A stretch of 64,000 nt of DNA, from positions 62,001-126,000 of the forward strand of contig JAIRVP010000015.1 of assembly GCA_031253835.1 (NCBI GenBank), given 5' to 3'. Source of the DNA: Burkholderia sp. GTDB lineage: Bacteria; Pseudomonadota; Gammaproteobacteria; Burkholderiales; Burkholderiaceae. The notes beneath the pieces are model-generated. The model had not been told where the DNA came from. It did no database searches and saw nothing but the letters and a program-made list of their open reading frames with translations. The position numbers and the translations under genes are program-made. Below are positions 1 to 64,000 of the stretch, piece by piece (position 1 is the stretch's first letter; each line of letters starts with the position of its first letter).

Positions 1-2716
1 CGTGCCCGGTGATCATCAGCGCGAGCAGCGCGCCGACCCCGGCCGACGGCAGCGTCGACAGGATCGTGATCGGGTGGATGTAGCTCTCGTACAGGACGCC
101 GAGCACGATGTACATCGTGATGACCGCCGCGAGGATCAGGAACAGCTGGTTCGACAGCGACGCCTGGAACGCGAGCGCCGCACCCTGGAAGCGCGTCTGG
201 AACGACGCGGGCAGGTTGATGTCCTTCTCGGCGGCCTCGATCGCCTTGACGGCCTCGCCGAGCGACGCACCCTGCGCGAGGTTGAACGAGATCGTCGTCG
301 ACGGGAATTGCGACAGGTGCGCGACCAGCAGCGGCGACGGCCGCTCGTGGAACGACGCGATCGACGACAGCGGCACCTGGCCGCCGCCGGCCGACGGCAG
401 GTAGATGTCGTTCAGCGATTGCGCGTAGTGCTGCTCCTTCGGCTCCGATTCGAGAATCACGCGGTACTGGTTCGACTGCGTGAAGATGGTCGACACGATG
501 CGCTGGCCGAACGCGTCGTACAGCGCGTTGTCGACGGTCGCCGGCGTGATGCCGAAGCGCGCGGCGCTCGCGCGGTCGATCTCGATGTACACCGACTGGC
601 CGTTGCTCTGCAGGTCGGTCGCGACGTCGGCGAGCGACGGCTCCTGCTGCAGCCGTGCAACGAGCTTCGGCACCCAGGTCGCGAATTCGTCCGAATTCGG
701 GCTGGTCAGCATGAACTGGTACTGCGTCGGGCTGACGGTCGAGTCGATCGTCAGATCCTGCACCGACTGCATGAACAGCGAGATGCCCGTGATGTTCGAC
801 ACGCGGTGCTGCAGGTCGCGGATGATCTGCGCGGCGGTTTCGGAGCGATCGTCGCGCGCCTTCAGGTTAATCAGCATCCGGCCGCTGTTCAGCGTGATGT
901 TGCTGCCGTCGACGCCGATGAACGACGTGAGGCTGTCGACGTTCGGATCCTTCAGGATCTCGGCCGCGAGCGCCTGCTGGCGTTCGGCCATCGCGCCGTA
1001 CGAGATCGACTGCGGCGCCTGCGTGATCGCCTGGATCACGCCGGTGTCCTGGGCGGGGAAGAAGCCCTTCGGCACGTAGATATAGAGCAGGGCGGTCAGC
1101 CCGAGCGTCAGCAGCGCGACGACGAGCGTCGAGCGCTGGCGGTTCAGCACCCACTCGAGCGCAACCGCGTAGCGCGCGATCACCCAGTCGATCGCGCGGT
1201 GCACGCGCGCCTCGAAGCGGTGGCTTTCCGGCGGCGGCGAATGGCGCAGCAGCTTCGCGCACATCATCGGCACGAGCGTGAGCGACACGATCGCCGAGAT
1301 CACGATCGTCACCGCGAGCGTGATCGCGAATTCGTGGAACAGGCGCCCGACCACGTCGCCCATGAACAGCAGCGGGATCAGCACCGCGATCAGCGACACC
1401 GTCAGCGAGATGATCGTGAAGCCGATCTGCCGCGAGCCTTTCAGCGCGGCCTCGAGCCCCGTTTCGCCTTCCTCGACGTAGCGCGCGATGTTCTCGATCA
1501 TCACGATCGCATCGTCGACGACGAAGCCGGTCGCGATGGTGAGCGCCATCAGCGACAGGTTGTTCAGCGAGAAGCCGGCCATGTACATCACCGCGAGCGT
1601 GCCGATCAGCGACAGCGGCACCGACAGGCTCGGGATGATCGTTGCGTAGACGTTCGCGAGGAACAGGTACATCACGAGCACGACGAGTGCGACCGCGAGC
1701 AGCAGCTCGAACTGCACGTCGCGCACGGCCGCGCGGATCATCGTCGTGCGGTCGGTGACGATTTCCACGTCGAGCGCGGCCGGCAGCGTTTCCTGCAGCT
1801 TCGGCAGCTGCGCCTTGATCGCGTCGACCGTCTGGATCACGTTCGCGCCGGGCTGGCGCTGCACGTTCAGGATGATCGCGGGATCGGAGTTCACCCACGC
1901 GCCGAGCTTGGTGTTCTCCGAGCCGGCGACGACCGTCGCGACGTCGGTCAGCATCACCGGGCGGCCATTCTTGTATGCGACGACCGCGCTGTTGTACTGG
2001 TCGGCGCTCGTCAGCTGGTCGTTCGCGTTGATCGTGTATGCGCGCGTCGGGCCGTCGAAGTTGCCCTTCGGCGTGTTCACGTTCAGGTTCGAGATCGTCG
2101 TGCGCAGGTCGTCGAGGTTCATCCCGTACTGCGCGAGCGCGGTCGGGTTCGCCTGGATCCGCACGGCCGGGCGGTTGCCGCCCGACAGGCTGACGAGACC
2201 GACGCCCGCGATCTGCGAGATCTTCATCGCGAGGCGCGTGTCGGCCAGGTCCTGCACCTGCGTGAGCGGCAGTGTCTTCGACTTGACGGCGAGCGTCAGC
2301 ACCGGCGCATCGGCCGGGTTGACCTTCGCGTAGATCGGCGGGGCAGGGAGGTCGGACGGCAGCAGGTTGCCGGCCGCGTTGATCGCGGCCTGCACTTCCT
2401 GTTCGGCGATGTCGAGCGGCAGGTCGAGCGAGAACTGCAGCGTGATCACCGACGAGCCGGCCGAGCTTTGCGACGACATCTGGTTCAGCGACGGCATCTG
2501 CCCGAACTGGCGTTCGAGCGGCGCAGTGACCGACGACGTCATCACCTCCGGGCTCGCGCCCGGATAGAAGGTCTGGACCTGGATCGTCGGGTAGTCGACT
2601 TCGGGCAGTGCGGCGAGCGGCAGGAAGCGCAGCGCGACGAGACCGGCCAGCATGATCGCCGCCATCAGGAGAGCGGTGCCGACCGGCCGGAGAATGAAGA
2701 GGCGGGATGGATTCAT
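1..2716 (-). CDS. mdtB: RND multidrug efflux permease, MdtB-like (C-terminus beyond window)
   Basis: Inner-membrane proton-driven pump subunit of a tripartite efflux system. The reading frame opens at the ATG whose complement is 2714-2716 with a typical RND N-terminus ([20 protein letters not shown]), continues through the first periplasmic porter domain ([10 protein letters not shown]-like and PGASPEVM segments) and is still open at base 1 in the motif [12 protein letters not shown], which lies in the second transmembrane half. About 905 residues of an expected ~1040 are present; the rest lies left of the window. It starts 15 bases after the adaptor gene stops, so the two are co-transcribed. 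Assignment to MdtB rather than another HAE1-type pump rests on the adaptor and on recognised similarity, not on a search. Confidence 0.9.
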
Positions 2717-2731
2717 CGAGCGGCCCGCGCG

Positions 2732-4102
2732 TTATTGGGCCGCTGCTTGCGACGCGCCGTGCTTGTGTGCGCCGCGATGGCTGGCGGCGCCCGACGCAGC
2801 CGATGCACCCGACGCCGCGCCGGCGCCGCGCGCGCCCGACGCGCCTTTCGGCTTGTCGGCCGGAATCGAGATCTTCGAGCCTTCGCGCAGGCGGTCGGAG
2901 CCGTCGGTCACCACGCGCTCGCCGAGCGCGACGCCGCTGACGATGCTCGTGCGTTCGCCGTCGACCGGGCCGATCGTGACCTTGCGCACCGTCACCGTGT
3001 TGTCGGGTTTCACGACATAGACGAACTGGCCGATCGAGCCCGTCAGCACCGCGGACGTCGGCACGATCGTCGCGTCGCGCAGCACGTCGACGAGCAGCCG
3101 CGTGTTCACGAACTGATTCGGGAACAGCATGCCTTCCTTGTTATCGAAGTTCGCGCGCAGCTTGACCGTGCCGGTGCTCGTGTCGATCTGGTTGTCGAGC
3201 GTCGCGAGCGAGCCCGTCTCGAGCGGCACCGTGTTGTTGCGGTTGTACGCGGTGACCGACAGCTTCTGGCCCGCGTTCACTTGCTTGAGGATCTGCGGCA
3301 GGTTGTCTTCCGACGTCGTGAAGATCACGCTCATCGGCTGCAGCTGCGTGATCACGACGAGGCCGTTGGTGTCGCCGGCCGTCACGTAGTTGCCCGGGTC
3401 GACCTGGCGCAGGCCGACGCGGCCCGACACCGGCGCCGTGATGCGCGCATACGTGAGGTTCAGCTTCGCGGAATCGATCGCGGCCTGGTCGGTCTTCACC
3501 GCGCCTTCGTACTGCTTGACGAGCGACGCCTGCGTATCGACGGTTTGCGACGCGATCGAATCCTGCGACAGCAGCGTCTGGTAGCGCTTCAGGTCGAGGC
3601 GCGCCGTTGCGAGCAGCGCCGAGTCGCGTGCGTGCGTGCCTTCGGCGTTCTCGAGCGACACCTGATAAGGGCGCGGGTCGATCTGTGCGAGCACGTCGCC
3701 TTTCCTGACGATCTGGCCTTCCTGGAACGACACCGACTGCAGGTAGCCCGACAGTTGCGTCTTGACCGTCACGTTCGCGAGCGGCGTGACGGTGCCGAGC
3801 GCGGACAGCACGATCGGCATCTCGCCCTGCGTCGCGGTCGCGACCTGCACGGGCTGCGGAACGTTCGCCATCGCGGCGGGGCCGCCGCGGCCGCGATGGC
3901 CGCCTGCGCCGCTGCCGGCGGTTGCGCTCGCACCGGTCGCCGTGCCGCCTGCGGCCGGCGTGCGGTTCCACGGGTGCCACCACAGCAGGCCGCCGATGAC
4001 GACGACCGCGAGCGTCCCGATCATCAGCGTGCGGCGCGGACGCCGTGCGGCGGGGGACGCGGGGTCTTTCGAAGGGGGCGTGGGCTTTTGTTCGTTATCC
4101 AT
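2732..4102 (-). CDS. mdtA: RND efflux periplasmic adaptor, MdtA-like
   Basis: Membrane-fusion protein that links the inner-membrane RND pump to an outer-membrane channel. 456 residues: a basic cytoplasmic N-terminus, one membrane anchor (about residues 26-44, TLMIGTLAVVVIGGLLWWHP), a Gly/Ala-rich linker, then the barrel-sandwich and alpha-hairpin region (SGYLQSVSFQEGQIVRKGDVLAQID is the typical lipoyl-like half) and a beta-barrel domain. The C-terminus is an Ala/Gly/Ser-rich low-complexity tail ending in a His/Lys stretch. It is the first gene of the pump operon, directly ahead of the permease. The IclR regulator upstream on the same strand may or may not control it; 253 bases separate them. 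Confidence 0.92.
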   Translation of the reverse strand: MDNEQKPTPPSKDPASPAARRPRRTLMIGTLAVVVIGGLLWWHPWNRTPAAGGTATGASATAGSGAGGHRGRGGPAAMANVPQPVQVATATQGEMPIVLSALGTVTPLANVTVKTQLSGYLQSVSFQEGQIVRKGDVLAQIDPRPYQVSLENAEGTHARDSALLATARLDLKRYQTLLSQDSIASQTVDTQASLVKQYEGAVKTDQAAIDSAKLNLTYARITAPVSGRVGLRQVDPGNYVTAGDTNGLVVITQLQPMSVIFTTSEDNLPQILKQVNAGQKLSVTAYNRNNTVPLETGSLATLDNQIDTSTGTVKLRANFDNKEGMLFPNQFVNTRLLVDVLRDATIVPTSAVLTGSIGQFVYVVKPDNTVTVRKVTIGPVDGERTSIVSGVALGERVVTDGSDRLREGSKISIPADKPKGASGARGAGAASGASAASGAASHRGAHKHGASQAAAQ

Positions 4103-4355
4103 CGTGATCTGTCAGGAAGACGGCGCGGCGTGCCGGAAATCGGACTGCTGGGCTGCGCGTGGGCGAGCGGGTGACGGGACGGGGGCCCGGCTCGATCCGG
4201 GGCCCCGCCGACCCGCGCGGGAAAAGAGCGGTGCGCACCGCGAATGCGGCGCGACGATGGGCATGATCCTACGTCCCGTCCCCGTTACAGTCCAGTGGTC
4301 TATCTTTCAACGGGTTACGGTCGTTACAGAACGCGACAGGACGATGACGGAACGA

Positions 4356-5180
4356 TTACACGCTGATGCGCCGGGCCGGTGCGCCGCCGATCTCGCGGGT
4401 GATTTTCGCGATGCATTCGTGCAGCGCGGGCACGACGTGTTCCTGCAGCCATTCGGGCGAGCACTGGTGCGATGCGCCGCCGCAATTCACCGAGTAGCGC
4501 TGGCCCGACGGGCCGACGAAACCGGCCGCGACCGCATTCAGGCCCTCGCGCCATTCGCCGATCGCGATCGCGTGGCCGTCGCGCATCGCTTCGTCGAGCG
4601 CGGGGGTCAGGCGCGACGAGACGTGCGGCCAGTCGTCGCCCGCCGTGGTGCGCAGCGATTCGAGCAGCAGGCGGCGCTCGTCTTCCTCAAGCGCGGCGAG
4701 ATACGCGCGGCCCACCGCCGTGCGTGCGATGTCCATCCGCGAGCCGATCTCGAGGCGCGTGACGAGCACGGCCGAGCGCGGCCGGATCACGTCGATCGCG
4801 ACCATGTCGAGCCGGTCGCGCACCGCGAGGTGCACGGACAGCGACGTGCGTTCGGCCAGCTCGATCATGAACGGCCGCGAGCGCGCGCGGATGTCGAAGT
4901 TGCGCAGGAAGCCGTGGCTCAGTTCGAGCACCGACGCGGTGAGCACGAAGCGCTCGCTGTCGGGCAACTGGAACAGGAAGCCGGCGCTGACGAGCGTCGC
5001 GGTGATGCGCGAGACGGTCGGCTTCGGGATACCGGTCAATTCGGTCAGTTCGCGGTTGCTGACGGGCGCGTCGGCAGCCGCGATGCGGCGCAGCACGGCG
5101 AGGCCGCGGGCGAGGGCGGTGATCTCGTCGGGCGAAGATTCACGGTCCCGCGGCGCGGGAGGGGTTACAGTTGTCGACAC
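4356..5180 (-). CDS. IclR-family transcriptional regulator
   Basis: DNA-binding regulator of 274 residues. The N-terminal winged helix-turn-helix covers roughly residues 20-85 (LARGLAVLRRIA, then NRELTELTGIPKPTVSRI as the recognition segment), followed by the IclR effector-binding domain (TSLSVHLAVRDRLDMVAID and the GRAYLAAL motif typical of the family). Translation appears to begin at GTG 5180, preceded by a purine-rich stretch. The ligand is unknown. The gene stands between the efflux operon downstream and a non-coding region upstream that carries a candidate small RNA on the opposite strand. Confidence 0.9.
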   Translation of the reverse strand: MSTTVTPPAPRDRESSPDEITALARGLAVLRRIAAADAPVSNRELTELTGIPKPTVSRITATLVSAGFLFQLPDSERFVLTASVLELSHGFLRNFDIRARSRPFMIELAERTSLSVHLAVRDRLDMVAIDVIRPRSAVLVTRLEIGSRMDIARTAVGRAYLAALEEDERRLLLESLRTTAGDDWPHVSSRLTPALDEAMRDGHAIAIGEWREGLNAVAAGFVGPSGQRYSVNCGGASHQCSPEWLQEHVVPALHECIAKITREIGGAPARRISV

Positions 5181-5366
5181 GAGGGATTCTCTCTAATTCC
5201 GAAACTCGATTTCAATTTTGTTGGTATTGTAGGACTATTGTCAAAGGATGCATGTTCTGCAGGTGAACCGGTCATTGGATGAGATTTTACGGGTTCACCC
5301 TTGGTTTATTAGGAAAACGCTCAAATGAGCGTTGCCAGAAAGTGCATGAACCGGTGCAAATACCGC

Positions 5367-5395
5367 TTGACTTGTCGGGCGGAAACGGAAAGAAT
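5367..5395 (+). promoter_or_regulatory. Sigma-70-like promoter of the candidate small RNA
   Basis: TTGACT at 5367-5372 and AAGAAT at 5390-5395 are separated by 17 bases, close to the TTGACA/TATAAT consensus with ideal spacing. The expected start point is near 5402, just ahead of the first stem-loop. Inferred from sequence only. Confidence 0.5.
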
Positions 5396-5401
5396 GTCTC
5401 A

Positions 5402-5528
5402 CGTTTTCGAAACATCGTTTCAAGAGTTTAACCGGCAACGATGTTTCGCGCAGTCTCTCAGGTTCTAGCACGGCCCTCGGAATGGCTAGAACTTTTTTAG
5501 CGCCACGGTCTCCGTGGCGCTTTTTTTT
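5402..5528 (+). ncRNA. Candidate small RNA with three stem-loops
   Basis: A non-coding stretch of about 127 bases on the plus strand between two minus-strand genes. It holds a perfect 12-bp stem (CGAAACATCGTT at 5408-5419 with its complement at 5437-5448, 17-base loop), a second stem (GTTCTAGC at 5462-5469 with GCTAGAAC at 5485-5492) followed by six T, and a third stem at 5499-5521 followed by eight T. With the promoter-like pair upstream this has the layout of a free-standing small RNA. I do not recognise a known family. It overlaps the 5' leader region of the IclR gene in antisense, so it could also act there. Confidence 0.5.
5499..5528 (+). terminator. Rho-independent terminator
   Basis: Stem AGCGCCACGG (5499-5508) pairs with 5512-5521 around a three-base loop and is followed by a run of eight T. 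The T-run lies on the plus strand, where no protein gene precedes it, which supports a plus-strand transcript ending here. Confidence 0.8.
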
Positions 5529-5651
5529 GCCCGTCATTTTGACTGTCCGCCCGGACGCGTCAGGCCCGTATTATCCCCCGATCGCTGGAACCGCCCGTCC
5601 GAGCCCGTTCGGCGCGCGCTTGCGCACGCCATTCATACGATTCGCGCGTGC

Positions 5652-5686
5652 AAAAAAAAGCGCGACGCCCGCACTGGGCATCGCGC
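5652..5686 (-). terminator. Rho-independent terminator of phoX
   Basis: Read on the minus strand, GCGCGATGCCC and GGGCGTCGCGC form an 11-bp stem with one mismatch, followed by eight T. It lies about 90 bases beyond the phoX stop. Confidence 0.75.
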
Positions 5687-5773
5687 ACGAAACGGCGTGG
5701 AGCGCCGACGAATGAACGGTGATGAAGAAGAAAGGGACGCCTGGTCAGGCGCGCCCCCCCTCGCGCGACCCGG

Positions 5774-7738
5774 TCAGGCCTTCGCGAGCTTGATGCTGGT
5801 CTGCTCGGCCGTCAGGTAGCCGACGCTCGCGCCGAAGCGGTCCTTGAAGTTCGCGCGCACGAGCGGATCGAGCGTCGGCTTGACCTTGTCGTGCAGCGGC
5901 GATTCCCAGTCACCCGCGTGCTGGAAGTTGCTCATGATGTACGTCCAGCCGTTGATCTCGTCGACCGCGTGCAGGCCCGTCGATTCGGCGCCGGCCGGGC
6001 ACGACAGCACGCGCACCAGCGACTTCGTGTCGACGTTGTATGCCCACAGGAAGTTGTTCACGTGCATGCCCGAGTCTTCGCCGATGAACAGCGTGCGCAG
6101 CTTTTCGGAGAACTTCAGGTTGTCGGGGTTCGCGATCTTGTCCGGGTTCGCGAGGTTGCCGAGCCCGTCGGCCGCGGCGAGATCCTCGCCGACGAGCGCG
6201 GCCGGCGCACCCATGTCGACCGGCACCCATTCGCTGTCGATCGCGCCGGCCGTCGTGTCGCGCTGGCCGGCCTTCAGGTTCAGTGCGTAGACGGCGCCCG
6301 CGGCGATCTTCTTGTCGACCGCGACGTCGCGCGACACCGCGTTGCCCTTGACCATCGATGTTTCGATCCGCGACATCGCCGTGTAGACGATCTTGTCCTT
6401 CGCGTTCACGGTCGTGCCTTCGAGCTTCGTGAAGCCCATGCTGCCGCCGAGCAGTGCCGCGTAGCGGTGCGTCTCGAGGAACGCGGCCGCCTTTTCCATC
6501 CCCGGCTTCACGCGCATCCAGTTGAACTTGCCGCCGAAGTGGATCTTCGTGTAGCTCGCATCGTTCGGGTCGGTGGTCACCAGGTCCATGATGTCCGACG
6601 CCTTCAGCGTGTTCGCGAGCGCTTCGATCTCGCTGCTCGTCGCGTGGCCGATCTTGATCCACGTGAGCGTCGCGGTGCCGGCGCCGGCGGACGACGTCTG
6701 CGTCCACTTCGCGACATACAGCGTGCCGGCCGACAGGTCGGCCGCCTTGTCGGCGACGAACATGAACAGGCCGCCGTTGGTGGCGTCGTCACCCATCATC
6801 ACGGTGCGCTGGTCCGGCATCACCTGGATCAGCTCGTGCGAGATGCGGCCGAGGCAGTAGTGCTTCTTCACGGTGCCCGTGCCGTCCGGGTTCACGGTGA
6901 TCTCGGGCAGGTGGCCGTAGTGATAGGGGTTCGCCTTTGTCTCGTCGCCGAACGTGTTCTTGCTGAACGCCTTGAACTGCGCATCGGTGGCAATCTTCGT
7001 CGCGTCCGGCTCGTATTCCTCGCTCGACAGGTGCGTGCCCCACGGCGACAGGCTCGCGCCGCAAGTGATCCACAGGCCGTGCGCCTTCGACGTGTCGACG
7101 TTGTGGTACTTCACGACCTTCAGCGCGCCGGTGGCCGGATCCTGGTCGAGCGAGAGCACCGCGATCGGCGACGGCAGCTGGCCGTACTGCGATGCGCTCG
7201 CCTGGTCGCGCGTCGTGTATTCGAACTGCACGACCGCGAACACCGTGTTGCCCTTCACGCCGGGCACGTTCGCGTTCTTCAGCGTCAGCAGCGAGCTGCC
7301 GTCCGGGCAGTCGGAATAGAACTGGCGCTCCTTGCCCGCGACCGAGCGATCGATGATCGGCTGGTTGTTGATGTCGTAGTAGCCGCCCGCGAGCGTCGTG
7401 CCGCCCTTGCCGTCCGGCACCATGTCGCCCGTCACGAAGAACGGCCGGTACGCGAGCTTGAAGTTGCGCGACGAGCCGTCCGAGAACGACACCGACAGCG
7501 TCGAGCCGACCGTCGTCGTGGCCATCGCGGCTGCATTGTCGAGCGTCGGTGCAGCCATCGCCGAGAACGTCGCCGACGTGTACGCGGCGGCGACCGGGGC
7601 CGGCGTCGATGCGGGATTGTCGTCGCCGCCGCAACCCGTCAGCAGGGCCGGCAGCGCGAGACCGGAAAGGGGAAGCATCGGCGCGCCGGCAAGGATCTTC
7701 AGGGCCTGACGACGGGTAGCATTGGGCAACGCGGGCAT
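5774..7738 (-). CDS. phoX: PhoX-family alkaline phosphatase (DUF839), Tat lipoprotein
   Basis: Predicted calcium/iron-dependent phosphomonoesterase of the PhoX type, releasing phosphate from organic esters outside the cytoplasm. 654 residues from the ATG at 7738; an in-frame upstream ATG at 7795 would add 19 residues ahead of the signal and looks wrong. The N-terminus has a twin-arginine motif (TRRQALKIL), a hydrophobic core and a lipobox-like LLTGC followed by GGDD, so Tat export with lipid anchoring is likely. Family motifs seen include the ITCGASLSPWGTHLSSEEY segment and FNWMRVKPG. The gene has its own terminator. It lies downstream of the ammonium transporter, on the same strand. Confidence 0.88.
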   Translation of the reverse strand: MPALPNATRRQALKILAGAPMLPLSGLALPALLTGCGGDDNPASTPAPVAAAYTSATFSAMAAPTLDNAAAMATTTVGSTLSVSFSDGSSRNFKLAYRPFFVTGDMVPDGKGGTTLAGGYYDINNQPIIDRSVAGKERQFYSDCPDGSSLLTLKNANVPGVKGNTVFAVVQFEYTTRDQASASQYGQLPSPIAVLSLDQDPATGALKVVKYHNVDTSKAHGLWITCGASLSPWGTHLSSEEYEPDATKIATDAQFKAFSKNTFGDETKANPYHYGHLPEITVNPDGTGTVKKHYCLGRISHELIQVMPDQRTVMMGDDATNGGLFMFVADKAADLSAGTLYVAKWTQTSSAGAGTATLTWIKIGHATSSEIEALANTLKASDIMDLVTTDPNDASYTKIHFGGKFNWMRVKPGMEKAAAFLETHRYAALLGGSMGFTKLEGTTVNAKDKIVYTAMSRIETSMVKGNAVSRDVAVDKKIAAGAVYALNLKAGQRDTTAGAIDSEWVPVDMGAPAALVGEDLAAADGLGNLANPDKIANPDNLKFSEKLRTLFIGEDSGMHVNNFLWAYNVDTKSLVRVLSCPAGAESTGLHAVDEINGWTYIMSNFQHAGDWESPLHDKVKPTLDPLVRANFKDRFGASVGYLTAEQTSIKLAKA

Positions 7739-7897
7739 GTGGAGTCCAGTTTCAGTTGTTGGAAGAATGGCCCTCGCGAAGCAGGCGGTCGGCAAGCTTC
7801 GCGAAGGCTTATTGAAAACTGGACGGAAGTGTAAGGACGCTCGATGAAAGTTTTTTGAATTGAAAACGTAATGATGCGTCGGGTGGTCGTCAGCGGC

Positions 7898-9091
7898 TCA
7901 ATCGCGCTCGGGCGTTGCCGAGATGCGATGGATCGACAGGTCGGCGCCGTCGAACTCGGCTTCGCGGTCGAGGCGCAGCCCGACGGTCGCTTTCAGCGCG
8001 CCGTAGACGAGCGTGCCGCCCGCGGTGGCGATCACGATGCCGACGAGCGTGCCGACGAGCTGCGACAGGAACGACACGCCGCCGAGGCCGCCGAGCGCCG
8101 GCAGGCCGAACACGCCGGCCGCGAGGCCGCCGAGCGCACCGCACATGCCGTGCAGCGGCCACACGCCGAGCACGTCGTCGATGCGCCACTTGTTCTGCAC
8201 GCAGGTGAACATTGCGACGAACAGCGCGCCGGCGGCCGCGCCCGTGACGAGCGCGCCGATCGGATGCATCACGTCGGAGCCCGCGCATACCGCGACGAGG
8301 CCGGCGAGCGGCCCGTTGTACGTGAAGCCGGGGTCATTGCGGCCGGCCATCCACGCGGCGAGCGTGCCGCCGACCATCGCCATCAGCGAGTTCACGGCGA
8401 CGAGGCCGCTGATCTTGTCGAGCGTCTGTGCGCTCATCACGTTGAAGCCGAACCAGCCGACCGCGAGTACCCATGCACCGAGCGCGAGGAACGGGATGTT
8501 CGACGGCGGGTGGGCGGCGATCCGGCCGTCCTTCGCATAGCGGCCGTGACGCGCGCCGAGCAGCAGCACGGCCGGCAGCGCGACCCAGCCGCCGAACGCA
8601 TGCACGACGACCGAGCCGGCGAAATCGTGGAACGGCGCACCGAACGCGTGCGTGAGCCAGGCCTGCACGCCGAAGCGCTCGTTCCATGCCATTCCTTCGA
8701 AGAACGGATAGATGAAGCCGACGATGATCAGCGTCGCGACGAGCTGCGGGTTGAACTTCGCGCGCTCGGCAATGCCGCCGGACACGATCGCGGGAATCGC
8801 CGCCGCGAACGTCAGCAGGAAGAAGAAGCGCACGAGCGCGTAGCCGCTGTGCTGCGACAGCGTGCCGATGTCGTCGAAGAACTCGACGCCGTACGCGATC
8901 GTGTAGCCGATGAAGAAATACGCGAGCGTCGACACCGAGAAGTCGACCAGGATCTTCACGAGCGCGTTGACCTGGTTCTTCTTGCGGACCGTGCCGAGTT
9001 CGAGAAATGCGAAGCCCGCGTGCATCGCGAGCACCATGACGGCGCCGATCAACAGGAACAGTGTGTCGACGCCGGATTTCAGACCATCCAT
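7898..9091 (-). CDS. amt: Ammonium transporter, Amt family
   Basis: Eleven-helix ammonium/ammonia channel of the inner membrane, 397 residues. Conserved features are visible: the aspartate/histidine segment HDFAGSVVVH, which carries the first of the twin pore histidines, GWFGFNVMS, and HGMCGALGG with the second histidine. There is no obvious signal peptide; the ORF starts in the first helix (GVDTLFLLIGAVMVLAMHAG) after an AAGGAAG ribosome-binding site. No glnK is adjacent here. A sigma-54-type promoter and an NtrC-like site lie upstream, fitting expression under nitrogen limitation. Confidence 0.95.
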   Translation of the reverse strand: MDGLKSGVDTLFLLIGAVMVLAMHAGFAFLELGTVRKKNQVNALVKILVDFSVSTLAYFFIGYTIAYGVEFFDDIGTLSQHSGYALVRFFFLLTFAAAIPAIVSGGIAERAKFNPQLVATLIIVGFIYPFFEGMAWNERFGVQAWLTHAFGAPFHDFAGSVVVHAFGGWVALPAVLLLGARHGRYAKDGRIAAHPPSNIPFLALGAWVLAVGWFGFNVMSAQTLDKISGLVAVNSLMAMVGGTLAAWMAGRNDPGFTYNGPLAGLVAVCAGSDVMHPIGALVTGAAAGALFVAMFTCVQNKWRIDDVLGVWPLHGMCGALGGLAAGVFGLPALGGLGGVSFLSQLVGTLVGIVIATAGGTLVYGALKATVGLRLDREAEFDGADLSIHRISATPERD

Positions 9092-9126
9092 GCCGTGGCT
9101 TCCTTGCTCAAAAAACGGGCAAGGAA

Positions 9127-9143
9127 CGCAAGTATCGAGCCAA
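9127..9143 (-). promoter_or_regulatory. Sigma-54 (RpoN) promoter of amt
   Basis: On the minus strand the sequence TTGGCTCGATACTTGCG carries GG and GC elements ten bases apart and matches TGGCACG-N4-TTGCA at most positions. The predicted start is about 25 bases ahead of the amt start codon. Confidence 0.65.
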
Positions 9144-9255
9144 CTTGGTGAACGGATGCGTGGAGTTGGTGCTCAGGTACCGCGTGGCGCGGCATTCCGG
9201 TGAATCGTGCACGGGATGAGGGCGTGGCCGGCCGCGACCGGTGATCCTGCGAATT

Positions 9256-9270
9256 GCACGCACGTGGTGC
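9256..9270. promoter_or_regulatory. NtrC-like enhancer site
   Basis: GCAC-N5-TGGTGC, the NtrC consensus, at 9256-9270, about 115-130 bases upstream of the sigma-54 promoter. Two further TGGTGC half sites occur at 9285-9290 and near 9167-9172. The spacing is normal for enhancer-dependent activation. Confidence 0.55.
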
Positions 9271-9345
9271 GACGCGTGCTGAACTGGTGCGTGCGACGGG
9301 TGGGGTGATGCGGCGTGGTGCGCCGCGACGCACCGATCTGGCGCG

Positions 9346-9681
9346 TCAGTGGCGGGCGAACAGCGCGGGCGGCCGGCGCAGCCGCAGCGCGCACGCCGAC
9401 CAGTAGGCGGCGACGGTCGACAGCCCGAGCGCGGCAAACGCGAGGGCCGCGAAGCCCGCGAGCGACTGGCCATCGCCGTCGGGGCCGAGGATGCCTTCCG
9501 CGACGATCAGCGCGGCCGTCCAGAAACCGATCACGGCCTGCGTGAGCAGGCGCGCGGACGCGACGCGGCGCGGGCGCCCGGATTCGGCCAGGCGCGGCGC
9601 CGACGGCGCGCGCAGGCACAGGAACAGGGTGGCGGCGAGCAGCGCGGCCAGGGCGATGAACCAGTCGACAAGGAAAGCCAT
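9346..9681 (-). CDS. Small membrane protein of unknown function
   Basis: 111 residues with three predicted membrane segments: residues 7-24 (WFIALAALLAATLFLCL), about 46-65 (LLTQAVIGFWTAALIVAEGI) and about 74-98 (LAGFAALAFAALGLSTVAAYW). Short basic loops separate them. I do not recognise a family. It lies alone between the ammonium transporter control region and a plus-strand lipoprotein gene. Codon use is like the neighbours, so it is probably a real gene. Confidence 0.65.
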   Translation of the reverse strand: MAFLVDWFIALAALLAATLFLCLRAPSAPRLAESGRPRRVASARLLTQAVIGFWTAALIVAEGILGPDGDGQSLAGFAALAFAALGLSTVAAYWSACALRLRRPPALFARH

Positions 9682-9874
9682 AAGAAAAAGGGGACACGTA
9701 CGAAGCGGATGGAAGCGTGCCCACTTTAGTGGCGTAGCGCCTGCGATTGAATCAGACGAATCCGAAATTGAAAGGTATTTTTAATAACGGGTCGTTATTT
9801 GGCCTGTGCCACAGGCGGTATCATCGACACCGGTCCAACCCTGAGGCCGTGCGACGCGCGGCCGGAGATTGCTG

Positions 9875-10303
9875 ATGAACATGAAGACATCGCGGGCGCA
9901 TCGCGTGCCCGGGTCCGTGCTGGCGGCCGTGGCCGCCGGTGCGCTGCTGTTGCTCGCGGGCTGCGAGAAGTCCGGCACGCCGGTCGCCCAACCCGATACG
10001 GCCGCGAGCGCGGCCGCCGATGCCGCGAACAATGCGGCCAAGGCGCTCGACCAGGTAGCGAGCACCGTCAATCAGCAGATCAACGCCGCGAAGGCCGGCA
10101 TCGCGTCCGCGGCGTCGGCCGTGCCGCCGCTGTCCGCGAGCGGTATTGCATCGGCCGCGCAGGCGCAGATCGACGCGGCTGCCTCTGCGGTCGTCGCGCA
10201 TGCGGCGTCCGAAGCGGGCGCGAAGATCGCGGAAGCGGGCAAGAAGCTCCAGCAGTGGAGCCAGCAGAACGCGTCGGGCGCGAAGCCCGCGAGCGGTGAA
10301 TGA
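9875..10303 (+). CDS. Small Ala-rich lipoprotein
   Basis: 142 residues. The ATG at 9875 follows GGAG at 9863-9866; an ATG at 9881 is also possible. The N-terminus has a basic stretch (MKTSRAHRVPG), a hydrophobic core and a clear lipobox LLAGC, so it should be acylated and moved to the envelope. The mature part is almost entirely helical and Ala-rich with repeated AASA/AADAA patterns, suggesting a coiled-coil rod. No enzymatic motif is visible and the function is unknown. It ends just upstream of the operator of the Rrf2-family gene. Confidence 0.75.
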   Translation: MNMKTSRAHRVPGSVLAAVAAGALLLLAGCEKSGTPVAQPDTAASAAADAANNAAKALDQVASTVNQQINAAKAGIASAASAVPPLSASGIASAAQAQIDAAASAVVAHAASEAGAKIAEAGKKLQQWSQQNASGAKPASGE

Positions 10304-10327
10304 CGCGGGCTTGCACGATCCGCAAAA

Positions 10328-10346
10328 TGTAATTATCATGGTTACA
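10328..10346. promoter_or_regulatory. Operator of the Rrf2-family gene
   Basis: Inverted repeat TGTAA-N9-TTACA, 48 bases ahead of the regulator start codon. The same arrangement occurs at 10939-10957 ahead of the next gene, which points to binding by one regulator, most simply the Rrf2 protein itself. Confidence 0.6.
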
Positions 10347-10393
10347 CATGTCGCCGGTTGCGGGTCGGGCCGGCGTCGCCGAGTGAGTGAGGA

Positions 10394-10849
<456 letters not shown>

Positions 10850-10906
10850 CCGGCAGCAGGCAGGGCAGGAGGCCGGACGGCGTGCAGGCGCGGCGTCCGG
10901 TGCAAC

Positions 10907-10927
10907 GGGGGCTTCGCCTCGTTTTTT
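10907..10927 (+). terminator. Possible weak terminator after the Rrf2 gene
   Basis: A short GC-rich hairpin with a TTC loop (about five pairs, one wobble) ends in seven T. It would separate the regulator transcript from the next gene, which has its own operator. Confidence 0.35.
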
Positions 10928-10938
10928 TCGGTCTTATG

Positions 10939-10957
10939 TGTAATTAATTGTGTTACA
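10939..10957. promoter_or_regulatory. Operator of the NAD(P)-binding gene
   Basis: Inverted repeat TGTAA-N9-TTACA, with partly symmetrical flanks, 25 bases ahead of the start codon at 10982. It is the same site as at 10328-10346, so the two genes appear to share a regulator. Confidence 0.6.
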
Positions 10958-10981
10958 TATTTTTCTTTCTGGAGAATCGCT

Positions 10982-11623
10982 ATGACGCAACGTTCCTTGA
11001 ATATCGCGCTGTTCGGCGCCACCGGCATGATCGGCTCGCGCATCGCGGCGGAAGCCGTGCGACGCGGCCATCGCGTGACCGCGCTGTCGCGCCATCCGGG
11101 CGCCTCCGGCGACGGCATCACCGCGCGGGCGGCCGACCTGTTCGACGCGGCCAGCATCGCGGCTGCGCTGCCGGGTCATGACGCGGTCGCGAGCGCCTAC
11201 GGTCCGAAGCAGGAGGATGCGGCGAAGGTCGTTGCGGTCGCGAAGGCGCTGGTCGCCGGCACGCGTCAGGCGGGCCTGAAGCGTCTCGTGGTGGTGGGCG
11301 GCGCCGGTTCGCTCGAAATCGCGCCGGGCAAGCAGCTGGTCGACAGCGAAGGTTTCCCTGAAGCGTACAAGGCGCAGGCGCTCGCGCACCGCGATGCGCT
11401 CGACTACCTGAAGACGGTCGCCGACCTCGACTGGACGTTCTTCGCGCCGGCTGCGCTGATCGCCCCGGGCGAGCGCACGGGCACGTTCCGCACGGGCGTC
11501 GGCAAGCTGATCGTGGATGCGCAGGGCAACAGCAAGATCTCGGCGGAAGACTACGCAGTCGCGTTCGTCGACGCGCTCGAGCAGGACAGCTTCGTGCGCG
11601 AGATCGCGACAGCCGCGTATTGA
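10982..11623 (+). CDS. NAD(P)-binding atypical short-chain reductase (YwnB-like)
   Basis: 213 residues with a Rossmann fold: the nucleotide-binding loop is [11 protein letters not shown] near the N-terminus, followed by a basic [12 protein letters not shown] segment that favours NADPH. It matches the NmrA/YwnB-type single-domain NAD(P)H-binding proteins, which include quinone and flavin reductases as well as sensors without activity; the substrate cannot be read from the sequence. A GGAG ribosome-binding site precedes ATG 10982. Regulator and reductase sit in tandem, as in the ywnA-ywnB pair of Bacillus, and share an operator sequence. Confidence 0.85.
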
Positions 11624-11700
11624 GCGGCGTGACGGCCGGCGGCGCATGCGCGTCGGCCCGGCCCGGACGCGGCCGGCAAGCGGCGGCGCGCGGCGACTTC

Positions 11701-11740
11701 AGGCGATTCCACCTTGACGGCGGAGTCGCCTGTTTCGTTT
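11701..11740 (+). terminator. Terminator after the NAD(P)-binding gene
   Basis: AGGCGATTCC (11701-11710) pairs with 11722-11731 (ten pairs, one wobble), followed by a T-rich tract broken by CG. Confidence 0.55.
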
Positions 11741-11873
11741 GGCGACGCGGGATAGCCGGCGGAATGGTTCAGGATTGGTATTTATACCGGTCGACGCGGT
11801 GAAGCCGTTTTCATATTGTTCCCCGTTGTGCAGGATGAATAGAATAAATTTCTATCTACGAGGGACTGGAGAA

Positions 11874-12344
11874 ATGGACGCCATCGATCGCAAGCTGCTG
11901 GAACTGCTGCAGGCGGATGCCACACTGCCGATCGCGGAGCTGGCGCAGCGCGTGAACCTGTCGCAGACGCCATGCTGGAAGCGCGTGCAACGGCTCAAGG
12001 AAACCGGCGCGATTCGCGCGCAGGTTGCGCTGTGCGATCCGCGCAAGCTTGGCGTCGGCACGACCGTGTTCGTCGCGATCCGCACTAACCAGCACACCGA
12101 GGAATGGGCGCAGCGATTCACGCAGGCCGTGCGCGACATGCCGGAAGTGGTCGAGGTCTACCGGATGAGCGGCGAGACCGACTACCTGCTGCGCGTCGTG
12201 GTGGCCGGCATCGACGACTACGACCGCGTCTACAAGCAGCTGATTCGCACGGTGCCGCTGTTCGACGTCAGTTCGTCATTCGCGATGGAGCAGATCAAGT
12301 ATTCGACCGCGCTGCCCGTGCGCGATCTTGCGGAGCCGGCGTAG
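11874..12344 (+). CDS. Lrp/AsnC-family transcriptional regulator
   Basis: 156 residues from ATG 11874, which follows GGAG; an open frame extends further upstream but lacks family similarity. The N-terminal helix-turn-helix is classical (MDAIDRKLLELLQ, LPIAELAQRVNLSQTPCWKRVQRL) and the C-terminal RAM domain includes EVVEVYRMSGETDYLLRVV. Such proteins form octamers and respond to amino acids. No target gene is adjacent in the same direction; the next genes run toward it. Confidence 0.92.
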   Translation: MDAIDRKLLELLQADATLPIAELAQRVNLSQTPCWKRVQRLKETGAIRAQVALCDPRKLGVGTTVFVAIRTNQHTEEWAQRFTQAVRDMPEVVEVYRMSGETDYLLRVVVAGIDDYDRVYKQLIRTVPLFDVSSSFAMEQIKYSTALPVRDLAEPA

Positions 12345-12403
12345 CGCGTGAGTGAAGCGGCACGGATGCCGACGGTGCCGCGTGACGATGCCGCGGCACG
12401 GCT

Positions 12404-13177
12404 TCAGCGGCCGCGCGCCAGTGCGCGCGCGCGTTCGTCGGCCAGCGCGTCGCGGCGCACGAAATCCGCGACGAATGTGCTCGCCGGATGATGGTGCAGC
12501 GCGTACGGCGTGTCCCATTGCGCGAGCTGGCCGTCCTTCATCACGCCGATCCGGTCGGCGATCGCGAATGCTTCCGCCTGGTTGTGCGTGACGAGGATCG
12601 CGGTGTGGCCCGTGCGCTTCAGGATGTCGCGCAGCTCGAACGCGAGCCGCTCGCGCGTATCGACGTCGAGATTCGAGAACGGCTCGTCGAGCAGCAGCAG
12701 CTCCGGCGACGGTGCGAGTGCGCGGGCGAGCGCGACGCGTTGCTGCTGGCCGCCCGACAACTCGTGCGGATAGGCGCCGCCGGAATCGGCGAGGCCGACG
12801 AGATCGAGCATTTCGGCGACACGCATGCGTCGTTCGGCCTTCGGCATGCGCCGCAAGCCGAACGCGACGTTGTCGGCCGCGCTGAGGTGCGGGAACAGCG
12901 CGTAATCCTGGAACATCATGCCGATGCGGCGCCGCTCCGGCGGCACGTCGAGCGACGGCGCCGCGACGGGCGCGCCGTCCAGCATGATGCGCCCCATGCG
13001 CACGGGTTCGAAGCCGGCGATCGCGCGCAGCACGGTCGTCTTGCCGCAGCCCGACGCGCCGAGCAGGCAGCCGATGTCGCCGCGCGGCAGCGCGAGGCTC
13101 AGCCCGTCGACCACCGTGCGGCGGCCGTGCGGCGTGTCGTAGGCGACGCAGAGGTCGTCGAGTTCAAGCAGGTTCAC
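12404..13177 (-). CDS. fbpC: Ferric iron ABC transporter, ATPase subunit
   Basis: 257-residue ABC ATPase. Walker A is GASGCGKTT, the signature is LSGGQQQRVALARAL and Walker B is LLLLDEPFSNLD, with the switch histidine in ILVTHNQAEA. It starts at GTG 13177, four bases after the permease stop, and is the last gene of an fbpA-fbpB-fbpC-type operon. The protein is shorter than many MalK-type subunits because it has almost no C-terminal regulatory domain. Energises uptake of ferric iron across the inner membrane. Confidence 0.88.
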   Translation of the reverse strand: MNLLELDDLCVAYDTPHGRRTVVDGLSLALPRGDIGCLLGASGCGKTTVLRAIAGFEPVRMGRIMLDGAPVAAPSLDVPPERRRIGMMFQDYALFPHLSAADNVAFGLRRMPKAERRMRVAEMLDLVGLADSGGAYPHELSGGQQQRVALARALAPSPELLLLDEPFSNLDVDTRERLAFELRDILKRTGHTAILVTHNQAEAFAIADRIGVMKDGQLAQWDTPYALHHHPASTFVADFVRRDALADERARALARGR

Positions 13178-13181
13178 GGGT

Positions 13182-14870
13182 TCAGGCTCCGATCTTGTGG
13201 CGGGTGCGGGCGAGCAGGATCACGGGCACGAGCCCGGCCAGCACGATCGCGAGCGCGGCGACCGCGCCTTCTTCGTAGGTGCCGCGTGCGGCTTCCGCAT
13301 ACAGCCAGGTCGCGAGCGTGTCGAAATTCAGCGGGCGCAGCAGCAGCGTCGCAGGCAATTCCTTCATCGCGTCGACGAACACCAGCAGCGCGCTCGTCGT
13401 GAGCGCGGGCCGCAGCAGCGGCAGGTGGACGCGGCGCAGCGTGCCGCCGGCCGTTTCGCCGAGCGAGCGCGCCGCGTGTTCGAGCGACGGCGGAATGCGC
13501 GCGAGGCCGGCCTCGATGCTGCCGGCCGGGATCGCGAGAAAGCGCACGGTGTACGCGATCACGAGCGCGGTGACCGAACCCATCAGCAGCAGCCCGTCGC
13601 GGCCGAGCGCCGCGCCGAACAGCCGGTCGGCCGCCGCGAACGGGATCAGCAGGCCGATCGCGAGCACGGTGCCCGGCACCGCATAGCCGAGGCTCGCGAT
13701 CCGCGCACACAGGCGGGCAGGGCCCGCGCGGGCGCTGTCGCGTTGCGCGCGCGCGGCCCACGCGACGACGAGCCCGCATGCGAGCGTCGCGGCAGTGGCG
13801 GCGGTGGCGATCGTCAGCGTATTCGCGAGCCCCGTCATCAACGGGGCGGACACGCCGCCGACGAGATGCAGCCGCTTGCCGGTCTCGACCGCGAGGTACG
13901 CGGCCGGCGCGCCGAAGCCGAGCAGCACGGGCAGCCAGCCAAGCACGGCGGCGCCGAGCGCGGCCGTGCCGGTGAGGCGGCGCGCCGCGATCGGCCGCAT
14001 GCGCCGGCCGTGCGCGTAGCGCTGGCGGCGGCGCCCGTAGCGCTCGAGCACGATCATGCCGACGACGATCGCGAGCATCGCAAGCGCGATCTGCGCGGCG
14101 CCGGCGAGGTCTGAGCGCGTGATCCACGTCGTATAGACGGATACGGTCAGCGTCTGCACGCCGAGGAATTCCGACGCGCCGATGTCGTTCAGCGTTTCGA
14201 GCAGCGCGAGGCTCACGCCGACCGCGATCGCGGGCCGCGCGAGCGGCACGACGACGCGCCAGAACGTCGCGATGCGTCCCGCGCCGAGCGTGCGCGCGGC
14301 TTCGAGCAGGCTCGCGGATTGCGTGACGAACATCGCGCGCGTGCTCAGGTACACGTACGGATACAGCACGAAGCCGAGCACGAAGATCGCGCCGGGCAGC
14401 GAGCGCAGGTCGGGCAGGCGGAACTGGCGCGGGCTGTCGAAGCCGAGCAGCCAGCGGATCGCGCCCTGGACCGGGCCGATCGGGTGCAGCAGGTCGAGAT
14501 ACGCGAACGCGACGATGTAGGTGGGCACCGCGAGCGGCAGCAGCAGTGCCCAGGTCAGCATCCGGCGGCCGGGAAAATCGTACGCGGTGACGAGCCACGC
14601 GCAGCCGGTGCCGACGATCGACACGATCGTGCCGACACCGGCGAGCAGCAGCAGCGTATTGACGAGCGCCTGCGGCAGCACGAATTCGGCGAGATGCCGC
14701 CAGTGCGCGAGATCGGCGTCGAACGCGGCGGCCACGAGCACCGCGAGCGGTGCCGCGACCGCCGCGGCAATCGCCAGCGCCGCGAGCAGCCACAGGCTGC
14801 CCGCGCGCGGCCGCAGGCGCGGCCGGGACGGCTTGCGATACGCGCCGGACGGCGAAGCGTCAGTTGTCAA
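13182..14870 (-). CDS. fbpB: Ferric iron ABC transporter, fused permease
   Basis: 562-residue inner-membrane permease made of two homologous BPD-type halves, each with about six helices and an EAA loop (SLLEAARTLGAGRIATFWRVVVPLA in the first half, EHAARSLGETAGGTLRRVHLPLL in the second). This duplicated architecture is usual for FbpB/SfuB iron permeases. The apparent start is TTG 14870, overlapping the end of the binding-protein gene by 11 bases, which implies translational coupling. Confidence 0.88.
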   Translation of the reverse strand: MTTDASPSGAYRKPSRPRLRPRAGSLWLLAALAIAAAVAAPLAVLVAAAFDADLAHWRHLAEFVLPQALVNTLLLLAGVGTIVSIVGTGCAWLVTAYDFPGRRMLTWALLLPLAVPTYIVAFAYLDLLHPIGPVQGAIRWLLGFDSPRQFRLPDLRSLPGAIFVLGFVLYPYVYLSTRAMFVTQSASLLEAARTLGAGRIATFWRVVVPLARPAIAVGVSLALLETLNDIGASEFLGVQTLTVSVYTTWITRSDLAGAAQIALAMLAIVVGMIVLERYGRRRQRYAHGRRMRPIAARRLTGTAALGAAVLGWLPVLLGFGAPAAYLAVETGKRLHLVGGVSAPLMTGLANTLTIATAATAATLACGLVVAWAARAQRDSARAGPARLCARIASLGYAVPGTVLAIGLLIPFAAADRLFGAALGRDGLLLMGSVTALVIAYTVRFLAIPAGSIEAGLARIPPSLEHAARSLGETAGGTLRRVHLPLLRPALTTSALLVFVDAMKELPATLLLRPLNFDTLATWLYAEAARGTYEEGAVAALAIVLAGLVPVILLARTRHKIGA

Positions 14871-15903
14871 AGCCGACCTTGTCGACGAGCTGGCTGGCCT
14901 GCTTGCGATGCTTCGCGATGTCGGCCAGCGGCAGCGGGTCGACCTTCAGCGTACCGAAGCTCGCGATCACCGGATCGAGCTTCACGTTCGCGCGCACCGG
15001 GTATTCGTAGTTCGCCTGCGCATACAGCGCCTGCGCTTCCGGCGACACGAGGTATTCGAGCAGCTTCACCGCGTTGGCCTTGTGCGGCGCGTGCTTCGCG
15101 ACCGTCGCGCCGCTGATGTTCACGTGCGTGCCGCCGCTCTTCGCGTTCGCGAACGTCGGCCGCACGACCTTGATCGCATCGCCCCACTTGCGCGCGTCGC
15201 TGCCCGGCTCCGCATTCTTCATGTGGCCGACGTAGTACGCGTTCGCGAGGCCGACGTCGCAGATGCCGCCGAGGATGTCGCGTGCGACATCGCGGTCGCC
15301 GCCCGTCGCCTTGCGCGCGAGGTTCGCCTTCACGCCGCGCAGCCACTTCTCGGTCGCGGCTTCGCCGTCGTGCGCGATCATCGCCGCGACGAGCGCCGTG
15401 TTGTACGGATGCTGGCCCGAGCGGATGCAGACCTTGCCCTTCCATTTCGGATCGGCGAGATCCTCGTAGCGGAACGCGTCGACCTTCAGGTCCTTTTCGA
15501 CGTACAGCACGCGGTCGCGCAGCGACAGTGCGTACCAGTCGCCGTTCGCGCCGCGCAGGTTCGCGGGAATCGCATCGTCGAGCGCCTTCGAGCGCACCGG
15601 CTGCGTGACGCCGCCGTCGACGAGGTCGAGCAGGTTGCCGACGTCGACCGTCATCAGCACGTCGGCCGGCGATTGCGCGCCTTCCGCCTTCACGCGTTCG
15701 AGCAGGCCGTCCTTCACGAACACCGTGTTGACCTTGACGCCGCTCTGCTTCGCGAATGCGTCGATGAGCGGCTGGATCAGCTTGGGTTCGCGGGTGGTGT
15801 ACAGGCTCACTTCCTCGGCGGCCTGGGCAAGCGGCGCGAAGGCGGCCGCAGCCAGGGCGAGGGTGCCGGCGAGCGGCAGCAGGCGGGTGCGCGGATTCGA
15901 CAT
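14860..15903 (-). CDS. fbpA: Ferric iron ABC transporter, periplasmic binding protein
   Basis: 347 residues from ATG 15903. A Sec signal peptide (LLPLAGTLALAAAAFAPLAQA, cleavage after AQA) precedes the mature protein, which begins EEVSLYTTREPKLIQP as in the FutA/FbpA iron-binding family. The YEYPVRANVK segment near the C-terminus and tyrosines such as those in ANAYYVGH are typical of iron-ligand regions. The frame is open further upstream, but that part has no similarity. First gene of the operon; a Fur-like box lies 68-87 bases upstream, fitting repression by iron. Confidence 0.9.
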   Translation of the reverse strand: MSNPRTRLLPLAGTLALAAAAFAPLAQAAEEVSLYTTREPKLIQPLIDAFAKQSGVKVNTVFVKDGLLERVKAEGAQSPADVLMTVDVGNLLDLVDGGVTQPVRSKALDDAIPANLRGANGDWYALSLRDRVLYVEKDLKVDAFRYEDLADPKWKGKVCIRSGQHPYNTALVAAMIAHDGEAATEKWLRGVKANLARKATGGDRDVARDILGGICDVGLANAYYVGHMKNAEPGSDARKWGDAIKVVRPTFANAKSGGTHVNISGATVAKHAPHKANAVKLLEYLVSPEAQALYAQANYEYPVRANVKLDPVIASFGTLKVDPLPLADIAKHRKQASQLVDKVGFDN

Positions 15904-15970
15904 GGAGACTCCGGTGGGACAGGTGGACGAAGGGAGTATTACAAAATGAAAGACTTCGGATTCTAGATCG

Positions 15971-15990
15971 AAATGGGAATGATTACCAAT
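15971..15990. promoter_or_regulatory. Fur box
   Basis: The minus strand reads ATTGGTAATCATTCCCATTT, close to the Fur consensus (GATAATGATAATCATTATC in overlapping form). It lies between fbpA and the divergent small membrane-protein gene and could serve both. Confidence 0.65.
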
Positions 15991-16109
15991 CGAAAGCGTG
16001 CGGAAAGCAGCAGGCGAGGCAGGCGCGGGGATCGGAAACGGGACGTCGCAGCGGGGGCGCAAGCGCGTAGAATGCCCGCTTCGATGAATTTGACGGAGAC
16101 GCACCGACC

Positions 16110-16271
16110 ATGAACGATCAGCGCAAGAAGAACCCTGTCCGCAACGTGAGCATCCTGATCGTCGTGGCCGTGCTGCTCGTGATCGGGACGATCCTGTACA
16201 ACGCGATTTCGCAGAAGCGCGCGTACGACGAGGCCCATCCGGCCGAGGCCGCGAGCGCGGCGTCGCACTGA
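16110..16271 (+). CDS. 53-residue single-span membrane protein
   Basis: A short gene not seen by length-filtered gene calling: ATG 16110 to TGA 16269-16271. The product has a basic N-terminus (MNDQRKKNPVRN), one strong membrane helix (VSILIVVAVLLVIGTILYNAI) and a charged, Ala-rich tail, giving an N-in, C-out topology by the positive-inside rule. Codon use (third-position G/C) matches real genes here. It is divergent from the iron importer with a Fur-like box between them. Function unknown. Confidence 0.65.
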   Translation: MNDQRKKNPVRNVSILIVVAVLLVIGTILYNAISQKRAYDEAHPAEAASAASH

Positions 16272-16418
16272 CGTGCCGGTGCGCGGCCCGGCCGGGCCGC
16301 GTGCGCGGGGCATGCGAAGGGGAGCAATCCGCGGCGCCCGGCGCGACTGACGTCGCGCGGCGCCGGGACAGCAGCGGGCGCCGAAAGTGGCGCGCCGCGC
16401 AGGCAGGTCAGCCGTGCG

Positions 16419-17786
16419 TCAACGTGACGCAGCGGCGAATTTCGGGCGGATCCGAGCGTAGAACACGGCCGCGAGCAGCGCGAGCCATGCCGCGCCGACA
16501 TACAGCGCGACGCGCGTATCCTCGAACCAGCCGAGCATCACGATCACGAAACCCATGAACGCGATCGTCAGCGCCGGCGCGACCGGCCACAGCGGCACCT
16601 TGAACTTCAGCGCGGCGACTTCGGCGCTCGACAGGCGGCGGCGCATCGCGACCTGCGACAGCAGGATCATCAGCCAGACCCACACGGTCGCGAACGTCGC
16701 GATCGCGGCGACCACCAGGAACACGTCCTTCGGCATCAGGTAGTTCAGCACCACGCCGACGAGCAGCGCGCCGGCCATCACGAGCACCGTGACCCACGGC
16801 ACGCCGTGCCGCGACGTCGTCATCAGCACGCGCGGCGCCTGGCCCTGCCGCGCCATCCCGAACATCATGCGGCCCGCGCCGAAGATATCGCTGTTGATCG
16901 CCGAGATCGCCGCGCTGATCACGACCAGGTTGAGGATCGTCGCGGCCGACTTCACGCCGAGCGCCGAGAAGATCTGCACGAACGGGCTGCCGTCGCTGCC
17001 GACGCCCGTCCACGGGCTGATCGACATCAGCACGACCATCGTCAGCACGTAGAACAGCAGGATGCGCGCGGGCACCGCGTTGATCGCGCGCGGAATCACG
17101 CGTTCCGGGTCCTTCGCCTCGCCGGCGCTCATCCCGATCACCTCGATCCCGCCGTACGCGAAGATCACGACCGACAGCGAGGCGATCAGCCCGCCCATGC
17201 CGTTCGGCAGGAAGCCGCCGTGGTTCCACAGGTTCGCGAACGTCGGCACGTCGGCCGAATGGCCGAAATGCATGCCGGCCAGCAGGATCGCGACGCCGCC
17301 GCCGATCATGGCGACGATCGCGCCGACCTTGATGATCGACAGCCAGAATTCGAGCTCGCCGAATACCTTCACATGGCACAGGTTCAGCCCGCAGATGACC
17401 GCGACCACACCGAGCACCCAGATCCATTGCGGGACATCCGGAAACCAGAAGCCCATGTAGATGCCGAATGCGGTGATGTCGGCGATCGCGACGATCACCA
17501 TTTCGAGCGTGTAGGTCCAGCCGGTGACGAATCCCGCGAACGGGCCGAGGTTCTCGGTCGCGTAGTGGCCGAACGAGCCGGCGACGGGTTCGCGCACGGC
17601 CATCTCGCCGAGCGCGCGCATCACCATGTAGATGGCCGCGCCGCCGAGGATGTACGCCAGGATCACGGCCGGGCCCGCGAGCTGGATCGCGGACGCCGAA
17701 CCGTAGAACAGGCCCGTGCCGATCGCCGAGCCGAGCGCGAGGAAGCGGATGTGCCGCGCGCTCAGGTGGCGCTGCAAGTTTTTCAT
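16419..17786 (-). CDS. Amino-acid permease, APC superfamily (ProY/HutT-like)
   Basis: 455 residues from ATG 17786, which has GGAG seven bases upstream; a GTG/ATG frame extension to 17846 is less likely. Twelve membrane helices are expected. The first helix contains the substrate-binding loop [13 protein letters not shown] and the conserved [17 protein letters not shown] follows helix 3, both typical of the AAT family of proton-coupled amino-acid importers. Similarity favours the ProY/HutT group (proline or histidine). A HutC-like palindrome lies 57-78 bases upstream, which tilts the guess toward histidine. No hut catabolic genes are in the window. Confidence 0.85.
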
Positions 17787-17842
17787 CGAGTCTCCGATAT
17801 CGTTATGCGACGGACCGGGCGAGCGGGACCGGTCCGATTGGC

Positions 17843-17864
17843 TCAAGTTGTCTATACAACTTGA
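17843..17864. promoter_or_regulatory. GntR/HutC-like operator
   Basis: Nine-base perfect arms TCAAGTTGT and ACAACTTGA flank CTAT. The core resembles TTGTATAGACAA/TTGTATATACAA sites bound by HutC-type GntR regulators of histidine use. Located just upstream of the permease gene. Confidence 0.5.
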
Positions 17865-18077
17865 ATGTGAACGAATGATAACAAGCCGGGCCGGGTGACC
17901 GGAATCGGGTATTCCCTGACTGGCGCGGCGAGCGGAATAGGGCGTGGGGCGATCGCGCGGCGTGCGAGCGGGCCACGTGAGGCGGACGGGGCATGCTTGG
18001 AGAGATCGCTGAATCGGGGCGCGCCGGTGGCCGACCCGCGGCGTGCGCGGGCCGGCCTCAGGCGCGGATATTCGGGG

Positions 18078-20369
18078 TCAGGCGGGCAGGCGGATCACGC
18101 TCGCATCCTTGCGGATCAGCAGCGACGACGCAAGCATCTGCTTGCACTGGTGCGCGAGCACCTTCAGGTCGTGCGTGAGTTCGGCGCCGACCGCATCGGA
18201 TTTTTCCGCGGACACGACCATCGTGTCGAGATCGCGCGTGATCTGCTTCGACGCGTCGATCTGGTCGGCCGGCGGCGGCTCGCCGGCTTCGGCCTGCTCG
18301 AGATTGTCGAGCACGGCGGCGAGGCCGCGCTGCAGCGCGTCGTCGTGCAGGATGCCGCCGTCGGCTGCGCAGGCGCTGCGGATCAGCGGCGCGGCGGCCG
18401 TGATCTGCGCGCCGAGCACGTGCGTCTGCACGAGCAGGTCGTTCAGTTCGGGCACGAAGCGCTGGTGCGCCTTCGGCTCGATCATCATGCGCTGGAACGC
18501 CTGCCCGAGGTTCGCGAACGCGATGTGCACGTCCTTGCGCGCGAGGCGGTAGCGATAGTCGTCGTCGAGGCTCGCGGCGGGCGACTCGACCACTGCCGCC
18601 ACGCCCGGGACGACGGCCGCGCCGTCGGCGGCCGGAACCGGCGGCGGCGACATGCCGCGCCCGGCGCGCCACACGGCCTCGAAATACTTGCGGGTGGACG
18701 TCAGCATGTCGGTGACGAGCTTGCCCATCAACCGGTATTCCCAGTACGGGAACAGCCGGCTCGCGGCGATCGCGATCATGCAGCCGACCACCGTGTCGAT
18801 CGCACGCTCGCCGATGATCCGCATGCTGCCCGGCGCGAGCAGGTGGAACATCAGCAGCACGTACGACGACGTGAAGACGACGCTCGCCGCATAGTTGAAC
18901 AGCAGCAGGCTGTAGCTCATCACCATCGACCCGAACATGATCGCGATCAGCAGGTGCGGCTCCTTCACCGTGTAGATCAGCGCGAGGCTCGCCGCGCAGC
19001 CGATCAGCGTACCGATGATCCGCTGCGCGTTGCGCTGCTTGGTGAGCGAATAGCCGGGCTTCAGGATGATGATGGTCGTCATCACGATCCAGTACGCGTT
19101 CGTGAGCGGCAGCAGGCGGCCGATCCAGAAGCCGACCGCCACCGCGATCGTCACGCGCAGCGCATGGCGAAAGCTCGGCGAGCGCATGTTCAGGTTCGAG
19201 AAGATCAGGAGCGGCGACATCCGGCGGCGCTGCAGGAAGCGCGTGAGCGCCTTGTCGATCTTCAGTTCGGTTTGCTGCGGATCGGCGTGGCCCGACAGGT
19301 TGCGGCGCATCCGGTCGATCAGGCGCGTCGCGCTCCAGATGCGCCGGAACGTCGCGAGCACGGCCGCATACGCCTCCGCGTTGGTGGCCGCGAAGTTCTT
19401 CTTGCGCATCAGCTCGATCTCGTACTCGATCGCGCGCAGCTCGGCCTTCACGCTGATCCGCGAATGCGGCGCGCGATTCTCGAGCACCGCGAGGCCGATC
19501 TCCTCGAGATCGGCGGCGGCCTTGCGGATCAGGTCGCGGTAGAAGATGATCAGATCGGAGCCGCCGAACGTGTTGCGCACCAGCGGGTAGTCGGTGTGCG
19601 CGCCGACGAACAGCTCGTGCAGGTCGACGCTGTTGATGAACAGGTTGTACATCGTCGTGCGGCCGGGATCGAGCTTGCCGCGCCGCAGCTTCGGCAGGTT
19701 GCGCAGCACGATGTCGCGCGCGGTTTCCTGCGTTTCGACCGCGGTGATCTGCCGGGCGACCAGATTGCGGTAGCACTCGTCGAGATCGGCATCGAGATCG
19801 TAGAACTGCGCGCGCGCGAGCAGGTAGTCGGCACAGGCGAACAGGCTCTCGGCCAGCGCCTGCTGCTCGATCCGGCGGGCCTGCCATTGCGACACGAGCG
19901 TGGCCCAGTACGTGTACCAGAGGCCGCCCGCGAGAATCCAGCCGGCGTTGATGAACGCCTGCAGCGGCGTGAACTTCTCCTCGAGCGTCATCACCATCAT
20001 GAACAGCGTCGCGAAGCTGATCTGCGGCCAGCGGTTGCCGTAGACGACGATCAGCGACAGCACGAACGTGAGCGGCACGATCGTGAGCCACAGCGCGAAG
20101 ATGTTCGGTGTCGCGAGGCCGGTGGCGAGCGCGGCCAGGAAGCCGATCACGCTGCACGCGAGCATTTCGTTGTGCTTGTACTTGAGCGGGCCCGGCATGT
20201 CGACGACGCAGGCGCCGAGCGCGCCCGTCGAGATCGTGAAGCCGAGTTCGCGGTTGTGAAACACGATCAGGCACAGCACGGCCGGCAGCGACACGCCGAC
20301 CGCGATCCGCAGGCCGCCGAAAAAGTACTGGCTGTAGAAAAATTTTCTGATTTCGACCGAATAGCGCAT
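18078..20369 (-). CDS. FUSC-family inner-membrane protein (YccS/AaeB-like)
   Basis: 763 residues. Two blocks of about five to six membrane helices (roughly residues 15-160 and 405-530) are each followed by a large cytoplasmic helical region, the layout of FUSC proteins. The second block contains the family segment MTTIIILKPGYSLTKQRNAQRIIGTLIG. Relatives include the AaeB aromatic-acid efflux protein and YccS; this one lacks the AaeA and AaeX partners, so the substrate, if any, is unknown. Transcribed divergently from recC. Confidence 0.85.
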   Translation of the reverse strand: MRYSVEIRKFFYSQYFFGGLRIAVGVSLPAVLCLIVFHNRELGFTISTGALGACVVDMPGPLKYKHNEMLACSVIGFLAALATGLATPNIFALWLTIVPLTFVLSLIVVYGNRWPQISFATLFMMVMTLEEKFTPLQAFINAGWILAGGLWYTYWATLVSQWQARRIEQQALAESLFACADYLLARAQFYDLDADLDECYRNLVARQITAVETQETARDIVLRNLPKLRRGKLDPGRTTMYNLFINSVDLHELFVGAHTDYPLVRNTFGGSDLIIFYRDLIRKAAADLEEIGLAVLENRAPHSRISVKAELRAIEYEIELMRKKNFAATNAEAYAAVLATFRRIWSATRLIDRMRRNLSGHADPQQTELKIDKALTRFLQRRRMSPLLIFSNLNMRSPSFRHALRVTIAVAVGFWIGRLLPLTNAYWIVMTTIIILKPGYSLTKQRNAQRIIGTLIGCAASLALIYTVKEPHLLIAIMFGSMVMSYSLLLFNYAASVVFTSSYVLLMFHLLAPGSMRIIGERAIDTVVGCMIAIAASRLFPYWEYRLMGKLVTDMLTSTRKYFEAVWRAGRGMSPPPVPAADGAAVVPGVAAVVESPAASLDDDYRYRLARKDVHIAFANLGQAFQRMMIEPKAHQRFVPELNDLLVQTHVLGAQITAAAPLIRSACAADGGILHDDALQRGLAAVLDNLEQAEAGEPPPADQIDASKQITRDLDTMVVSAEKSDAVGAELTHDLKVLAHQCKQMLASSLLIRKDASVIRLPA

Positions 20370-20550
20370 CGATGGGCTGAATGGCAGACGAAGACGCCCG
20401 GGGCGGCGTATTGACTGGCGACGAGTCTATCGTATTTCGCGGTCCGCAAAACCTGGCTTTCCGGCGGAGGTTCGCAGCGGCGGTCCATTTGCTATCCTTG
20501 GTGATCCTGTTCGCCCGGCCCGGCCGGTGCGAGGTTCCGACGCCTGCTTC

Positions 20551-23500
20551 ATGCTCCATCTCTTCTATTCGAACCGTCACGAAACGCTGGCCGACGCGCT
20601 GCTCGAGGATCTGGCCGCGTTCCCGGGCCGCAACGGCCCGTGGGCGCCGCAACAGGTCATCGTGCCGAGCGCGGCGCTGCGCCGTCGCCTCGAGCTCGAC
20701 ATCGCCGCGCGCAACGGCGTGTGCGCGAACGTCGAGTTCACGTATCTCGCGCAATGGCTGTGGGCGCAGATCGGCCGCGTGATGGACGTGCCCAAGCGTT
20801 CGCCGTTCGCGCCCGACCGTCTCGTGTGGCGCTGCTACCGGCTGTTCGCGCAGGCGGCCGGCGGCGCGCCGTGGCTCGCGTCGCCGCGGCTGGCCGCGTA
20901 TCTGTCCGCATCCGACGATGCGATGCGCTACGAGCTCGCGCACCGCGTCGCGGCCGTGCTCGATCATTACCTGACCTATCGTCCCGAATGGCTGGCTGCG
21001 TGGCAGGCCGGCGAATCCGTGCTCGCGGGCGACGGCGCGCCGCGCGGGATCAGCGACGCCGCGCGCGATGACGAGCACTGGCAGGCCGCGCTGTGGCGCG
21101 CGCTGCTCGCCGAGTTGAGCGACAGCGGCACGCCGCCCGCGCACCGCTTCCTCGTCGAGGCGCGCCATCTCGACGCTGAAACGGTCGCGCGTGTGGACTG
21201 GCCGGAGTCGGTCAGCGTGTTCGCGCTACCGACGATGCCGCCGCTGCACGTCGCGCTGCTGCGCGAGCTGTCGCGCTGGATCGACGTGCGCGTCTATGCG
21301 CTGAATCCTTGCCGCGAATTCTGGTTCGACATCGTCACCGCCGCGCATGCCGAGGCGCTCGACGCGGCCGGGCGGCTCGACTACCAGGAAGTCGGCCATC
21401 CGCTGCTCGCCGAGTGGGGCAGGCAGACGCAGGCGCAGTTGCACATGCTGCACGAACTGACTGAAAGCGCCGCGTCAGGCGATGCGTCGCGCTTCGTCGA
21501 GAATCCCGGGTCCACGTGGCTCGCGCGTGTGCAGAACGCGATCCTCGACCTGCAGCCGGAGGCCGAAACCGGCGGCACGCCGGCCGAGCGCGGCATCGAG
21601 GTACACGTGTGCCACAGCCTCGCGCGCCAGCTCGAGGTGCTGCACGATCGCCTGCTCGCGTGGTTCGACGCCGATGCGAGCCTGCAGCCGTCCGACGTGC
21701 TGGTCGCGGTGGCCGACCTCGCGGCGGCCGGGCCGCTGATCGATGCCGTGTTCGGCACGGCCGGCGCCGGCGGCGCGCGCGTGCCTTACCGGATCACCGG
21801 CCTGCCGCCGTCGCAGGCGAACCCGGTCGCCCGCGTGCTGCTCGACTGGCTCGCGTTGCCGGAACGGCAGGTCGGCGCGCCGGAGCTGGTCGAATGGCTG
21901 CGCGTCGACGCGGTGGCCGCGCGCTACGACATCGACGCGGCCGCGCTCGAGACGGTGCAGACCTGGCTCGCGGCCGCGGGCGCGCGGCGCGGACTGTCGC
22001 CGCTCGCGAGCGACGACGCGGCCGTGCCCGCGCCGCGCCATACGTTCTCCGATGCACTCGCGCGGCTCTTTCTCGGCTACGCGATGCCGGAAGGCGCGGC
22101 GCCGATCGGGGCGTGGCTGCCGATCGAGGCGGCCACGGGCAGCGAGGCCGAACTGCTCGGCCGGCTTGCGCGCTTTACCGACGATCTCGACGGCTTCGCG
22201 CGGCACCTGGCCGAATCGCATACGCCGAGCGGCTGGAGCGAGCTGTTCGCCGACACGCTCGCGCGCTTCTTCGATTCGGGCGCCGCCTATGCGGACGCGC
22301 TGGCCGGCGTGCGCGACGCGCTCGACGCGATGCTCGCCGCGATGACGGAGGGCGCGCCCGACGCAGCGTTGCCGGCCGCCGTCGTCCGCGCGGGGCTGGC
22401 CGCGGCGCTCGACGATCCGGCGCGCGGCGGGGTGCCGTGGGGCGGCGTCACGTTCTCGTCGCTGACGAGCCTGCGCGGGCTGCCGTATCGCGTCGTCTGC
22501 CTGCTCGGGATGGACGACGGCGTGCTGCCGAGCCTTGCGCGGGCGGACGAATTCGACCTGATGGCCGTGTTGCCGAAGCTCGGCGACCGGCAGCGCCGCG
22601 ACGACGAGCGCAACCTGTTTCTCGACCTGCTGCTCGCCGCACGCGATCGGCTGCTGATCGCCTATACGGGCCGCAGCATTCGCGACAACGCGCCGTTGCC
22701 GCCCGCGGCACTCGTCGATGAATTGCTCGACCATCTGGCGATCGTCACGGCCGGGCCCGACGCCGCGCCCGATGCGGTCGATGCCGCGCGGCGCGCGTTC
22801 ATCGTCGAGCATCCGCTGCAACCGTTCGCGGCCGCGTATTTCCAGCCGGGCAGCGCGCTCGCGTCCTATGATGCCGAGCGCGCGACGCTCGCGTCGCTGC
22901 TCGCCGCCGAAGCGTCGCGCGACGGCTCGCGCGAGCAGCCGTTCTTCGCGCAGCCGCTGCCGGCCGAACCGGTCGAGCCCGTCGCGTTCAGCGAATTCGA
23001 CCGCTTCTGGCGTCATCCGGCGCGCGCGTTGCTGCGCGGCCGGCTCGGCATCGTGCTTGCCGATGCACAGGCCGAACTGCTCGATACGGAACCGTTCTCG
23101 CTCGACTTCGCCGGCAGCGACGCGCTCGCCGAGCGCGTGTTGCCGCTGTTGATCGAATCGGACGAGGGCCGTGTGCACGATCACGCGCTGCGCATTGCCG
23201 ACGCGAGCCCCGAACTGCCGGGCGGCGCGACGGGCGCGGTATGGCGCGACCAGGCGCTCGGCTCGATGACGCAGCTTGCGTCGAGCGTGCGCCGCGCACT
23301 GGCCGACGGTATCGAGCGGCGGCCGTTCTCGCTGACGGTCGTGCCGGCGTGGCCCGAGACCGAGCAGGCGCTGTTCGGCCCCGACGACGCGATGCTGTCG
23401 GCCGACGCGGTGAGCGCGCCGCTCGAACTGCACGGCACGCTGAACCGGTTGACGCCGGCTGGTCAGATCATCTACCGCTATGCACGGCCGAGCGCGCGCG

Positions 23501-23889
23501 ACTATCTGTCCGCGTGGCTCGCGCATCTCGTTTACTGCGCGGTCGAGCCGGACGGCCCGCGCCGGACGTTGTGGTTCGGCAGCGGCGGTGCGTTCGAGCT
23601 GACGCCCGTCGCGGCGCCGCTGGAGCGGCTCGCGCCGCTTGCCGCGCTGTTTCGCGCGGGGCGGCGCATGCCGTTGCGGTTCTTTCCGCGCAGCGCGTGG
23701 GCGAGGGTGTCCGACGGCGAGGCCAAGGCCGCGAGCGTGTGGATCAACGAACGTGTCGTGAGCGAAGCCGACGATCCGGCCATCGCGATCGCGTGGCGCG
23801 GTGCGCACCCGTCGCTCGACGAGCCGTTCGGCACGCTCGCGCGGCTCGTGTTCGAGCCGCTCGTCGAGCATCTGAAGGAGGTCGCATGA
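20551..23889 (+). CDS. recC: Exodeoxyribonuclease V gamma subunit RecC
   Basis: 1112 residues starting at ATG 20551 (MLHLFYSNRHETLADALLED, the usual RecC N-terminus). RecC holds the complex together, splits the DNA strands and scans the 3' strand for Chi. The inactive helicase-like core includes ASLRGLPYRVVCLLGMDDGVLP-type sequence (here LTSLRGLPYRVVCLLGMDDG). The stop overlaps the recB start in ATGA. First gene of recC-recB-recD-arfB. Confidence 0.95.
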   Translation: MLHLFYSNRHETLADALLEDLAAFPGRNGPWAPQQVIVPSAALRRRLELDIAARNGVCANVEFTYLAQWLWAQIGRVMDVPKRSPFAPDRLVWRCYRLFAQAAGGAPWLASPRLAAYLSASDDAMRYELAHRVAAVLDHYLTYRPEWLAAWQAGESVLAGDGAPRGISDAARDDEHWQAALWRALLAELSDSGTPPAHRFLVEARHLDAETVARVDWPESVSVFALPTMPPLHVALLRELSRWIDVRVYALNPCREFWFDIVTAAHAEALDAAGRLDYQEVGHPLLAEWGRQTQAQLHMLHELTESAASGDASRFVENPGSTWLARVQNAILDLQPEAETGGTPAERGIEVHVCHSLARQLEVLHDRLLAWFDADASLQPSDVLVAVADLAAAGPLIDAVFGTAGAGGARVPYRITGLPPSQANPVARVLLDWLALPERQVGAPELVEWLRVDAVAARYDIDAAALETVQTWLAAAGARRGLSPLASDDAAVPAPRHTFSDALARLFLGYAMPEGAAPIGAWLPIEAATGSEAELLGRLARFTDDLDGFARHLAESHTPSGWSELFADTLARFFDSGAAYADALAGVRDALDAMLAAMTEGAPDAALPAAVVRAGLAAALDDPARGGVPWGGVTFSSLTSLRGLPYRVVCLLGMDDGVLPSLARADEFDLMAVLPKLGDRQRRDDERNLFLDLLLAARDRLLIAYTGRSIRDNAPLPPAALVDELLDHLAIVTAGPDAAPDAVDAARRAFIVEHPLQPFAAAYFQPGSALASYDAERATLASLLAAEASRDGSREQPFFAQPLPAEPVEPVAFSEFDRFWRHPARALLRGRLGIVLADAQAELLDTEPFSLDFAGSDALAERVLPLLIESDEGRVHDHALRIADASPELPGGATGAVWRDQALGSMTQLASSVRRALADGIERRPFSLTVVPAWPETEQALFGPDDAMLSADAVSAPLELHGTLNRLTPAGQIIYRYARPSARDYLSAWLAHLVYCAVEPDGPRRTLWFGSGGAFELTPVAAPLERLAPLAALFRAGRRMPLRFFPRSAWARVSDGEAKAASVWINERVVSEADDPAIAIAWRGAHPSLDEPFGTLARLVFEPLVEHLKEVA

Positions 23890-26800
23890 GCGCCGTGTCA
23901 CAGCCGCAGCAGGCGCTCGAACTCGACGTGTTCGCGTGCCCGCTCGACGGCGTCAACCAGATCGAGGCCTCGGCCGGCACCGGCAAGACCTGGAACATCT
24001 GCGCGCTGTATGTGCGTTTGCTGCTCGAGAAGGATCTCGGTGCGGACGAAATTCTCGTCGTGACCTTCACGAAGGCGGCGACGGCCGAACTGCACGAGCG
24101 GATCCGCAGCCGGCTCGCGCAACTCGCGCACGCGCTCGATACGGGCGACGACGGCGGCGATCCGTTCATCGCGCGCCTGCTCGAAACCACGCTCGGCGAG
24201 GACGGCGCGCTCGATCTCGAGACGGCCGCGAAGCGGATCCGGCGCGCGCTGCGCGCGTTCGACCAGGCCGCGATCCATACGATCCACGCGTTCTGCCAGC
24301 GCGCGCTGCAGGAAGCGCCGTTCGCGGCCGCGATGCCGTTCGCGTTCGACATGGAGGCCGACGATGCGTCGCTGCGCTTCGAACTCGCGGCGGATTTCTG
24401 GCGCACGCGCGTCGAACCGGCAGCCGCACGCTGGCCGGGGTTTGCAACCTGGCTCGTCGAATCGGGCGCCGGCCCGGCCGCGCTCGATGCGCAGCTCGCG
24501 CGCCGGCTGAAGAAGCCGCTCGCCGCGCTGCGCTGGGATGGCGTGACCGAGCCGGACGAGTCGGCCGAAGCCGCTGCGGCCGAATGCTTCGCCGAGGCGG
24601 CGCGGATGTGGGCGGCCGAGCGCGAGACGATCGATGCGTTGCTGCGCACTGCGCAGCCCGCGCTCAACCAGCGCTCGCACAAGCCCGATGCGGTTGCCGA
24701 TGCGCTGGCCGCGTGGGGCGCGCATTTCGCGCAGGGCGACGCGACGGCCGCGCTGCCGAAAGCCGCGTTGAAGCTCACGCAATCCGCGCTGGTGAAGGCG
24801 ACGAAAAAAGGCGGCGCGACGCCCGAACACGCGTTCTTCGACGTCGCCGACGCGCTCGAAGCGGCGGTGGCGGCCGCCGAGGCCGCGCAGCGCGCGCGCT
24901 GGCTCGCGCTGATCGCCGACTGGCTTGACGTGGCGCCGGGCGAGCTGGCCGAGCGCAAGCGCACGCGGCGCGTCGTGTCGTTCGACGATCTGCTCGCGAA
25001 CCTGTACCACGCGCTGCATGCGCATCCGTGGCTCGCCGAGACGCTGCGCGCGCGTTATCCGGCTGCGCTGATCGACGAGTTCCAGGACACCGACCCGTTG
25101 CAGTTCGCGATCTTCGACCGGATCTTCGCGCCGGGCGGCCCGCTGTTCCTCGTCGGCGATCCGAAACAGGCGATCTACAGCTTCCGCGCGGCCGATCTGC
25201 ATACCTATCTGGCGGCGCGCGAGCGCGCGAGCGCGTGCTATACGCTCGCGGTCAACCAGCGTTCGACGCCCGCGATCGTCGATGCGTGCAACCGCTTCTT
25301 CATGTCGAATCCGCGCGCGTTCGTGCTCGACGGGCTTGACTATTACGCGGTGCGTGCCGGCACGCGCGTGCGCGCGCCGTTCGTCGACGAAACCGATCCG
25401 GGCCCGGCCGGCGATTTCCGCGTGTGGGCGCTGCCGGGCGGCGAAGGCACGCTGCTCAAGCGCGATGCACAGGCACAGGCCGCGCAGGCCTGCGCGGCCG
25501 AGATCGCGCGGCTGATGCGCGGCGCGCGCGAAGGGCGCGTGCGGCTGGGTGAGTCGCCGCTGTCGCCGGGCGACATCGCGGTGCTCGTGCAGACGCACCG
25601 GCAGGGCAGCCTCGTGAAGCGCGTGCTCGCCACGTGGGGTATCGGCAGCGTCGAGCTGGCGCAGGCGTCGGTGTTCTCGACCGGCGACGCCGAACAGCTC
25701 GAACGCGTGCTGGCGGCGATCGACGCGCCGGGCGACCTGCGGCGTCTGCGTGCGGCGCTCGCGTCCGACTGGTTCGGCCTCGATGCCGGTGCGCTGTGGC
25801 GGATGGAACAGGGCGACGGCGATGCGCAAGGCGACGGCGCCGACAGCACCGACGCGATGAGCTGGGTCGAGCGCTTCTCGCGGTATCGGCTGCTGTGGCG
25901 CGAACGCGGCTTCGCGGTGATGTGGCGCACGTTCACGCGCGAGCTGCGGATCGCCGAGCGGCTGATGGCCGGGTCGGACGGCGAGCGCCGCGTGACCGAC
26001 ATCAACCATCTGGCCGAGCTGACGCAGGCACGCGCATCCGCACAGCCGGGTATCGCACCGACGCTGCGCTGGCTCGCTGCGCAACGGCTCGATGGCGGTG
26101 GCGAGGAAGCGCAACTGCGGCTCGAATCCGACCGCAACCTCGTGCAGATCGTGACCGTGCACAAGTCGAAGGGGCTCGAATACGCCATCGTGTTCTGTCC
26201 GTTCCTGAACGACGGCGGATTGCGTGAACCGCCTTCGTCCGCGCTGCCCGATGCGCGCGAGTATCACGACGAAGCGGGCGACGCGGTGCTGCATTACGGA
26301 TGCGACGACGAGGCGGCCGCGCACGCGGCGCGGCAGGCGTTGCGCGAGCAGGCTGCGGAGCGCGCGCGGCTCGTCTACGTGGCACTCACGCGTGCGGTCT
26401 ATCGTTGTTATGTCGTGGCCGGGCCGTACCTGTCGTCGCGCTCGACGCGCGAAGCGCGGCGCAGCGTGCTCAACTGGCTCGTCGCCGGTGCCGGCCAGTC
26501 GTTCGACGCGTGGCTCGACGAACCGCCCGACGAAGCTGCGCTCGATACGGCGTGGCACGCGCTCGCGGGTGGGCCGGTGAGCGTCGCGCCGCTGCCGGCG
26601 CCTGCGCGCCGCGAGCGTCTCGCGGCCGGGCACGACGCATCGCAGACGCTCGCGGCGCGCCATGCGACGCGTGTGCTGCGCGACGCGTGGCGGATGGCGA
26701 GCTTCAGCTCGCTGACCGCGTCGATGGCGCGCGAGGAGGCGGGCGTCGCCGCGGTTCCCGACGACGAACTGCGGCCCGATCACGATGCGCTTGCCGAGGT

Positions 26801-27590
26801 GACGCCGGACGGTGAATGGATCTTCGCGGAGCCGGTCGCGGTGGAACCGCCGGACGATGACATCCTCGTGTTCCCGCGCGGGGCGGCAGCCGGCGAATGC
26901 CTGCACCGCCTGTTCGAACTCAGCCGCTTCAAGGAGCCGGAGTCGTGGCACAAGGCCGCGCTCGGTGCGCTGCACGACCGGCCGGTCGAGGCGGCGCCCG
27001 AGCTCGGGACCCGGTTGCCGGCGATGATGGCGCAGCTGGTCGACGATGTCGTGCACACCGAGCTCGTGCCGGGCATGCGGCTCGCCGATCTCGATCCGGC
27101 GAAGCGGCTCGACGAAATGGGTTTCCTGTTCCCGGCGCCGTCGCTCGACCTGATGGCGCTGCGCCGCCTGCTGGTCGCGCACGGCTATCCGGACGTTGCA
27201 CTGGAGGCGGGCATGCTCGCCGGTTTCATCAAGGGTTTCATCGACATGATCGTCGAACACGACGGCCGCTTCTGGATCGTCGACTGGAAGTCGAACCATC
27301 TCGGCACGACGCCGGATGCTTACGGCCCGCGCGCGCTCGACGTCGCGATGGCCGATCACGCGTATCACCTGCAGGCGCTGCTCTACACGGTCGCGCTGCA
27401 TCGCTACCTGCGCGGGCGGCTGCCCGGCTACGACTACGACACGCACATCGCGGGCTACCTGTACCTGTTCGTGCGCGGCGTGCGGCCCGACTGGCGCAGC
27501 GGCGGCGAGCCGGCCGGCGTGCATGCCCGCCGGCCCGCGCGGGCGCTGGTCGAGGCCCTCGACCGGATGATGGAAGGGGGCCGCGCATGA
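23886..27590 (+). CDS. recB: Exodeoxyribonuclease V beta subunit RecB
   Basis: 1234 residues from ATG 23886; the frame is open further upstream inside recC but coupling at ATGA marks the start. Superfamily 1 3'-5' helicase with Walker A EASAGTGKTWNI near residue 28, motif II LIDEFQDTDP and motif VI VYVALTRAVYRCYV. The C-terminal nuclease domain is intact, with the GFIDMIVEHDGRFWIVDWKSN motif carrying the catalytic D and K near residue 1133. Stop overlaps recD at ATGA. Confidence 0.96.
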   Translation: MSAVSQPQQALELDVFACPLDGVNQIEASAGTGKTWNICALYVRLLLEKDLGADEILVVTFTKAATAELHERIRSRLAQLAHALDTGDDGGDPFIARLLETTLGEDGALDLETAAKRIRRALRAFDQAAIHTIHAFCQRALQEAPFAAAMPFAFDMEADDASLRFELAADFWRTRVEPAAARWPGFATWLVESGAGPAALDAQLARRLKKPLAALRWDGVTEPDESAEAAAAECFAEAARMWAAERETIDALLRTAQPALNQRSHKPDAVADALAAWGAHFAQGDATAALPKAALKLTQSALVKATKKGGATPEHAFFDVADALEAAVAAAEAAQRARWLALIADWLDVAPGELAERKRTRRVVSFDDLLANLYHALHAHPWLAETLRARYPAALIDEFQDTDPLQFAIFDRIFAPGGPLFLVGDPKQAIYSFRAADLHTYLAARERASACYTLAVNQRSTPAIVDACNRFFMSNPRAFVLDGLDYYAVRAGTRVRAPFVDETDPGPAGDFRVWALPGGEGTLLKRDAQAQAAQACAAEIARLMRGAREGRVRLGESPLSPGDIAVLVQTHRQGSLVKRVLATWGIGSVELAQASVFSTGDAEQLERVLAAIDAPGDLRRLRAALASDWFGLDAGALWRMEQGDGDAQGDGADSTDAMSWVERFSRYRLLWRERGFAVMWRTFTRELRIAERLMAGSDGERRVTDINHLAELTQARASAQPGIAPTLRWLAAQRLDGGGEEAQLRLESDRNLVQIVTVHKSKGLEYAIVFCPFLNDGGLREPPSSALPDAREYHDEAGDAVLHYGCDDEAAAHAARQALREQAAERARLVYVALTRAVYRCYVVAGPYLSSRSTREARRSVLNWLVAGAGQSFDAWLDEPPDEAALDTAWHALAGGPVSVAPLPAPARRERLAAGHDASQTLAARHATRVLRDAWRMASFSSLTASMAREEAGVAAVPDDELRPDHDALAEVTPDGEWIFAEPVAVEPPDDDILVFPRGAAAGECLHRLFELSRFKEPESWHKAALGALHDRPVEAAPELGTRLPAMMAQLVDDVVHTELVPGMRLADLDPAKRLDEMGFLFPAPSLDLMALRRLLVAHGYPDVALEAGMLAGFIKGFIDMIVEHDGRFWIVDWKSNHLGTTPDAYGPRALDVAMADHAYHLQALLYTVALHRYLRGRLPGYDYDTHIAGYLYLFVRGVRPDWRSGGEPAGVHARRPARALVEALDRMMEGGRA

Positions 27591-29890
27591 ACGCGTCGGA
27601 CGACACGCTCGAATTTACCGGCGGCCTCGTCGCGCGGCTGCCCGAGCCGGCCGATTTCGGCATCGCGCTCGCGGAAGGCTTCGCGCGTCGCCTCGGCGAC
27701 CTCGCGCGGCGTGCCGGCGCGCCGTCCGCAGCGGCACGCTGGGCAGCACGCGCCGCGTTCGCGACGAGCCGTGCAACGGCCGGCGGTCACGTGTGCGTCG
27801 CGCTCGGCGCACTCGCGCAGCGCTACGAAGCACCGCTCGACGAGGTGCGCGCGGCGCTTGCCGCGAGCGGCGTGGTTGCGTTCGGCACGCTTGCGCGCGG
27901 CGACGAGCGGCCGCTGATCGTCGACCGGCACGACCACCTGTATCTGTCGCGCTATTTCGATTACGAACGGCGGCTCGCCGATGCGCTCGTCGCGCAGGCG
28001 GGTGTTGCTGTGCCGGACGAAGGCCTGTCGCCCGACCGGCTGCGCGACAACCTCGCGCGTTACTTCGGGCCGGCCACCGGCGAAGTCGACTGGCAGCGCG
28101 TGGCGGCGATCGTCGCGCTGACGGGCCGCGTGACGATCGTCAGCGGCGGCCCCGGCACGGGCAAGACGACGACCGTCGTCGGCGTGCTGGCCTGCCTGCT
28201 CGACGCGCACCCGGGGCTGCGCATCGCGCTGGCCGCACCGACCGGCAAGGCCGCACAGCGGATGCAGGAAGCGCTGCATGCACGGGCCGGCGACCTGCCG
28301 CCCGAGCTGGCGGCGCGCCTGCCCGACACGTCGTATACGCTGCATCGGCTGCTCGGCGGCGGCGGGGCGGCCGGCTTCCGCCATCATCGCGACAATCCGC
28401 TGCCGTACGACCTGATCGTCGTCGACGAGGCGTCGATGATCGACGTCGCGCTCGCCGCGCACCTGCTCGACGCGCTTGCGCCCGGCGCACGGCTCGTATT
28501 GCTTGGCGACAAGGATCAACTGGCCGCGGTCGAAGCGGGCGCCGTGTTCGCGGAGCTGAGCGCGCGGCCTGCCTTTACGGCCGCGGCGCGCACGCGCATC
28601 GCACAGGCGCTCGGCATCGACGAGGCCGTGTTTGTCGCCGCGTTGCCGGTGCTGGACGATGCCGCGGCGGCAGGGGTTCCGGCTGCGAGTCCGGCTTCCG
28701 CTTCGGCCCCGGCGTCGCCTTCGGCAACTGCTTCCGTTTCACGCAAACCGGCGTCCCGACCGAAGGCCGATCCGCGACAGGCGTCGCTCTTCGACGACGA
28801 ACTGCAGGATGACGAAGTTTCGTCGGCCGCGCTCGCGTCGCCACTGCCCGCTGCCCCGACGCCGGCCGATATCGGCGCGGCCGCTACCACGGGCAACACG
28901 CCGGCATGGATCGAAGCCGACGAACTCGCGTGGCTCGATGCCGTCGAACTGCCGCCGTTCGACGCAGGCGACGTGGCGCTTGCGTCGGTGACGGCCGCCG
29001 CATCGCCGTCGACCGGCGAGACCGCCACCGCGTCCGCCATGCCCGCGCCGGCACCGCTGGCGGACTGCGTCGTCTGGCTCGAACGCAATTATCGTTTCGG
29101 TCTCGATTCGCCGATCGGGCGGCTGTCGCTCGCGATCCGCAGCGGCGACGTGCAGGCCGCGCTCGATGCACTGCCCGCCGACGACGCGGCCGCCGCGTCG
29201 TTCCACGACGATGCGGGCGATTCGCTTGCATCGTCGACGGTCGAGCGGCTCGCGCGGCGGTTCGGCGCTTACCTCGACGCGTTGCGCGACGCGCTGGCCG
29301 CGCCGGTGCCCGATCCGCTGCCGCTGTTCGATGCGCTCAACCGGTTCCGGATCCTGTGCGCGACCCGCAACGGCTCGCGCGGCGCGGAGCACGTCAACGC
29401 GCTCGTGGCCGCGCATGTGCGGCACGCGGCGCGCGTACCGCTCGCGGTCGGCGCACACTGGTTCACCGGGCGGCCGATCATGGTGACGCGCAACGACTAT
29501 GCGCTCGGGCTGTTCAACGGCGACATCGGTATCGCGTTGCCCGATGCGCACGGCGTGCTGCGCGTGTGGTTCAGGCGCGCGGACGGCACCGCGCGTGCGG
29601 TGTCGCCGGCCGCGCTGCCGCCGCACGAAACGGCATTCGCGCTGACCGTCCACAAATCGCAGGGCTCGGAATTCGACGAAGCCGCGCTCGTGCTGCCGGC
29701 CTCGTTCAGCCGGGTGCTCACGCGCGAGCTGGTCTATACGGCCGTCACGCGTGCCCGTACGCGCGTCCAGGTGATCGGGCCGCGGCGTGTGCTGGCGCAG
29801 GCGGTCGCCACGCGCACGCAGCGCGATTCGGGGCTCGCGGCGCGCGTCGACGAAGCGCTTGCACGGCGCCGCACGGAGGTTGCGCGATGA
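27587..29890 (+). CDS. recD: Exodeoxyribonuclease V alpha subunit RecD
   Basis: 767 residues from ATG 27587. Superfamily 1B 5'-3' helicase: Walker [11 protein letters not shown] at about 187-196, motif [11 protein letters not shown] near 280, motif [16 protein letters not shown], and the C-terminal [14 protein letters not shown] and VYTAVTRAR motifs. Between motif III and the conserved [11 protein letters not shown] segment lies an insertion of about 130 residues (roughly 355-490) rich in Ala, Ser and Pro. It contains QASLFDDE at 398-405, which fits the sliding-clamp binding consensus. Translationally coupled to recB and arfB. Confidence 0.94.
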
Positions 29891-30291
29891 TGATCCGCTA
29901 TACGCTCGATCCGGCCGACGTCGAATGGACGGCCGTGCGCGCGCAGGGCGCGGGCGGGCAAAACGTGAACAAGGTGTCGAGTGCGATTCACCTGCGCTTC
30001 GACATCCGTGCGTCGTCGCTGCCGCCGGTCATCAAGGAGCGGCTCCTCGCACTGTCCGACCAGCGCATCACGCGCGACGGCATCGTCGTGATCAAGTCGC
30101 AGGAATACCGCACGCAGGAGAAGAATCGCGAGGCCGCGCTGGCGCGACTCGATTCGTTGATCGGCAGCGTCGCGTTCACGCCGCGTGCACGCGTTGCGAC
30201 GCGGCCGACGCGTGCGTCGAAGGAGCGGCGGCTCGAGCACAAGTCGCGCCGCAGCGTGGTGAAATCGGGGAGAGGGAGGGTGATCGACTGA
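29887..30291 (+). CDS. arfB: Alternative ribosome-rescue factor ArfB (peptidyl-tRNA hydrolase)
   Basis: 134-residue YaeJ/ICT1-type protein that enters stalled ribosomes and releases the peptide from tRNA. The catalytic GGQ is at residues 23-25 within [18 protein letters not shown], and the C-terminal tail is strongly basic ([20 protein letters not shown]), as needed to sit in the empty mRNA channel. Its ATG overlaps the recD stop, so it is expressed with the RecBCD genes. No terminator is obvious before the convergent EAL gene. Confidence 0.95.
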
Positions 30292-30341
30292 CGCATGAAC
30301 GGCCGGCGGCCCGTGCTGGCCGATGTCCGCTGCCCGCACGG

Positions 30342-31622
30342 CTAGCGCATCACCGTTCCCGCGCTGTCGAGCACGAAGTCGACGCAGAACACGACCAGCC
30401 GGCTCTGCGCGCGGATCGCGACGGCGGCCGTATAGCAGTCGCGGCCTTCCGTCAGCGAGAAGTGCGGTCCCATCAGCGCGACGCGTCCCGGTGCGGCGAT
30501 CGCGCGCTGGAAGTACGGGCGTCGCGACCAGTTGCTGTGGGTTTCGGGGAACAGCGGCGCGAGCCGGGTGGCGCCCGCCTGGCCGTCGTCGGCGCGGGCG
30601 CCGATCGACGGCAGGAACTGCTCGCCGATCTCGTCGGTGACGAACACGCGGCGCGCGGCCGGCACCGCGAACACGCGTTGCGCGGCGTCCTGCAGGTTGC
30701 CGCTCGCGGAAAACGCGGCCGCACCGGTGAGCACGAGCCGCTCGATGGCGTCGAAGCCCGGTTGCTCGGCGACGACCGGCGTATGCCGGTCGCCGATGAA
30801 GCGCTGCCACGCAGCGTCGAGCATCGCGGGCGCGGCCGCGCTCGCGTGCGCGATCGACGCATCGGGCTGGCCGAACTGGAAACCCTGCACGAAATCGATA
30901 TCGGCTTCCATCAGTGCCTGCAGCGCGTCGTCGCTTTCGACGCCTTCGGCCAGCACCATCGCGCCGGCCTGGTGCAGCATCGACACGAGGTGATGCATGA
31001 TGCGGCGATCGTCGGCCGACCCGGTCGAGCGCTCGACGAGCGAGCGGTCGAGCTTGACGATGTCGGGCCGTGCGCGCCATACACGGTCGAAATTCGAGAA
31101 TCCGGTGCCGAAATCGTCGATCGCGATCAGGAAATCGCGATGCTGGATCATGTCGATCGTGCGGGCGAGCGCGGCTTCGTCGCGCGCCGGTTGCTCGACG
31201 ACTTCCAGCACGATGCGGTTCGGCGGCAACCCGAAATGCCGGCACAGCGCCTCGACGAACTCGCGCTGCACGAGGCCCGTATCGAGCACGCGCGGCGTCA
31301 CGTTCAGGAACAGCCAGCCGTCGCCGATTCCCTGCGCGACGAAGTTGGCCGTGTGCAGGCAGCGCGCGAGCCGGTCGAGCAGCAGCGCATCGGCGTCGGC
31401 GCGCGTCCGGTCGAAGAGGGCCGTGGGCGAGATCAGCGTGCCGTTCGCGTCGACGACGCGCAACAGCGCCTCGTAGCCGACGACGCGCTTGTGCGTGATC
31501 GACAGCACGGGCTGGAACACGCTGCGCAGCGTCGTGGTGCGATAGGTGGCGAGCCAGCCGCCGGGCGTCGGCGTGAGGCGTTCGAGCAGGGAGTCGAGCG
31601 ATAGGTCGCGGGCGGGCTTCAT
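30342..31622 (-). CDS. EAL-domain cyclic-di-GMP phosphodiesterase with C-terminal sensor-like domain
   Basis: 426 residues from ATG 31622. The EAL domain keeps the residues needed for activity: EALLR, the Asn in FLNVTP, LEVVEQ, IDDFGTG, VKLDRS, AEGVE and QGFQFG. It should therefore hydrolyse c-di-GMP to pGpG. After a linker, about residues 265-426 resemble a PAS/Cache-like ligand domain (PETHSNWSRRPYFQRAI, then FSLTEGRDCYTAAVAI), as in the YkuI class of EAL proteins. No membrane helix, so a cytoplasmic sensor enzyme. There is no GGDEF domain. Start choice is uncertain because the ribosome-binding site is weak; ATG 31685 is the alternative. Confidence 0.85.
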   Translation of the reverse strand: MKPARDLSLDSLLERLTPTPGGWLATYRTTTLRSVFQPVLSITHKRVVGYEALLRVVDANGTLISPTALFDRTRADADALLLDRLARCLHTANFVAQGIGDGWLFLNVTPRVLDTGLVQREFVEALCRHFGLPPNRIVLEVVEQPARDEAALARTIDMIQHRDFLIAIDDFGTGFSNFDRVWRARPDIVKLDRSLVERSTGSADDRRIMHHLVSMLHQAGAMVLAEGVESDDALQALMEADIDFVQGFQFGQPDASIAHASAAAPAMLDAAWQRFIGDRHTPVVAEQPGFDAIERLVLTGAAAFSASGNLQDAAQRVFAVPAARRVFVTDEIGEQFLPSIGARADDGQAGATRLAPLFPETHSNWSRRPYFQRAIAAPGRVALMGPHFSLTEGRDCYTAAVAIRAQSRLVVFCVDFVLDSAGTVMR

Positions 31623-32098
31623 GTCAACGGTGCCCGGGGGCGAGCGGTGGGGCGGGAGCGCGGCGCCACGCCGATGCAGTCGCACGCGCAGGCGGACGCG
31701 AAAGAACGTGGAGCATCGAGGCCGCCTTCTGCGGATAAGTGTTCCGAGTGTAACGGCATTGCGGCCGCGAGCGTATCAGGGTAACTCCAGACGCAAACGG
31801 TAATACGGCGCGGCCGTGGCCGGCGCGCAGGGGTACGGGGCGTTGCGCGAGTGCGTGCCGCGCATGACCGTCACGCAGCGAAGGGCGCCGCCGCAGCACA
31901 TGACAACCCGGCCGCATGGCGAATGGTAGAGGGGGTACGGGAAATCCCGGCGGCCGGCACCGGCACGTGCGGGATCGGCCGTCAGATGAATGCAGGTGCG
32001 CTGCGGCGCCATTCGCGGCGCGTTGGCAGACGAGCGCCGCGTGTCACCGGCGATTGACGATCGACGATGACCGCGCGACGAGCGACGGCGCCGGTGCC
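31623..32098. other. Non-coding gap of about 475 bases
   Basis: Lies between the EAL gene start and the end of the DMT transporter gene, both on the minus strand. It should hold the EAL promoter. I see no convincing ORF, terminator or repeat. Confidence 0.5.
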
Positions 32099-33025
32099 TC
32101 AGGTCGCTTCGCCGCCGCGCGGCCGGACGCCGGGGATCCGCTTGATCACGCCGGTCGCGAGCGCGGTGCCGACGAGCACGATCGCGCAGCCTTCGATCAT
32201 CACGGCCGACACGTGTTCGCCGAGGAACAGCGCACCCCACAGCAGCCCGAACACGGGGATCACGAACGTGACGGTAATCGCCCGGGCGGGGCCGATATGC
32301 GCGATCAGGTAGAAGAAGATGAAGTACGCGACGCCCGTGCACGCGATGCCGAGCGCGAGCACCGCGCCCCATGCGTGTGCACTGACCGGCGCCGCCGGCC
32401 AGGTGGCGATCGCGAACGGCAGCAGCAGGATGGACGAGCCGATCATGCTGCCGGCCGCGTTGACGAGCGGATCGACGCCGCTCAACTTGCGCTTCGTGTA
32501 ATTGGCCGCGATGCCGTACAGCAGCGTCGCGCCGAGCGCCGCCGCGGCAGCGAGCGCGGTCGCGCTGGCGCCCGTGTCGCCGTGCGCGTTCGCGATCTGG
32601 TTCCACACGAGCGTGAGCACGCCGGCAAAGCCGATCACGAGACCGAGCGCGCGCGGCAGCGACAGCTTGTCCTTCAGCCACAGGTACGCGACGAGTGCGC
32701 CCCACAGCGGCGTCGTCGCGTTGATCACCGACGTCACGCCGGCCGACAGCGTCAGCTCGGCGAACGCGAACAGGCAGAACGGGATGCCCGAGTTCAGCGC
32801 GCCGACGACGAACAACGGCCACGCATGGCGGCGCAGCCGCGTACCAAGGTCGGCGGGTTTGAAGCGCGTCAGCGCGAAGCCCGTGAGAAACAGCGCGCCG
32901 ATACCGACGCGCAACGCCATCAGCGGCGCGACGCCGAGATCGACCACGCCGATCCGGATGAAGAGGAACGACGCGCCCCACAGGGCAGCGAGCACGGTCA
33001 GCAGGAAAGCGTTCTTGGGCGACAT
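32099..33025 (-). CDS. DMT-superfamily transporter (EamA)
   Basis: 308 residues with ten membrane helices in two EamA repeats; the first begins LLTVLAALWGASFLFIRIGV and the second contains ATALAAAAALGATLLYGIAA. Such proteins export amino acids or metabolites, but the substrate is not predictable. A basic tail (KRIPGVRPRGGEAT) ends in the cytoplasm. Appears to be a single-gene unit. Confidence 0.85.
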   Translation of the reverse strand: MSPKNAFLLTVLAALWGASFLFIRIGVVDLGVAPLMALRVGIGALFLTGFALTRFKPADLGTRLRRHAWPLFVVGALNSGIPFCLFAFAELTLSAGVTSVINATTPLWGALVAYLWLKDKLSLPRALGLVIGFAGVLTLVWNQIANAHGDTGASATALAAAAALGATLLYGIAANYTKRKLSGVDPLVNAAGSMIGSSILLLPFAIATWPAAPVSAHAWGAVLALGIACTGVAYFIFFYLIAHIGPARAITVTFVIPVFGLLWGALFLGEHVSAVMIEGCAIVLVGTALATGVIKRIPGVRPRGGEAT

Positions 33026-33167
33026 CGATCGTGAGGGCGGGGACGGGATGCGATGAATCTTACACCGCGTTACCGCGCCGTCGTTTCACGATTCGATGAA
33101 ACGACAAGAAACGGGAAGGCCGCCGGTGGCGGCAGCGGAGCGGCCGTCCGCCGGCGGCCGTGCCCGG

Positions 33168-33416
33168 TCAGTGATGGTGCCAGCCGCCGCGTCCGCCGAA
33201 GCCGAAATTGAGCGACAGTGCCGGTCCCCAATAGCCGCCCCACGCGGGCGCATAGGCAGGCGCCGGATAGTAGTAGGCGGGGCCGGGATCGGCGTACACG
33301 GGCGCCGGCTGCACCGGCGCAGCCGTGTAATAGCCGCCAGGATAGTAGCCGTACGGGTAGTAGCAGCCGGCAAGCGTCGTGCAGGCGAGCGCCGCGGCGA
33401 CGAGGGTCCTGTTCAT
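33168..33416 (-). CDS. Small Tyr/Pro-rich lipoprotein
   Basis: 82 residues. Signal peptide with lipobox TLAGC, so lipid-modified at Cys18. The mature part is unusual: repeats of YYPYGYYPGGYY and PAPVYADPG type rich in Tyr, Pro, Gly and Ala, then a Gly-rich segment ending GGWHHH. Similar Tyr/Pro-rich small lipoproteins are common in Burkholderia; no function is known to me. Confidence 0.75.
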   Translation of the reverse strand: MNRTLVAAALACTTLAGCYYPYGYYPGGYYTAAPVQPAPVYADPGPAYYYPAPAYAPAWGGYWGPALSLNFGFGGRGGWHHH

Positions 33417-33544
33417 GATGTCTCTCCGGCGGAGCCGGCAATCGGCAGATGCTTAAGCTTAGGCCGCGCGCGGATGACACGGTGTGCAAAACGGTAACCG
33501 ATCATTTCCGGACGGTTGCCGCGCCTATTGCACCGCCGCATGCG

Positions 33545-33576
33545 AAAACGGCGCTTCCGCATCGCGGAAGCGCCGT
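33545..33576 (-). terminator. Terminator of the glycine-zipper lipoprotein gene
   Basis: Perfect 13-bp stem ACGGCGCTTCCGC with a three-base loop, followed on the minus strand by four T. Lies 35 bases after the stop. Confidence 0.75.
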
Positions 33577-33610
33577 CGGGACGTATGTCGTGCCGGGTCC
33601 GGCCGGCTGG

Positions 33611-33823
33611 TTACTTGCCGACCTGGTTGCCGATGATGCCGCCGGCTGCCGCGCCGCCCAGCGTCGACAGCGCGCTGCCGCCGATCGCCGCGCCGGCGAC
33701 GCCGCCGACCCCCGCGCCGATTGCCGTGTCGCGCTGGCGCCTCGTCATCGAATCGCAGGCCGACAGGCTGGTCACCGTTGCGACGAGGAGCGCGCATACC
33801 CCAATACGTCGAATCGAAATCAT
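33611..33823 (-). CDS. Glycine-zipper lipoprotein (OsmB-like)
   Basis: 70 residues from ATG 33823, preceded by AAGGAC. Signal peptide with lipobox SLSAC, then a basic RRQRDTAIGAGVGGVAGAAIGG segment and a second GGAAAGGIIGNQVGK segment. These alternating Gly residues form a glycine-zipper helical hairpin that packs in a membrane, as in OsmB and YMGG-type proteins. Probably an outer-membrane stress-related lipoprotein. Monocistronic, with its own terminator. Confidence 0.85.
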   Translation of the reverse strand: MISIRRIGVCALLVATVTSLSACDSMTRRQRDTAIGAGVGGVAGAAIGGSALSTLGGAAAGGIIGNQVGK

Positions 33824-33988
33824 GATCGCTGTCCTTGTGGTAGTGAACGGAGGACGCGCGACCGGCTGGCGGCCACGCATGAACCCAATCTACGCGCCGC
33901 TCCGAGGGGCTGCTGTAAGGACTTGTTAAGGCTCGCGCGGTTTCGTAATCAATTGTTTCCCGTACGTCGGCGGGCACACGACATGCGC

Positions 33989-34014
33989 AAAAAAGCCCGC
34001 TCGAAAGCGGGCTT
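33989..34014 (-). terminator. Terminator of thiC
   Basis: Nine-bp stem AAGCCCGCT with its complement and a CGAA-type loop, followed on the minus strand by six T. Located about 45 bases beyond the thiC stop. Confidence 0.85.
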
Positions 34015-34055
34015 CGTGCATCGCGATGCGATCCGGTGCGGATCGCTGCTCGCGC

Positions 34056-36101
<2,046 letters not shown>

Positions 36102-36128
36102 TCAGAGGGATGGCGGCGAAATCCGTAC

Positions 36129-36226
36129 GCTTCCCTGCGCTGGCATTATCCAGATCAGGTTCAAAGGGTATTTCTCACCCGCAATGCCGGTTATTTGACC
36201 GAGCGCATTGCAGGACCCCCGCGTTA
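36129..36226 (-). ncRNA. TPP riboswitch (THI element)
   Basis: Minus-strand RNA shows the THI landmarks in order: GCGGGGGTCCTGC, GGGTGAGAAATACCC, TTTGAACCTGATCTGGATAA and a closing CCAGCGCAGGGAAGC. Binding of thiamine pyrophosphate should reduce thiC expression. Confidence 0.93.
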
Positions 36227-36438
36227 GCAAGGGCACACGATACACCGGCTTTGCGGCGGTTTCAACCTGGAACGGATCGGATGCCGCCGGGCGATCGCCG
36301 GATCGTCGCCTGCGAACCGGGCAGGGTGCGCCGCAGCAATGGCGGCTGCCGGACGGCTTGCCGGCCGGGCCGGCAAGGGCCGAGCGGTGCAGCATTCGCG
36401 TCTTCATTTCTGGCGTCTAGAATTTTTTTTGACACCGC

Positions 36439-36464
36439 TGTCATTTCCGGCGGTGTGCTCCGTC
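36439..36464 (+). promoter_or_regulatory. Candidate ECF-sigma promoter of the MxKDx operon
   Basis: TGTCAT at 36439-36444 and CGTC at 36461-36464 with a 16-base spacer look like an extracytoplasmic-function sigma promoter. It would start transcription about 30 bases ahead of ATG 36501. A TTGACA at 36429-36434 could alternatively be a sigma-70 -35 box, but no matching -10 is clear. Confidence 0.35.
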
Positions 36465-36500
36465 TATTCGGCTCCTAAACCCATGTAGTGGAGAGATGTC

Positions 36501-36773
36501 ATGAAAAACGTATTCCTGGTTGCCTGTGTCGCCGCACTTGCCACGATCGCAACGGGCGCCTACGCGCAGAACGATGCGATGTCGAAGGACGGCATGTCGA
36601 TGTCGAAGGACGCGATGGGCCACGACGCGATGGCCAAGGACGGCGCGATGAAGAAGGACGGCATGAAGAAGCACGCGATGAAGAAGGATGCGATGAAGAA
36701 AGACGCGATGGGCCACGACGCGATGTCCAAGGGCGACGCGATGAAGAAGGACGCCATGAGCCCGTCGAACTGA
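36501..36773 (+). CDS. Periplasmic methionine-rich MxKDx pentapeptide-repeat protein
   Basis: 90 residues: a Sec signal peptide (MKNVFLVACVAALATIATGAYA) and a short mature chain made of repeats of the form AMKKD, AMSKD, AMGHD. I count 13 methionines in about 68 mature residues, with Lys and Asp at fixed places, which is the MxKDx family. The peptide has no room for an enzyme core; a sacrificial, re-reducible methionine reservoir is the likely role, as proposed for MrpX of Azospira. It is followed by cytochrome b and YedY-like genes, which could recycle methionine sulfoxide. Confidence 0.85.
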   Translation: MKNVFLVACVAALATIATGAYAQNDAMSKDGMSMSKDAMGHDAMAKDGAMKKDGMKKHAMKKDAMKKDAMGHDAMSKGDAMKKDAMSPSN

Positions 36774-36845
36774 CGGATGCGCGCGGGGCGCGGCCGGCAG
36801 CACGCACGCTTCGCGTCCCGTCGCATCATTCCGGGAGTCTTCATC

Positions 36846-37478
36846 ATGCAAACGGTTCCTGTCACGGATCGCGCGAGCCCGACGCCGCCCGCGCCGACGA
36901 TCCATCCGCCGTGGGTGCGTGTGAGCCATTGGCTCAACGCGCTCGCGGCGATCCTGATGGCGTTGTCCGGCTGGCGCATCTACGACGCGTCGCCGATCTA
37001 TCCACCGTTCACGTTCGCACACGGCATCACGCTCGGCGGCTGGCTCGGCGGCGCACTGCAATGGCATTTCGCGGCGATGTGGCTGCTGGTCGGCAACGGG
37101 CTGTTCTACCTCGCGATGTCGATCGCGACGGGGCGCTTCGCGCGCAAGCTGTTGCCCGTCACGCCGGCGTCCGTGTGGCGCGACGTCCGCGCCGCGCTCG
37201 GCGGGCGGCTGTCGCACACCGACCTGAGCGTCTACAACGCGGTGCAGCGTGCCGCGTACCTGACCGCGATCGTCGATCTCGTCGTGCTGGTGCTGTCGGG
37301 GCTCACGATCTGGAAGTCCGTGCAGTTCCCGCTGCTGCGTGAACTGTTCGGCGGCTACGACAACGCGCGCGTCGTGCATTTCTGGGCGATGTCGCTGCTC
37401 GTCGCCTTCTTTGTCGTCCATGTCGCGATGGCGCTGCTGGTGCCGCGCTCGCTGCTCGCGATGCTGCGCGGCCGCTGA
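36846..37478 (+). CDS. Cytochrome b561-type membrane subunit
   Basis: 210 residues from ATG 36846; the upstream open frame has no similarity. At least four membrane helices with histidines positioned to bind heme: HWLNALAAILMALSGW in helix 1, QWHFAAMWLLVGNGLFY in helix 2 and ARVVHFWAMSLLVAFFVVHV in the last helix. It belongs with the cytochrome b/b6-type subunits that feed electrons to periplasmic molybdoenzymes. Its position between the Met-rich peptide and the YedY-like gene suggests it is the quinol-side partner of the latter. Confidence 0.85.
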   Translation: MQTVPVTDRASPTPPAPTIHPPWVRVSHWLNALAAILMALSGWRIYDASPIYPPFTFAHGITLGGWLGGALQWHFAAMWLLVGNGLFYLAMSIATGRFARKLLPVTPASVWRDVRAALGGRLSHTDLSVYNAVQRAAYLTAIVDLVVLVLSGLTIWKSVQFPLLRELFGGYDNARVVHFWAMSLLVAFFVVHVAMALLVPRSLLAMLRGR

Positions 37479-37507
37479 CCCGCACATCGCGGGCGAAGGA
37501 AATCATC

Positions 37508-38296
37508 ATGTCGGAATCCGAAAGAAATCGCGGCGAGCCGCGCTGGACGCTCGACCGGAAGTCGCTCGAACTCGACGTGCGCCGCGAGCTCGAGATGCCG
37601 TCGCGGCGGCTCTTCAACCGGCGCGTGCTGACGCTCGGCGGCCTCGCGATGCTGACCGGCTGCACGTTGCAGGACGACGCGTCGGTCAATACGTTCCTCG
37701 AGAAAGTGTCGCGCATGAACGATCGCGTGCAGGCGTGGCTGTTCAACCCCGACCGGCTCGCGCCGACCTACACCGAAGCCGACATCACGCGCCCGTTCCC
37801 GTTCAACGCGTACTACGGGATCGACGAAGTGCGGCACGTCGACGAGTCGACGTATCGCCTCGTGCTGTCCGGCCGCGTGACGGGCAAGCGCGTGTGGACG
37901 CTCGACGAGCTTCGCGCGCTGCCGCACGCGGAACAGATCACGCGGCATATCTGCGTGGAAGGGTGGAGTGCGATCGGCCGTTGGGGCGGCACGCCGTTCG
38001 GCGCGTTCCTCGCGCGTGCGGGCGCCGACACGCGGGCGAAATACGTCGGCTTCAAGTGTGCGGACGACTACTACGAAAGCATCGACATGCCGACCGCGCT
38101 GCATCCGCAGACGCTGCTCGCGCTCGAGTACGACGGCCGCCAGTTGCCGCCGGAATACGGCTTCCCGATGAAGCTGCGGATGCCGACCAAGCTCGGCTAC
38201 AAGAACCCGAAGCACATCATGGAAATCTTCGTGACCGATACGTTCCCGGGCGGCTACTGGGTCGATCAGGGGTACAACTGGTTCGGCGGATCGTGA
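37508..38296 (+). CDS. YedY-like periplasmic molybdopterin oxidoreductase
   Basis: 262 residues. The sulfite-oxidase-type molybdopterin fold is recognised from RHICVEGWSAIGRWGG, with the Mo-binding cysteine at residue 149, and from FPMKLRMPTKLGYKNPKHI. The N-terminus has arginine pairs before a hydrophobic stretch (SRRLFNRRVLTLGGLAMLTGC), fitting Tat export and possibly a lipid anchor at Cys52. Relatives (MsrP/YedY) reduce methionine sulfoxide in periplasmic proteins. This copy is paired with a b-type cytochrome rather than with an MsrQ-like gene, and with a Met-rich peptide, so repair of that peptide is the favoured substrate. Confidence 0.87.
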   Translation: MSESERNRGEPRWTLDRKSLELDVRRELEMPSRRLFNRRVLTLGGLAMLTGCTLQDDASVNTFLEKVSRMNDRVQAWLFNPDRLAPTYTEADITRPFPFNAYYGIDEVRHVDESTYRLVLSGRVTGKRVWTLDELRALPHAEQITRHICVEGWSAIGRWGGTPFGAFLARAGADTRAKYVGFKCADDYYESIDMPTALHPQTLLALEYDGRQLPPEYGFPMKLRMPTKLGYKNPKHIMEIFVTDTFPGGYWVDQGYNWFGGS

Positions 38297-38321
38297 GCGG
38301 CGCGCGAGGTGCGCTCATCCG

Positions 38322-38603
38322 TCACGCGGATTCGCGCACCTGCAGATCGACGCGCAGGCCGACTGCCGCGGCCATGTTCACGAGCGCGTCGAGCCCGAAC
38401 AGGTTGATCTTGCCGCGCAGCAGATCGGACACGCGCGGCTGCGTGACGCCCAGCTGCTTCGCGGCCTGCGCCTGACTGAGTTCGAGCTGCGCGATGCGCT
38501 GCTTGAGCGCGATCATCAGTCCGGAGCGCAGCTTCATGTTCTCGGCCTCGGCCGGCTGGCCTTCGATTGCGTCCCAGACGCTCGCGTGGCGTTCGTTGGT
38601 CAT
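38322..38603 (-). CDS. XRE-family antitoxin (HigA-like)
   Basis: 93 residues from ATG 38603. The helix-turn-helix is clear: LKQRIAQLELSQAQAAKQLGVTQPRVSDLLRGKINLFGLDALVNMAAAVG. This is the antitoxin type that partners Gp49/RelE-like toxins. It overlaps the end of the toxin pseudogene by four bases (ATGA), the normal toxin-first order. It appears intact, so it may still bind the operator palindrome and control the locus. Confidence 0.85.
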   Translation of the reverse strand: MTNERHASVWDAIEGQPAEAENMKLRSGLMIALKQRIAQLELSQAQAAKQLGVTQPRVSDLLRGKINLFGLDALVNMAAAVGLRVDLQVRESA

Positions 38604-38903
38604 GGTTGCTTCAACTCCACCATCAGGGCGCGACAGCGCCGGGCGGCCGGGTCGATATCGGCTTTGTTCGTGCGCGCCGATTGCGTCCGGAAACCATGCA
38701 GCACGTAGATCGCTTCGGCGAACGTCGCGACGTAGACGCTCCGGAACGCACCGCTCGCATCGCGCACGCGGATTTCCCGCACGCCGACGCCGATCGTGCG
38801 CATTGGCTTCGCGCCGTGCGGGCAGCGGAAAGCCGCGGAGATTGCCCGGTGCGCTGCCGACGAAAACGACGGGCTTCGGCGGAAGGATGGTCGAATTATA
38901 CAA
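38600..38903 (-). pseudogene. Broken RelE/Gp49-family toxin gene
   Basis: Two pieces of one toxin occur in different frames. The N-terminal piece (KPVVFVGSAPGNLRGFPLPARRE) is in the antitoxin frame; the C-terminal piece (KPMRTIGVGVREIRVRDASG, then IYVLHGFRTQSARTNKADID) is in another and runs to the stop at 38600. Compared with relatives as I know them, about 16 residues between ARREA and KPM are missing, so an out-of-frame deletion near 38801-38815 is the simplest cause. No ATG or GTG stands at the expected start; TTG 38903 is the only in-frame option and it overlaps the operator. Confidence 0.7.
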
Positions 38904-38913
38904 AATTTTGTAT
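38898..38913. promoter_or_regulatory. Operator palindrome of the toxin-antitoxin locus
   Basis: Perfect 16-bp palindrome ATACAAAATTTTGTAT that overlaps a minus-strand TATAAT. The position is right for autorepression by the XRE antitoxin. Confidence 0.6.
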
Positions 38914-39215
38914 GGGCGGTACGGGTTTCGAAGAGAGGCTTTGGACGGCTAGAAGGGGGGGCGCGTCGTCCGTCACGATAGGCGTGACGGGAAGCACCGG
39001 CGCGCATGACCGGCTGTTCGGCCGTCGCCGGATTCCACTGCCGCGGATGGCGATGGTGGGCGTGCGAAAGCGGCGCGGGCAACGTGTGCGTCTTGCGCAT
39101 CCGGCCCCGGATTTCACCCGCCCGTCGGCCGAAAAATGTCGCGCCGAAACGTCAGTCGTTATCCTTTCAGACAGGTCTGACGATGCTTTCGAATCCTTGA
39201 TGCCATAATGCCAAG

Positions 39216-39250
39216 CGTGTGCAGCCGAAGTGGCTGCGCACGTTTTTTTT
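39216..39250 (+). terminator. Terminator-like hairpin in the EamA leader region
   Basis: CGTGTGCAGCC (39216-39226) pairs with 39232-39242 (one G-U) and is followed by eight T. A second hairpin (CGTCAG 39150-39155 with 39177-39182) precedes it. No plus-strand gene ends here, so this is either the end of a small RNA or an attenuator in the leader of the transporter gene 160 bases downstream. The remainder of 38914-39410 shows nothing else. Confidence 0.6.
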
Positions 39251-39410
39251 GTCCCTCTGCCGCCGCTTGCCGGTTCTCTTTCGTCGCCGTTCGCACTGCC
39301 ATGTCGTTCCGCACGTTCGCTCTGCCTTCCCGGTCCCGCCAGGACCGTTTGCCGGCATTGCCGGCGTCTTTCAGCGGAGCACGCGGCGTGACGTGCGGGC
39401 GGGCCGCACG

Positions 39411-40586
39411 ATGACGCCGCTCGACCGCCTCCTCGATTTCCTGTCGCGCTTTTCGTTCCGGATCCGCCTGCCGCAAAGCCGCGGCGGCCGCGTTGCGCTG
39501 GCGCTCGTGTTCATCTATTTCGTCTGGGGTTCGACCTACAGCGGCCTGCATTTCGCGCTGCAGTCGTTCCCGCCGCTGCTGCTGTCGGGGCTGCGCAACC
39601 TGCTCGGCGGGATCGGCCTGTTCATCTTCGCGCTGCGGCGCAAGCCCGAATGGCCGACGCTGCTGGAGATCCGCAACGCGGGGATCGTCGGCACGATGCT
39701 CGTCGCGCTGTCGTCCGGCACGATCGCGCTCGGGATCAGTTCGGTCAGCAGCGGCTCGGCCGCGGTGATGGTGGCCACGGTGCCGCTGTTCGCGACCGTG
39801 ATCGCGGCGGTGGCCGGCCGGCCGGTGACGAAGGGCGAGTGGTCGGCCGTCGCGCTCGGGATGGTCGGTATCGTCGTGCTGAATTCGGGCGGCGCGGCCG
39901 CCCAGAATTCGGCGCTCGGCACGATCTGCGTGCTGGCCGGCGCGCTGTTCTGGGCAGGCGGCGCGCATCTCGCGACGCGGCTCAAGCTGCCGTCCGACCT
40001 GTTTTTGTCGACGTCGCTGCAGATCGGCCTCGGCGGCCTGATGTCGACGCTCGTCGCCTGGCTGATCGGCGAACGCATCGAGCACGTGATGGCGGGGCCG
40101 GTGTTCGCGTTCCTGTACCTGATGGTGTTCTGCACGATGGCCGCGTATGTCGCGTACGGCTACCTGATCCGCCACACGAGCCCGATCATCGCGAGCAGCT
40201 GCATGTACGTGAACCCGATCGTCGCGGTCGCGCTCGGTGCGCTGCTGCTCGGCGAACCGGTGACGATGGCGACCGTGGTCGCGACCGTCGCGATCCTCGG
40301 CAGTGTCGGGTTGTCGTTCGTGTTCGATCCGGCACGCCGGCCGGCGGCGCGCGCGGCGGCTGCCGCGACGGCCGTGGCGGCCGAGCCGGTGTCGGCGGGT
40401 GACGCGTCGGCCACCCCCGAGCAGATCGCGATTCCCGAAGCGACGCCGATCCTCGCGCCTTCCGCCGTTCCGCTTGCGGTGCCGACGCCGGCTGCCGTGA
40501 TGGATCCCGCCGCGGTGATCGACCCGGCACCGGCGTTCGCACCGCCGCCCGTCGACGAACCGGCCGCGCCGCGCGCCGACGCGTAA
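39411..40586 (+). CDS. DMT-superfamily exporter (EamA, YedA-like) with Ala/Pro-rich tail
   Basis: 391 residues from ATG 39411. Ten membrane helices in two EamA repeats: LALVFIYFVWGSTYSGLHFAL opens the first and ICVLAGALFWAGGAHLATRL the second, close to YedA. The family normally ends near residue 310; here about 75 further residues of Ala, Pro and Val repeats (PAAVMDPAAVIDPAPAFAPP) follow. The tail is cytoplasmic by topology and has no known domain. Substrate unknown. The frame is open upstream to 39219, but that region carries a terminator-like hairpin. Confidence 0.85.
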   Translation: MTPLDRLLDFLSRFSFRIRLPQSRGGRVALALVFIYFVWGSTYSGLHFALQSFPPLLLSGLRNLLGGIGLFIFALRRKPEWPTLLEIRNAGIVGTMLVALSSGTIALGISSVSSGSAAVMVATVPLFATVIAAVAGRPVTKGEWSAVALGMVGIVVLNSGGAAAQNSALGTICVLAGALFWAGGAHLATRLKLPSDLFLSTSLQIGLGGLMSTLVAWLIGERIEHVMAGPVFAFLYLMVFCTMAAYVAYGYLIRHTSPIIASSCMYVNPIVAVALGALLLGEPVTMATVVATVAILGSVGLSFVFDPARRPAARAAAAATAVAAEPVSAGDASATPEQIAIPEATPILAPSAVPLAVPTPAAVMDPAAVIDPAPAFAPPPVDEPAAPRADA

Positions 40587-40607
40587 TGTCGTCGTGGCCG
40601 GTCGCGC

Positions 40608-41807
40608 TCAGCCGTGCCGGCCGCCGCGATGGTGGAACCAGCCCGCGACCGCGGCAAACAGCAGCCCGGTCGCGCACATGCCGATCCAGCCGAACGCATG
40701 CCATGCGGCAACCCCGGCCGACGAGCCGAGCGCGCCGCCGATGAAGTAACACACCATGTACACCGTGTTGACGCGGCTGCGCGCCTCGGGCTTCAGCGCG
40801 TAGATACGCGACTGGTTCGAGATCTGCGCGGCCTGTACGCCGACATCCAGCACGATCACGCCGATCACGAGCCCGACGAGGCTCGACCCCGACAGCGCGA
40901 AGATCACGAACGACAGCGCGAGCAGCGCGATCGCGAGCGAGATGATCGCGCGCGGGCCGCGCGTGTCCGCGAAGCGGCCCGCGTACGGCGCGGCGAGCGC
41001 GCCCGCCGCGCCGACGATCCCGAACAGGCCGGCTGCCTGCGGGCCGAGATGGAACGGTGCGCCGGCGAGCAGCAGCGTCAGCACGGGCCAGAACGCGCTG
41101 AATGCCGCGAACAGCGCGGCGCCCGTCAACGATGCCTCGCGCAGCCCGCGCAATTCGACCGCCAGATGCCACATCGAGCCGAGCAGCTTGCCGTACGACA
41201 GCGTCGACGTCGGCGAGCTGCGCGGCAGCCGCATCACGATCACGGCGGCGAGCGCGACGAGCGCCGCGACCGATGCGGCGAACACCGCGCGCCAGCCGAA
41301 ATACTCGGCGACGAAACCGGCGGCCGTGCGCGCGAGCAGGATGCCGAGCAGCAGGCCGCTCATCACGGTGCCGACTGCATGCCCGCGTTCGGCGGGTGGT
41401 GCGATTTCGGCGGCGAACGGCACGGCCTGCTGCGCGATGGTCGCGAGGATGCCGATCGCGAGGCTCGCGACGGCGAGCACGGCCAGCGACGGCGCGGTGG
41501 CCGCCACGATCAGCGCGACGGACAGGCCGGCGATCTGCATCAGGATCAGCCTGCGGCGATCGAACCGGTCGCCGAGCGGCGCGAGCAGGAACATGCCGGC
41601 CGCATAGCCGAGCTGCGTCGCGGTCGGCACCGCGCCGATCCATGACGCGCCATCGGGGAAGGCCGAGCGGAAACTGTCGAGCAGCGGCTGGTTGTAGTAG
41701 ATGTTCGCGACCGACACGCCCGCGATCGTCGCGAGCAGCAACAGCAGACTGCGCGAATAGTGGGGCGAGGCGGCGTCGGTCGGACGGTCGGTGGAGGCGG
41801 TGGACAT
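40608..41807 (-). CDS. Major facilitator superfamily transporter
   Basis: 399 residues, twelve membrane helices. The motif A-like loop between helices 2 and 3 is GYAAGMFLLAPLGDRFDRRRLILMQ. The N-terminus (GVSVANIYYNQPLLDSFRSAFP) and general pattern match drug or arabinose-type efflux MFS proteins that are common in proteobacteria. Substrate unknown. Converges with the EamA gene, 21 bases apart. Confidence 0.85.
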   Translation of the reverse strand: MSTASTDRPTDAASPHYSRSLLLLLATIAGVSVANIYYNQPLLDSFRSAFPDGASWIGAVPTATQLGYAAGMFLLAPLGDRFDRRRLILMQIAGLSVALIVAATAPSLAVLAVASLAIGILATIAQQAVPFAAEIAPPAERGHAVGTVMSGLLLGILLARTAAGFVAEYFGWRAVFAASVAALVALAAVIVMRLPRSSPTSTLSYGKLLGSMWHLAVELRGLREASLTGAALFAAFSAFWPVLTLLLAGAPFHLGPQAAGLFGIVGAAGALAAPYAGRFADTRGPRAIISLAIALLALSFVIFALSGSSLVGLVIGVIVLDVGVQAAQISNQSRIYALKPEARSRVNTVYMVCYFIGGALGSSAGVAAWHAFGWIGMCATGLLFAAVAGWFHHRGGRHG

Positions 41808-41970
41808 GGCTGCGCGGACGAAGTGGGACCGCGTGGCAAGCGGCGCACGCGTCGGGTGCGCAGGCGGGCCGGGCGCCGGTCGAGGCTGCCGATCATACCG
41901 GAGCGACGTGAATCCTGCCGGGCAGGGCGGCGAACCGGCCGCCGCCCGTCATCGTGAGCGCCGCCAGCCG

Positions 41971-42795
41971 TCAGTCGACCAGCTCGCCCGTCGGTTCGTA
42001 GAACGGATACGGGCCGGCGCCTTCGTCGACATACACGTGGTGCGACGTCATCCCCGTATCGGGCGCATAACGATGGACCGCGAACGCCGGCGGTTCGAGC
42101 CGGAACGCGGACGGCGCGTCGGTCCGCAGGTCGAACGCGACCTGGTGCGCCGGTGACGGCACCGCCGACGCGAGCGTGCCGCCGAAGCGCGTGAACATCG
42201 TGCGGTGCACATGGCCGCACAGCACGCGCTCGACATTCGGATGACCGCGCAGCAGCGCGTCGAGTTTCGCGGAAGCGGCAGGCGCGAGGCGCAGCTTGTC
42301 CATGTGGCCGATGCCGGCCACGAACGGCGGGTGATGCAGCGCGACGATCACCGGCCGGTCGCGTGCGGCGTCGAGCTGCGCGGCGAGCCATGCGAGCCGG
42401 GCGTCGCACAGGTCGCCGTGGCTCGCGCCCGGCACCTGCGAATCGAGCGCCAGCACGCGCACCGCGCCGACGTCGAGCGCGTACTGCACGAATTCGCCGT
42501 CCTGCAGTTCGGCGCGCTCGGCAAACGCGCGGCGCAGCCCGGCGCGGTCGTCGTGATTGCCGATCATCAGGTAGTACGGAATCTCGAGCGCCGCGAGCAG
42601 CCCGCGCAGGTTGCCGTACTCTTCGTCGTGGCCGAAGTCGGTCAGGTCGCCGGTGACGAGCACGGCGTCGGGGCGCGGCTCGAGCGCGTTCAGCTTCGCG
42701 ATGCAGCGCGCGAGCGCGGCCGCCGTGTCGACACGCCGGTACGCGAGCTGGCCCGGCCGCTTGATGTGGAGATCGCTGATTTGAGCAAGCAGCAT
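41971..42795 (-). CDS. Metallophosphoesterase, GpdQ/cAMP-phosphodiesterase type
   Basis: 274 residues from ATG 42795. All five calcineurin-like metal-binding motifs are present: QISDLHIK, GDLTDFG, GNHDD, ALHHPPF and CGHVHR. This group hydrolyses phosphodiesters such as glycerophosphodiesters or cyclic nucleotides. It is the last gene of a LacI-controlled operon with an ABC importer, so it likely cleaves the imported compound in the cytoplasm; no signal peptide is present. Confidence 0.88.
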   Translation of the reverse strand: MLLAQISDLHIKRPGQLAYRRVDTAAALARCIAKLNALEPRPDAVLVTGDLTDFGHDEEYGNLRGLLAALEIPYYLMIGNHDDRAGLRRAFAERAELQDGEFVQYALDVGAVRVLALDSQVPGASHGDLCDARLAWLAAQLDAARDRPVIVALHHPPFVAGIGHMDKLRLAPAASAKLDALLRGHPNVERVLCGHVHRTMFTRFGGTLASAVPSPAHQVAFDLRTDAPSAFRLEPPAFAVHRYAPDTGMTSHHVYVDEGAGPYPFYEPTGELVD

Positions 42796-42879
42796 CGTCG
42801 TTCCTCGGAATTGTCTGGTTGTTGTCGCGGCGTCGTGCGCCGCAGTGGGGGGCTGCATGAATGATGCACGAACGACGGA

Positions 42880-43911
42880 TTACGCGCCGAGCGCGATCAG
42901 GCCTTCCGGTGCGATCGTGAGGCCGATCGCCGTGCCGCGTGCGAGCGCGATGCGGCCCGGCACGTCGATCACGAGCGGATCGGGTGCCGCGTGCTCGATC
43001 GTGAGCCGCGTGCGCTCGCCGAGGAACGCGCACGCGCCGACCGCGCCGCGCAGCGGCGCGTGCGCGGGATCGGCGAGCTGCGCGTCCTCGGGGCGGAAGA
43101 ACCATTCGTCGGCGGCGTGCGGCGTCGCGATCGCGCCGCCGGTGGTCACCAGCGCGCCATCGCGCCATTGCCCGGCAAGCCGGTTCAGCGTGCCGATGAA
43201 CTGCGCGACCGTGCGGTTCGCCGGGTGGTAGTAGATGTCGCGCGGCGTGCCGATCTGCTCGATGCGGCCCGCGCCCATCACGACGATCCGGTCGCCGAGT
43301 TCCATCGCTTCGGCCTGGTCGTGCGTCACGTAGACGGTCGTCACGCGGAGCTCGCGCAGCAGCGCGTTCATCTCGCGACGCAGCACGTCGCGCAGCTTCG
43401 CATCGAGCGCGGTCAGCGGCTCGTCGAGCAGCAGCACGCGCGGCCGTACCGCGAGCGCGCGGGCCAGCGCGACGCGCTGGCGCTGGCCGCCCGACAGCTG
43501 ATCGACCGGCTTGTCCGCATGCGCGTCGAGCCGCATCATCGCGAGCAGCTCGTCGACGCGTTCGCGCAGCGCGCGCGGCGCGGTCTTGCGGATCTTCAGC
43601 CCGTAGCCGACGTTGCCGCGCACCGTCAGGTTCGGAAACAGCGCGTAGTTCTGGAACACCATGCCGACCTGCCGGCGCTCGATCGGCAGTGCGGTGACGT
43701 CGTCGTTGCCGAACGCGATCGTGCCGCCGGCGTCCGGCGTGTCGAGGCCCGCGATCAGGCGCAGCGTCGTCGTCTTGCCGCAGCCCGACGGCCCGAGCAG
43801 CACGAGCGTTTCGCCCGCGCCGATCGACAGGTCGAGCGGTTCGAGTACGCGCGTGCCGCGGAACGTCTTCGCGCAGCGGGTCAGCGTAATGGGAGTGGAA
43901 TCGAGTTTCAT
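42880..43911 (-). CDS. ABC transporter ATPase, 2-aminoethylphosphonate/phosphodiester type
   Basis: 343 residues. ABC domain with Walker A GPSGCGKTT, Q-loop FQNYALFP, signature LSGGQRQRVALARAL and Walker B VLLLDEPLTALD, followed by a C-terminal TOBE-like domain (residues about 240-343, FFRPEDAQLAD). The layout is that of PotA/PhnT-type subunits. It is downstream of two permeases and a binding protein in the same direction and upstream of the phosphodiesterase. Confidence 0.88.
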   Translation of the reverse strand: MKLDSTPITLTRCAKTFRGTRVLEPLDLSIGAGETLVLLGPSGCGKTTTLRLIAGLDTPDAGGTIAFGNDDVTALPIERRQVGMVFQNYALFPNLTVRGNVGYGLKIRKTAPRALRERVDELLAMMRLDAHADKPVDQLSGGQRQRVALARALAVRPRVLLLDEPLTALDAKLRDVLRREMNALLRELRVTTVYVTHDQAEAMELGDRIVVMGAGRIEQIGTPRDIYYHPANRTVAQFIGTLNRLAGQWRDGALVTTGGAIATPHAADEWFFRPEDAQLADPAHAPLRGAVGACAFLGERTRLTIEHAAPDPLVIDVPGRIALARGTAIGLTIAPEGLIALGA

Positions 43912-43924
43912 GTCTGCGAAAAAT

Positions 43925-44821
43925 TCAGCGCGAGCGCTTGTTGAGCGCGCGCGTGCCGGACGGATCGACGCCGAGCCACTGCATCGCGACGAGCAGCGGC
44001 AGCGTCATCAGCAGGAACAGGATCGTGTACGCGCTACCGACTTCGAGGCGCAGCGACGCATAGGTATCGGCGAGCCCGACCGGCAGCGTCTTGGTGTCGG
44101 GCGTATGCAGCATCCACGTGAGGTTGAACTCGCCGATCGACAGCGTGAGCACCGCGAGCGCGCCGGCGACGATGCCGGGGCGCAGGTTCGGCAGCACGAT
44201 CGTGACGAAGCGCGTGACGAACGACGCGCCGAGGCTCGCCGCGCCTTCCTCGAGCGTGCGCAGGTCGGCGCCGGCCGCGACGGCGGCCACCGCGCGCACC
44301 ATGAACGGCAGCGTGAACACGACGTGGCCGACGACGATGAACCACAGGCTCATCCGGAACGCGGTAAAGCCGCCATAGACGACCAGCAGCGCGAGCGCCG
44401 ACGCGAGGCCGGGCAGTGCGACCGGCAGCACGAGCGCTTCCTCGATCGCACGCGCGACGCGGCTCTTGCTGCGCGCGAGCGCATAGCCGGCCGGCACGCC
44501 GGTGACGAGCACGATCGCGAGCGTCGCGAATGCCACATAGAGCGACAGCGCGACCGAGCCGTGATACTGCTGCCACACCTGTTCGAGCCAGCGCAGCGTG
44601 AGGCCGCTCGACAGCCCGCGGAAATAGTTGACGGTCAGGCCGGCGAGCACGGACATCACGACGGGCACGATCAGGAACGCGCACAGCAGCAGCGTGACGC
44701 TCCATTGCAGCGCGGCGATCGCGCGTGCGCCCGTGACGCGCGGCGCGCGCCGGGCGGCGCCGTTCGCCTGCACGGGGGCGGGCGCCGGTGACGGCGCGGA
44801 AGAGCCGGAAAGCGATTGCAT
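43925..44821 (-). CDS. ABC transporter permease (PhnV-like)
   Basis: 298 residues with a long Ala/Pro-rich N-terminus, then about six membrane helices and the EAA loop LEEGAASLGASFVTRFVTIVLPNL that contacts the ATPase. Contains the PhnV-like opening QWSVTLLLCAFLIVPVVMSVLAGLTVNYF. Second permease of the importer; it starts ten bases after the first permease stops. Confidence 0.85.
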   Translation of the reverse strand: MQSLSGSSAPSPAPAPVQANGAARRAPRVTGARAIAALQWSVTLLLCAFLIVPVVMSVLAGLTVNYFRGLSSGLTLRWLEQVWQQYHGSVALSLYVAFATLAIVLVTGVPAGYALARSKSRVARAIEEALVLPVALPGLASALALLVVYGGFTAFRMSLWFIVVGHVVFTLPFMVRAVAAVAAGADLRTLEEGAASLGASFVTRFVTIVLPNLRPGIVAGALAVLTLSIGEFNLTWMLHTPDTKTLPVGLADTYASLRLEVGSAYTILFLLMTLPLLVAMQWLGVDPSGTRALNKRSR

Positions 44822-44831
44822 GCGGGAATCC

Positions 44832-45656
44832 TCAGGCCGCGGCGGCGGCGGTGTGGCCGGTGAAGCGGCGCGCGAGCGCGAGCACGGCCCAGGTGACGAT
44901 GCCGAGCACGATCGACAGGCCGGCCGCCGTCGCGATGTTCGCGTTCAGCGTGAACTCGGTATAGATCGTCATCGGCAGCACGTTCAGGTCGGTGGCGAGC
45001 GTGAACGCGGTGCCGAATGCGCCCATCGCGGTCGCGAAGCAGATCGCGCCGGCCGCGATCAGCCCGGGCGCGAGCGCGGGCAGCACGATGTCGGCGAAGA
45101 TGCGCCACGGCGACGCGCCGAGCGAACGCGCGGCTTCCTCGAGCGACGCATCGAGCTTCGACGCGGCCGCGATCACGGTGACGATCACGCGCGGAATCGA
45201 GAAGTACAGGTAGCCGATGAACAGGCCCGTGACCGAGTACGCGAACACCCACTTGTCGCCGGTGAGCTTCGCGGACAGCATCCCGATCAGCCCCTGGCGG
45301 CCGGCGAGCATGATCACCATGAAGCCGACGACGACGCCCGGGAACGCGAGCGGAAACGTGAGCAGCGCGAGCAGCACGCGCTTGCCGGCGAATTCGCGGC
45401 GTGCGAGCAAGAGGCCGGAAATCGTCGACAGCGCGAGCGTCGCGAGCGTGACGCCCGCGGACAGCGCGACCGTCTCGCCGAGGCTCTTCATGTAGCGCGC
45501 GTTGCCGAGCAGCGCCGCGTAGTGCGAGAAAAACGCGCCGTCGGCGGACACCTGCACGAGCGCGGCCATCGGCAACAGCCAGAACGCGGCGAATACCGCA
45601 AGCGCCGGCGCGACGAGCGCGACGCGCCAGCGCAGCGGGAAAGTCAGGTCGAGCAT
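44832..45656 (-). CDS. ABC transporter permease (PhnU-like)
   Basis: 274 residues from ATG 45656; an open frame further upstream runs into the binding-protein gene and is not part of the protein. About six membrane helices, with the EAA loop LEEAARSLGASPWRIFADIVLPAL. It pairs with the downstream permease to form the channel. Confidence 0.87.
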   Translation of the reverse strand: MLDLTFPLRWRVALVAPALAVFAAFWLLPMAALVQVSADGAFFSHYAALLGNARYMKSLGETVALSAGVTLATLALSTISGLLLARREFAGKRVLLALLTFPLAFPGVVVGFMVIMLAGRQGLIGMLSAKLTGDKWVFAYSVTGLFIGYLYFSIPRVIVTVIAAASKLDASLEEAARSLGASPWRIFADIVLPALAPGLIAAGAICFATAMGAFGTAFTLATDLNVLPMTIYTEFTLNANIATAAGLSIVLGIVTWAVLALARRFTGHTAAAAA

Positions 45657-45673
45657 CGGTTGCGTCCTGCCGC

Positions 45674-46702
45674 TTACTGCATCACCTGCAGATACTGCTG
45701 GCCGAACGCCTGCTGGCCGGCCGCCATCTTGCCGAAGTCGACCGATTTCGCCCGTGCGTACTCGCTCGCCGGCAGGAACTTCGCGGCGATGTCGGCGCCG
45801 AGCGCCTGCGCGCGCACCGGGCGCAGGTAGGCGTTGGCCCACAGCTTCTGGCCTTCGTCCGACAGCACGAAGTCGAGCACCTTCTTGCCGTTCGCATCGT
45901 GCGGCGCCCCCTTCACGAGGCTCATCACGTACGGCACCGCGATCGTGCCTTCCTTCGGAATCACGAACTCGACGTTCGCGCTGTCCTTGTACTTCGCACG
46001 ATACGCATCGAAGTCATAGTCGAGCAGGATCGGAATTTCGCCGGACAGTACGCGTGCATAGGCGGTCTGCTTCGGCACGATCGGCGCGTTCGCCTTCAGC
46101 TTGCGGAACCAGTCGAGGGCCGGCTTGAAGTTGTCGAGGCTGCCGCCGAGCGCCTGGTTGACGGCCACCGCGCCTGCGTAGCCGACGAATGCGCTCGACG
46201 GATCGAGATAGCCGACCATGCCCTTGTATTCGGGCTTCAGCAGGTCGGCCCACGAGCGCGGCACCGGCTTGCCGTCGAGCGCGTCCTTGTTCACGAAGAA
46301 GCCGAGCGTGCCCGAGTGGATCGCGAACCAGTAGCCTTGCGGATCCTTCAGGTTCGCGGGAATGTCGTTCCAGTGCGCGGGCTTGTACGGCGCGATCACG
46401 CCCTTGTCCTTCGCCTGGAAGGCCGACGACACGCCGAGGTAGACGACGTCGGCGACCGGGCTCTTCTGTTCGGCGATCAGCTGCGCGATCGACTGGCCCG
46501 AGTTCTTGTTGTCGAACGGCACGCGGATGCCGGTCTTCTGCTTGATCGCCGCGATCTGCGCGGCCCAGTCGGCCCATTCGGGCGGGCAGTTGTAGCAGAT
46601 CGCCGTTTCGTCGGCGTGGGCGGCGGGCGCGCCGGCGATGAGCGCGGCGCAGGCGAGCGGCGCGGCGAGCGCGCGCAGCAGCGAGGTCAGGCGAAAGGAC
46701 AC
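45674..46702 (-). CDS. ABC transporter periplasmic binding protein (phosphonate/phosphodiester type)
   Basis: 342 residues starting at GTG 46702, which has GGAG upstream; the open frame to 46906 overlaps the regulator and is spurious. Signal peptide (SLLRALAAPLACAALIAGAPAAHA), then a type II solute-binding fold beginning DETAICYNCPPEWADWAAQI. Similarity is to iron/2-aminoethylphosphonate-type binding proteins. The two close cysteines in YNCPPEW and ICY are unusual. The ligand is unproven; the downstream phosphodiesterase points to a phosphate ester. Confidence 0.85.
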   Translation of the reverse strand: MSFRLTSLLRALAAPLACAALIAGAPAAHADETAICYNCPPEWADWAAQIAAIKQKTGIRVPFDNKNSGQSIAQLIAEQKSPVADVVYLGVSSAFQAKDKGVIAPYKPAHWNDIPANLKDPQGYWFAIHSGTLGFFVNKDALDGKPVPRSWADLLKPEYKGMVGYLDPSSAFVGYAGAVAVNQALGGSLDNFKPALDWFRKLKANAPIVPKQTAYARVLSGEIPILLDYDFDAYRAKYKDSANVEFVIPKEGTIAVPYVMSLVKGAPHDANGKKVLDFVLSDEGQKLWANAYLRPVRAQALGADIAAKFLPASEYARAKSVDFGKMAAGQQAFGQQYLQVMQ

Positions 46703-46776
46703 GGCAGGTCTCCGGGCGAGTGGGGGTAGCGCTGGGGTGGTGTGGTTGTCGGGGGGCGCGGTGGCGCGGCCTGCGT

Positions 46777-47802
46777 TCAGGCCTGGCGCAATTGCAGGTC
46801 GGTGGCCGGCGGCGCGATCGTCGCGCCGTCGCGCACTGCATGCGGCAGGATCAGCGACGTGCGTTCGATCGTCGCGCCGCCGATGCATTCGACGAGTCGC
46901 TGCCATGCGTGGCGGCCGATGTCGCGGTTCGGCGTCGCGACGCTCGCGAGCGGCGGCGCAAGCAGTTCGCCGATCGCGATCCCGTCGAAGCCGAGCACCG
47001 ACAGGTCGTCCGGGATCGAGAAGCCGGCGCGGCGCAGGCCGCGCATCACGACCATCGCGAGCAGGTCGTTGCTGCAGAAGAGGGCGGTCGGGCGCGTCGC
47101 GTGCGCGGTCAGGTGCGCGAGCACGGCATCGGGCAGCTCGGGCGCGTTGAAGTCGACTTCGACAGGCGGCAGCGTGGCGACGCCGCTTTCCTCGAGAGCC
47201 TGTGCATAGCCGAGGTGGCGCTGGCGCGCGCGATCCGATGCGGCGAGCGAGCCGGCCAGCATCAGCACGCGACGGTGGCCGCGCGCGGTCAGCAGCCGCA
47301 CGCCGTCATACGCGGCACTGCGGTTGTCGACCGACACCGACGGGCGGCGCTGCGTGTCGTTGTGCATCAGCACGTAGTGCGGGCCGTCGCGGTCGAGCAT
47401 GTCGAGCAGCGGGTGCGTATCCGCGTCGGCGACGGTGAGGATCAGCCCTTCGACGCGCTGCTCGCGCAGCGTCTCGATCGCGTGGCGCTCGCGCGCCGCG
47501 TCGTACTCGGTCGTCATCAGGATCAGCTTGAAGCCGGCCGCAGTGGCGAGTTCGTCGATGCCTTGCAGGCAGTCGGCGAACACGGGGTTCGACAGCGTCG
47601 GCACGACGACGCCGACGAGCCGCGTGCGTTCGCCGCGCAGTTGCCGGCCGAGCGGGCTCGGGCGGAACTGCAGCGTCTCGATCGCGGTGCGGATCGTTTG
47701 CAGCGTGGCGGGGCTGACGGTATGCGGTGCATTGATCGCGCGCGAGACGGTGGCGATCGAGAAGCCCGCGAGGGCAGCGACATCCTTGATGGTCGAGGTC
47801 AT
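46777..47802 (-). CDS. LacI-family transcriptional repressor
   Basis: 341 residues from ATG 47802. The N-terminal helix-turn-helix is typical (TSTIKDVAALAGFSIATVSRAINAPHTVS) with hinge LGRQLRGERTRLVGVVVP, followed by a periplasmic-binding-protein-like effector domain. The first gene of the importer operon in the direction of transcription; a long inverted repeat directly upstream is the likely operator, so repressor and transporter would be controlled together. Confidence 0.92.
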   Translation of the reverse strand: MTSTIKDVAALAGFSIATVSRAINAPHTVSPATLQTIRTAIETLQFRPSPLGRQLRGERTRLVGVVVPTLSNPVFADCLQGIDELATAAGFKLILMTTEYDAARERHAIETLREQRVEGLILTVADADTHPLLDMLDRDGPHYVLMHNDTQRRPSVSVDNRSAAYDGVRLLTARGHRRVLMLAGSLAASDRARQRHLGYAQALEESGVATLPPVEVDFNAPELPDAVLAHLTAHATRPTALFCSNDLLAMVVMRGLRRAGFSIPDDLSVLGFDGIAIGELLAPPLASVATPNRDIGRHAWQRLVECIGGATIERTSLILPHAVRDGATIAPPATDLQLRQA

Positions 47803-47817
47803 GAAATAACGCGATGT

Positions 47818-47852
47818 AAACGTTTTCGGCTGGAAAATTATCGAAAACGTTT
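47818..47852. promoter_or_regulatory. Operator of the LacI-type regulator
   Basis: Perfect 11-bp arms AAACGTTTTCG (47818-47828) and CGAAAACGTTT (47842-47852), 13 bases apart, starting 16 bases ahead of the lacI-type start codon. AAACGTTT cores are usual for this family. Confidence 0.7.
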
Positions 47853-48120
47853 GTGACTTCGCGATGACGCAAGCGACGCTTGTTTCGCAAAAAGCACGAC
47901 ACAAACGTCAGACGGTTGGGGCCGTCGGACGACGCGGACTCGATTGTAGCGGGGATGTTGCGGCGCGGGAGGAAATTGGCGGAGGTGTCATGTGTGCCCC
48001 GGTCGCCCGGTGCGTTGCCGTGTGTTTCAGGTCGGCCGGGGCAACAGCATGCGCGTGTCGTTTCGCGTACCGCCCGCCGGCCGGGCGGGGCCGTGGGCGG
48101 CACGCAAGCGTCGACGGACG

Positions 48121-49233
48121 TTACAGTGCGACGAACAGCATGCCGTGCGGATCCTGAAGCGCCGACGCGTTGCCGACGCTCGTCGCGATCGGCGTCAGGT
48201 GGCCGGTCTTCGGATCGAGTTTCATGACCTGACCCTGGCCGGCACTGTAGGCATCGCCCTGGTTGAACGCGGCGTCGACGCGGTAGGTCGTGTTGCTCGC
48301 GTCGGTGAACAGCATGAAGGTCTTGTTCTGCGGCCCGGGCGTCGGCACCCAGCGCGTATCGTCGACCGGATACACGGGGCCGTCCTTGTCGTTGAAGAGC
48401 GTGAGCGTCAGCACGCTGACGCTCTGGCTCGCGCCCGGATTGTGAATGAACACGAGCTTGCCGTCGGCCTGGCTGTCGAGGACGAGATCGCCGGCCGTAT
48501 CGATCGCTTCCGAATCGGGGTCCGTCAGGCTCAGCGTGACCGGCTGGTTGTAGGTCGGGTTCGTCGAACCGCCGACCGACGGTGTGAGGTCGGTCGCCTG
48601 TGCATTGCCGGCCAGCACCGGCGCGACGTCGAACGTCGTGCCGTTTGTGTTCAGCGTGAGCTGGACGACCGTCGGTGCGGCGCCCGGCGTCGCCGGGTTC
48701 GATGCGCTCACGTAGACGTTCCCGTTGAGCAGTTGCATGTCGTCGAAGCCGCCGCCATGGGCGGTCGGATTGACGGTCGGTGCATAGGTCTTCTGCGTGC
48801 CGGCCTTCAGGTCGATGATCGTCAGCTCGGGATTGCCGTCCTCGTTGGCCATCGCCCACAGCGTGCCGGTGTCGGCGCGCGCCATCAGGCCGTCGACGTG
48901 ACCCGGCACCGTGTAGGTCTTGAGCACGTTGCCGCTCAGGTCGTATTGCACGACATCGTTGGTGAGCCCCGGGACCGAACCGTCCTTCACGTCGCCGGAT
49001 TTCTGGTAGCCGATGAAGATCGTGTTGTCGAACTGGACGATCGAGTCGGGCTTGTCGGTGGAGGTCGGTGCTTTCGCGAACACGGACAGCGAGTAGCCGG
49101 ACGCGGTGGCGGTGTTCGGTACCGCAGCCGTGTTGGCCGGTGCGACACCGGGGGTAGAAGTTGCATCGTCTCCGCCGCATGCCGCAAGAAAGACCGATGC
49201 CGACATCGCAATTAACAGAGGCTTTCTAAACAT
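48121..49233 (-). CDS. Beta-propeller lipoprotein of unknown function
   Basis: 370 residues. Signal peptide with lipobox FLAAC followed by GGDD, so acylated and probably retained in the inner leaflet or periplasmic face. The rest is a repeat-rich beta protein (IVQFDNTIFIGYQKSGD, LMARADTGTLWAMANEDGNPELTIID, FMLFTDASNTTYRVDAAF) consistent with an NHL/SMP-type propeller that may bind a small ligand or act as a lactonase-like enzyme. No catalytic residues are recognisable by eye. Single gene. Confidence 0.8.
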   Translation of the reverse strand: MFRKPLLIAMSASVFLAACGGDDATSTPGVAPANTAAVPNTATASGYSLSVFAKAPTSTDKPDSIVQFDNTIFIGYQKSGDVKDGSVPGLTNDVVQYDLSGNVLKTYTVPGHVDGLMARADTGTLWAMANEDGNPELTIIDLKAGTQKTYAPTVNPTAHGGGFDDMQLLNGNVYVSASNPATPGAAPTVVQLTLNTNGTTFDVAPVLAGNAQATDLTPSVGGSTNPTYNQPVTLSLTDPDSEAIDTAGDLVLDSQADGKLVFIHNPGASQSVSVLTLTLFNDKDGPVYPVDDTRWVPTPGPQNKTFMLFTDASNTTYRVDAAFNQGDAYSAGQGQVMKLDPKTGHLTPIATSVGNASALQDPHGMLFVAL

Positions 49234-49673
49234 TTCGTTTTCCTGAATAGATGATTCGTGCCGACCGAATCGGGTTATATATTTCCGCTGGTTACATGGG
49301 CGCGAGTCAGGCTAAGGCGCATATATTTCGTTTCGGTGAAAAGAGGCGGGAACGCGCGACGCGCGTCGGGCAAGGCCGGAGGCCGTATCACGGCGTTGCT
49401 TAAGGCCGGCTTAACGCGCTGCGCCGATTCGACTCGCATGTCGAAAATCAGCTTGAAATCGTGAATGTGTGACGGTAAGCGCAGGTGCCGGCATCAGGCG
49501 AAATCAATGCCTTTCATTTTCCGGATGCAAGGCGCGGGTCGCCGGGCGCATGGTCGATCGGGCAAGCCGGCATCGGTGCCGTTGCGCGGTAGCGCGCGAC
49601 CGATCCGGCGTCGGGCGACCGGGCAATTGAGGAAGAGGGGCGCGAGCAATGGTAGAATCGCGTCCGCCCTCTT
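49234..49673. other. Non-coding gap with the tRNA promoter
   Basis: About 440 bases between the divergent lipoprotein gene and the tRNA. A TAGAAT -10 box at 49653-49658 lies 16 bases ahead of the tRNA; the best -35 (TTGAGG at 49627) is 20 bases away, longer than usual. Nothing else is seen. Confidence 0.5.
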
Positions 49674-49708
49674 GCCGGGGTGATGAAATTGGTAAACATA
49701 GCGGACTT

Positions 49709-49962
49709 AAACGATTGAGTGCCCGGCCGGAAACGGTCGGTGCAGAACCCTTCAAATTCGGTGAAACCCCTGATGCGCGCATCGAGGCAACGCCGAGCCA
49801 AGCTTCGCGGTTTTCGCGAGGAAGGTGTAGAGACTAGACGGGGGGCGCCTAAGGCGCACGGGCAGCGGTCACGCCCGCGCGCGACGGTGAAGGCATAGTC
49901 CAGCGCACGAACGGTTACGCTTACGCTTACGCGACGCCGGCTTTGAAAGAAGCAGTGTGACG
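49709..49962 (+). ncRNA. Group I self-splicing intron (254 nt)
   Basis: Core signatures are visible: the R region GTAGAGACTAGACGG at 49827-49841 and the S region AAGGCATAGTCC at 49890-49901, which pair as P7 (GACTA with TAGTC); a short P8-like hairpin GCGCC-TAA-GGCGC between them; and CCGAGCCAAGC near 49793-49803 as the P/Q side. The intron ends in G (position 49962) and exon 1 ends in T, which can form the required G-U pair with GAGT at 49716-49719 in the guide. Short, with no endonuclease ORF. Near the 3' end TTACGC is repeated three times (49915-49932). The insertion point is that of cyanobacterial and plastid tRNA-Leu(UAA) introns. Confidence 0.92.
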
Positions 49963-49991
49963 AAAATCCGCCGCCTTAACTGGCTTGCCGG

Positions 49992-50007
49992 TTCGAGTCC
50001 GGTCCCC
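49992..50007 (+). repeat. attL: tRNA-derived direct repeat
   Basis: TTCGAGTCCGGTCCCC within the tRNA 3' exon, identical to 56623-56638. Confidence 0.8.
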
Positions 50008-50047
50008 GGCACCAAGTAATGTTCCGAGTAGTTCCGATGTGATCCTG

Positions 50048-50083
50048 AAACCCGCTGCAGCGTAAGGCTGAGCGGGTTTTTTT
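50048..50083 (+). terminator. Terminator after the tRNA
   Basis: AAACCCGCT (50048-50056) pairs with 50071-50079, with an inner GCAGC/GCTG pairing, and ends in a T-run. A similar AAACCCGC stem occurs outside the far end of the element. Confidence 0.8.
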
Positions 50084-50128
50084 GTTCCGTCTTGTTGCGG
50101 AGTTGTGCGTAGACATCCGGTGGTATGG

Positions 50129-50146
50129 GGTGGCATTTTTGGTGGT
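50129..50146 (+). repeat. Arm-type repeat, left copy
   Basis: GGTGGCATTTTTGGTGGT, differing at one base from the copy at 56550-56567. Such GGTGGTATTTTTGGTGGT sequences flank P4-type integrase genes and are probably integrase arm sites. Confidence 0.6.
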
Positions 50147-50187
50147 TCTTGGTCAAATTCAAGGTAGTTCGTTCAAGGGATACCACC

Positions 50188-50214
50188 ATGCCGCTTACCG
50201 ATACACAGGTTAGA
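50188..50214 (+). pseudogene. Remnant of a P4-type tyrosine integrase gene
   Basis: ATG 50188 is followed by codons for MPLTDTQVR, the usual first residues of P4-like integrases, with the matching upstream repeats. After this the integrase sequence stops and unrelated sequence follows. No tyrosine-recombinase domain is present. Confidence 0.65.
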
Positions 50215-50227
50215 CGTTCCCGACTAC

Positions 50228-50422
50228 GTGCAAGCTTTCTGTCGACTGAACAGCCGCGACGGCGCACTCGGACTGTGGGCGGATTTTCAAGGCTACGCGG
50301 TGCGTGGCGGTCATCGGTTCGCGGCCTCGGCATGGGACAAGCCCGCGGCGGAGAAACTGTTCGGCAGGTTCGTAAGTGCTGGATTGGCGCAGACGCATGG
50401 AGCTGAGAAAGAGGCGGCGTAA
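50228..50422 (+). CDS. Small phage-type ORF, possibly truncated
   Basis: GTG 50228 to TAA 50420-50422, 64 residues (VQAFCRLNSRDGALGLWADF, then GYAVRGGHRFAASAWDKPAA). The frame is open upstream (LDVPDYVQAF) into the integrase remnant, and no good ribosome-binding site is near, so the 5' end was probably removed by the same deletion that cut the integrase. Function not recognised. Confidence 0.45.
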   Translation: MQAFCRLNSRDGALGLWADFQGYAVRGGHRFAASAWDKPAAEKLFGRFVSAGLAQTHGAEKEAA

Positions 50423-50636
50423 TCGACGCCCCTCTGCAAACTGCTTTTGCTTGCCGTCTACCTCGACGCCGGTCGATCGGGGTTGCCGATCGAGAAAAAC
50501 GCCCGGATTCGACATATCCCCGCCCGCTGCGCCGTTCGCGTGCCGCGGCTAATGGGGCGGGTTGGAATGGGCGCCACCGACGGCTCGTAGAGGGCGCGAA
50601 CAGCAGAATCCAAAACCCGCTGTTAAAGGAGTCGAA

Positions 50637-50810
50637 ATGCGGAATAGGCCAATCGCCAATGATCGACGCATCGCCGATCGGGTAACCGGGATCGTTGAAC
50701 GGCTCGTTCGAGCCGCGTTCGCATGCATGCCCGCTGATGAGGCGAGCAGGTTCGCGAAGCAACTCATCTTCAAGATGCACCGGCTGCGCGACGAGGTTCG
50801 TGCGTCCTAA
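50637..50810 (+). CDS. Small phage-type protein, 57 residues
   Basis: ATG 50637 follows AAAGGAG at ideal spacing. The product (MRNRPIANDRRIADRVTGIV, with PADEASRFAKQLIFKMHRLR) is basic and helical, without membrane segments. Function unknown. An open frame starting at 50562 is not needed. A 9-bp perfect hairpin (50815-50839) without T-run follows. Confidence 0.6.
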   Translation: MRNRPIANDRRIADRVTGIVERLVRAAFACMPADEASRFAKQLIFKMHRLRDEVRAS

Positions 50811-50950
50811 TCGCTGCGGCAGTGAACGAAACTGCCGCACGAAAGTTTGTGGCGTCCGAAATGTGATTTGGCTAGATTTCGTTCATTCCTGGGAGGCGTG
50901 ATCGAATCCGTCCAATGTCGTGCAGTCCCGGACGTCGCGAACGAACCAGT

Positions 50951-50987
50951 AGCGCCCACACGCTAGACGTGCTGGGCGCTTTTTTTT
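50951..50987 (+). terminator. Rho-independent terminator
   Basis: AGCGCCCA (50951-50958) pairs with 50973-50980; eight T follow (50980-50987). Ends the transcript of the small phage-type gene before the next one. Confidence 0.8.
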
Positions 50988-51009
50988 GTTCAATCGAAAG
51001 GAGCATTGA

Positions 51010-51510
51010 ATGTCGCAGGAAACCGCAACCGAATCGAACGTTGCAGACCATGTAGCGAGCGCCTGGAACGAAGTGATCCGCGCTCGCAGCCACCATCAAG
51101 CCGTGTTGGACGAAATCAGGTCGACGACCCGTGATTTCCACGAAGCTCACCGTGCCGCGCATCGTGCGCGGGAGCGATCGGCAGGATCCGAAGAGATTCG
51201 GCAGGTCGACGCCATCGTATCTGCCGCGTCTCAAAAGCTCACTGCGTTGCAAGCCGATCAACGAAATGCAGAGATCGCGGTGGCGACGGCCGAGATTACA
51301 CACGGTAACGCAGGGAAAATGCAGGTACACGTCGATCGAGAACGTGCGTCCACCGATTCTCGGACACTGCTCGCGGAGTGGAATGCTCTGATCGACGCGA
51401 ACCGAGATTTACTGACCACGGTTACCATCTTTTGCATGGTGGACAGAGTGCGGGCGCTGCACGAAACGGAGCGGTTGCGTGCATGCTCAGAATGGGTGAA
51501 CGAAAAATAG
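51010..51510 (+). CDS. Coiled-coil protein of unknown function
   Basis: 166 residues from ATG 51010, preceded by AAAGGAG. Almost wholly helical with heptad-like runs (EVIRARSHHQAVLDEIRSTT, then SQKLTALQADQRNAEIAVAT), no signal or membrane segment. I do not recognise a family. It sits directly before the serine recombinase gene in the element; the 65-base gap holds repeated TTTCGTTC/ATTCGTTC words. Confidence 0.6.
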   Translation: MSQETATESNVADHVASAWNEVIRARSHHQAVLDEIRSTTRDFHEAHRAAHRARERSAGSEEIRQVDAIVSAASQKLTALQADQRNAEIAVATAEITHGNAGKMQVHVDRERASTDSRTLLAEWNALIDANRDLLTTVTIFCMVDRVRALHETERLRACSEWVNEK

Positions 51511-51575
51511 GGTTGACCTATTTCGTTCGGAGCGTATGATTCGTTCATCCATTTCGTGCACCCAAGGGGCCAAGT

Positions 51576-52163
51576 ATGTCGCGCACGTTCATTTATGCCC
51601 GCGTCTCTACCGCCGAGCAGACGCCAGAAAACCAAATTCGCGAGATTGAGACGGCAGGCTTCGCAGTCGACCAGGACAAGCGTAAGCAGCGGATCGTTTC
51701 TGAGTGCATTAGCGGTAGTGTGGCGGCCAGTGAGCGCCCCGGCTTCTCGAAGCTCTTGGACCGTATGGAGTCGGGCGACGTGTTGATTGTGACCAAGCTC
51801 GACCGCCTAGGACGGAACGCAATGGATGTGCGTGCCACTGTCGAGAGATTGGCGGCGGATGGTGTTCGGGTGCACTGTTTGGCGCTCGGTGGCGTCGACC
51901 TGACAAGTAGCGCGGGAAAGATGACGATGCAGGTCTTGTGCGCTGTCGCGGAGTTTGAGCGCGATCTACTTATCGAGCGCACACAAGCCGGGCTTGCTCG
52001 TGCGAAGGCGGAAGGCAAGGTGATGGGGCGCCCGTCAGCGTTGACCGCGGAGCAGCAAGAGGACGTGCGCAGTAGGCTTGCGCAGGGAGCTACAGTGTCG
52101 GATCTTGCGCGCGTTTACAAGACGAGCCGCACGACGATTCAGCGTGTTCGCGATCGTGCGTGA
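51576..52163 (+). CDS. Serine recombinase, resolvase/invertase type
   Basis: 195 residues. Catalytic serine in YARVSTAEQ (residue 11), with the arginine-bearing [11 protein letters not shown] and KLDRLGRN motifs and [20 protein letters not shown] helix E, then a C-terminal helix-turn-helix ([20 protein letters not shown]). This size is that of Tn3-resolvase and Hin-like enzymes. No transposase is adjacent and no invertible segment was found, so its role may be to resolve dimers of the element or be residual. Confidence 0.9.
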
Positions 52164-52216
52164 ATAATCATCATACAATAGGGCGGTAACACTGACCGAC
52201 ACAAGGAGTCATTGCA

Positions 52217-53143
52217 GTGGATACCGCGCGCGACAAACATACCCTCGAATTGGTTGAGGCCGAAGAGCTGTGGAATATGGCCACAGTCGATCAAGACGGG
52301 TACATATGCCCAGGATGCGAGACGAGCGTATTCCCCGCGTCATACGACAAACAGAAGAACAAGAAGCGCCCGTATTTCACATTAGGCCCGACCAATAAGC
52401 ACGTGCCCGGTTGCGACGTGGATGGTGAGGAGAAAGTTGTTAAGCGGGCGAAGAAAGAACGCGTAGGCACGCCCGAAGGGTTTCCGCTTCCGTTTCCGAA
52501 CAGATTGACGCTGACTGACGAGCGTCCGGTTGTTCCTGGCGGTGAAGGGAATCTGCCGACTGTGCAAGGTCCGGTGCGGACTGGTAGTCGGACGCGGGCG
52601 GGAAGCGTGGGGGCCGGGCATCACGGGCACACGGTAAAAACTATTCGTCCAGCCTGCCGAGCATTTATCAACTACCCGCACGATCGCGGACACCTGCCGT
52701 TTTCGATTGATGATGTTCCGGGGAAAACTTACGCCGAGGTATTCTGGTACTTGCGCTCCAAAAAGCCAGAATATTTTGACTCTCCAAGACATCTTTACTA
52801 CGCGACGATACGCTGGAAATCTGAGCCTGTCGTAGCAGACTCACATTGTGAGTTGACGCTCAACGTTGGGGAGTGGGATGCAGCAAAGAAAGCGCACAAG
52901 AGTCTCTCGCGAGTCCGGGTGGATTGGTCGAATTGGAGTCAAACGCGTCGCGATTCACTCATCAGAGAGTTTGAGGCGACTCGAAATGAAGCTGCGGAGC
53001 AAGCCAAGACAAGTAGTGACGTAAAAGGCTGGTTGTTTTTTGTTGGCACACAGGACGCCGAAGATCCTGAGGTGTTCCACGTCGACAATTATCGACTGAT
53101 CTGTTGTCTGGCTGCCGATCTGGTATGGCCTTCAAGGTCGTAA
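52217..53143 (+). CDS. Unknown protein with N-terminal zinc-finger-like motif
   Basis: 308 residues from GTG 52217, with AAGGAG eight bases upstream. Cys31, Cys34, His62 and Cys66 (YICPGCETS ... KHVPGC) form a CxxC-HxxxC zinc-binding pattern similar in spacing to the N-terminus of CoiA-like proteins. A linker of basic and Gly-rich sequence follows, then a compact alpha/beta region from about residue 150 (FINYPHDRGHLPFSIDDVPG ... LTLNVGEWDAAKKAHKSLSR). Codon use is less GC-rich than the chromosome. It could bind nucleic acid; no family assigned. Confidence 0.65.
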   Translation: MDTARDKHTLELVEAEELWNMATVDQDGYICPGCETSVFPASYDKQKNKKRPYFTLGPTNKHVPGCDVDGEEKVVKRAKKERVGTPEGFPLPFPNRLTLTDERPVVPGGEGNLPTVQGPVRTGSRTRAGSVGAGHHGHTVKTIRPACRAFINYPHDRGHLPFSIDDVPGKTYAEVFWYLRSKKPEYFDSPRHLYYATIRWKSEPVVADSHCELTLNVGEWDAAKKAHKSLSRVRVDWSNWSQTRRDSLIREFEATRNEAAEQAKTSSDVKGWLFFVGTQDAEDPEVFHVDNYRLICCLAADLVWPSRS

Positions 53144-53170
53144 GGTAAGCATTCCGGCCGCGCTGTTGGC

Positions 53171-53449
53171 TCATGGGCGGGATTGGCGTAGCCCGCAAAG
53201 CTGGTCCCGCTCCTTCACAGCCACGGCGCGCCGTTTGTCTATGTAGTCTGCCAAGTCCTGCACGTACACGCCGCGCGTCGACTTTTGACTCGACTCGATC
53301 TTGACCACTGGAATAGAGATTTCGCCGAGCGCAATCTTTCTAAGCATTGCATTAAATTCCAGGTGCGGGAAATATTCTTTGCGAACATCATCCAATGGAA
53401 TGATGGCGCGTGCCCCAAATTGAGCCAGAAGCAAAAATACCGTATTCAT
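53171..53449 (-). CDS. PrtN-type pyocin/prophage activator, copy 1
   Basis: 92 residues. Opens MNTVFLLLAQFGARAIIPLD, with VRKEYFPHL and a following VQDLADYIDKRR, matching the pyocin activator PrtN family, which turns on late prophage or pyocin genes. It lies 33 bases after the second copy, in the same direction. About half the residues are identical between the two copies by eye. Confidence 0.8.
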   Translation of the reverse strand: MNTVFLLLAQFGARAIIPLDDVRKEYFPHLEFNAMLRKIALGEISIPVVKIESSQKSTRGVYVQDLADYIDKRRAVAVKERDQLCGLRQSRP

Positions 53450-53481
53450 CTGTATTCGGCGGAAGGTTATTGTTAGATTAA

Positions 53482-53751
53482 TTAAAATATCGTCGCATTT
53501 CGCTGTCGTTCTTTTTCAGCTTCCTCGCGTCGCGAATCGATGTGGATGGCTAAATCGATCATATAAATTCCCTTTGCTGTCTTTTTGCTTGCCTCAATAC
53601 GTAACACCGGTAATGGGATTTCCCCGTGCACAAGCTTTCGGACGAACACCTGAGGGTCTAAGTGGTTGAAATATTCTTTGCGCACTTCGTCGAGTGGGAT
53701 CGCTGCGCGTGGGCCGAACTGCGCCATAAGGAAAAAGAGCGTGTCGGTCAT
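53482..53751 (-). CDS. PrtN-type pyocin/prophage activator, copy 2
   Basis: 89 residues (MTDTLFFLMAQFGPRAAIPL, VRKEYFNHL, MIDLAIHIDSRREEAEKERQ). Same family as the next gene downstream, so the pair arose by tandem duplication or is a divergent pair acquired together. Located just downstream of two direct repeats that may be operator sites. No pyocin or late phage genes remain in the window for it to activate. Confidence 0.8.
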   Translation of the reverse strand: MTDTLFFLMAQFGPRAAIPLDEVRKEYFNHLDPQVFVRKLVHGEIPLPVLRIEASKKTAKGIYMIDLAIHIDSRREEAEKERQRNATIF

Positions 53752-53802
53752 TTTCTCGTTGCTCGATGGTGAAACCCACTTGATGCCATCGATGGTGTAA
53801 TG

Positions 53803-53868
53803 GTTGATATTTGCTACCTAATTGGTTGCCGGTCGCGCGTGATTTTGTTGATATTGCTACCGAATTGG
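53803..53868. repeat. Paired direct repeats upstream of the prtN genes
   Basis: GTTGATATTTGCTACCTAATTGG-like copy at 53803-53825 and a near copy at 53847-53868 (one base shorter, one substitution), start-to-start 44 bases. Spacing of about four helical turns suggests two operator or activator sites on one face of the DNA. Confidence 0.65.
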
Positions 53869-53957
53869 GATTAATGAGACGCTGCGAAAATATCGCTTGT
53901 AAACGCTTATTCGTGCAATTACAATTGACTCATCGCTGAAACAGCAGCGATTCGAGC

Positions 53958-54182
53958 TTGGCCGCTCGATATGCAAAAGGCGGACTTCCGCCGCTCGGCG
54001 GATTTTTTTGTCCGTATGCCTTCGCGTGCCTTTTTCAATGGCGGGCCCTGGCTGAGGGGACACCTTCGGGTGTGCCGGGTTCCTTTTGCCCCGGTCGGCC
54101 AACCCTAAAGCCTTGCGCCCGCCACCTCCATCTTGGCCGATGGAGCGCGGGTTTCGAAACCGCAGCAAAAGGAGGCTTTACC
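53958..54182 (+). other. Ash-like reading frame fused in frame ahead of the next gene
   Basis: An open frame from TTG 53958 encodes KGGLPPLGGFFCPYAFACLF and EGTPSGVPGSFCPGRP, which resemble the Ash/Icd-like leader frames of P4-type phages, and continues without a stop into the downstream gene. The DNA itself carries hairpins (GGCGGACTTCCGCC) and a T-run. Whether it is translated or is a regulatory RNA is open. Confidence 0.5.
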
Positions 54183-54635
54183 ATGCGCCAGTTCAACCAA
54201 AACCAGTCCGCCCAATCTGCTGCCCGCGGCATCGTCGGTGTAGCGAAGGGCCGCGGCGTCGGCCGCGCCGCAGAATTTGACGTGAACATGTATATCGGCA
54301 TCCCCGCCGAGGTTCGCTCGCTTCTCAATGTTCCCGGTGTGGATCGCACTGAAGCCTGCAACATCGGTGCATTGTGTGCTGCGTTGCTTGCCAAGCATTT
54401 GCGCGATGAGCCCGCTCTGGCCGGTAGCAACCGCGTCGGCGCCGTGATCGAGCGGATGAAGGGGTTGGGCGGCGAAGGCGGATACGAGGCCGGGCTCTTC
54501 GCCGTGCTCGAACACCTGATTGTGGAGGGGGTGAAGCACGTCAACCCGGACACGCTCGCGATTCGGTCGCTGGCGGCCGTGGCGCGAGCCCGGACCGCAA
54601 GAAGACGTGAGGACGCTGCGGAACTTCACATCTGA
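54183..54635 (+). CDS. Phage-type protein linked to Ash/Icd-like frame
   Basis: 150 residues from ATG 54183, which follows a near-perfect AAGGAGG. The product begins MRQFNQNQSAQSAARGIVGV and contains MYIGIPAEVRSLLNVPGVDR, a helical middle and a basic C-terminus. Frames of this kind are often annotated as Icd-like host cell-division inhibitors, but I see no domain that proves such an activity. The upstream frame is in phase, so a longer form could be made. Confidence 0.65.
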   Translation: MRQFNQNQSAQSAARGIVGVAKGRGVGRAAEFDVNMYIGIPAEVRSLLNVPGVDRTEACNIGALCAALLAKHLRDEPALAGSNRVGAVIERMKGLGGEGGYEAGLFAVLEHLIVEGVKHVNPDTLAIRSLAAVARARTARRREDAAELHI

Positions 54636-54715
54636 ACTTGTTTTCGCGCGGTGGGCGATAGAAGAGGTTGGGGTTCGGCCGCGCGCGGTCTCGCCCCCTT
54701 CGATCTGAGGGATCG

Positions 54716-55216
54716 TTACAGACGTGGACCGATTGTCTTCCTGAAATCGAGGAAGGGGGTGAGGAAGGTTTCCAGTCTAAGCAGCCCTTGATCGCCGCCA
54801 ATCCAGAAATAGTCGTTCTGCTGCTGTTCGAACCATTCGCGGGCCTCGTTTGGACTGCCTTCGCGGAGCCGCTTCTTGTAAGTCTTGTATCCCATGATGC
54901 GGGCGGCCCTAGTATGCATTTCCTCCAGAATGCTCACTATCTCACTGTCTTGACCGAATAGAAATCGCGACTCTCGCATCGCTTTGACGAAAGCGCGGTG
55001 GGCTTCCTGATGTTGTTCGTTGGCTTCGTCGTAGCTCGACAACACATGGTAGAAGTCGATCGACGCTGTATAGACGCCGAATCGTCGATCGTAGAGATCG
55101 AGCCGAAGCTTCTCGCGGTTCGTTCGATGCTGCTGATACGCGATCCAGGCTACGTACGCGCTTATCAGGATGGTCGGGAGCGCGGTTATCAATGAGGTGC
55201 TGTTGGCGGAGGTCAT
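54716..55216 (-). CDS. Single-span membrane protein of unknown function
   Basis: 166 residues. One N-terminal membrane helix (LITALPTILISAYVAWIAYQ), then a basic, helical cytoplasmic domain (HRTNREKLRLDLYDRRFGVY ... DQGLLRLETFLTPFLDFRKT). Proteins of this plan are frequent in mobile elements and some defence loci, but no catalytic motif is visible. Transcribed toward the Icd-like gene. Confidence 0.65.
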   Translation of the reverse strand: MTSANSTSLITALPTILISAYVAWIAYQQHRTNREKLRLDLYDRRFGVYTASIDFYHVLSSYDEANEQHQEAHRAFVKAMRESRFLFGQDSEIVSILEEMHTRAARIMGYKTYKKRLREGSPNEAREWFEQQQNDYFWIGGDQGLLRLETFLTPFLDFRKTIGPRL

Positions 55217-55341
55217 GTCTCGCGACTGTGCCGTGGGCTTGGCTTTGATGCGTTGTTAGGGCTTCTGAACTGTTGGGGCTGACGTTGGTTCACAGGGGTG
55301 TTGGGTTACGCAGAGTGGGGCTGGCGCGTTTGCTAAAACCG

Positions 55342-55893
55342 CTATTGCCAAGACCCGACGACTGAATCGCTGTCGTTTCCGTGGCCGCCGCCCGTGCTGA
55401 ACACATCGATTTCCCCGTGCGTACCTGGGTTGCGATATTGGTACGGGGCGCCCCACGGATCCGGCGGCATGCGTTCAAGGTATCCGCCGGCCTTCCAATT
55501 GACCGGCGCCGGTTCGGTAGTCGGCTTCTGCGCGAGTGCGGCTAGACCTTGGTCTTGCGTCGGGTAGCGGCCGTTGTCGAGTCGGTACAGCTTGAGCGCT
55601 TGCATGATCGTGCCGATGTCCTGCCGGGCGGCGACTCGGCGCATTTCATCCTTCCCATTGCTTGCCGTTATCTGCGTCGCAGCCGCTGCCGCGTTGATGC
55701 AATTGGGATCGTCCTTAAGTTGACCGGGATTCGAGCCGCACTCGGAAAGTGCCCGGCTGAGAGCGTCGCGGTTCACCATGAATTCGTCGACCTTCATCAC
55801 GCGATCGAGTCCGGGGACTTGGGTTCGATTGCACGCGGTTAGCGTGACCGTGAGCAAGACGGCGAGTGACGCCGCTTTGAGAGTGGTTCTCAT
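55342..55893 (-). CDS. Lipoprotein with EexN-like N-terminus and GspG pseudopilin-like C-terminus
   Basis: 183 residues from ATG 55893. A lipoprotein signal with lipobox LTAC (Cys21) precedes an EexN-like segment (KVDEFMVNRDALSRALSECG, PNCINAAAA), known from entry-exclusion lipoproteins. From about residue 105 the chain matches the globular C-domain of the type II secretion pseudopilin GspG (ALKLYRLDNGRYPTQDQGL, GYLERMPPDPWGAPYQYRNP, EIDVFSTGGG). The prepilin peptidase site and N-terminal hydrophobic helix of GspG are absent, so it cannot assemble as a normal pseudopilin. Likely a periplasmic, calcium-binding-like domain tethered to a membrane. Confidence 0.75.
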   Translation of the reverse strand: MRTTLKAASLAVLLTVTLTACNRTQVPGLDRVMKVDEFMVNRDALSRALSECGSNPGQLKDDPNCINAAAAATQITASNGKDEMRRVAARQDIGTIMQALKLYRLDNGRYPTQDQGLAALAQKPTTEPAPVNWKAGGYLERMPPDPWGAPYQYRNPGTHGEIDVFSTGGGHGNDSDSVVGSWQ

Positions 55894-56058
55894 GTGATGG
55901 TCTCGTATACGTGTTTTTGTATTGCTGCGCGTGGGAAACGATACCTTCAACTAGCCCGGTATACCGCCGGAGTCGATATGCATCGCTCGTATGGTACCTT
56001 TAGACCGTACGATCATTCGGGTAGATGTTGACGATGGCATGGGCTTGGGGAGGCCGCC

Positions 56059-56532
56059 GTGACCGAGCAGGTAAATCCGGAGTATGTAAGAGCCGTTCGA
56101 CAAGCGTTAGTCGAGTGGCGAGAAACCTTTAACGATGGATTCCAAGCATGGATTCTCGAAACTGTCAAAACGCTTGCAATAATTAACAGTGCGGGGCTTG
56201 CTGGCGTCGCTGCGATTTTTGCGAGCGACGGCACGGCCAAATTGATACTCGGCCGGTATCCATCAGCCGCGCTATTCGCGCTTGGTCTAGCCGCGGCAGT
56301 CGTGGATATGTATTCAAATGCGCGCGGCAATTTGGCACGCGAGAGGGAAATCATACAACGCATACGTCAGTTCGACCGACGTGAGCTGGACTGCCGAAAC
56401 GCGCTCGACGACGTGCAAGGCGGGAAGGTTGCCTTCACCGTGGCATCCTGCGCGGGTTGGTTGTCCGGCGCCGCATTTCTCGCAGGTGCTTTGCCCTTCA
56501 TCCGCGCTGCGTTGGCGCCGCTGATTTGCTAG
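56059..56532 (+). CDS. Multi-span membrane protein of unknown function
   Basis: 157 residues from GTG 56059 after GGGGAGG. Three or four membrane segments (about 36-54, 66-86 and 125-152: TLAIINSAGLAGVAAIFA, AALFALGLAAAVVDMYS, TVASCAGWLSGAAFLAGALP), with a charged helical stretch between (ARGNLAREREIIQRIRQFDR). Last gene of the element before its right end. Unknown function. Confidence 0.6.
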   Translation: MTEQVNPEYVRAVRQALVEWRETFNDGFQAWILETVKTLAIINSAGLAGVAAIFASDGTAKLILGRYPSAALFALGLAAAVVDMYSNARGNLAREREIIQRIRQFDRRELDCRNALDDVQGGKVAFTVASCAGWLSGAAFLAGALPFIRAALAPLIC

Positions 56533-56549
56533 CGCAGGGGCCAGCCGCT

Positions 56550-56567
56550 GGTGGTATTTTTGGTGGT
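56550..56567 (+). repeat. Arm-type repeat, right copy
   Basis: GGTGGTATTTTTGGTGGT, 17 of 18 bases identical to 50129-50146 and in the same orientation. Confidence 0.6.
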
Positions 56568-56622
56568 ATCTCTTGTGCAGAGGACTTCTCTGTACCCATT
56601 GGGGTTGAGGTTGCTAGGTTTA

Positions 56623-56638
56623 TTCGAGTCCGGTCCCC
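56623..56638 (+). repeat. attR: duplicated tRNA 3' segment
   Basis: TTCGAGTCCGGTCCCC followed by ACCA; identical over 16 bases to 49992-50007 in the tRNA. The GGC that follows in the tRNA is missing here. Confidence 0.8.
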
Positions 56639-56676
56639 ACCACGATCGCTTTCATTGCGATTCGACGACGGTTCAA

Positions 56677-56712
56677 AAACCCGCGAGAAGCCATGCGCTC
56701 GCGGGTTTTTTT
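56677..56712 (+). terminator. Terminator outside the element, probably the original tRNA terminator
   Basis: AAACCCGCGAG (56677-56687) pairs with 56698-56708 and ends in a T-run. It lies about 40 bases after attR, where the tRNA gene would have ended before insertion. Confidence 0.75.
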
Positions 56713-56867
56713 GTTGTTGCGATGTGGCATTGGATGCGTTTGCCGTCCGCGGGCATGCGGGAGCATGCTTCTTTTACACGCGTTGCAATGCGATACCGGC
56801 GAGCGGCGTACCGACGTCGTGCCCGGCGGATCGTCTCGTCAAAGCAAACCGGCGCAACGCCATGCGT

Positions 56868-58340
56868 TCAGATCAGGCCCATTGCCGATGCCTTGAGCGT
56901 CGCTGCCGCGCGCGTCGAACATCCAAGCTTGCGAAACACGCTTTCGACGTGTGTGCGTACCGTGCTCGGGCTGATGGTCAGTTCCCGGGCAGCCTCCTTG
57001 TTGCTCGCGCCGCGCGAGATCACGCGCAGCACGTCGATCTCGCGCACGGACAGGCCGGCGCCGGACGGCGTGTTTCTGGATACGCGTCTGGCGACGGGCA
57101 TGCCTGCCGACGTCAGCACACCGACCGCTTCGCCGCATAGCCGGCCACTGGCGGCCTCGTCTTGCAGCAGACGGGCGGCCGCCTCGTCGGTCAGCGCGGC
57201 GCGCCAGGGGCGCGGCGAGCGCAACGCGACCCACGCGACGGACGCCGCCAGCACGCGTGCCTCCAGTGTCAACGCCGGGGCGTGCGCGCCGCGGAAATAC
57301 CCCGAACCGTCCAGCCGCTCGTACGCAAGCGATGCAAGCAGGGCGGCCTGGCTCAGCGCGCCGGATTGCTTGCCGGCGCGTTCCGTCCAGTACGGCACCA
57401 GCCGCACCTTCTCCCACGCGCTTGCCGGCAAGGTCGAGGGCAGGTTCCATACGTCGTTGGGTACGGCGGCCCTGCCGATGCCGTGAATCAGTCCGGCCAG
57501 GTAAACGAGCGACCGCCCGGCATCATCCGGTTTGAGTCGCGCATGACACCCGGCCGCCGTTACCGCGACCGCACGCGAAAACCCCGTCATCCACGGCAAT
57601 TTCAGGTCGACGATGTCGGCGATCAGTTCCGCGGATGTCGTCCGCTGCATGTCGGACGTCGCCAGCGCGATGTCGAACTCGGCCGGCGACGCGCGCCCCA
57701 GTTCCGCCAGCCAGGCTTCCGCGTGACGTATCGTCGTCTCGACGAGGTGCGCCGGATAGCGCGAGTCGGCACGTTGCGCGATCAGCCCCAGTGCGCGCTC
57801 GACGCCATACGTTCGGCTCAACACCTCCAGATCGCCGGCAAGCGCAACGGCCGGTACGGCTACGGGTACCTGTTCGCGTGCGAGTTGCGCCGGTACGCCG
57901 CTGCCGTCCCAGGCTTCAAAAATGTGACGCAGCGCCGTTTCGGTCGCCGTCGAAAGCCCCAGTATTTGCGCGACCTCGCCGGATACTTCGCAGTGAATCC
58001 GTGCGAGTTGCATCATCGACGCACGGGCGCTTCCGATTGCCTCGGCCATGCCGGGCCGGTTCTCGAGCATCGCCGTGCGGATCGCGATGTCGTCGCCGAA
58101 CGCTTCCGCGAAACCTGCTGCATTCGCCGTGCAACCCGACCAGCGAAGCAGCGACACCTCACGAACCGTATCGCATGCCGATGCGCCCAGTCCGGCTGCA
58201 TCCGCGAGTCGCACACCCAGCCATGCGGTGCGAAGCGAGTGGTCGGTCGGTTGTCCCATGCTCAGATCGCCGATGAAAGCGATGGCTCTCACGGAATCGA
58301 ATACGCGCAGTGCGGCGTGGCTGGCTTCGGCGTCGAACAT
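56868..58340 (-). CDS. HD-domain (HD-GYP-like) protein with C-terminal LuxR helix-turn-helix
   Basis: About 490 residues from ATG 58340; ATG 58382 is another possible start. Two HD-GYP-like parts are seen, one near FEAWDGSGVPAQLA and one with GLIHGIGRAAVPNDVW and YERLDGSGYFRGA. In the second the metal-binding HD reads HG and the GYP is GSGY, so phosphodiesterase activity is doubtful. The C-terminus is a full LuxR/FixJ-type DNA-binding domain (LSVREIDVLRVISRGASNKE, STVRTHVESVFRKLG). Probably a ligand-responsive transcription factor. Divergent from a small membrane-protein gene. Confidence 0.82.
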   Translation of the reverse strand: MFDAEASHAALRVFDSVRAIAFIGDLSMGQPTDHSLRTAWLGVRLADAAGLGASACDTVREVSLLRWSGCTANAAGFAEAFGDDIAIRTAMLENRPGMAEAIGSARASMMQLARIHCEVSGEVAQILGLSTATETALRHIFEAWDGSGVPAQLAREQVPVAVPAVALAGDLEVLSRTYGVERALGLIAQRADSRYPAHLVETTIRHAEAWLAELGRASPAEFDIALATSDMQRTTSAELIADIVDLKLPWMTGFSRAVAVTAAGCHARLKPDDAGRSLVYLAGLIHGIGRAAVPNDVWNLPSTLPASAWEKVRLVPYWTERAGKQSGALSQAALLASLAYERLDGSGYFRGAHAPALTLEARVLAASVAWVALRSPRPWRAALTDEAAARLLQDEAASGRLCGEAVGVLTSAGMPVARRVSRNTPSGAGLSVREIDVLRVISRGASNKEAARELTISPSTVRTHVESVFRKLGCSTRAAATLKASAMGLI

Positions 58341-58587
58341 CGGGCTCGGCTTGGAAAATCGCTGGGACGAGCGATCGATCATACGCGACGGCACGGGCGG
58401 CGCCACGCTGCATGACGCGGTTCCGGGTCGGTCATTTGACCGATCCCGGAGAGCCCGGACGATCGGGACAATCTGGCAGCATGCGGAGCAAGTGAAACGC
58501 CAGGCCGCTTGAATGCTTCCGCGTGCCGCGGGTGTCACCTGTGTCGCGGCGATCGGGGCCAATAATCTGAGAAGGAGTCTTCGTCTT

Positions 58588-59079
58588 ATGCCTCATCCCG
58601 TTTCTACCCTGGGTGCCGGTCACACCGTCGTCAGCGTCGTGACGTTCGCCGCAGGCCTTTACAGTTTCGTCCGATATCAGAAGATCGACAGCGCGACGCG
58701 GTCAGCCAGGATTTACGTCGCAGGAATGGTGATATCGGTGTTCACGTCGTTCGGCTTGTCCAGCACTGGCGGCTTCAATGCCGGGCATGCCCTCGGCATC
58801 CTGGCGCTGATCGCGACATCGGGCGGACTCCTCGTGCCGCGCATCGAAACGCTGGGGCGCGCGCGGCCGTACCTCGCCCAGTTCGCATTTTCGTTCAGTT
58901 TCTTTCTGCTGCTGGTTCCCGGGATCAACGAGACGCTGACACGGCTGCCGATCGGTCATCCGCTTGCGAACGGCCCCGAATCTCCTGTCGTGCGCGGGTC
59001 GCTCGTCGCGTGGCTGGGCATCTTCGTGCTTGCAGCGGTGTTGCAGGGTATGTCGCTTCGGTCGCGCCGCAGTACCTGA
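58588..59079 (+). CDS. Four-span membrane protein of unknown function
   Basis: 163 residues from ATG 58588, with AAGGAG ten bases upstream. Four to five predicted membrane helices (VVSVVTFAAGLYSFV, IYVAGMVISVFTSFGL, ALGILALIATSGGLLVP, LAQFAFSFSFFLLLVP, SLVAWLGIFVLAAVLQG). No family recognised. Divergent from the HD-LuxR gene, which may regulate it. Confidence 0.7.
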   Translation: MPHPVSTLGAGHTVVSVVTFAAGLYSFVRYQKIDSATRSARIYVAGMVISVFTSFGLSSTGGFNAGHALGILALIATSGGLLVPRIETLGRARPYLAQFAFSFSFFLLLVPGINETLTRLPIGHPLANGPESPVVRGSLVAWLGIFVLAAVLQGMSLRSRRST

Positions 59080-59110
59080 ATGTGCGGCGAGCGGGCTCCC
59101 TGTCGTTTCA

Positions 59111-60061
59111 TTACTCGGGGCGCCCGGCCGCGCAACCTGCCGGATCGTTGCTTGCCGACCGGACCCGCAACGTGTCGATCAGCGCGCGCAACCCGCCGGA
59201 AACATGGCGATGGCCGGGGTAATACAGACACAGTCCCGGCATGACCGGACACCAGTCGGTCAACACACGTTCGAGATGTCCGTCGCGCAGTGCATCGCGG
59301 ACGAGATGATCGGGCACGAACGCAATCCCGATGCCGTCGATCGCGGCATCGACCATCAATGGCTGGTCGGTCAGCGTGAGCGGGCCGCCGACATTGACCG
59401 TTTCGACGACGCCACGCCGCTCGAACTCCCAGCGGTAGATCGCGCCGCTGTCGAAGCGAAACCGGATGCAGTCGTGTCGATGCAGATCCTGCGGTACGTC
59501 GGGGCGACCGCGCGCGGCGAAATAGGCCGGTGAAGCGACGGCGGCAAACTGCACCGGTTCGGACACGCGAACCGCGATCATGTCTTGCGGCACGGCCTCG
59601 GCCAGCCGGATCCCCGCGTCGAATCCACCGGCGACGATGTCACCGAGTTTCCCGTCCGTCACGATGTCGAGGTGAACCTGCGGGTAGTCGCGCAGGAAGC
59701 GCGCAAGCACCGGCTTCAGCACCATGAGGATCGCGCCTTCGCTGGCGTTGATGCGCACGGTGCCGCTGGGCGTGTCGCGCATCCCGTCGACGGCGAGCAT
59801 CGCGTCGGCCACCGACGAGATCGCCGGACGGAGTTTCTCGAGGAGCCGCTCGCCGGCATCCGTCAGCGACACGCTGCGGGTCGTGCGGTTGAACAGGCGA
59901 ACCCCCAGGCGTTGCTCGAGGCTCTTGATCGAATGGCTGATCGCCGACGGCGTGACGTCGAGTTCGATCGATGCCGCGCGAAAGCTGAGGTGCGTTGCCG
60001 CGGCGAGGAACACGTTGAGCGAGAACAGATCGCCGCTTTTCAATTGATGAGTTGAATTCAT
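59111..60061 (-). CDS. LysR-family transcriptional regulator
   Basis: 316 residues from ATG 60061; an open frame continues upstream through the divergent gene but is spurious. N-terminal winged helix-turn-helix (FSLNVFLAAATHLSFRAASIELDVTPSAISHSIKSLEQRLGVRLF is the classic LysR pattern), then the periplasmic-binding-like effector domain (GFDAGIRLAEAVPQDMIAV). Divergent from the alcohol dehydrogenase gene with 141 bases between, the usual arrangement for a LysR regulator and its target. Confidence 0.92.
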   Translation of the reverse strand: MNSTHQLKSGDLFSLNVFLAAATHLSFRAASIELDVTPSAISHSIKSLEQRLGVRLFNRTTRSVSLTDAGERLLEKLRPAISSVADAMLAVDGMRDTPSGTVRINASEGAILMVLKPVLARFLRDYPQVHLDIVTDGKLGDIVAGGFDAGIRLAEAVPQDMIAVRVSEPVQFAAVASPAYFAARGRPDVPQDLHRHDCIRFRFDSGAIYRWEFERRGVVETVNVGGPLTLTDQPLMVDAAIDGIGIAFVPDHLVRDALRDGHLERVLTDWCPVMPGLCLYYPGHRHVSGGLRALIDTLRVRSASNDPAGCAAGRPE

Positions 60062-60202
60062 CTTGATGTAAAGATTGGCGAGATTGTCATGATAATGCGC
60101 CTTTTCTAGACTAGGGCGTCCGTCAACGCCGGGGCCGATTGCGGCGCAAGCACCGGCGGGCCGGGCAATGAACCCTACGTTCGGTTGAAAAAGGAGCAAG
60201 CA

Positions 60203-61234
60203 ATGAAGATGAAGGCGGTCGTGATGACCGGCGCCAATCGCCCCTGGGAAGTGTGGGAAGTGCCGGTGCCGGTAGCCGGGCCGGGGCAGGTGCTGGTGAA
60301 GGTTCATGCGTCCGGGATGTGCTACACGGATGTCTGGGCAACGCAAGGTTACGGCGGTGACATTTATCCGCAGACACCCGGCCACGAGGTCGTCGGCGAA
60401 ATTGTCGAGGTCGGCGCGGGCGTCCATACGCGCAGGGTGGGCGACCGGATCGGCACGACGTGGGTGCAGTCCGCATGCGGGCGCTGCGCGTACTGTCGCG
60501 AGAATCGTCCGCTTTCCGGCCAGACGGCCGTGAATTGCGACGCGCCGCGGACCACCGGGTTTGCTTCGCAGGGCGGACATGCGGAGTACATCGCCGTTGC
60601 GGCCGAGGGGACGGTGTTGCTGCCCGACGGGCTGGCGTATGTCGATGCCGCGCCGATGATGTGTGCCGGCTATACGACGTGGAGCGGCCTGCGCGACGCC
60701 GCGCCGCAACCGCATGAGAAGGTCGCCGTGCTCGGCATCGGTGGATTGGGACACGTGGCGCTGCAACTGTCGCGGGCCTGCGGCTTCGAGACCATCGCGA
60801 TCACGCACTCCGAGGACAAGCGCGACCTGGCGATCCGGCTGGGCGCGGACCAGGTCGTCGCAAACGGCGCGGAACTTCGCGAGGCGGGCGGCGCAGACGT
60901 GCTGCTCGTCACGACCAACGAGTTCAGTACTGCAGAGGAAGCGGTGGCCGGGTTGCGGGTCGATGGCCGCGTGATCCTCTGCGGGCTCGATTTCACCAAG
61001 CCGTTCTCGATCGCGTCGGCAAGCAAGCCGTTCCACATGATGCGCCAGCAGGTCATCGGTTCCACGCATCGAGGTTTGCGCTATCTGAGCGAAGTGCTGG
61101 AGCTCGCCGCCAAAGGCCGGGTCAAGCCGATCGTCGAGACGTTTGCGCTGGACGAGGCGACCGAAGCCTTCGACCGCCTCGCGTCGGGGAAGATGCGCTT
61201 TCGGGGCGTATTCGCGCCTGCGCAAGGGCACTGA
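60203..61234 (+). CDS. Zinc-dependent alcohol dehydrogenase (MDR family)
   Basis: 343 residues from ATG 60203 after AAAGGAG. Catalytic zinc ligands Cys40 (SGMCYTDVW) and the GHE pair His61/Glu62 are present, as is the coenzyme loop GIGGLGHVALQL. The structural zinc site CGRCAYC has its fourth cysteine at residue 112, 13 residues later instead of the usual 7, because of an insert (RENRPLSGQTAVN). Oxidises alcohols or reduces aldehydes with NAD(P); the natural substrate is unknown. Likely target of the divergent LysR protein. Confidence 0.92.
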   Translation: MKMKAVVMTGANRPWEVWEVPVPVAGPGQVLVKVHASGMCYTDVWATQGYGGDIYPQTPGHEVVGEIVEVGAGVHTRRVGDRIGTTWVQSACGRCAYCRENRPLSGQTAVNCDAPRTTGFASQGGHAEYIAVAAEGTVLLPDGLAYVDAAPMMCAGYTTWSGLRDAAPQPHEKVAVLGIGGLGHVALQLSRACGFETIAITHSEDKRDLAIRLGADQVVANGAELREAGGADVLLVTTNEFSTAEEAVAGLRVDGRVILCGLDFTKPFSIASASKPFHMMRQQVIGSTHRGLRYLSEVLELAAKGRVKPIVETFALDEATEAFDRLASGKMRFRGVFAPAQGH

Positions 61235-61338
61235 AACCGAAGGTTGCCGGGGGGAGCGGAGGTATCCCCCGGCAAGCACGCGATTCGTCCGACAGAGCCG
61301 CCACCGACCGCGGCATGCTCCGCTCATTTCCCCTCAAG

Positions 61339-61367
61339 GCCCGGTGCAGTGCAGCACTGCACCGGGC
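61339..61367. repeat. Perfect 29-base palindrome
   Basis: GCCCGGTGCAGTGC, one A, then its exact complement. It lies between the alcohol dehydrogenase and bkd genes without a T-run on either strand. Could act as a transcription end, an mRNA-stabilising stem or a protein-binding site. Confidence 0.6.
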
Positions 61368-61489
61368 GGCCGCCCGCCGAGGTAGGCCCGTCGATTCTCC
61401 CTCTTACGCCCGCCATGGCAAATCTGCTCACCGCAATCGAGCGGCTTGGGCATCGACGTCGGGCGCGGCAAGGCATAGATTTCCAAGGT

Positions 61490-61511
61490 TGACGTGCTTA
61501 TCCGCACGTCA
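61490..61511. promoter_or_regulatory. Candidate operator of the bkd operon
   Basis: Perfect 8-bp arms TGACGTGC and GCACGTCA, six bases apart, 74 bases ahead of the bkdA1 start codon. No regulator gene is adjacent. Confidence 0.45.
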
Positions 61512-61558
61512 GCCCGCGCGCAGGCCGGCAACCGGCCGCGCGTTCCCAAACAGCGTGA

Positions 61559-63861
<2,303 letters not shown>

Positions 63862-63862
63862 G

Positions 63863-64000
63863 ATGGGGATTCATGTCATCAAGATGCCGGATATCGGCGA
63901 AGGGATCGCCGAGGTCGAGCTGGTGGCCTGGCACGTGGAAGTCGGGCAGGTAATCAAGGAAGACCAGCCGCTCGCCGACGTGATGACCGACAAGGCGGCG
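63863..64000 (+). CDS. bkdB: Branched-chain 2-oxoacid dehydrogenase E2 (acyltransferase), start only
   Basis: ATG 63863 begins the lipoyl domain (MGIHVIKMPDIGEGIAEVEL, then EDQPLADVMTDKAA, which carries the lipoylated lysine in DKA). Only 46 residues are in the window. One base separates it from the E1 beta stop. The rest, with the catalytic acyltransferase domain, lies to the right. Confidence 0.9.
   Translation, partial: MGIHVIKMPDIGEGIAEVELVAWHVEVGQVIKEDQPLADVMTDKAA

Follow-up and report, generated by a model that had tools for sequence, protein, structure and literature searches.

Here, we describe a tRNA-Leu(UAA) gene of a Burkholderia sp. that is interrupted by a 254-nt group I intron. 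The gene lies at 49674–50014 (+) of the window, by which we mean the whole 64,000-nucleotide stretch of DNA that was analysed. With introns allowed, ARAGORN places the intron (49709–49962) between U34 and A35, which gives the exon junction gactt/aaaat. The best explanation of the locus, with a probability of roughly 0.9 on sequence evidence, is a small self-splicing tRNA-type group I intron that has been passed on vertically in Burkholderia. Judged by its sequence, the intron represents a betaproteobacterial line, inherited over a long time, within the tRNA group I introns already known, and not a recent cyanobacterial import.

A split tRNA-Leu(UAA) gene in Burkholderia

The original prediction had joined exons at 49674–49708 and 49963–50014 into one tRNA, and ARAGORN recovers the same coordinates; a betaproteobacterial host with a group I intron at the U34/A35 site is likewise borne out. 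The parts of the locus are as follows.

49653–49669 (+): conserved TAGAAT (49653–49658, probable −10) and the next bases, upstream of the tRNA
49674–49708 (+): 5′ exon of tRNA-Leu(UAA), acceptor strand to U34 (ARAGORN, introns allowed)
49705–49720 (+): P1, formed by the 5′-exon end and the intron guide sequence; the U·G pair 49708/49717 lies at the 5′ splice site
49709–49962 (+): group I intron, 254 nt (ARAGORN, RF00028 match, comparative structure)
49721–49743 (+): P2 with GAAA loop at 49730–49733; double-sided changes at 8/9 pairs, GAAA in 40/40
49748–49753 (+): P3, 5′ strand, partner 49840–49845; 99.6% of cells paired, double-sided changes at 5/6 pairs
49758–49825 (+): P4-P5-P6 domain, with P4 at 49758–49763/49791–49796 and P6 at 49798–49799/49824–49825 (covariation alignment)
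49832–49836 (+): P7, 5′ strand (R element), partner 49896–49900; 100% of cells paired, double-sided changes at 3/5 pairs
49840–49845 (+): P3, 3′ strand (covariation alignment)
49846–49889 (+): P8 with CCTAAG and, opposite, GACGG; 99.4% of cells paired
49896–49900 (+): P7, 3′ strand (S element) (covariation alignment)
49904–49959 (+): P9.0 (49904–49908/49955–49959), P9.1, and P9 with GAAA loop at 49945–49948; GAAA in 36/40
49915–49932 (+): TTACGC repeated in P9.1, three times here and no more than twice at this place in the 51 other genus loci compared
49962 (+): terminal G of the intron; G in 40/40 aligned introns
49963–50014 (+): 3′ exon of tRNA-Leu(UAA), A35 to CCA (ARAGORN, introns allowed)
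50048–50083 (+): terminator-like stem AAACCCGCT/AGCGGGTTT with T run, 3′ of the tRNA (by eye)

The intron holds no listed open reading frame of 80 or more amino acids, and its P9.1 arm may have grown by tandem TTACGC copies. Of the 105 loci with a 5′ exon that fits the search pattern, a count in which some genomes appear twice, 102 have the TAGAAT element within 40 nt upstream; a strict promoter scan found nothing. The stem at 50048–50083 is absent from the terminator scan, which covered loops of 3–8 only.

The split gene was overlooked by the default tools run here. Default ARAGORN reported 0 tRNAs in the window, an Rfam scan at gathering score returned nothing at 49674–50014, and none of the 51 genome matches of the Rfam tRNA model falls at the split locus. 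A covariance search, which the original prediction had proposed as a check, did recover the intron: an E-value scan of 651 bases with cmscan matched RF00028 (group I intron) at 49699–49924 with 39.0 bits (E 2.1e-8), although this lies below the curated gathering score of 50. We read the sub-threshold score as low sensitivity of RF00028 for such introns rather than as non-membership. Across 120 family genomes, RF00028 matched above its cut-off in only 10 and missed genomes with known introns (for example, G089). Since RF00028 was too insensitive as a survey tool, we built a model of our own, R1, from 37 related introns including that of the window, which it scores at 128.4 bits.

Comparative structure of the intron

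We aligned 40 introns from several bacterial groups that occupy the same site, 37 in tRNA-Leu(UAA) and three in tRNA-Leu(CAA). The structure comprises 57 pairs in 12 helices, from P1 to P9 with the P3/P7 pseudoknot, and 95.9% of its cells are paired, compared with 31.0–42.0% when the partners are slid by 1–3 columns. As the structure was drawn on the window sequence, this measure favours it over the slid versions; the double-sided changes, found at 38 pairs against 22.4 expected from shuffles, are independent of the drawing. None of 500 shuffles reached any of five structure measures. Pairing and covariation in this alignment rule out a chance fold. Membership in the group I core is seen in P3 (99.6% of cells paired), P7 (100%) and P8 (99.4%), each with double-sided changes.

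The pairing of R and S sequences anticipated in the original prediction corresponds to P7, which we take to be the guanosine-binding helix, and forms in all 40 introns. Also as anticipated, the intron ends in G and follows T: the terminal G is invariant (40/40) and the preceding base is T in 37/40 and C in 3/40, always opposite G. Accordingly, the 5′ splice site is a U·G pair in 37/40 introns and C-G in the three Leu(CAA) rows, and the window copy has both the U·G pair and the terminal G. Loop L2 is GAAA in every row and L9 in 36/40. P8 starts with CCTAA in 31/40 rows and with CCTAAG in 17/40, with TATGG opposite in just 5/40. These P8 letters resemble the 11-nt GAAA receptor; the GACGG of the window differs from the receptor, and an exact receptor match is often missing in other rows too.

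GAAA loops on P2 and P9 and a simple P5 are observed here, a pattern that would fit subgroup IC3. Thermodynamic folding is uninformative for the precursor: its minimum-energy fold has no exceptional stability (z −0.91), and 18 of 100 shuffles reach the same or a better energy. The fold is accepted because of the comparison across introns.

Distribution of the intron

A survey of the site across Burkholderia, suggested with the original prediction, returned a full-length match (341 bases, 80–100% identity) in 65/65 genomes of the genus. Of these 65 genomes, 52 were retrieved, and ARAGORN recognises the intron in every one of them; many named Burkholderia species are among the pattern loci. Trinickia symbiotica and Paraburkholderia tropica also bear an intron, of 315 nt and 275–277 nt, respectively. 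Some match is found in 363 of 398 sampled family genomes, many to the tRNA ends only. By an exact pattern, which misses diverged genes, an uninterrupted gene is present in 79/200 family genomes; in other genera, neither the intron-bearing nor the uninterrupted form is seen in many genomes. The pattern loci number at least 118, among them 18 uninterrupted genes, three unclassified loci and two probable plastid contaminants. The last two (L172 and L173) lie on MAG contigs labelled Lactobacillus and Clostridia, with an intron-bearing tRNA-Leu(UAA) next to tRNA-Phe; L172 also carries interrupted tRNA-Val and tRNA-Met. We take this tRNA order to be that of plant plastids, and plant plastid contamination of the bins is probable.

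With R1, tRNA-type introns were found in 60/120 family, 33/200 order, 43/229 class and 20/249 phylum genomes, under strict filters that lose weak matches. The 120 family genomes hold 79 matches: 53 in Leu(UAA), 10 in Leu(CAA), 15 in CAU tRNAs and one unclassed. Classes were assigned by ARAGORN on retrieved loci and otherwise by full-length DNA match (for example, G146, G162 and G167); four of the 15 CAU rows were classed by eye against the ARAGORN label. Beyond the family, Leu(UAA) introns are carried by Niveibacterium, Brevundimonas, Kiloniella, Maricaulis, Bradyrhizobium and Spirosoma, among others. The original prediction had regarded the site as the classical cyanobacterial and plastid one. 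Nine cyanobacterial introns do share it, but the site is also occupied in Alphaproteobacteria and Bacteroidota.

Related introns sit in other tRNAs. Introns of Leu(CAA) genes occupy the same position with C before the 5′ splice site (L116, L118, L121, L127, L129, L182, L293, L366, L376, L407, L408, L411, L428 and L455, with L293 and L366 being one place). Many of their hosts also carry the Leu(UAA) intron. Related introns in family genomes are found in Thr UGU (L123, L130 and L133) and Arg CCU (L134) genes, and L133 and L134 belong to the genus Burkholderia itself. Elsewhere, ARAGORN assigns such introns to Asn, Asp, Tyr, His and Lys tRNAs, with some of these labels probably wrong.

History of the intron

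We built a tree of 81 introns; eleven distant rows were dropped before the approximately unbiased (AU) test. Forty-eight rows form one set (support 100/99), made up of 32 Burkholderia-type introns, four Leu(CAA) introns and 12 further Leu(UAA) introns of betaproteobacteria, a few or more of which belong to the same family. Because the Leu(CAA) introns lie inside the betaproteobacterial Leu(UAA) set, a spread from the UAA to the CAA leucine tRNA is suggested. At the 24 of 32 genus loci that have the neighbouring LacI gene, intron distances follow the distances of that gene (r 0.40, a value reached in 38 of 5000 permutations). The original prediction had inferred either an independent insertion or a horizontal transfer; as an event of the Burkholderia lineage, neither is supported, given the genus-wide presence, the agreement with the LacI neighbour, the grouping with introns at the same site in other betaproteobacteria and the rejection of a clade with cyanobacterial introns (below). 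The intron is not recent, because its full-length match is found in all 65 genus genomes.

Intron-bearing and uninterrupted genes coexist within genera g11, g15 and g20. In g20, a LacI-type regulator (Pfam) and further upstream genes flank both intron alleles (G116, G174, G332 and G263) and uninterrupted alleles (G083, G212 and G160), while the intron locus of G143 and the uninterrupted locus of G188 are without this shared neighbourhood. In a tree of the neighbouring gene, three uninterrupted g20 alleles form one group among intron-bearing relatives, with weak support for the join (0.27), and loss in sublineages is the simpler reading than gain. Repeated independent insertion at the same site in different genera, in place of one old intron followed by losses, would account for this patchy presence, and movement between sites does occur, as related introns in Leu(CAA), Thr, Arg and Ile2 tRNAs indicate; one betaproteobacterial Leu(UAA) intron, L182, also falls among alphaproteobacterial ones. 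We nevertheless consider it unlikely, given that all but one of the 49 Leu rows from the family and from other betaproteobacteria fall in one well-supported set and that the uninterrupted g20 alleles group together, weak as their join is.

One could also place a single intron at this site in the common ancestor of proteobacteria, Bacteroidota and cyanobacteria, kept ever since, which would fit the insertion site and the type of P1 that all four groups share. The sparse R1 matches in order, class and phylum, spread over many tRNA sites, and the long branch that sets the cyanobacterial introns apart speak against such an ancestor, which we regard as somewhat less probable still. A recent acquisition of the intron by Burkholderia, through horizontal transfer from cyanobacteria or plastids, would fit the insertion site, which is that of the nine cyanobacterial introns, but is rejected by the AU test: a clade of the 32 family rows with the nine cyanobacterial rows has p 1.6e-5, with a warning from the tool that long branches meet in the tree, one of which separates the cyanobacterial and plastid introns from the rest. 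Two cyanobacterial Leu rows, moreover, have CCCTAA or CCCTAG with GAGGG in P8, in contrast to mostly CCTAA with xAxGG in the other introns; together with the presence of the intron in every genus genome, this leaves the transfer a very low probability. An old intron, inherited within the betaproteobacteria and lost in some lineages, is the reading that we prefer.

Relation to known tRNA introns

The cyanobacterial and plastid Leu(UAA) introns share with the Burkholderia intron the gene, the U34/A35 position and the kind of P1 and core. They differ in forming a separate branch of the tree, in their P8 letters (in the two rows compared) and in their Rfam scores, which are 59.1–94.2 bits for nine cyanobacterial introns against 39.0 for Burkholderia. 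Another counterpart is the tRNA-Leu(UAA) intron of the gammaproteobacterium Pseudomonas SMCC D0715, which Vepritskiy et al. reportedly described in 2002 as 231 nt long with a P8 motif of the CCUACG...UAUGG type. By this description, it would resemble the Burkholderia intron in its proteobacterial host, tRNA, length and type of P8 motif; it comes from a single isolate, whereas the Burkholderia intron is genus-wide.

Azoarcus carries an intron in tRNA-Ile2(CAU), and Agrobacterium one in tRNA-Arg(CCU). Introns of the tRNA-Ile2(CAU) type are likewise small betaproteobacterial tRNA group I introns with related cores by R1, but they interrupt another tRNA and many are inserted after U33, not U34. 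Related cores are found by R1 in Arg(CCU) genes as well, again in another tRNA and at another site. A passage of the tRNAscan-SE 2.0 paper places tRNA-Ile2 introns in Acidovorax and Burkholderia (PMC8450103), and another source has a split tRNA-Arg in Asaia, in a passage that does not give the anticodon (PMC4596401). Our literature search, thin on subscription journals, returned no description of a tRNA-Leu(UAA) intron in Burkholderia, and the available parts of PMC3984707 and PMC4033280 make no mention of one.

Genomic surroundings

The tRNA 3′ end recurs at window 56623–56643 as a near copy of 21 nt (90%), and a resolvase, a PrtN-like pyocin activator and a C4 antisense RNA are encoded in the interval 50014–56643. 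On account of the near copy and of these genes, an element is probably lodged at the 3′ end of tRNA-Leu(UAA). Elsewhere in the genome, 26 nt of the tRNA end are repeated exactly (G000:C32:42178-42203). In another genome, a second tRNA-Leu(UAA) 3′ half with other upstream sequence lies about 8 kb from an uninterrupted gene (L132, G209:C2:1548701-1548752) and may represent the distal end of an element inserted at the anticodon loop. A further fragment, like the intron 3′ end plus 3′ exon, is located about 7 kb from a full gene (L137, G035:C1:1742559-1742630).

Upstream, a 370-aa open reading frame without Pfam match (window 48121–49233, −) separates the LacI-type regulator from the tRNA; in the relative L338, about 180 bases lie between the end of the regulator and the tRNA. 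Rfam also marks the Burkholderia sRNA ncS54 at window 5451–5528 (+) and a TPP riboswitch at 36114–36230 (−).

The split gene as the probable reader of UUA

The split gene is the only UUA-reading tRNA found in this draft genome of 83 contigs and about 95% completeness. The original prediction had called this an essential decoding tRNA and proposed a count of other tRNA-Leu(UAA) genes; an exact-pattern search of the genome found no uninterrupted one. We inspected 13 of the 51 tRNAs given by the Rfam tRNA model, namely the 12 of at least 82 nt and one odd one. Among them are leucine tRNAs with anticodons CAG (three), CAA, UAG and GAG (two), and none with UAA. The odd match (L043, G000:C23:68266-68338) is tRNA-like, with 35.7 bits from the Rfam tRNA model, no ARAGORN call and an unusual anticodon arm. 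The 12 long-armed matches include no tyrosine tRNA; the tRNA list is therefore incomplete, and a second tRNA-Leu(UAA) copy could lie in an assembly gap.

By exact pattern, none of 23 genus genomes, several of them in 2–4 contigs, has an uninterrupted tRNA-Leu(UAA), nor does any of the 53 family genomes classed as carrying the Leu(UAA) intron. That the interrupted gene is a dead copy, with UUA read by another intact tRNA, is accordingly rejected as very improbable: the draft assembly and its incomplete tRNA list leave room for it, but those 23 genomes show no intact gene by that pattern, and splice-site bases and exon ends are conserved throughout the 52 genus genomes retrieved out of 65.

Codon usage points to a small task for this tRNA. 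Among 103,035 codons of 284 GC3-filtered open reading frames (464 kb of the genome), TTA is the rarest, at 0.21 per 1000 and in 20/284 frames, counts that the GC3 filter lowers. ATA is second rarest, and TTG, read by Leu(CAA), is 25th rarest. As TTA is the rarest codon, the load on tRNA-Leu(UAA) is probably small, and this may explain why a slow maturation step is tolerated. A low load is not required for an intron, since other, busier tRNAs of the class carry them. We also considered codon rarity as a rule for intron sites and did not adopt it, with TTG only 25th rarest and introns in genes labelled Tyr, His, Asp, Asn and Lys.

Proposed model of tRNA-Leu(UAA) maturation and its significance

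Because the intron belongs to the group I family, we infer a two-step splicing reaction, with self-splicing and use of the spliced tRNA. The precursor would be transcribed and the intron would fold into its P1-P9 core. Guanosine bound at P7 would then attack after U34, at the U·G pair of P1, and the freed 5′ exon would attack after the terminal G. Joining of the exons would yield mature tRNA-Leu(UAA), the sole UUA reader found in the genome. As for its past, the Leu intron branch would have been present early in the family and exactly lost (less likely gained) in several lineages, and its betaproteobacterial Leu(UAA) branch would have given rise to the introns at the same site of tRNA-Leu(CAA).

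Streptomyces has in bldA a switch that is a tRNA-Leu(UAA). In Burkholderia, the rate of intron removal, set by free GTP and magnesium, might gate translation of the few genes that bear TTA. Such a gate is conceivable because TTA is the rarest codon of the sampled genes and no tRNA for it was found other than that of the intron-bearing gene; we hold it to be quite improbable. As a self-splicing counterpart of bldA, it would explain why the intron is kept in 65/65 Burkholderia genomes and lost in related genera.

The split gene is common to all Burkholderia species examined and is thus an old feature passed down by inheritance, not a recent oddity. It extends the story of the tRNA-Leu(UAA) intron beyond cyanobacteria and plastids, adding a separate branch in the proteobacteria. 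The exact intron-bearing and uninterrupted alleles at one locus within genera offer natural material for studying the cost and the loss of an intron, and the idea that a self-splicing tRNA limits the reading of a rare codon becomes testable. A whole, well-studied genus seems to need a self-removing RNA within the tRNA for one sense codon.
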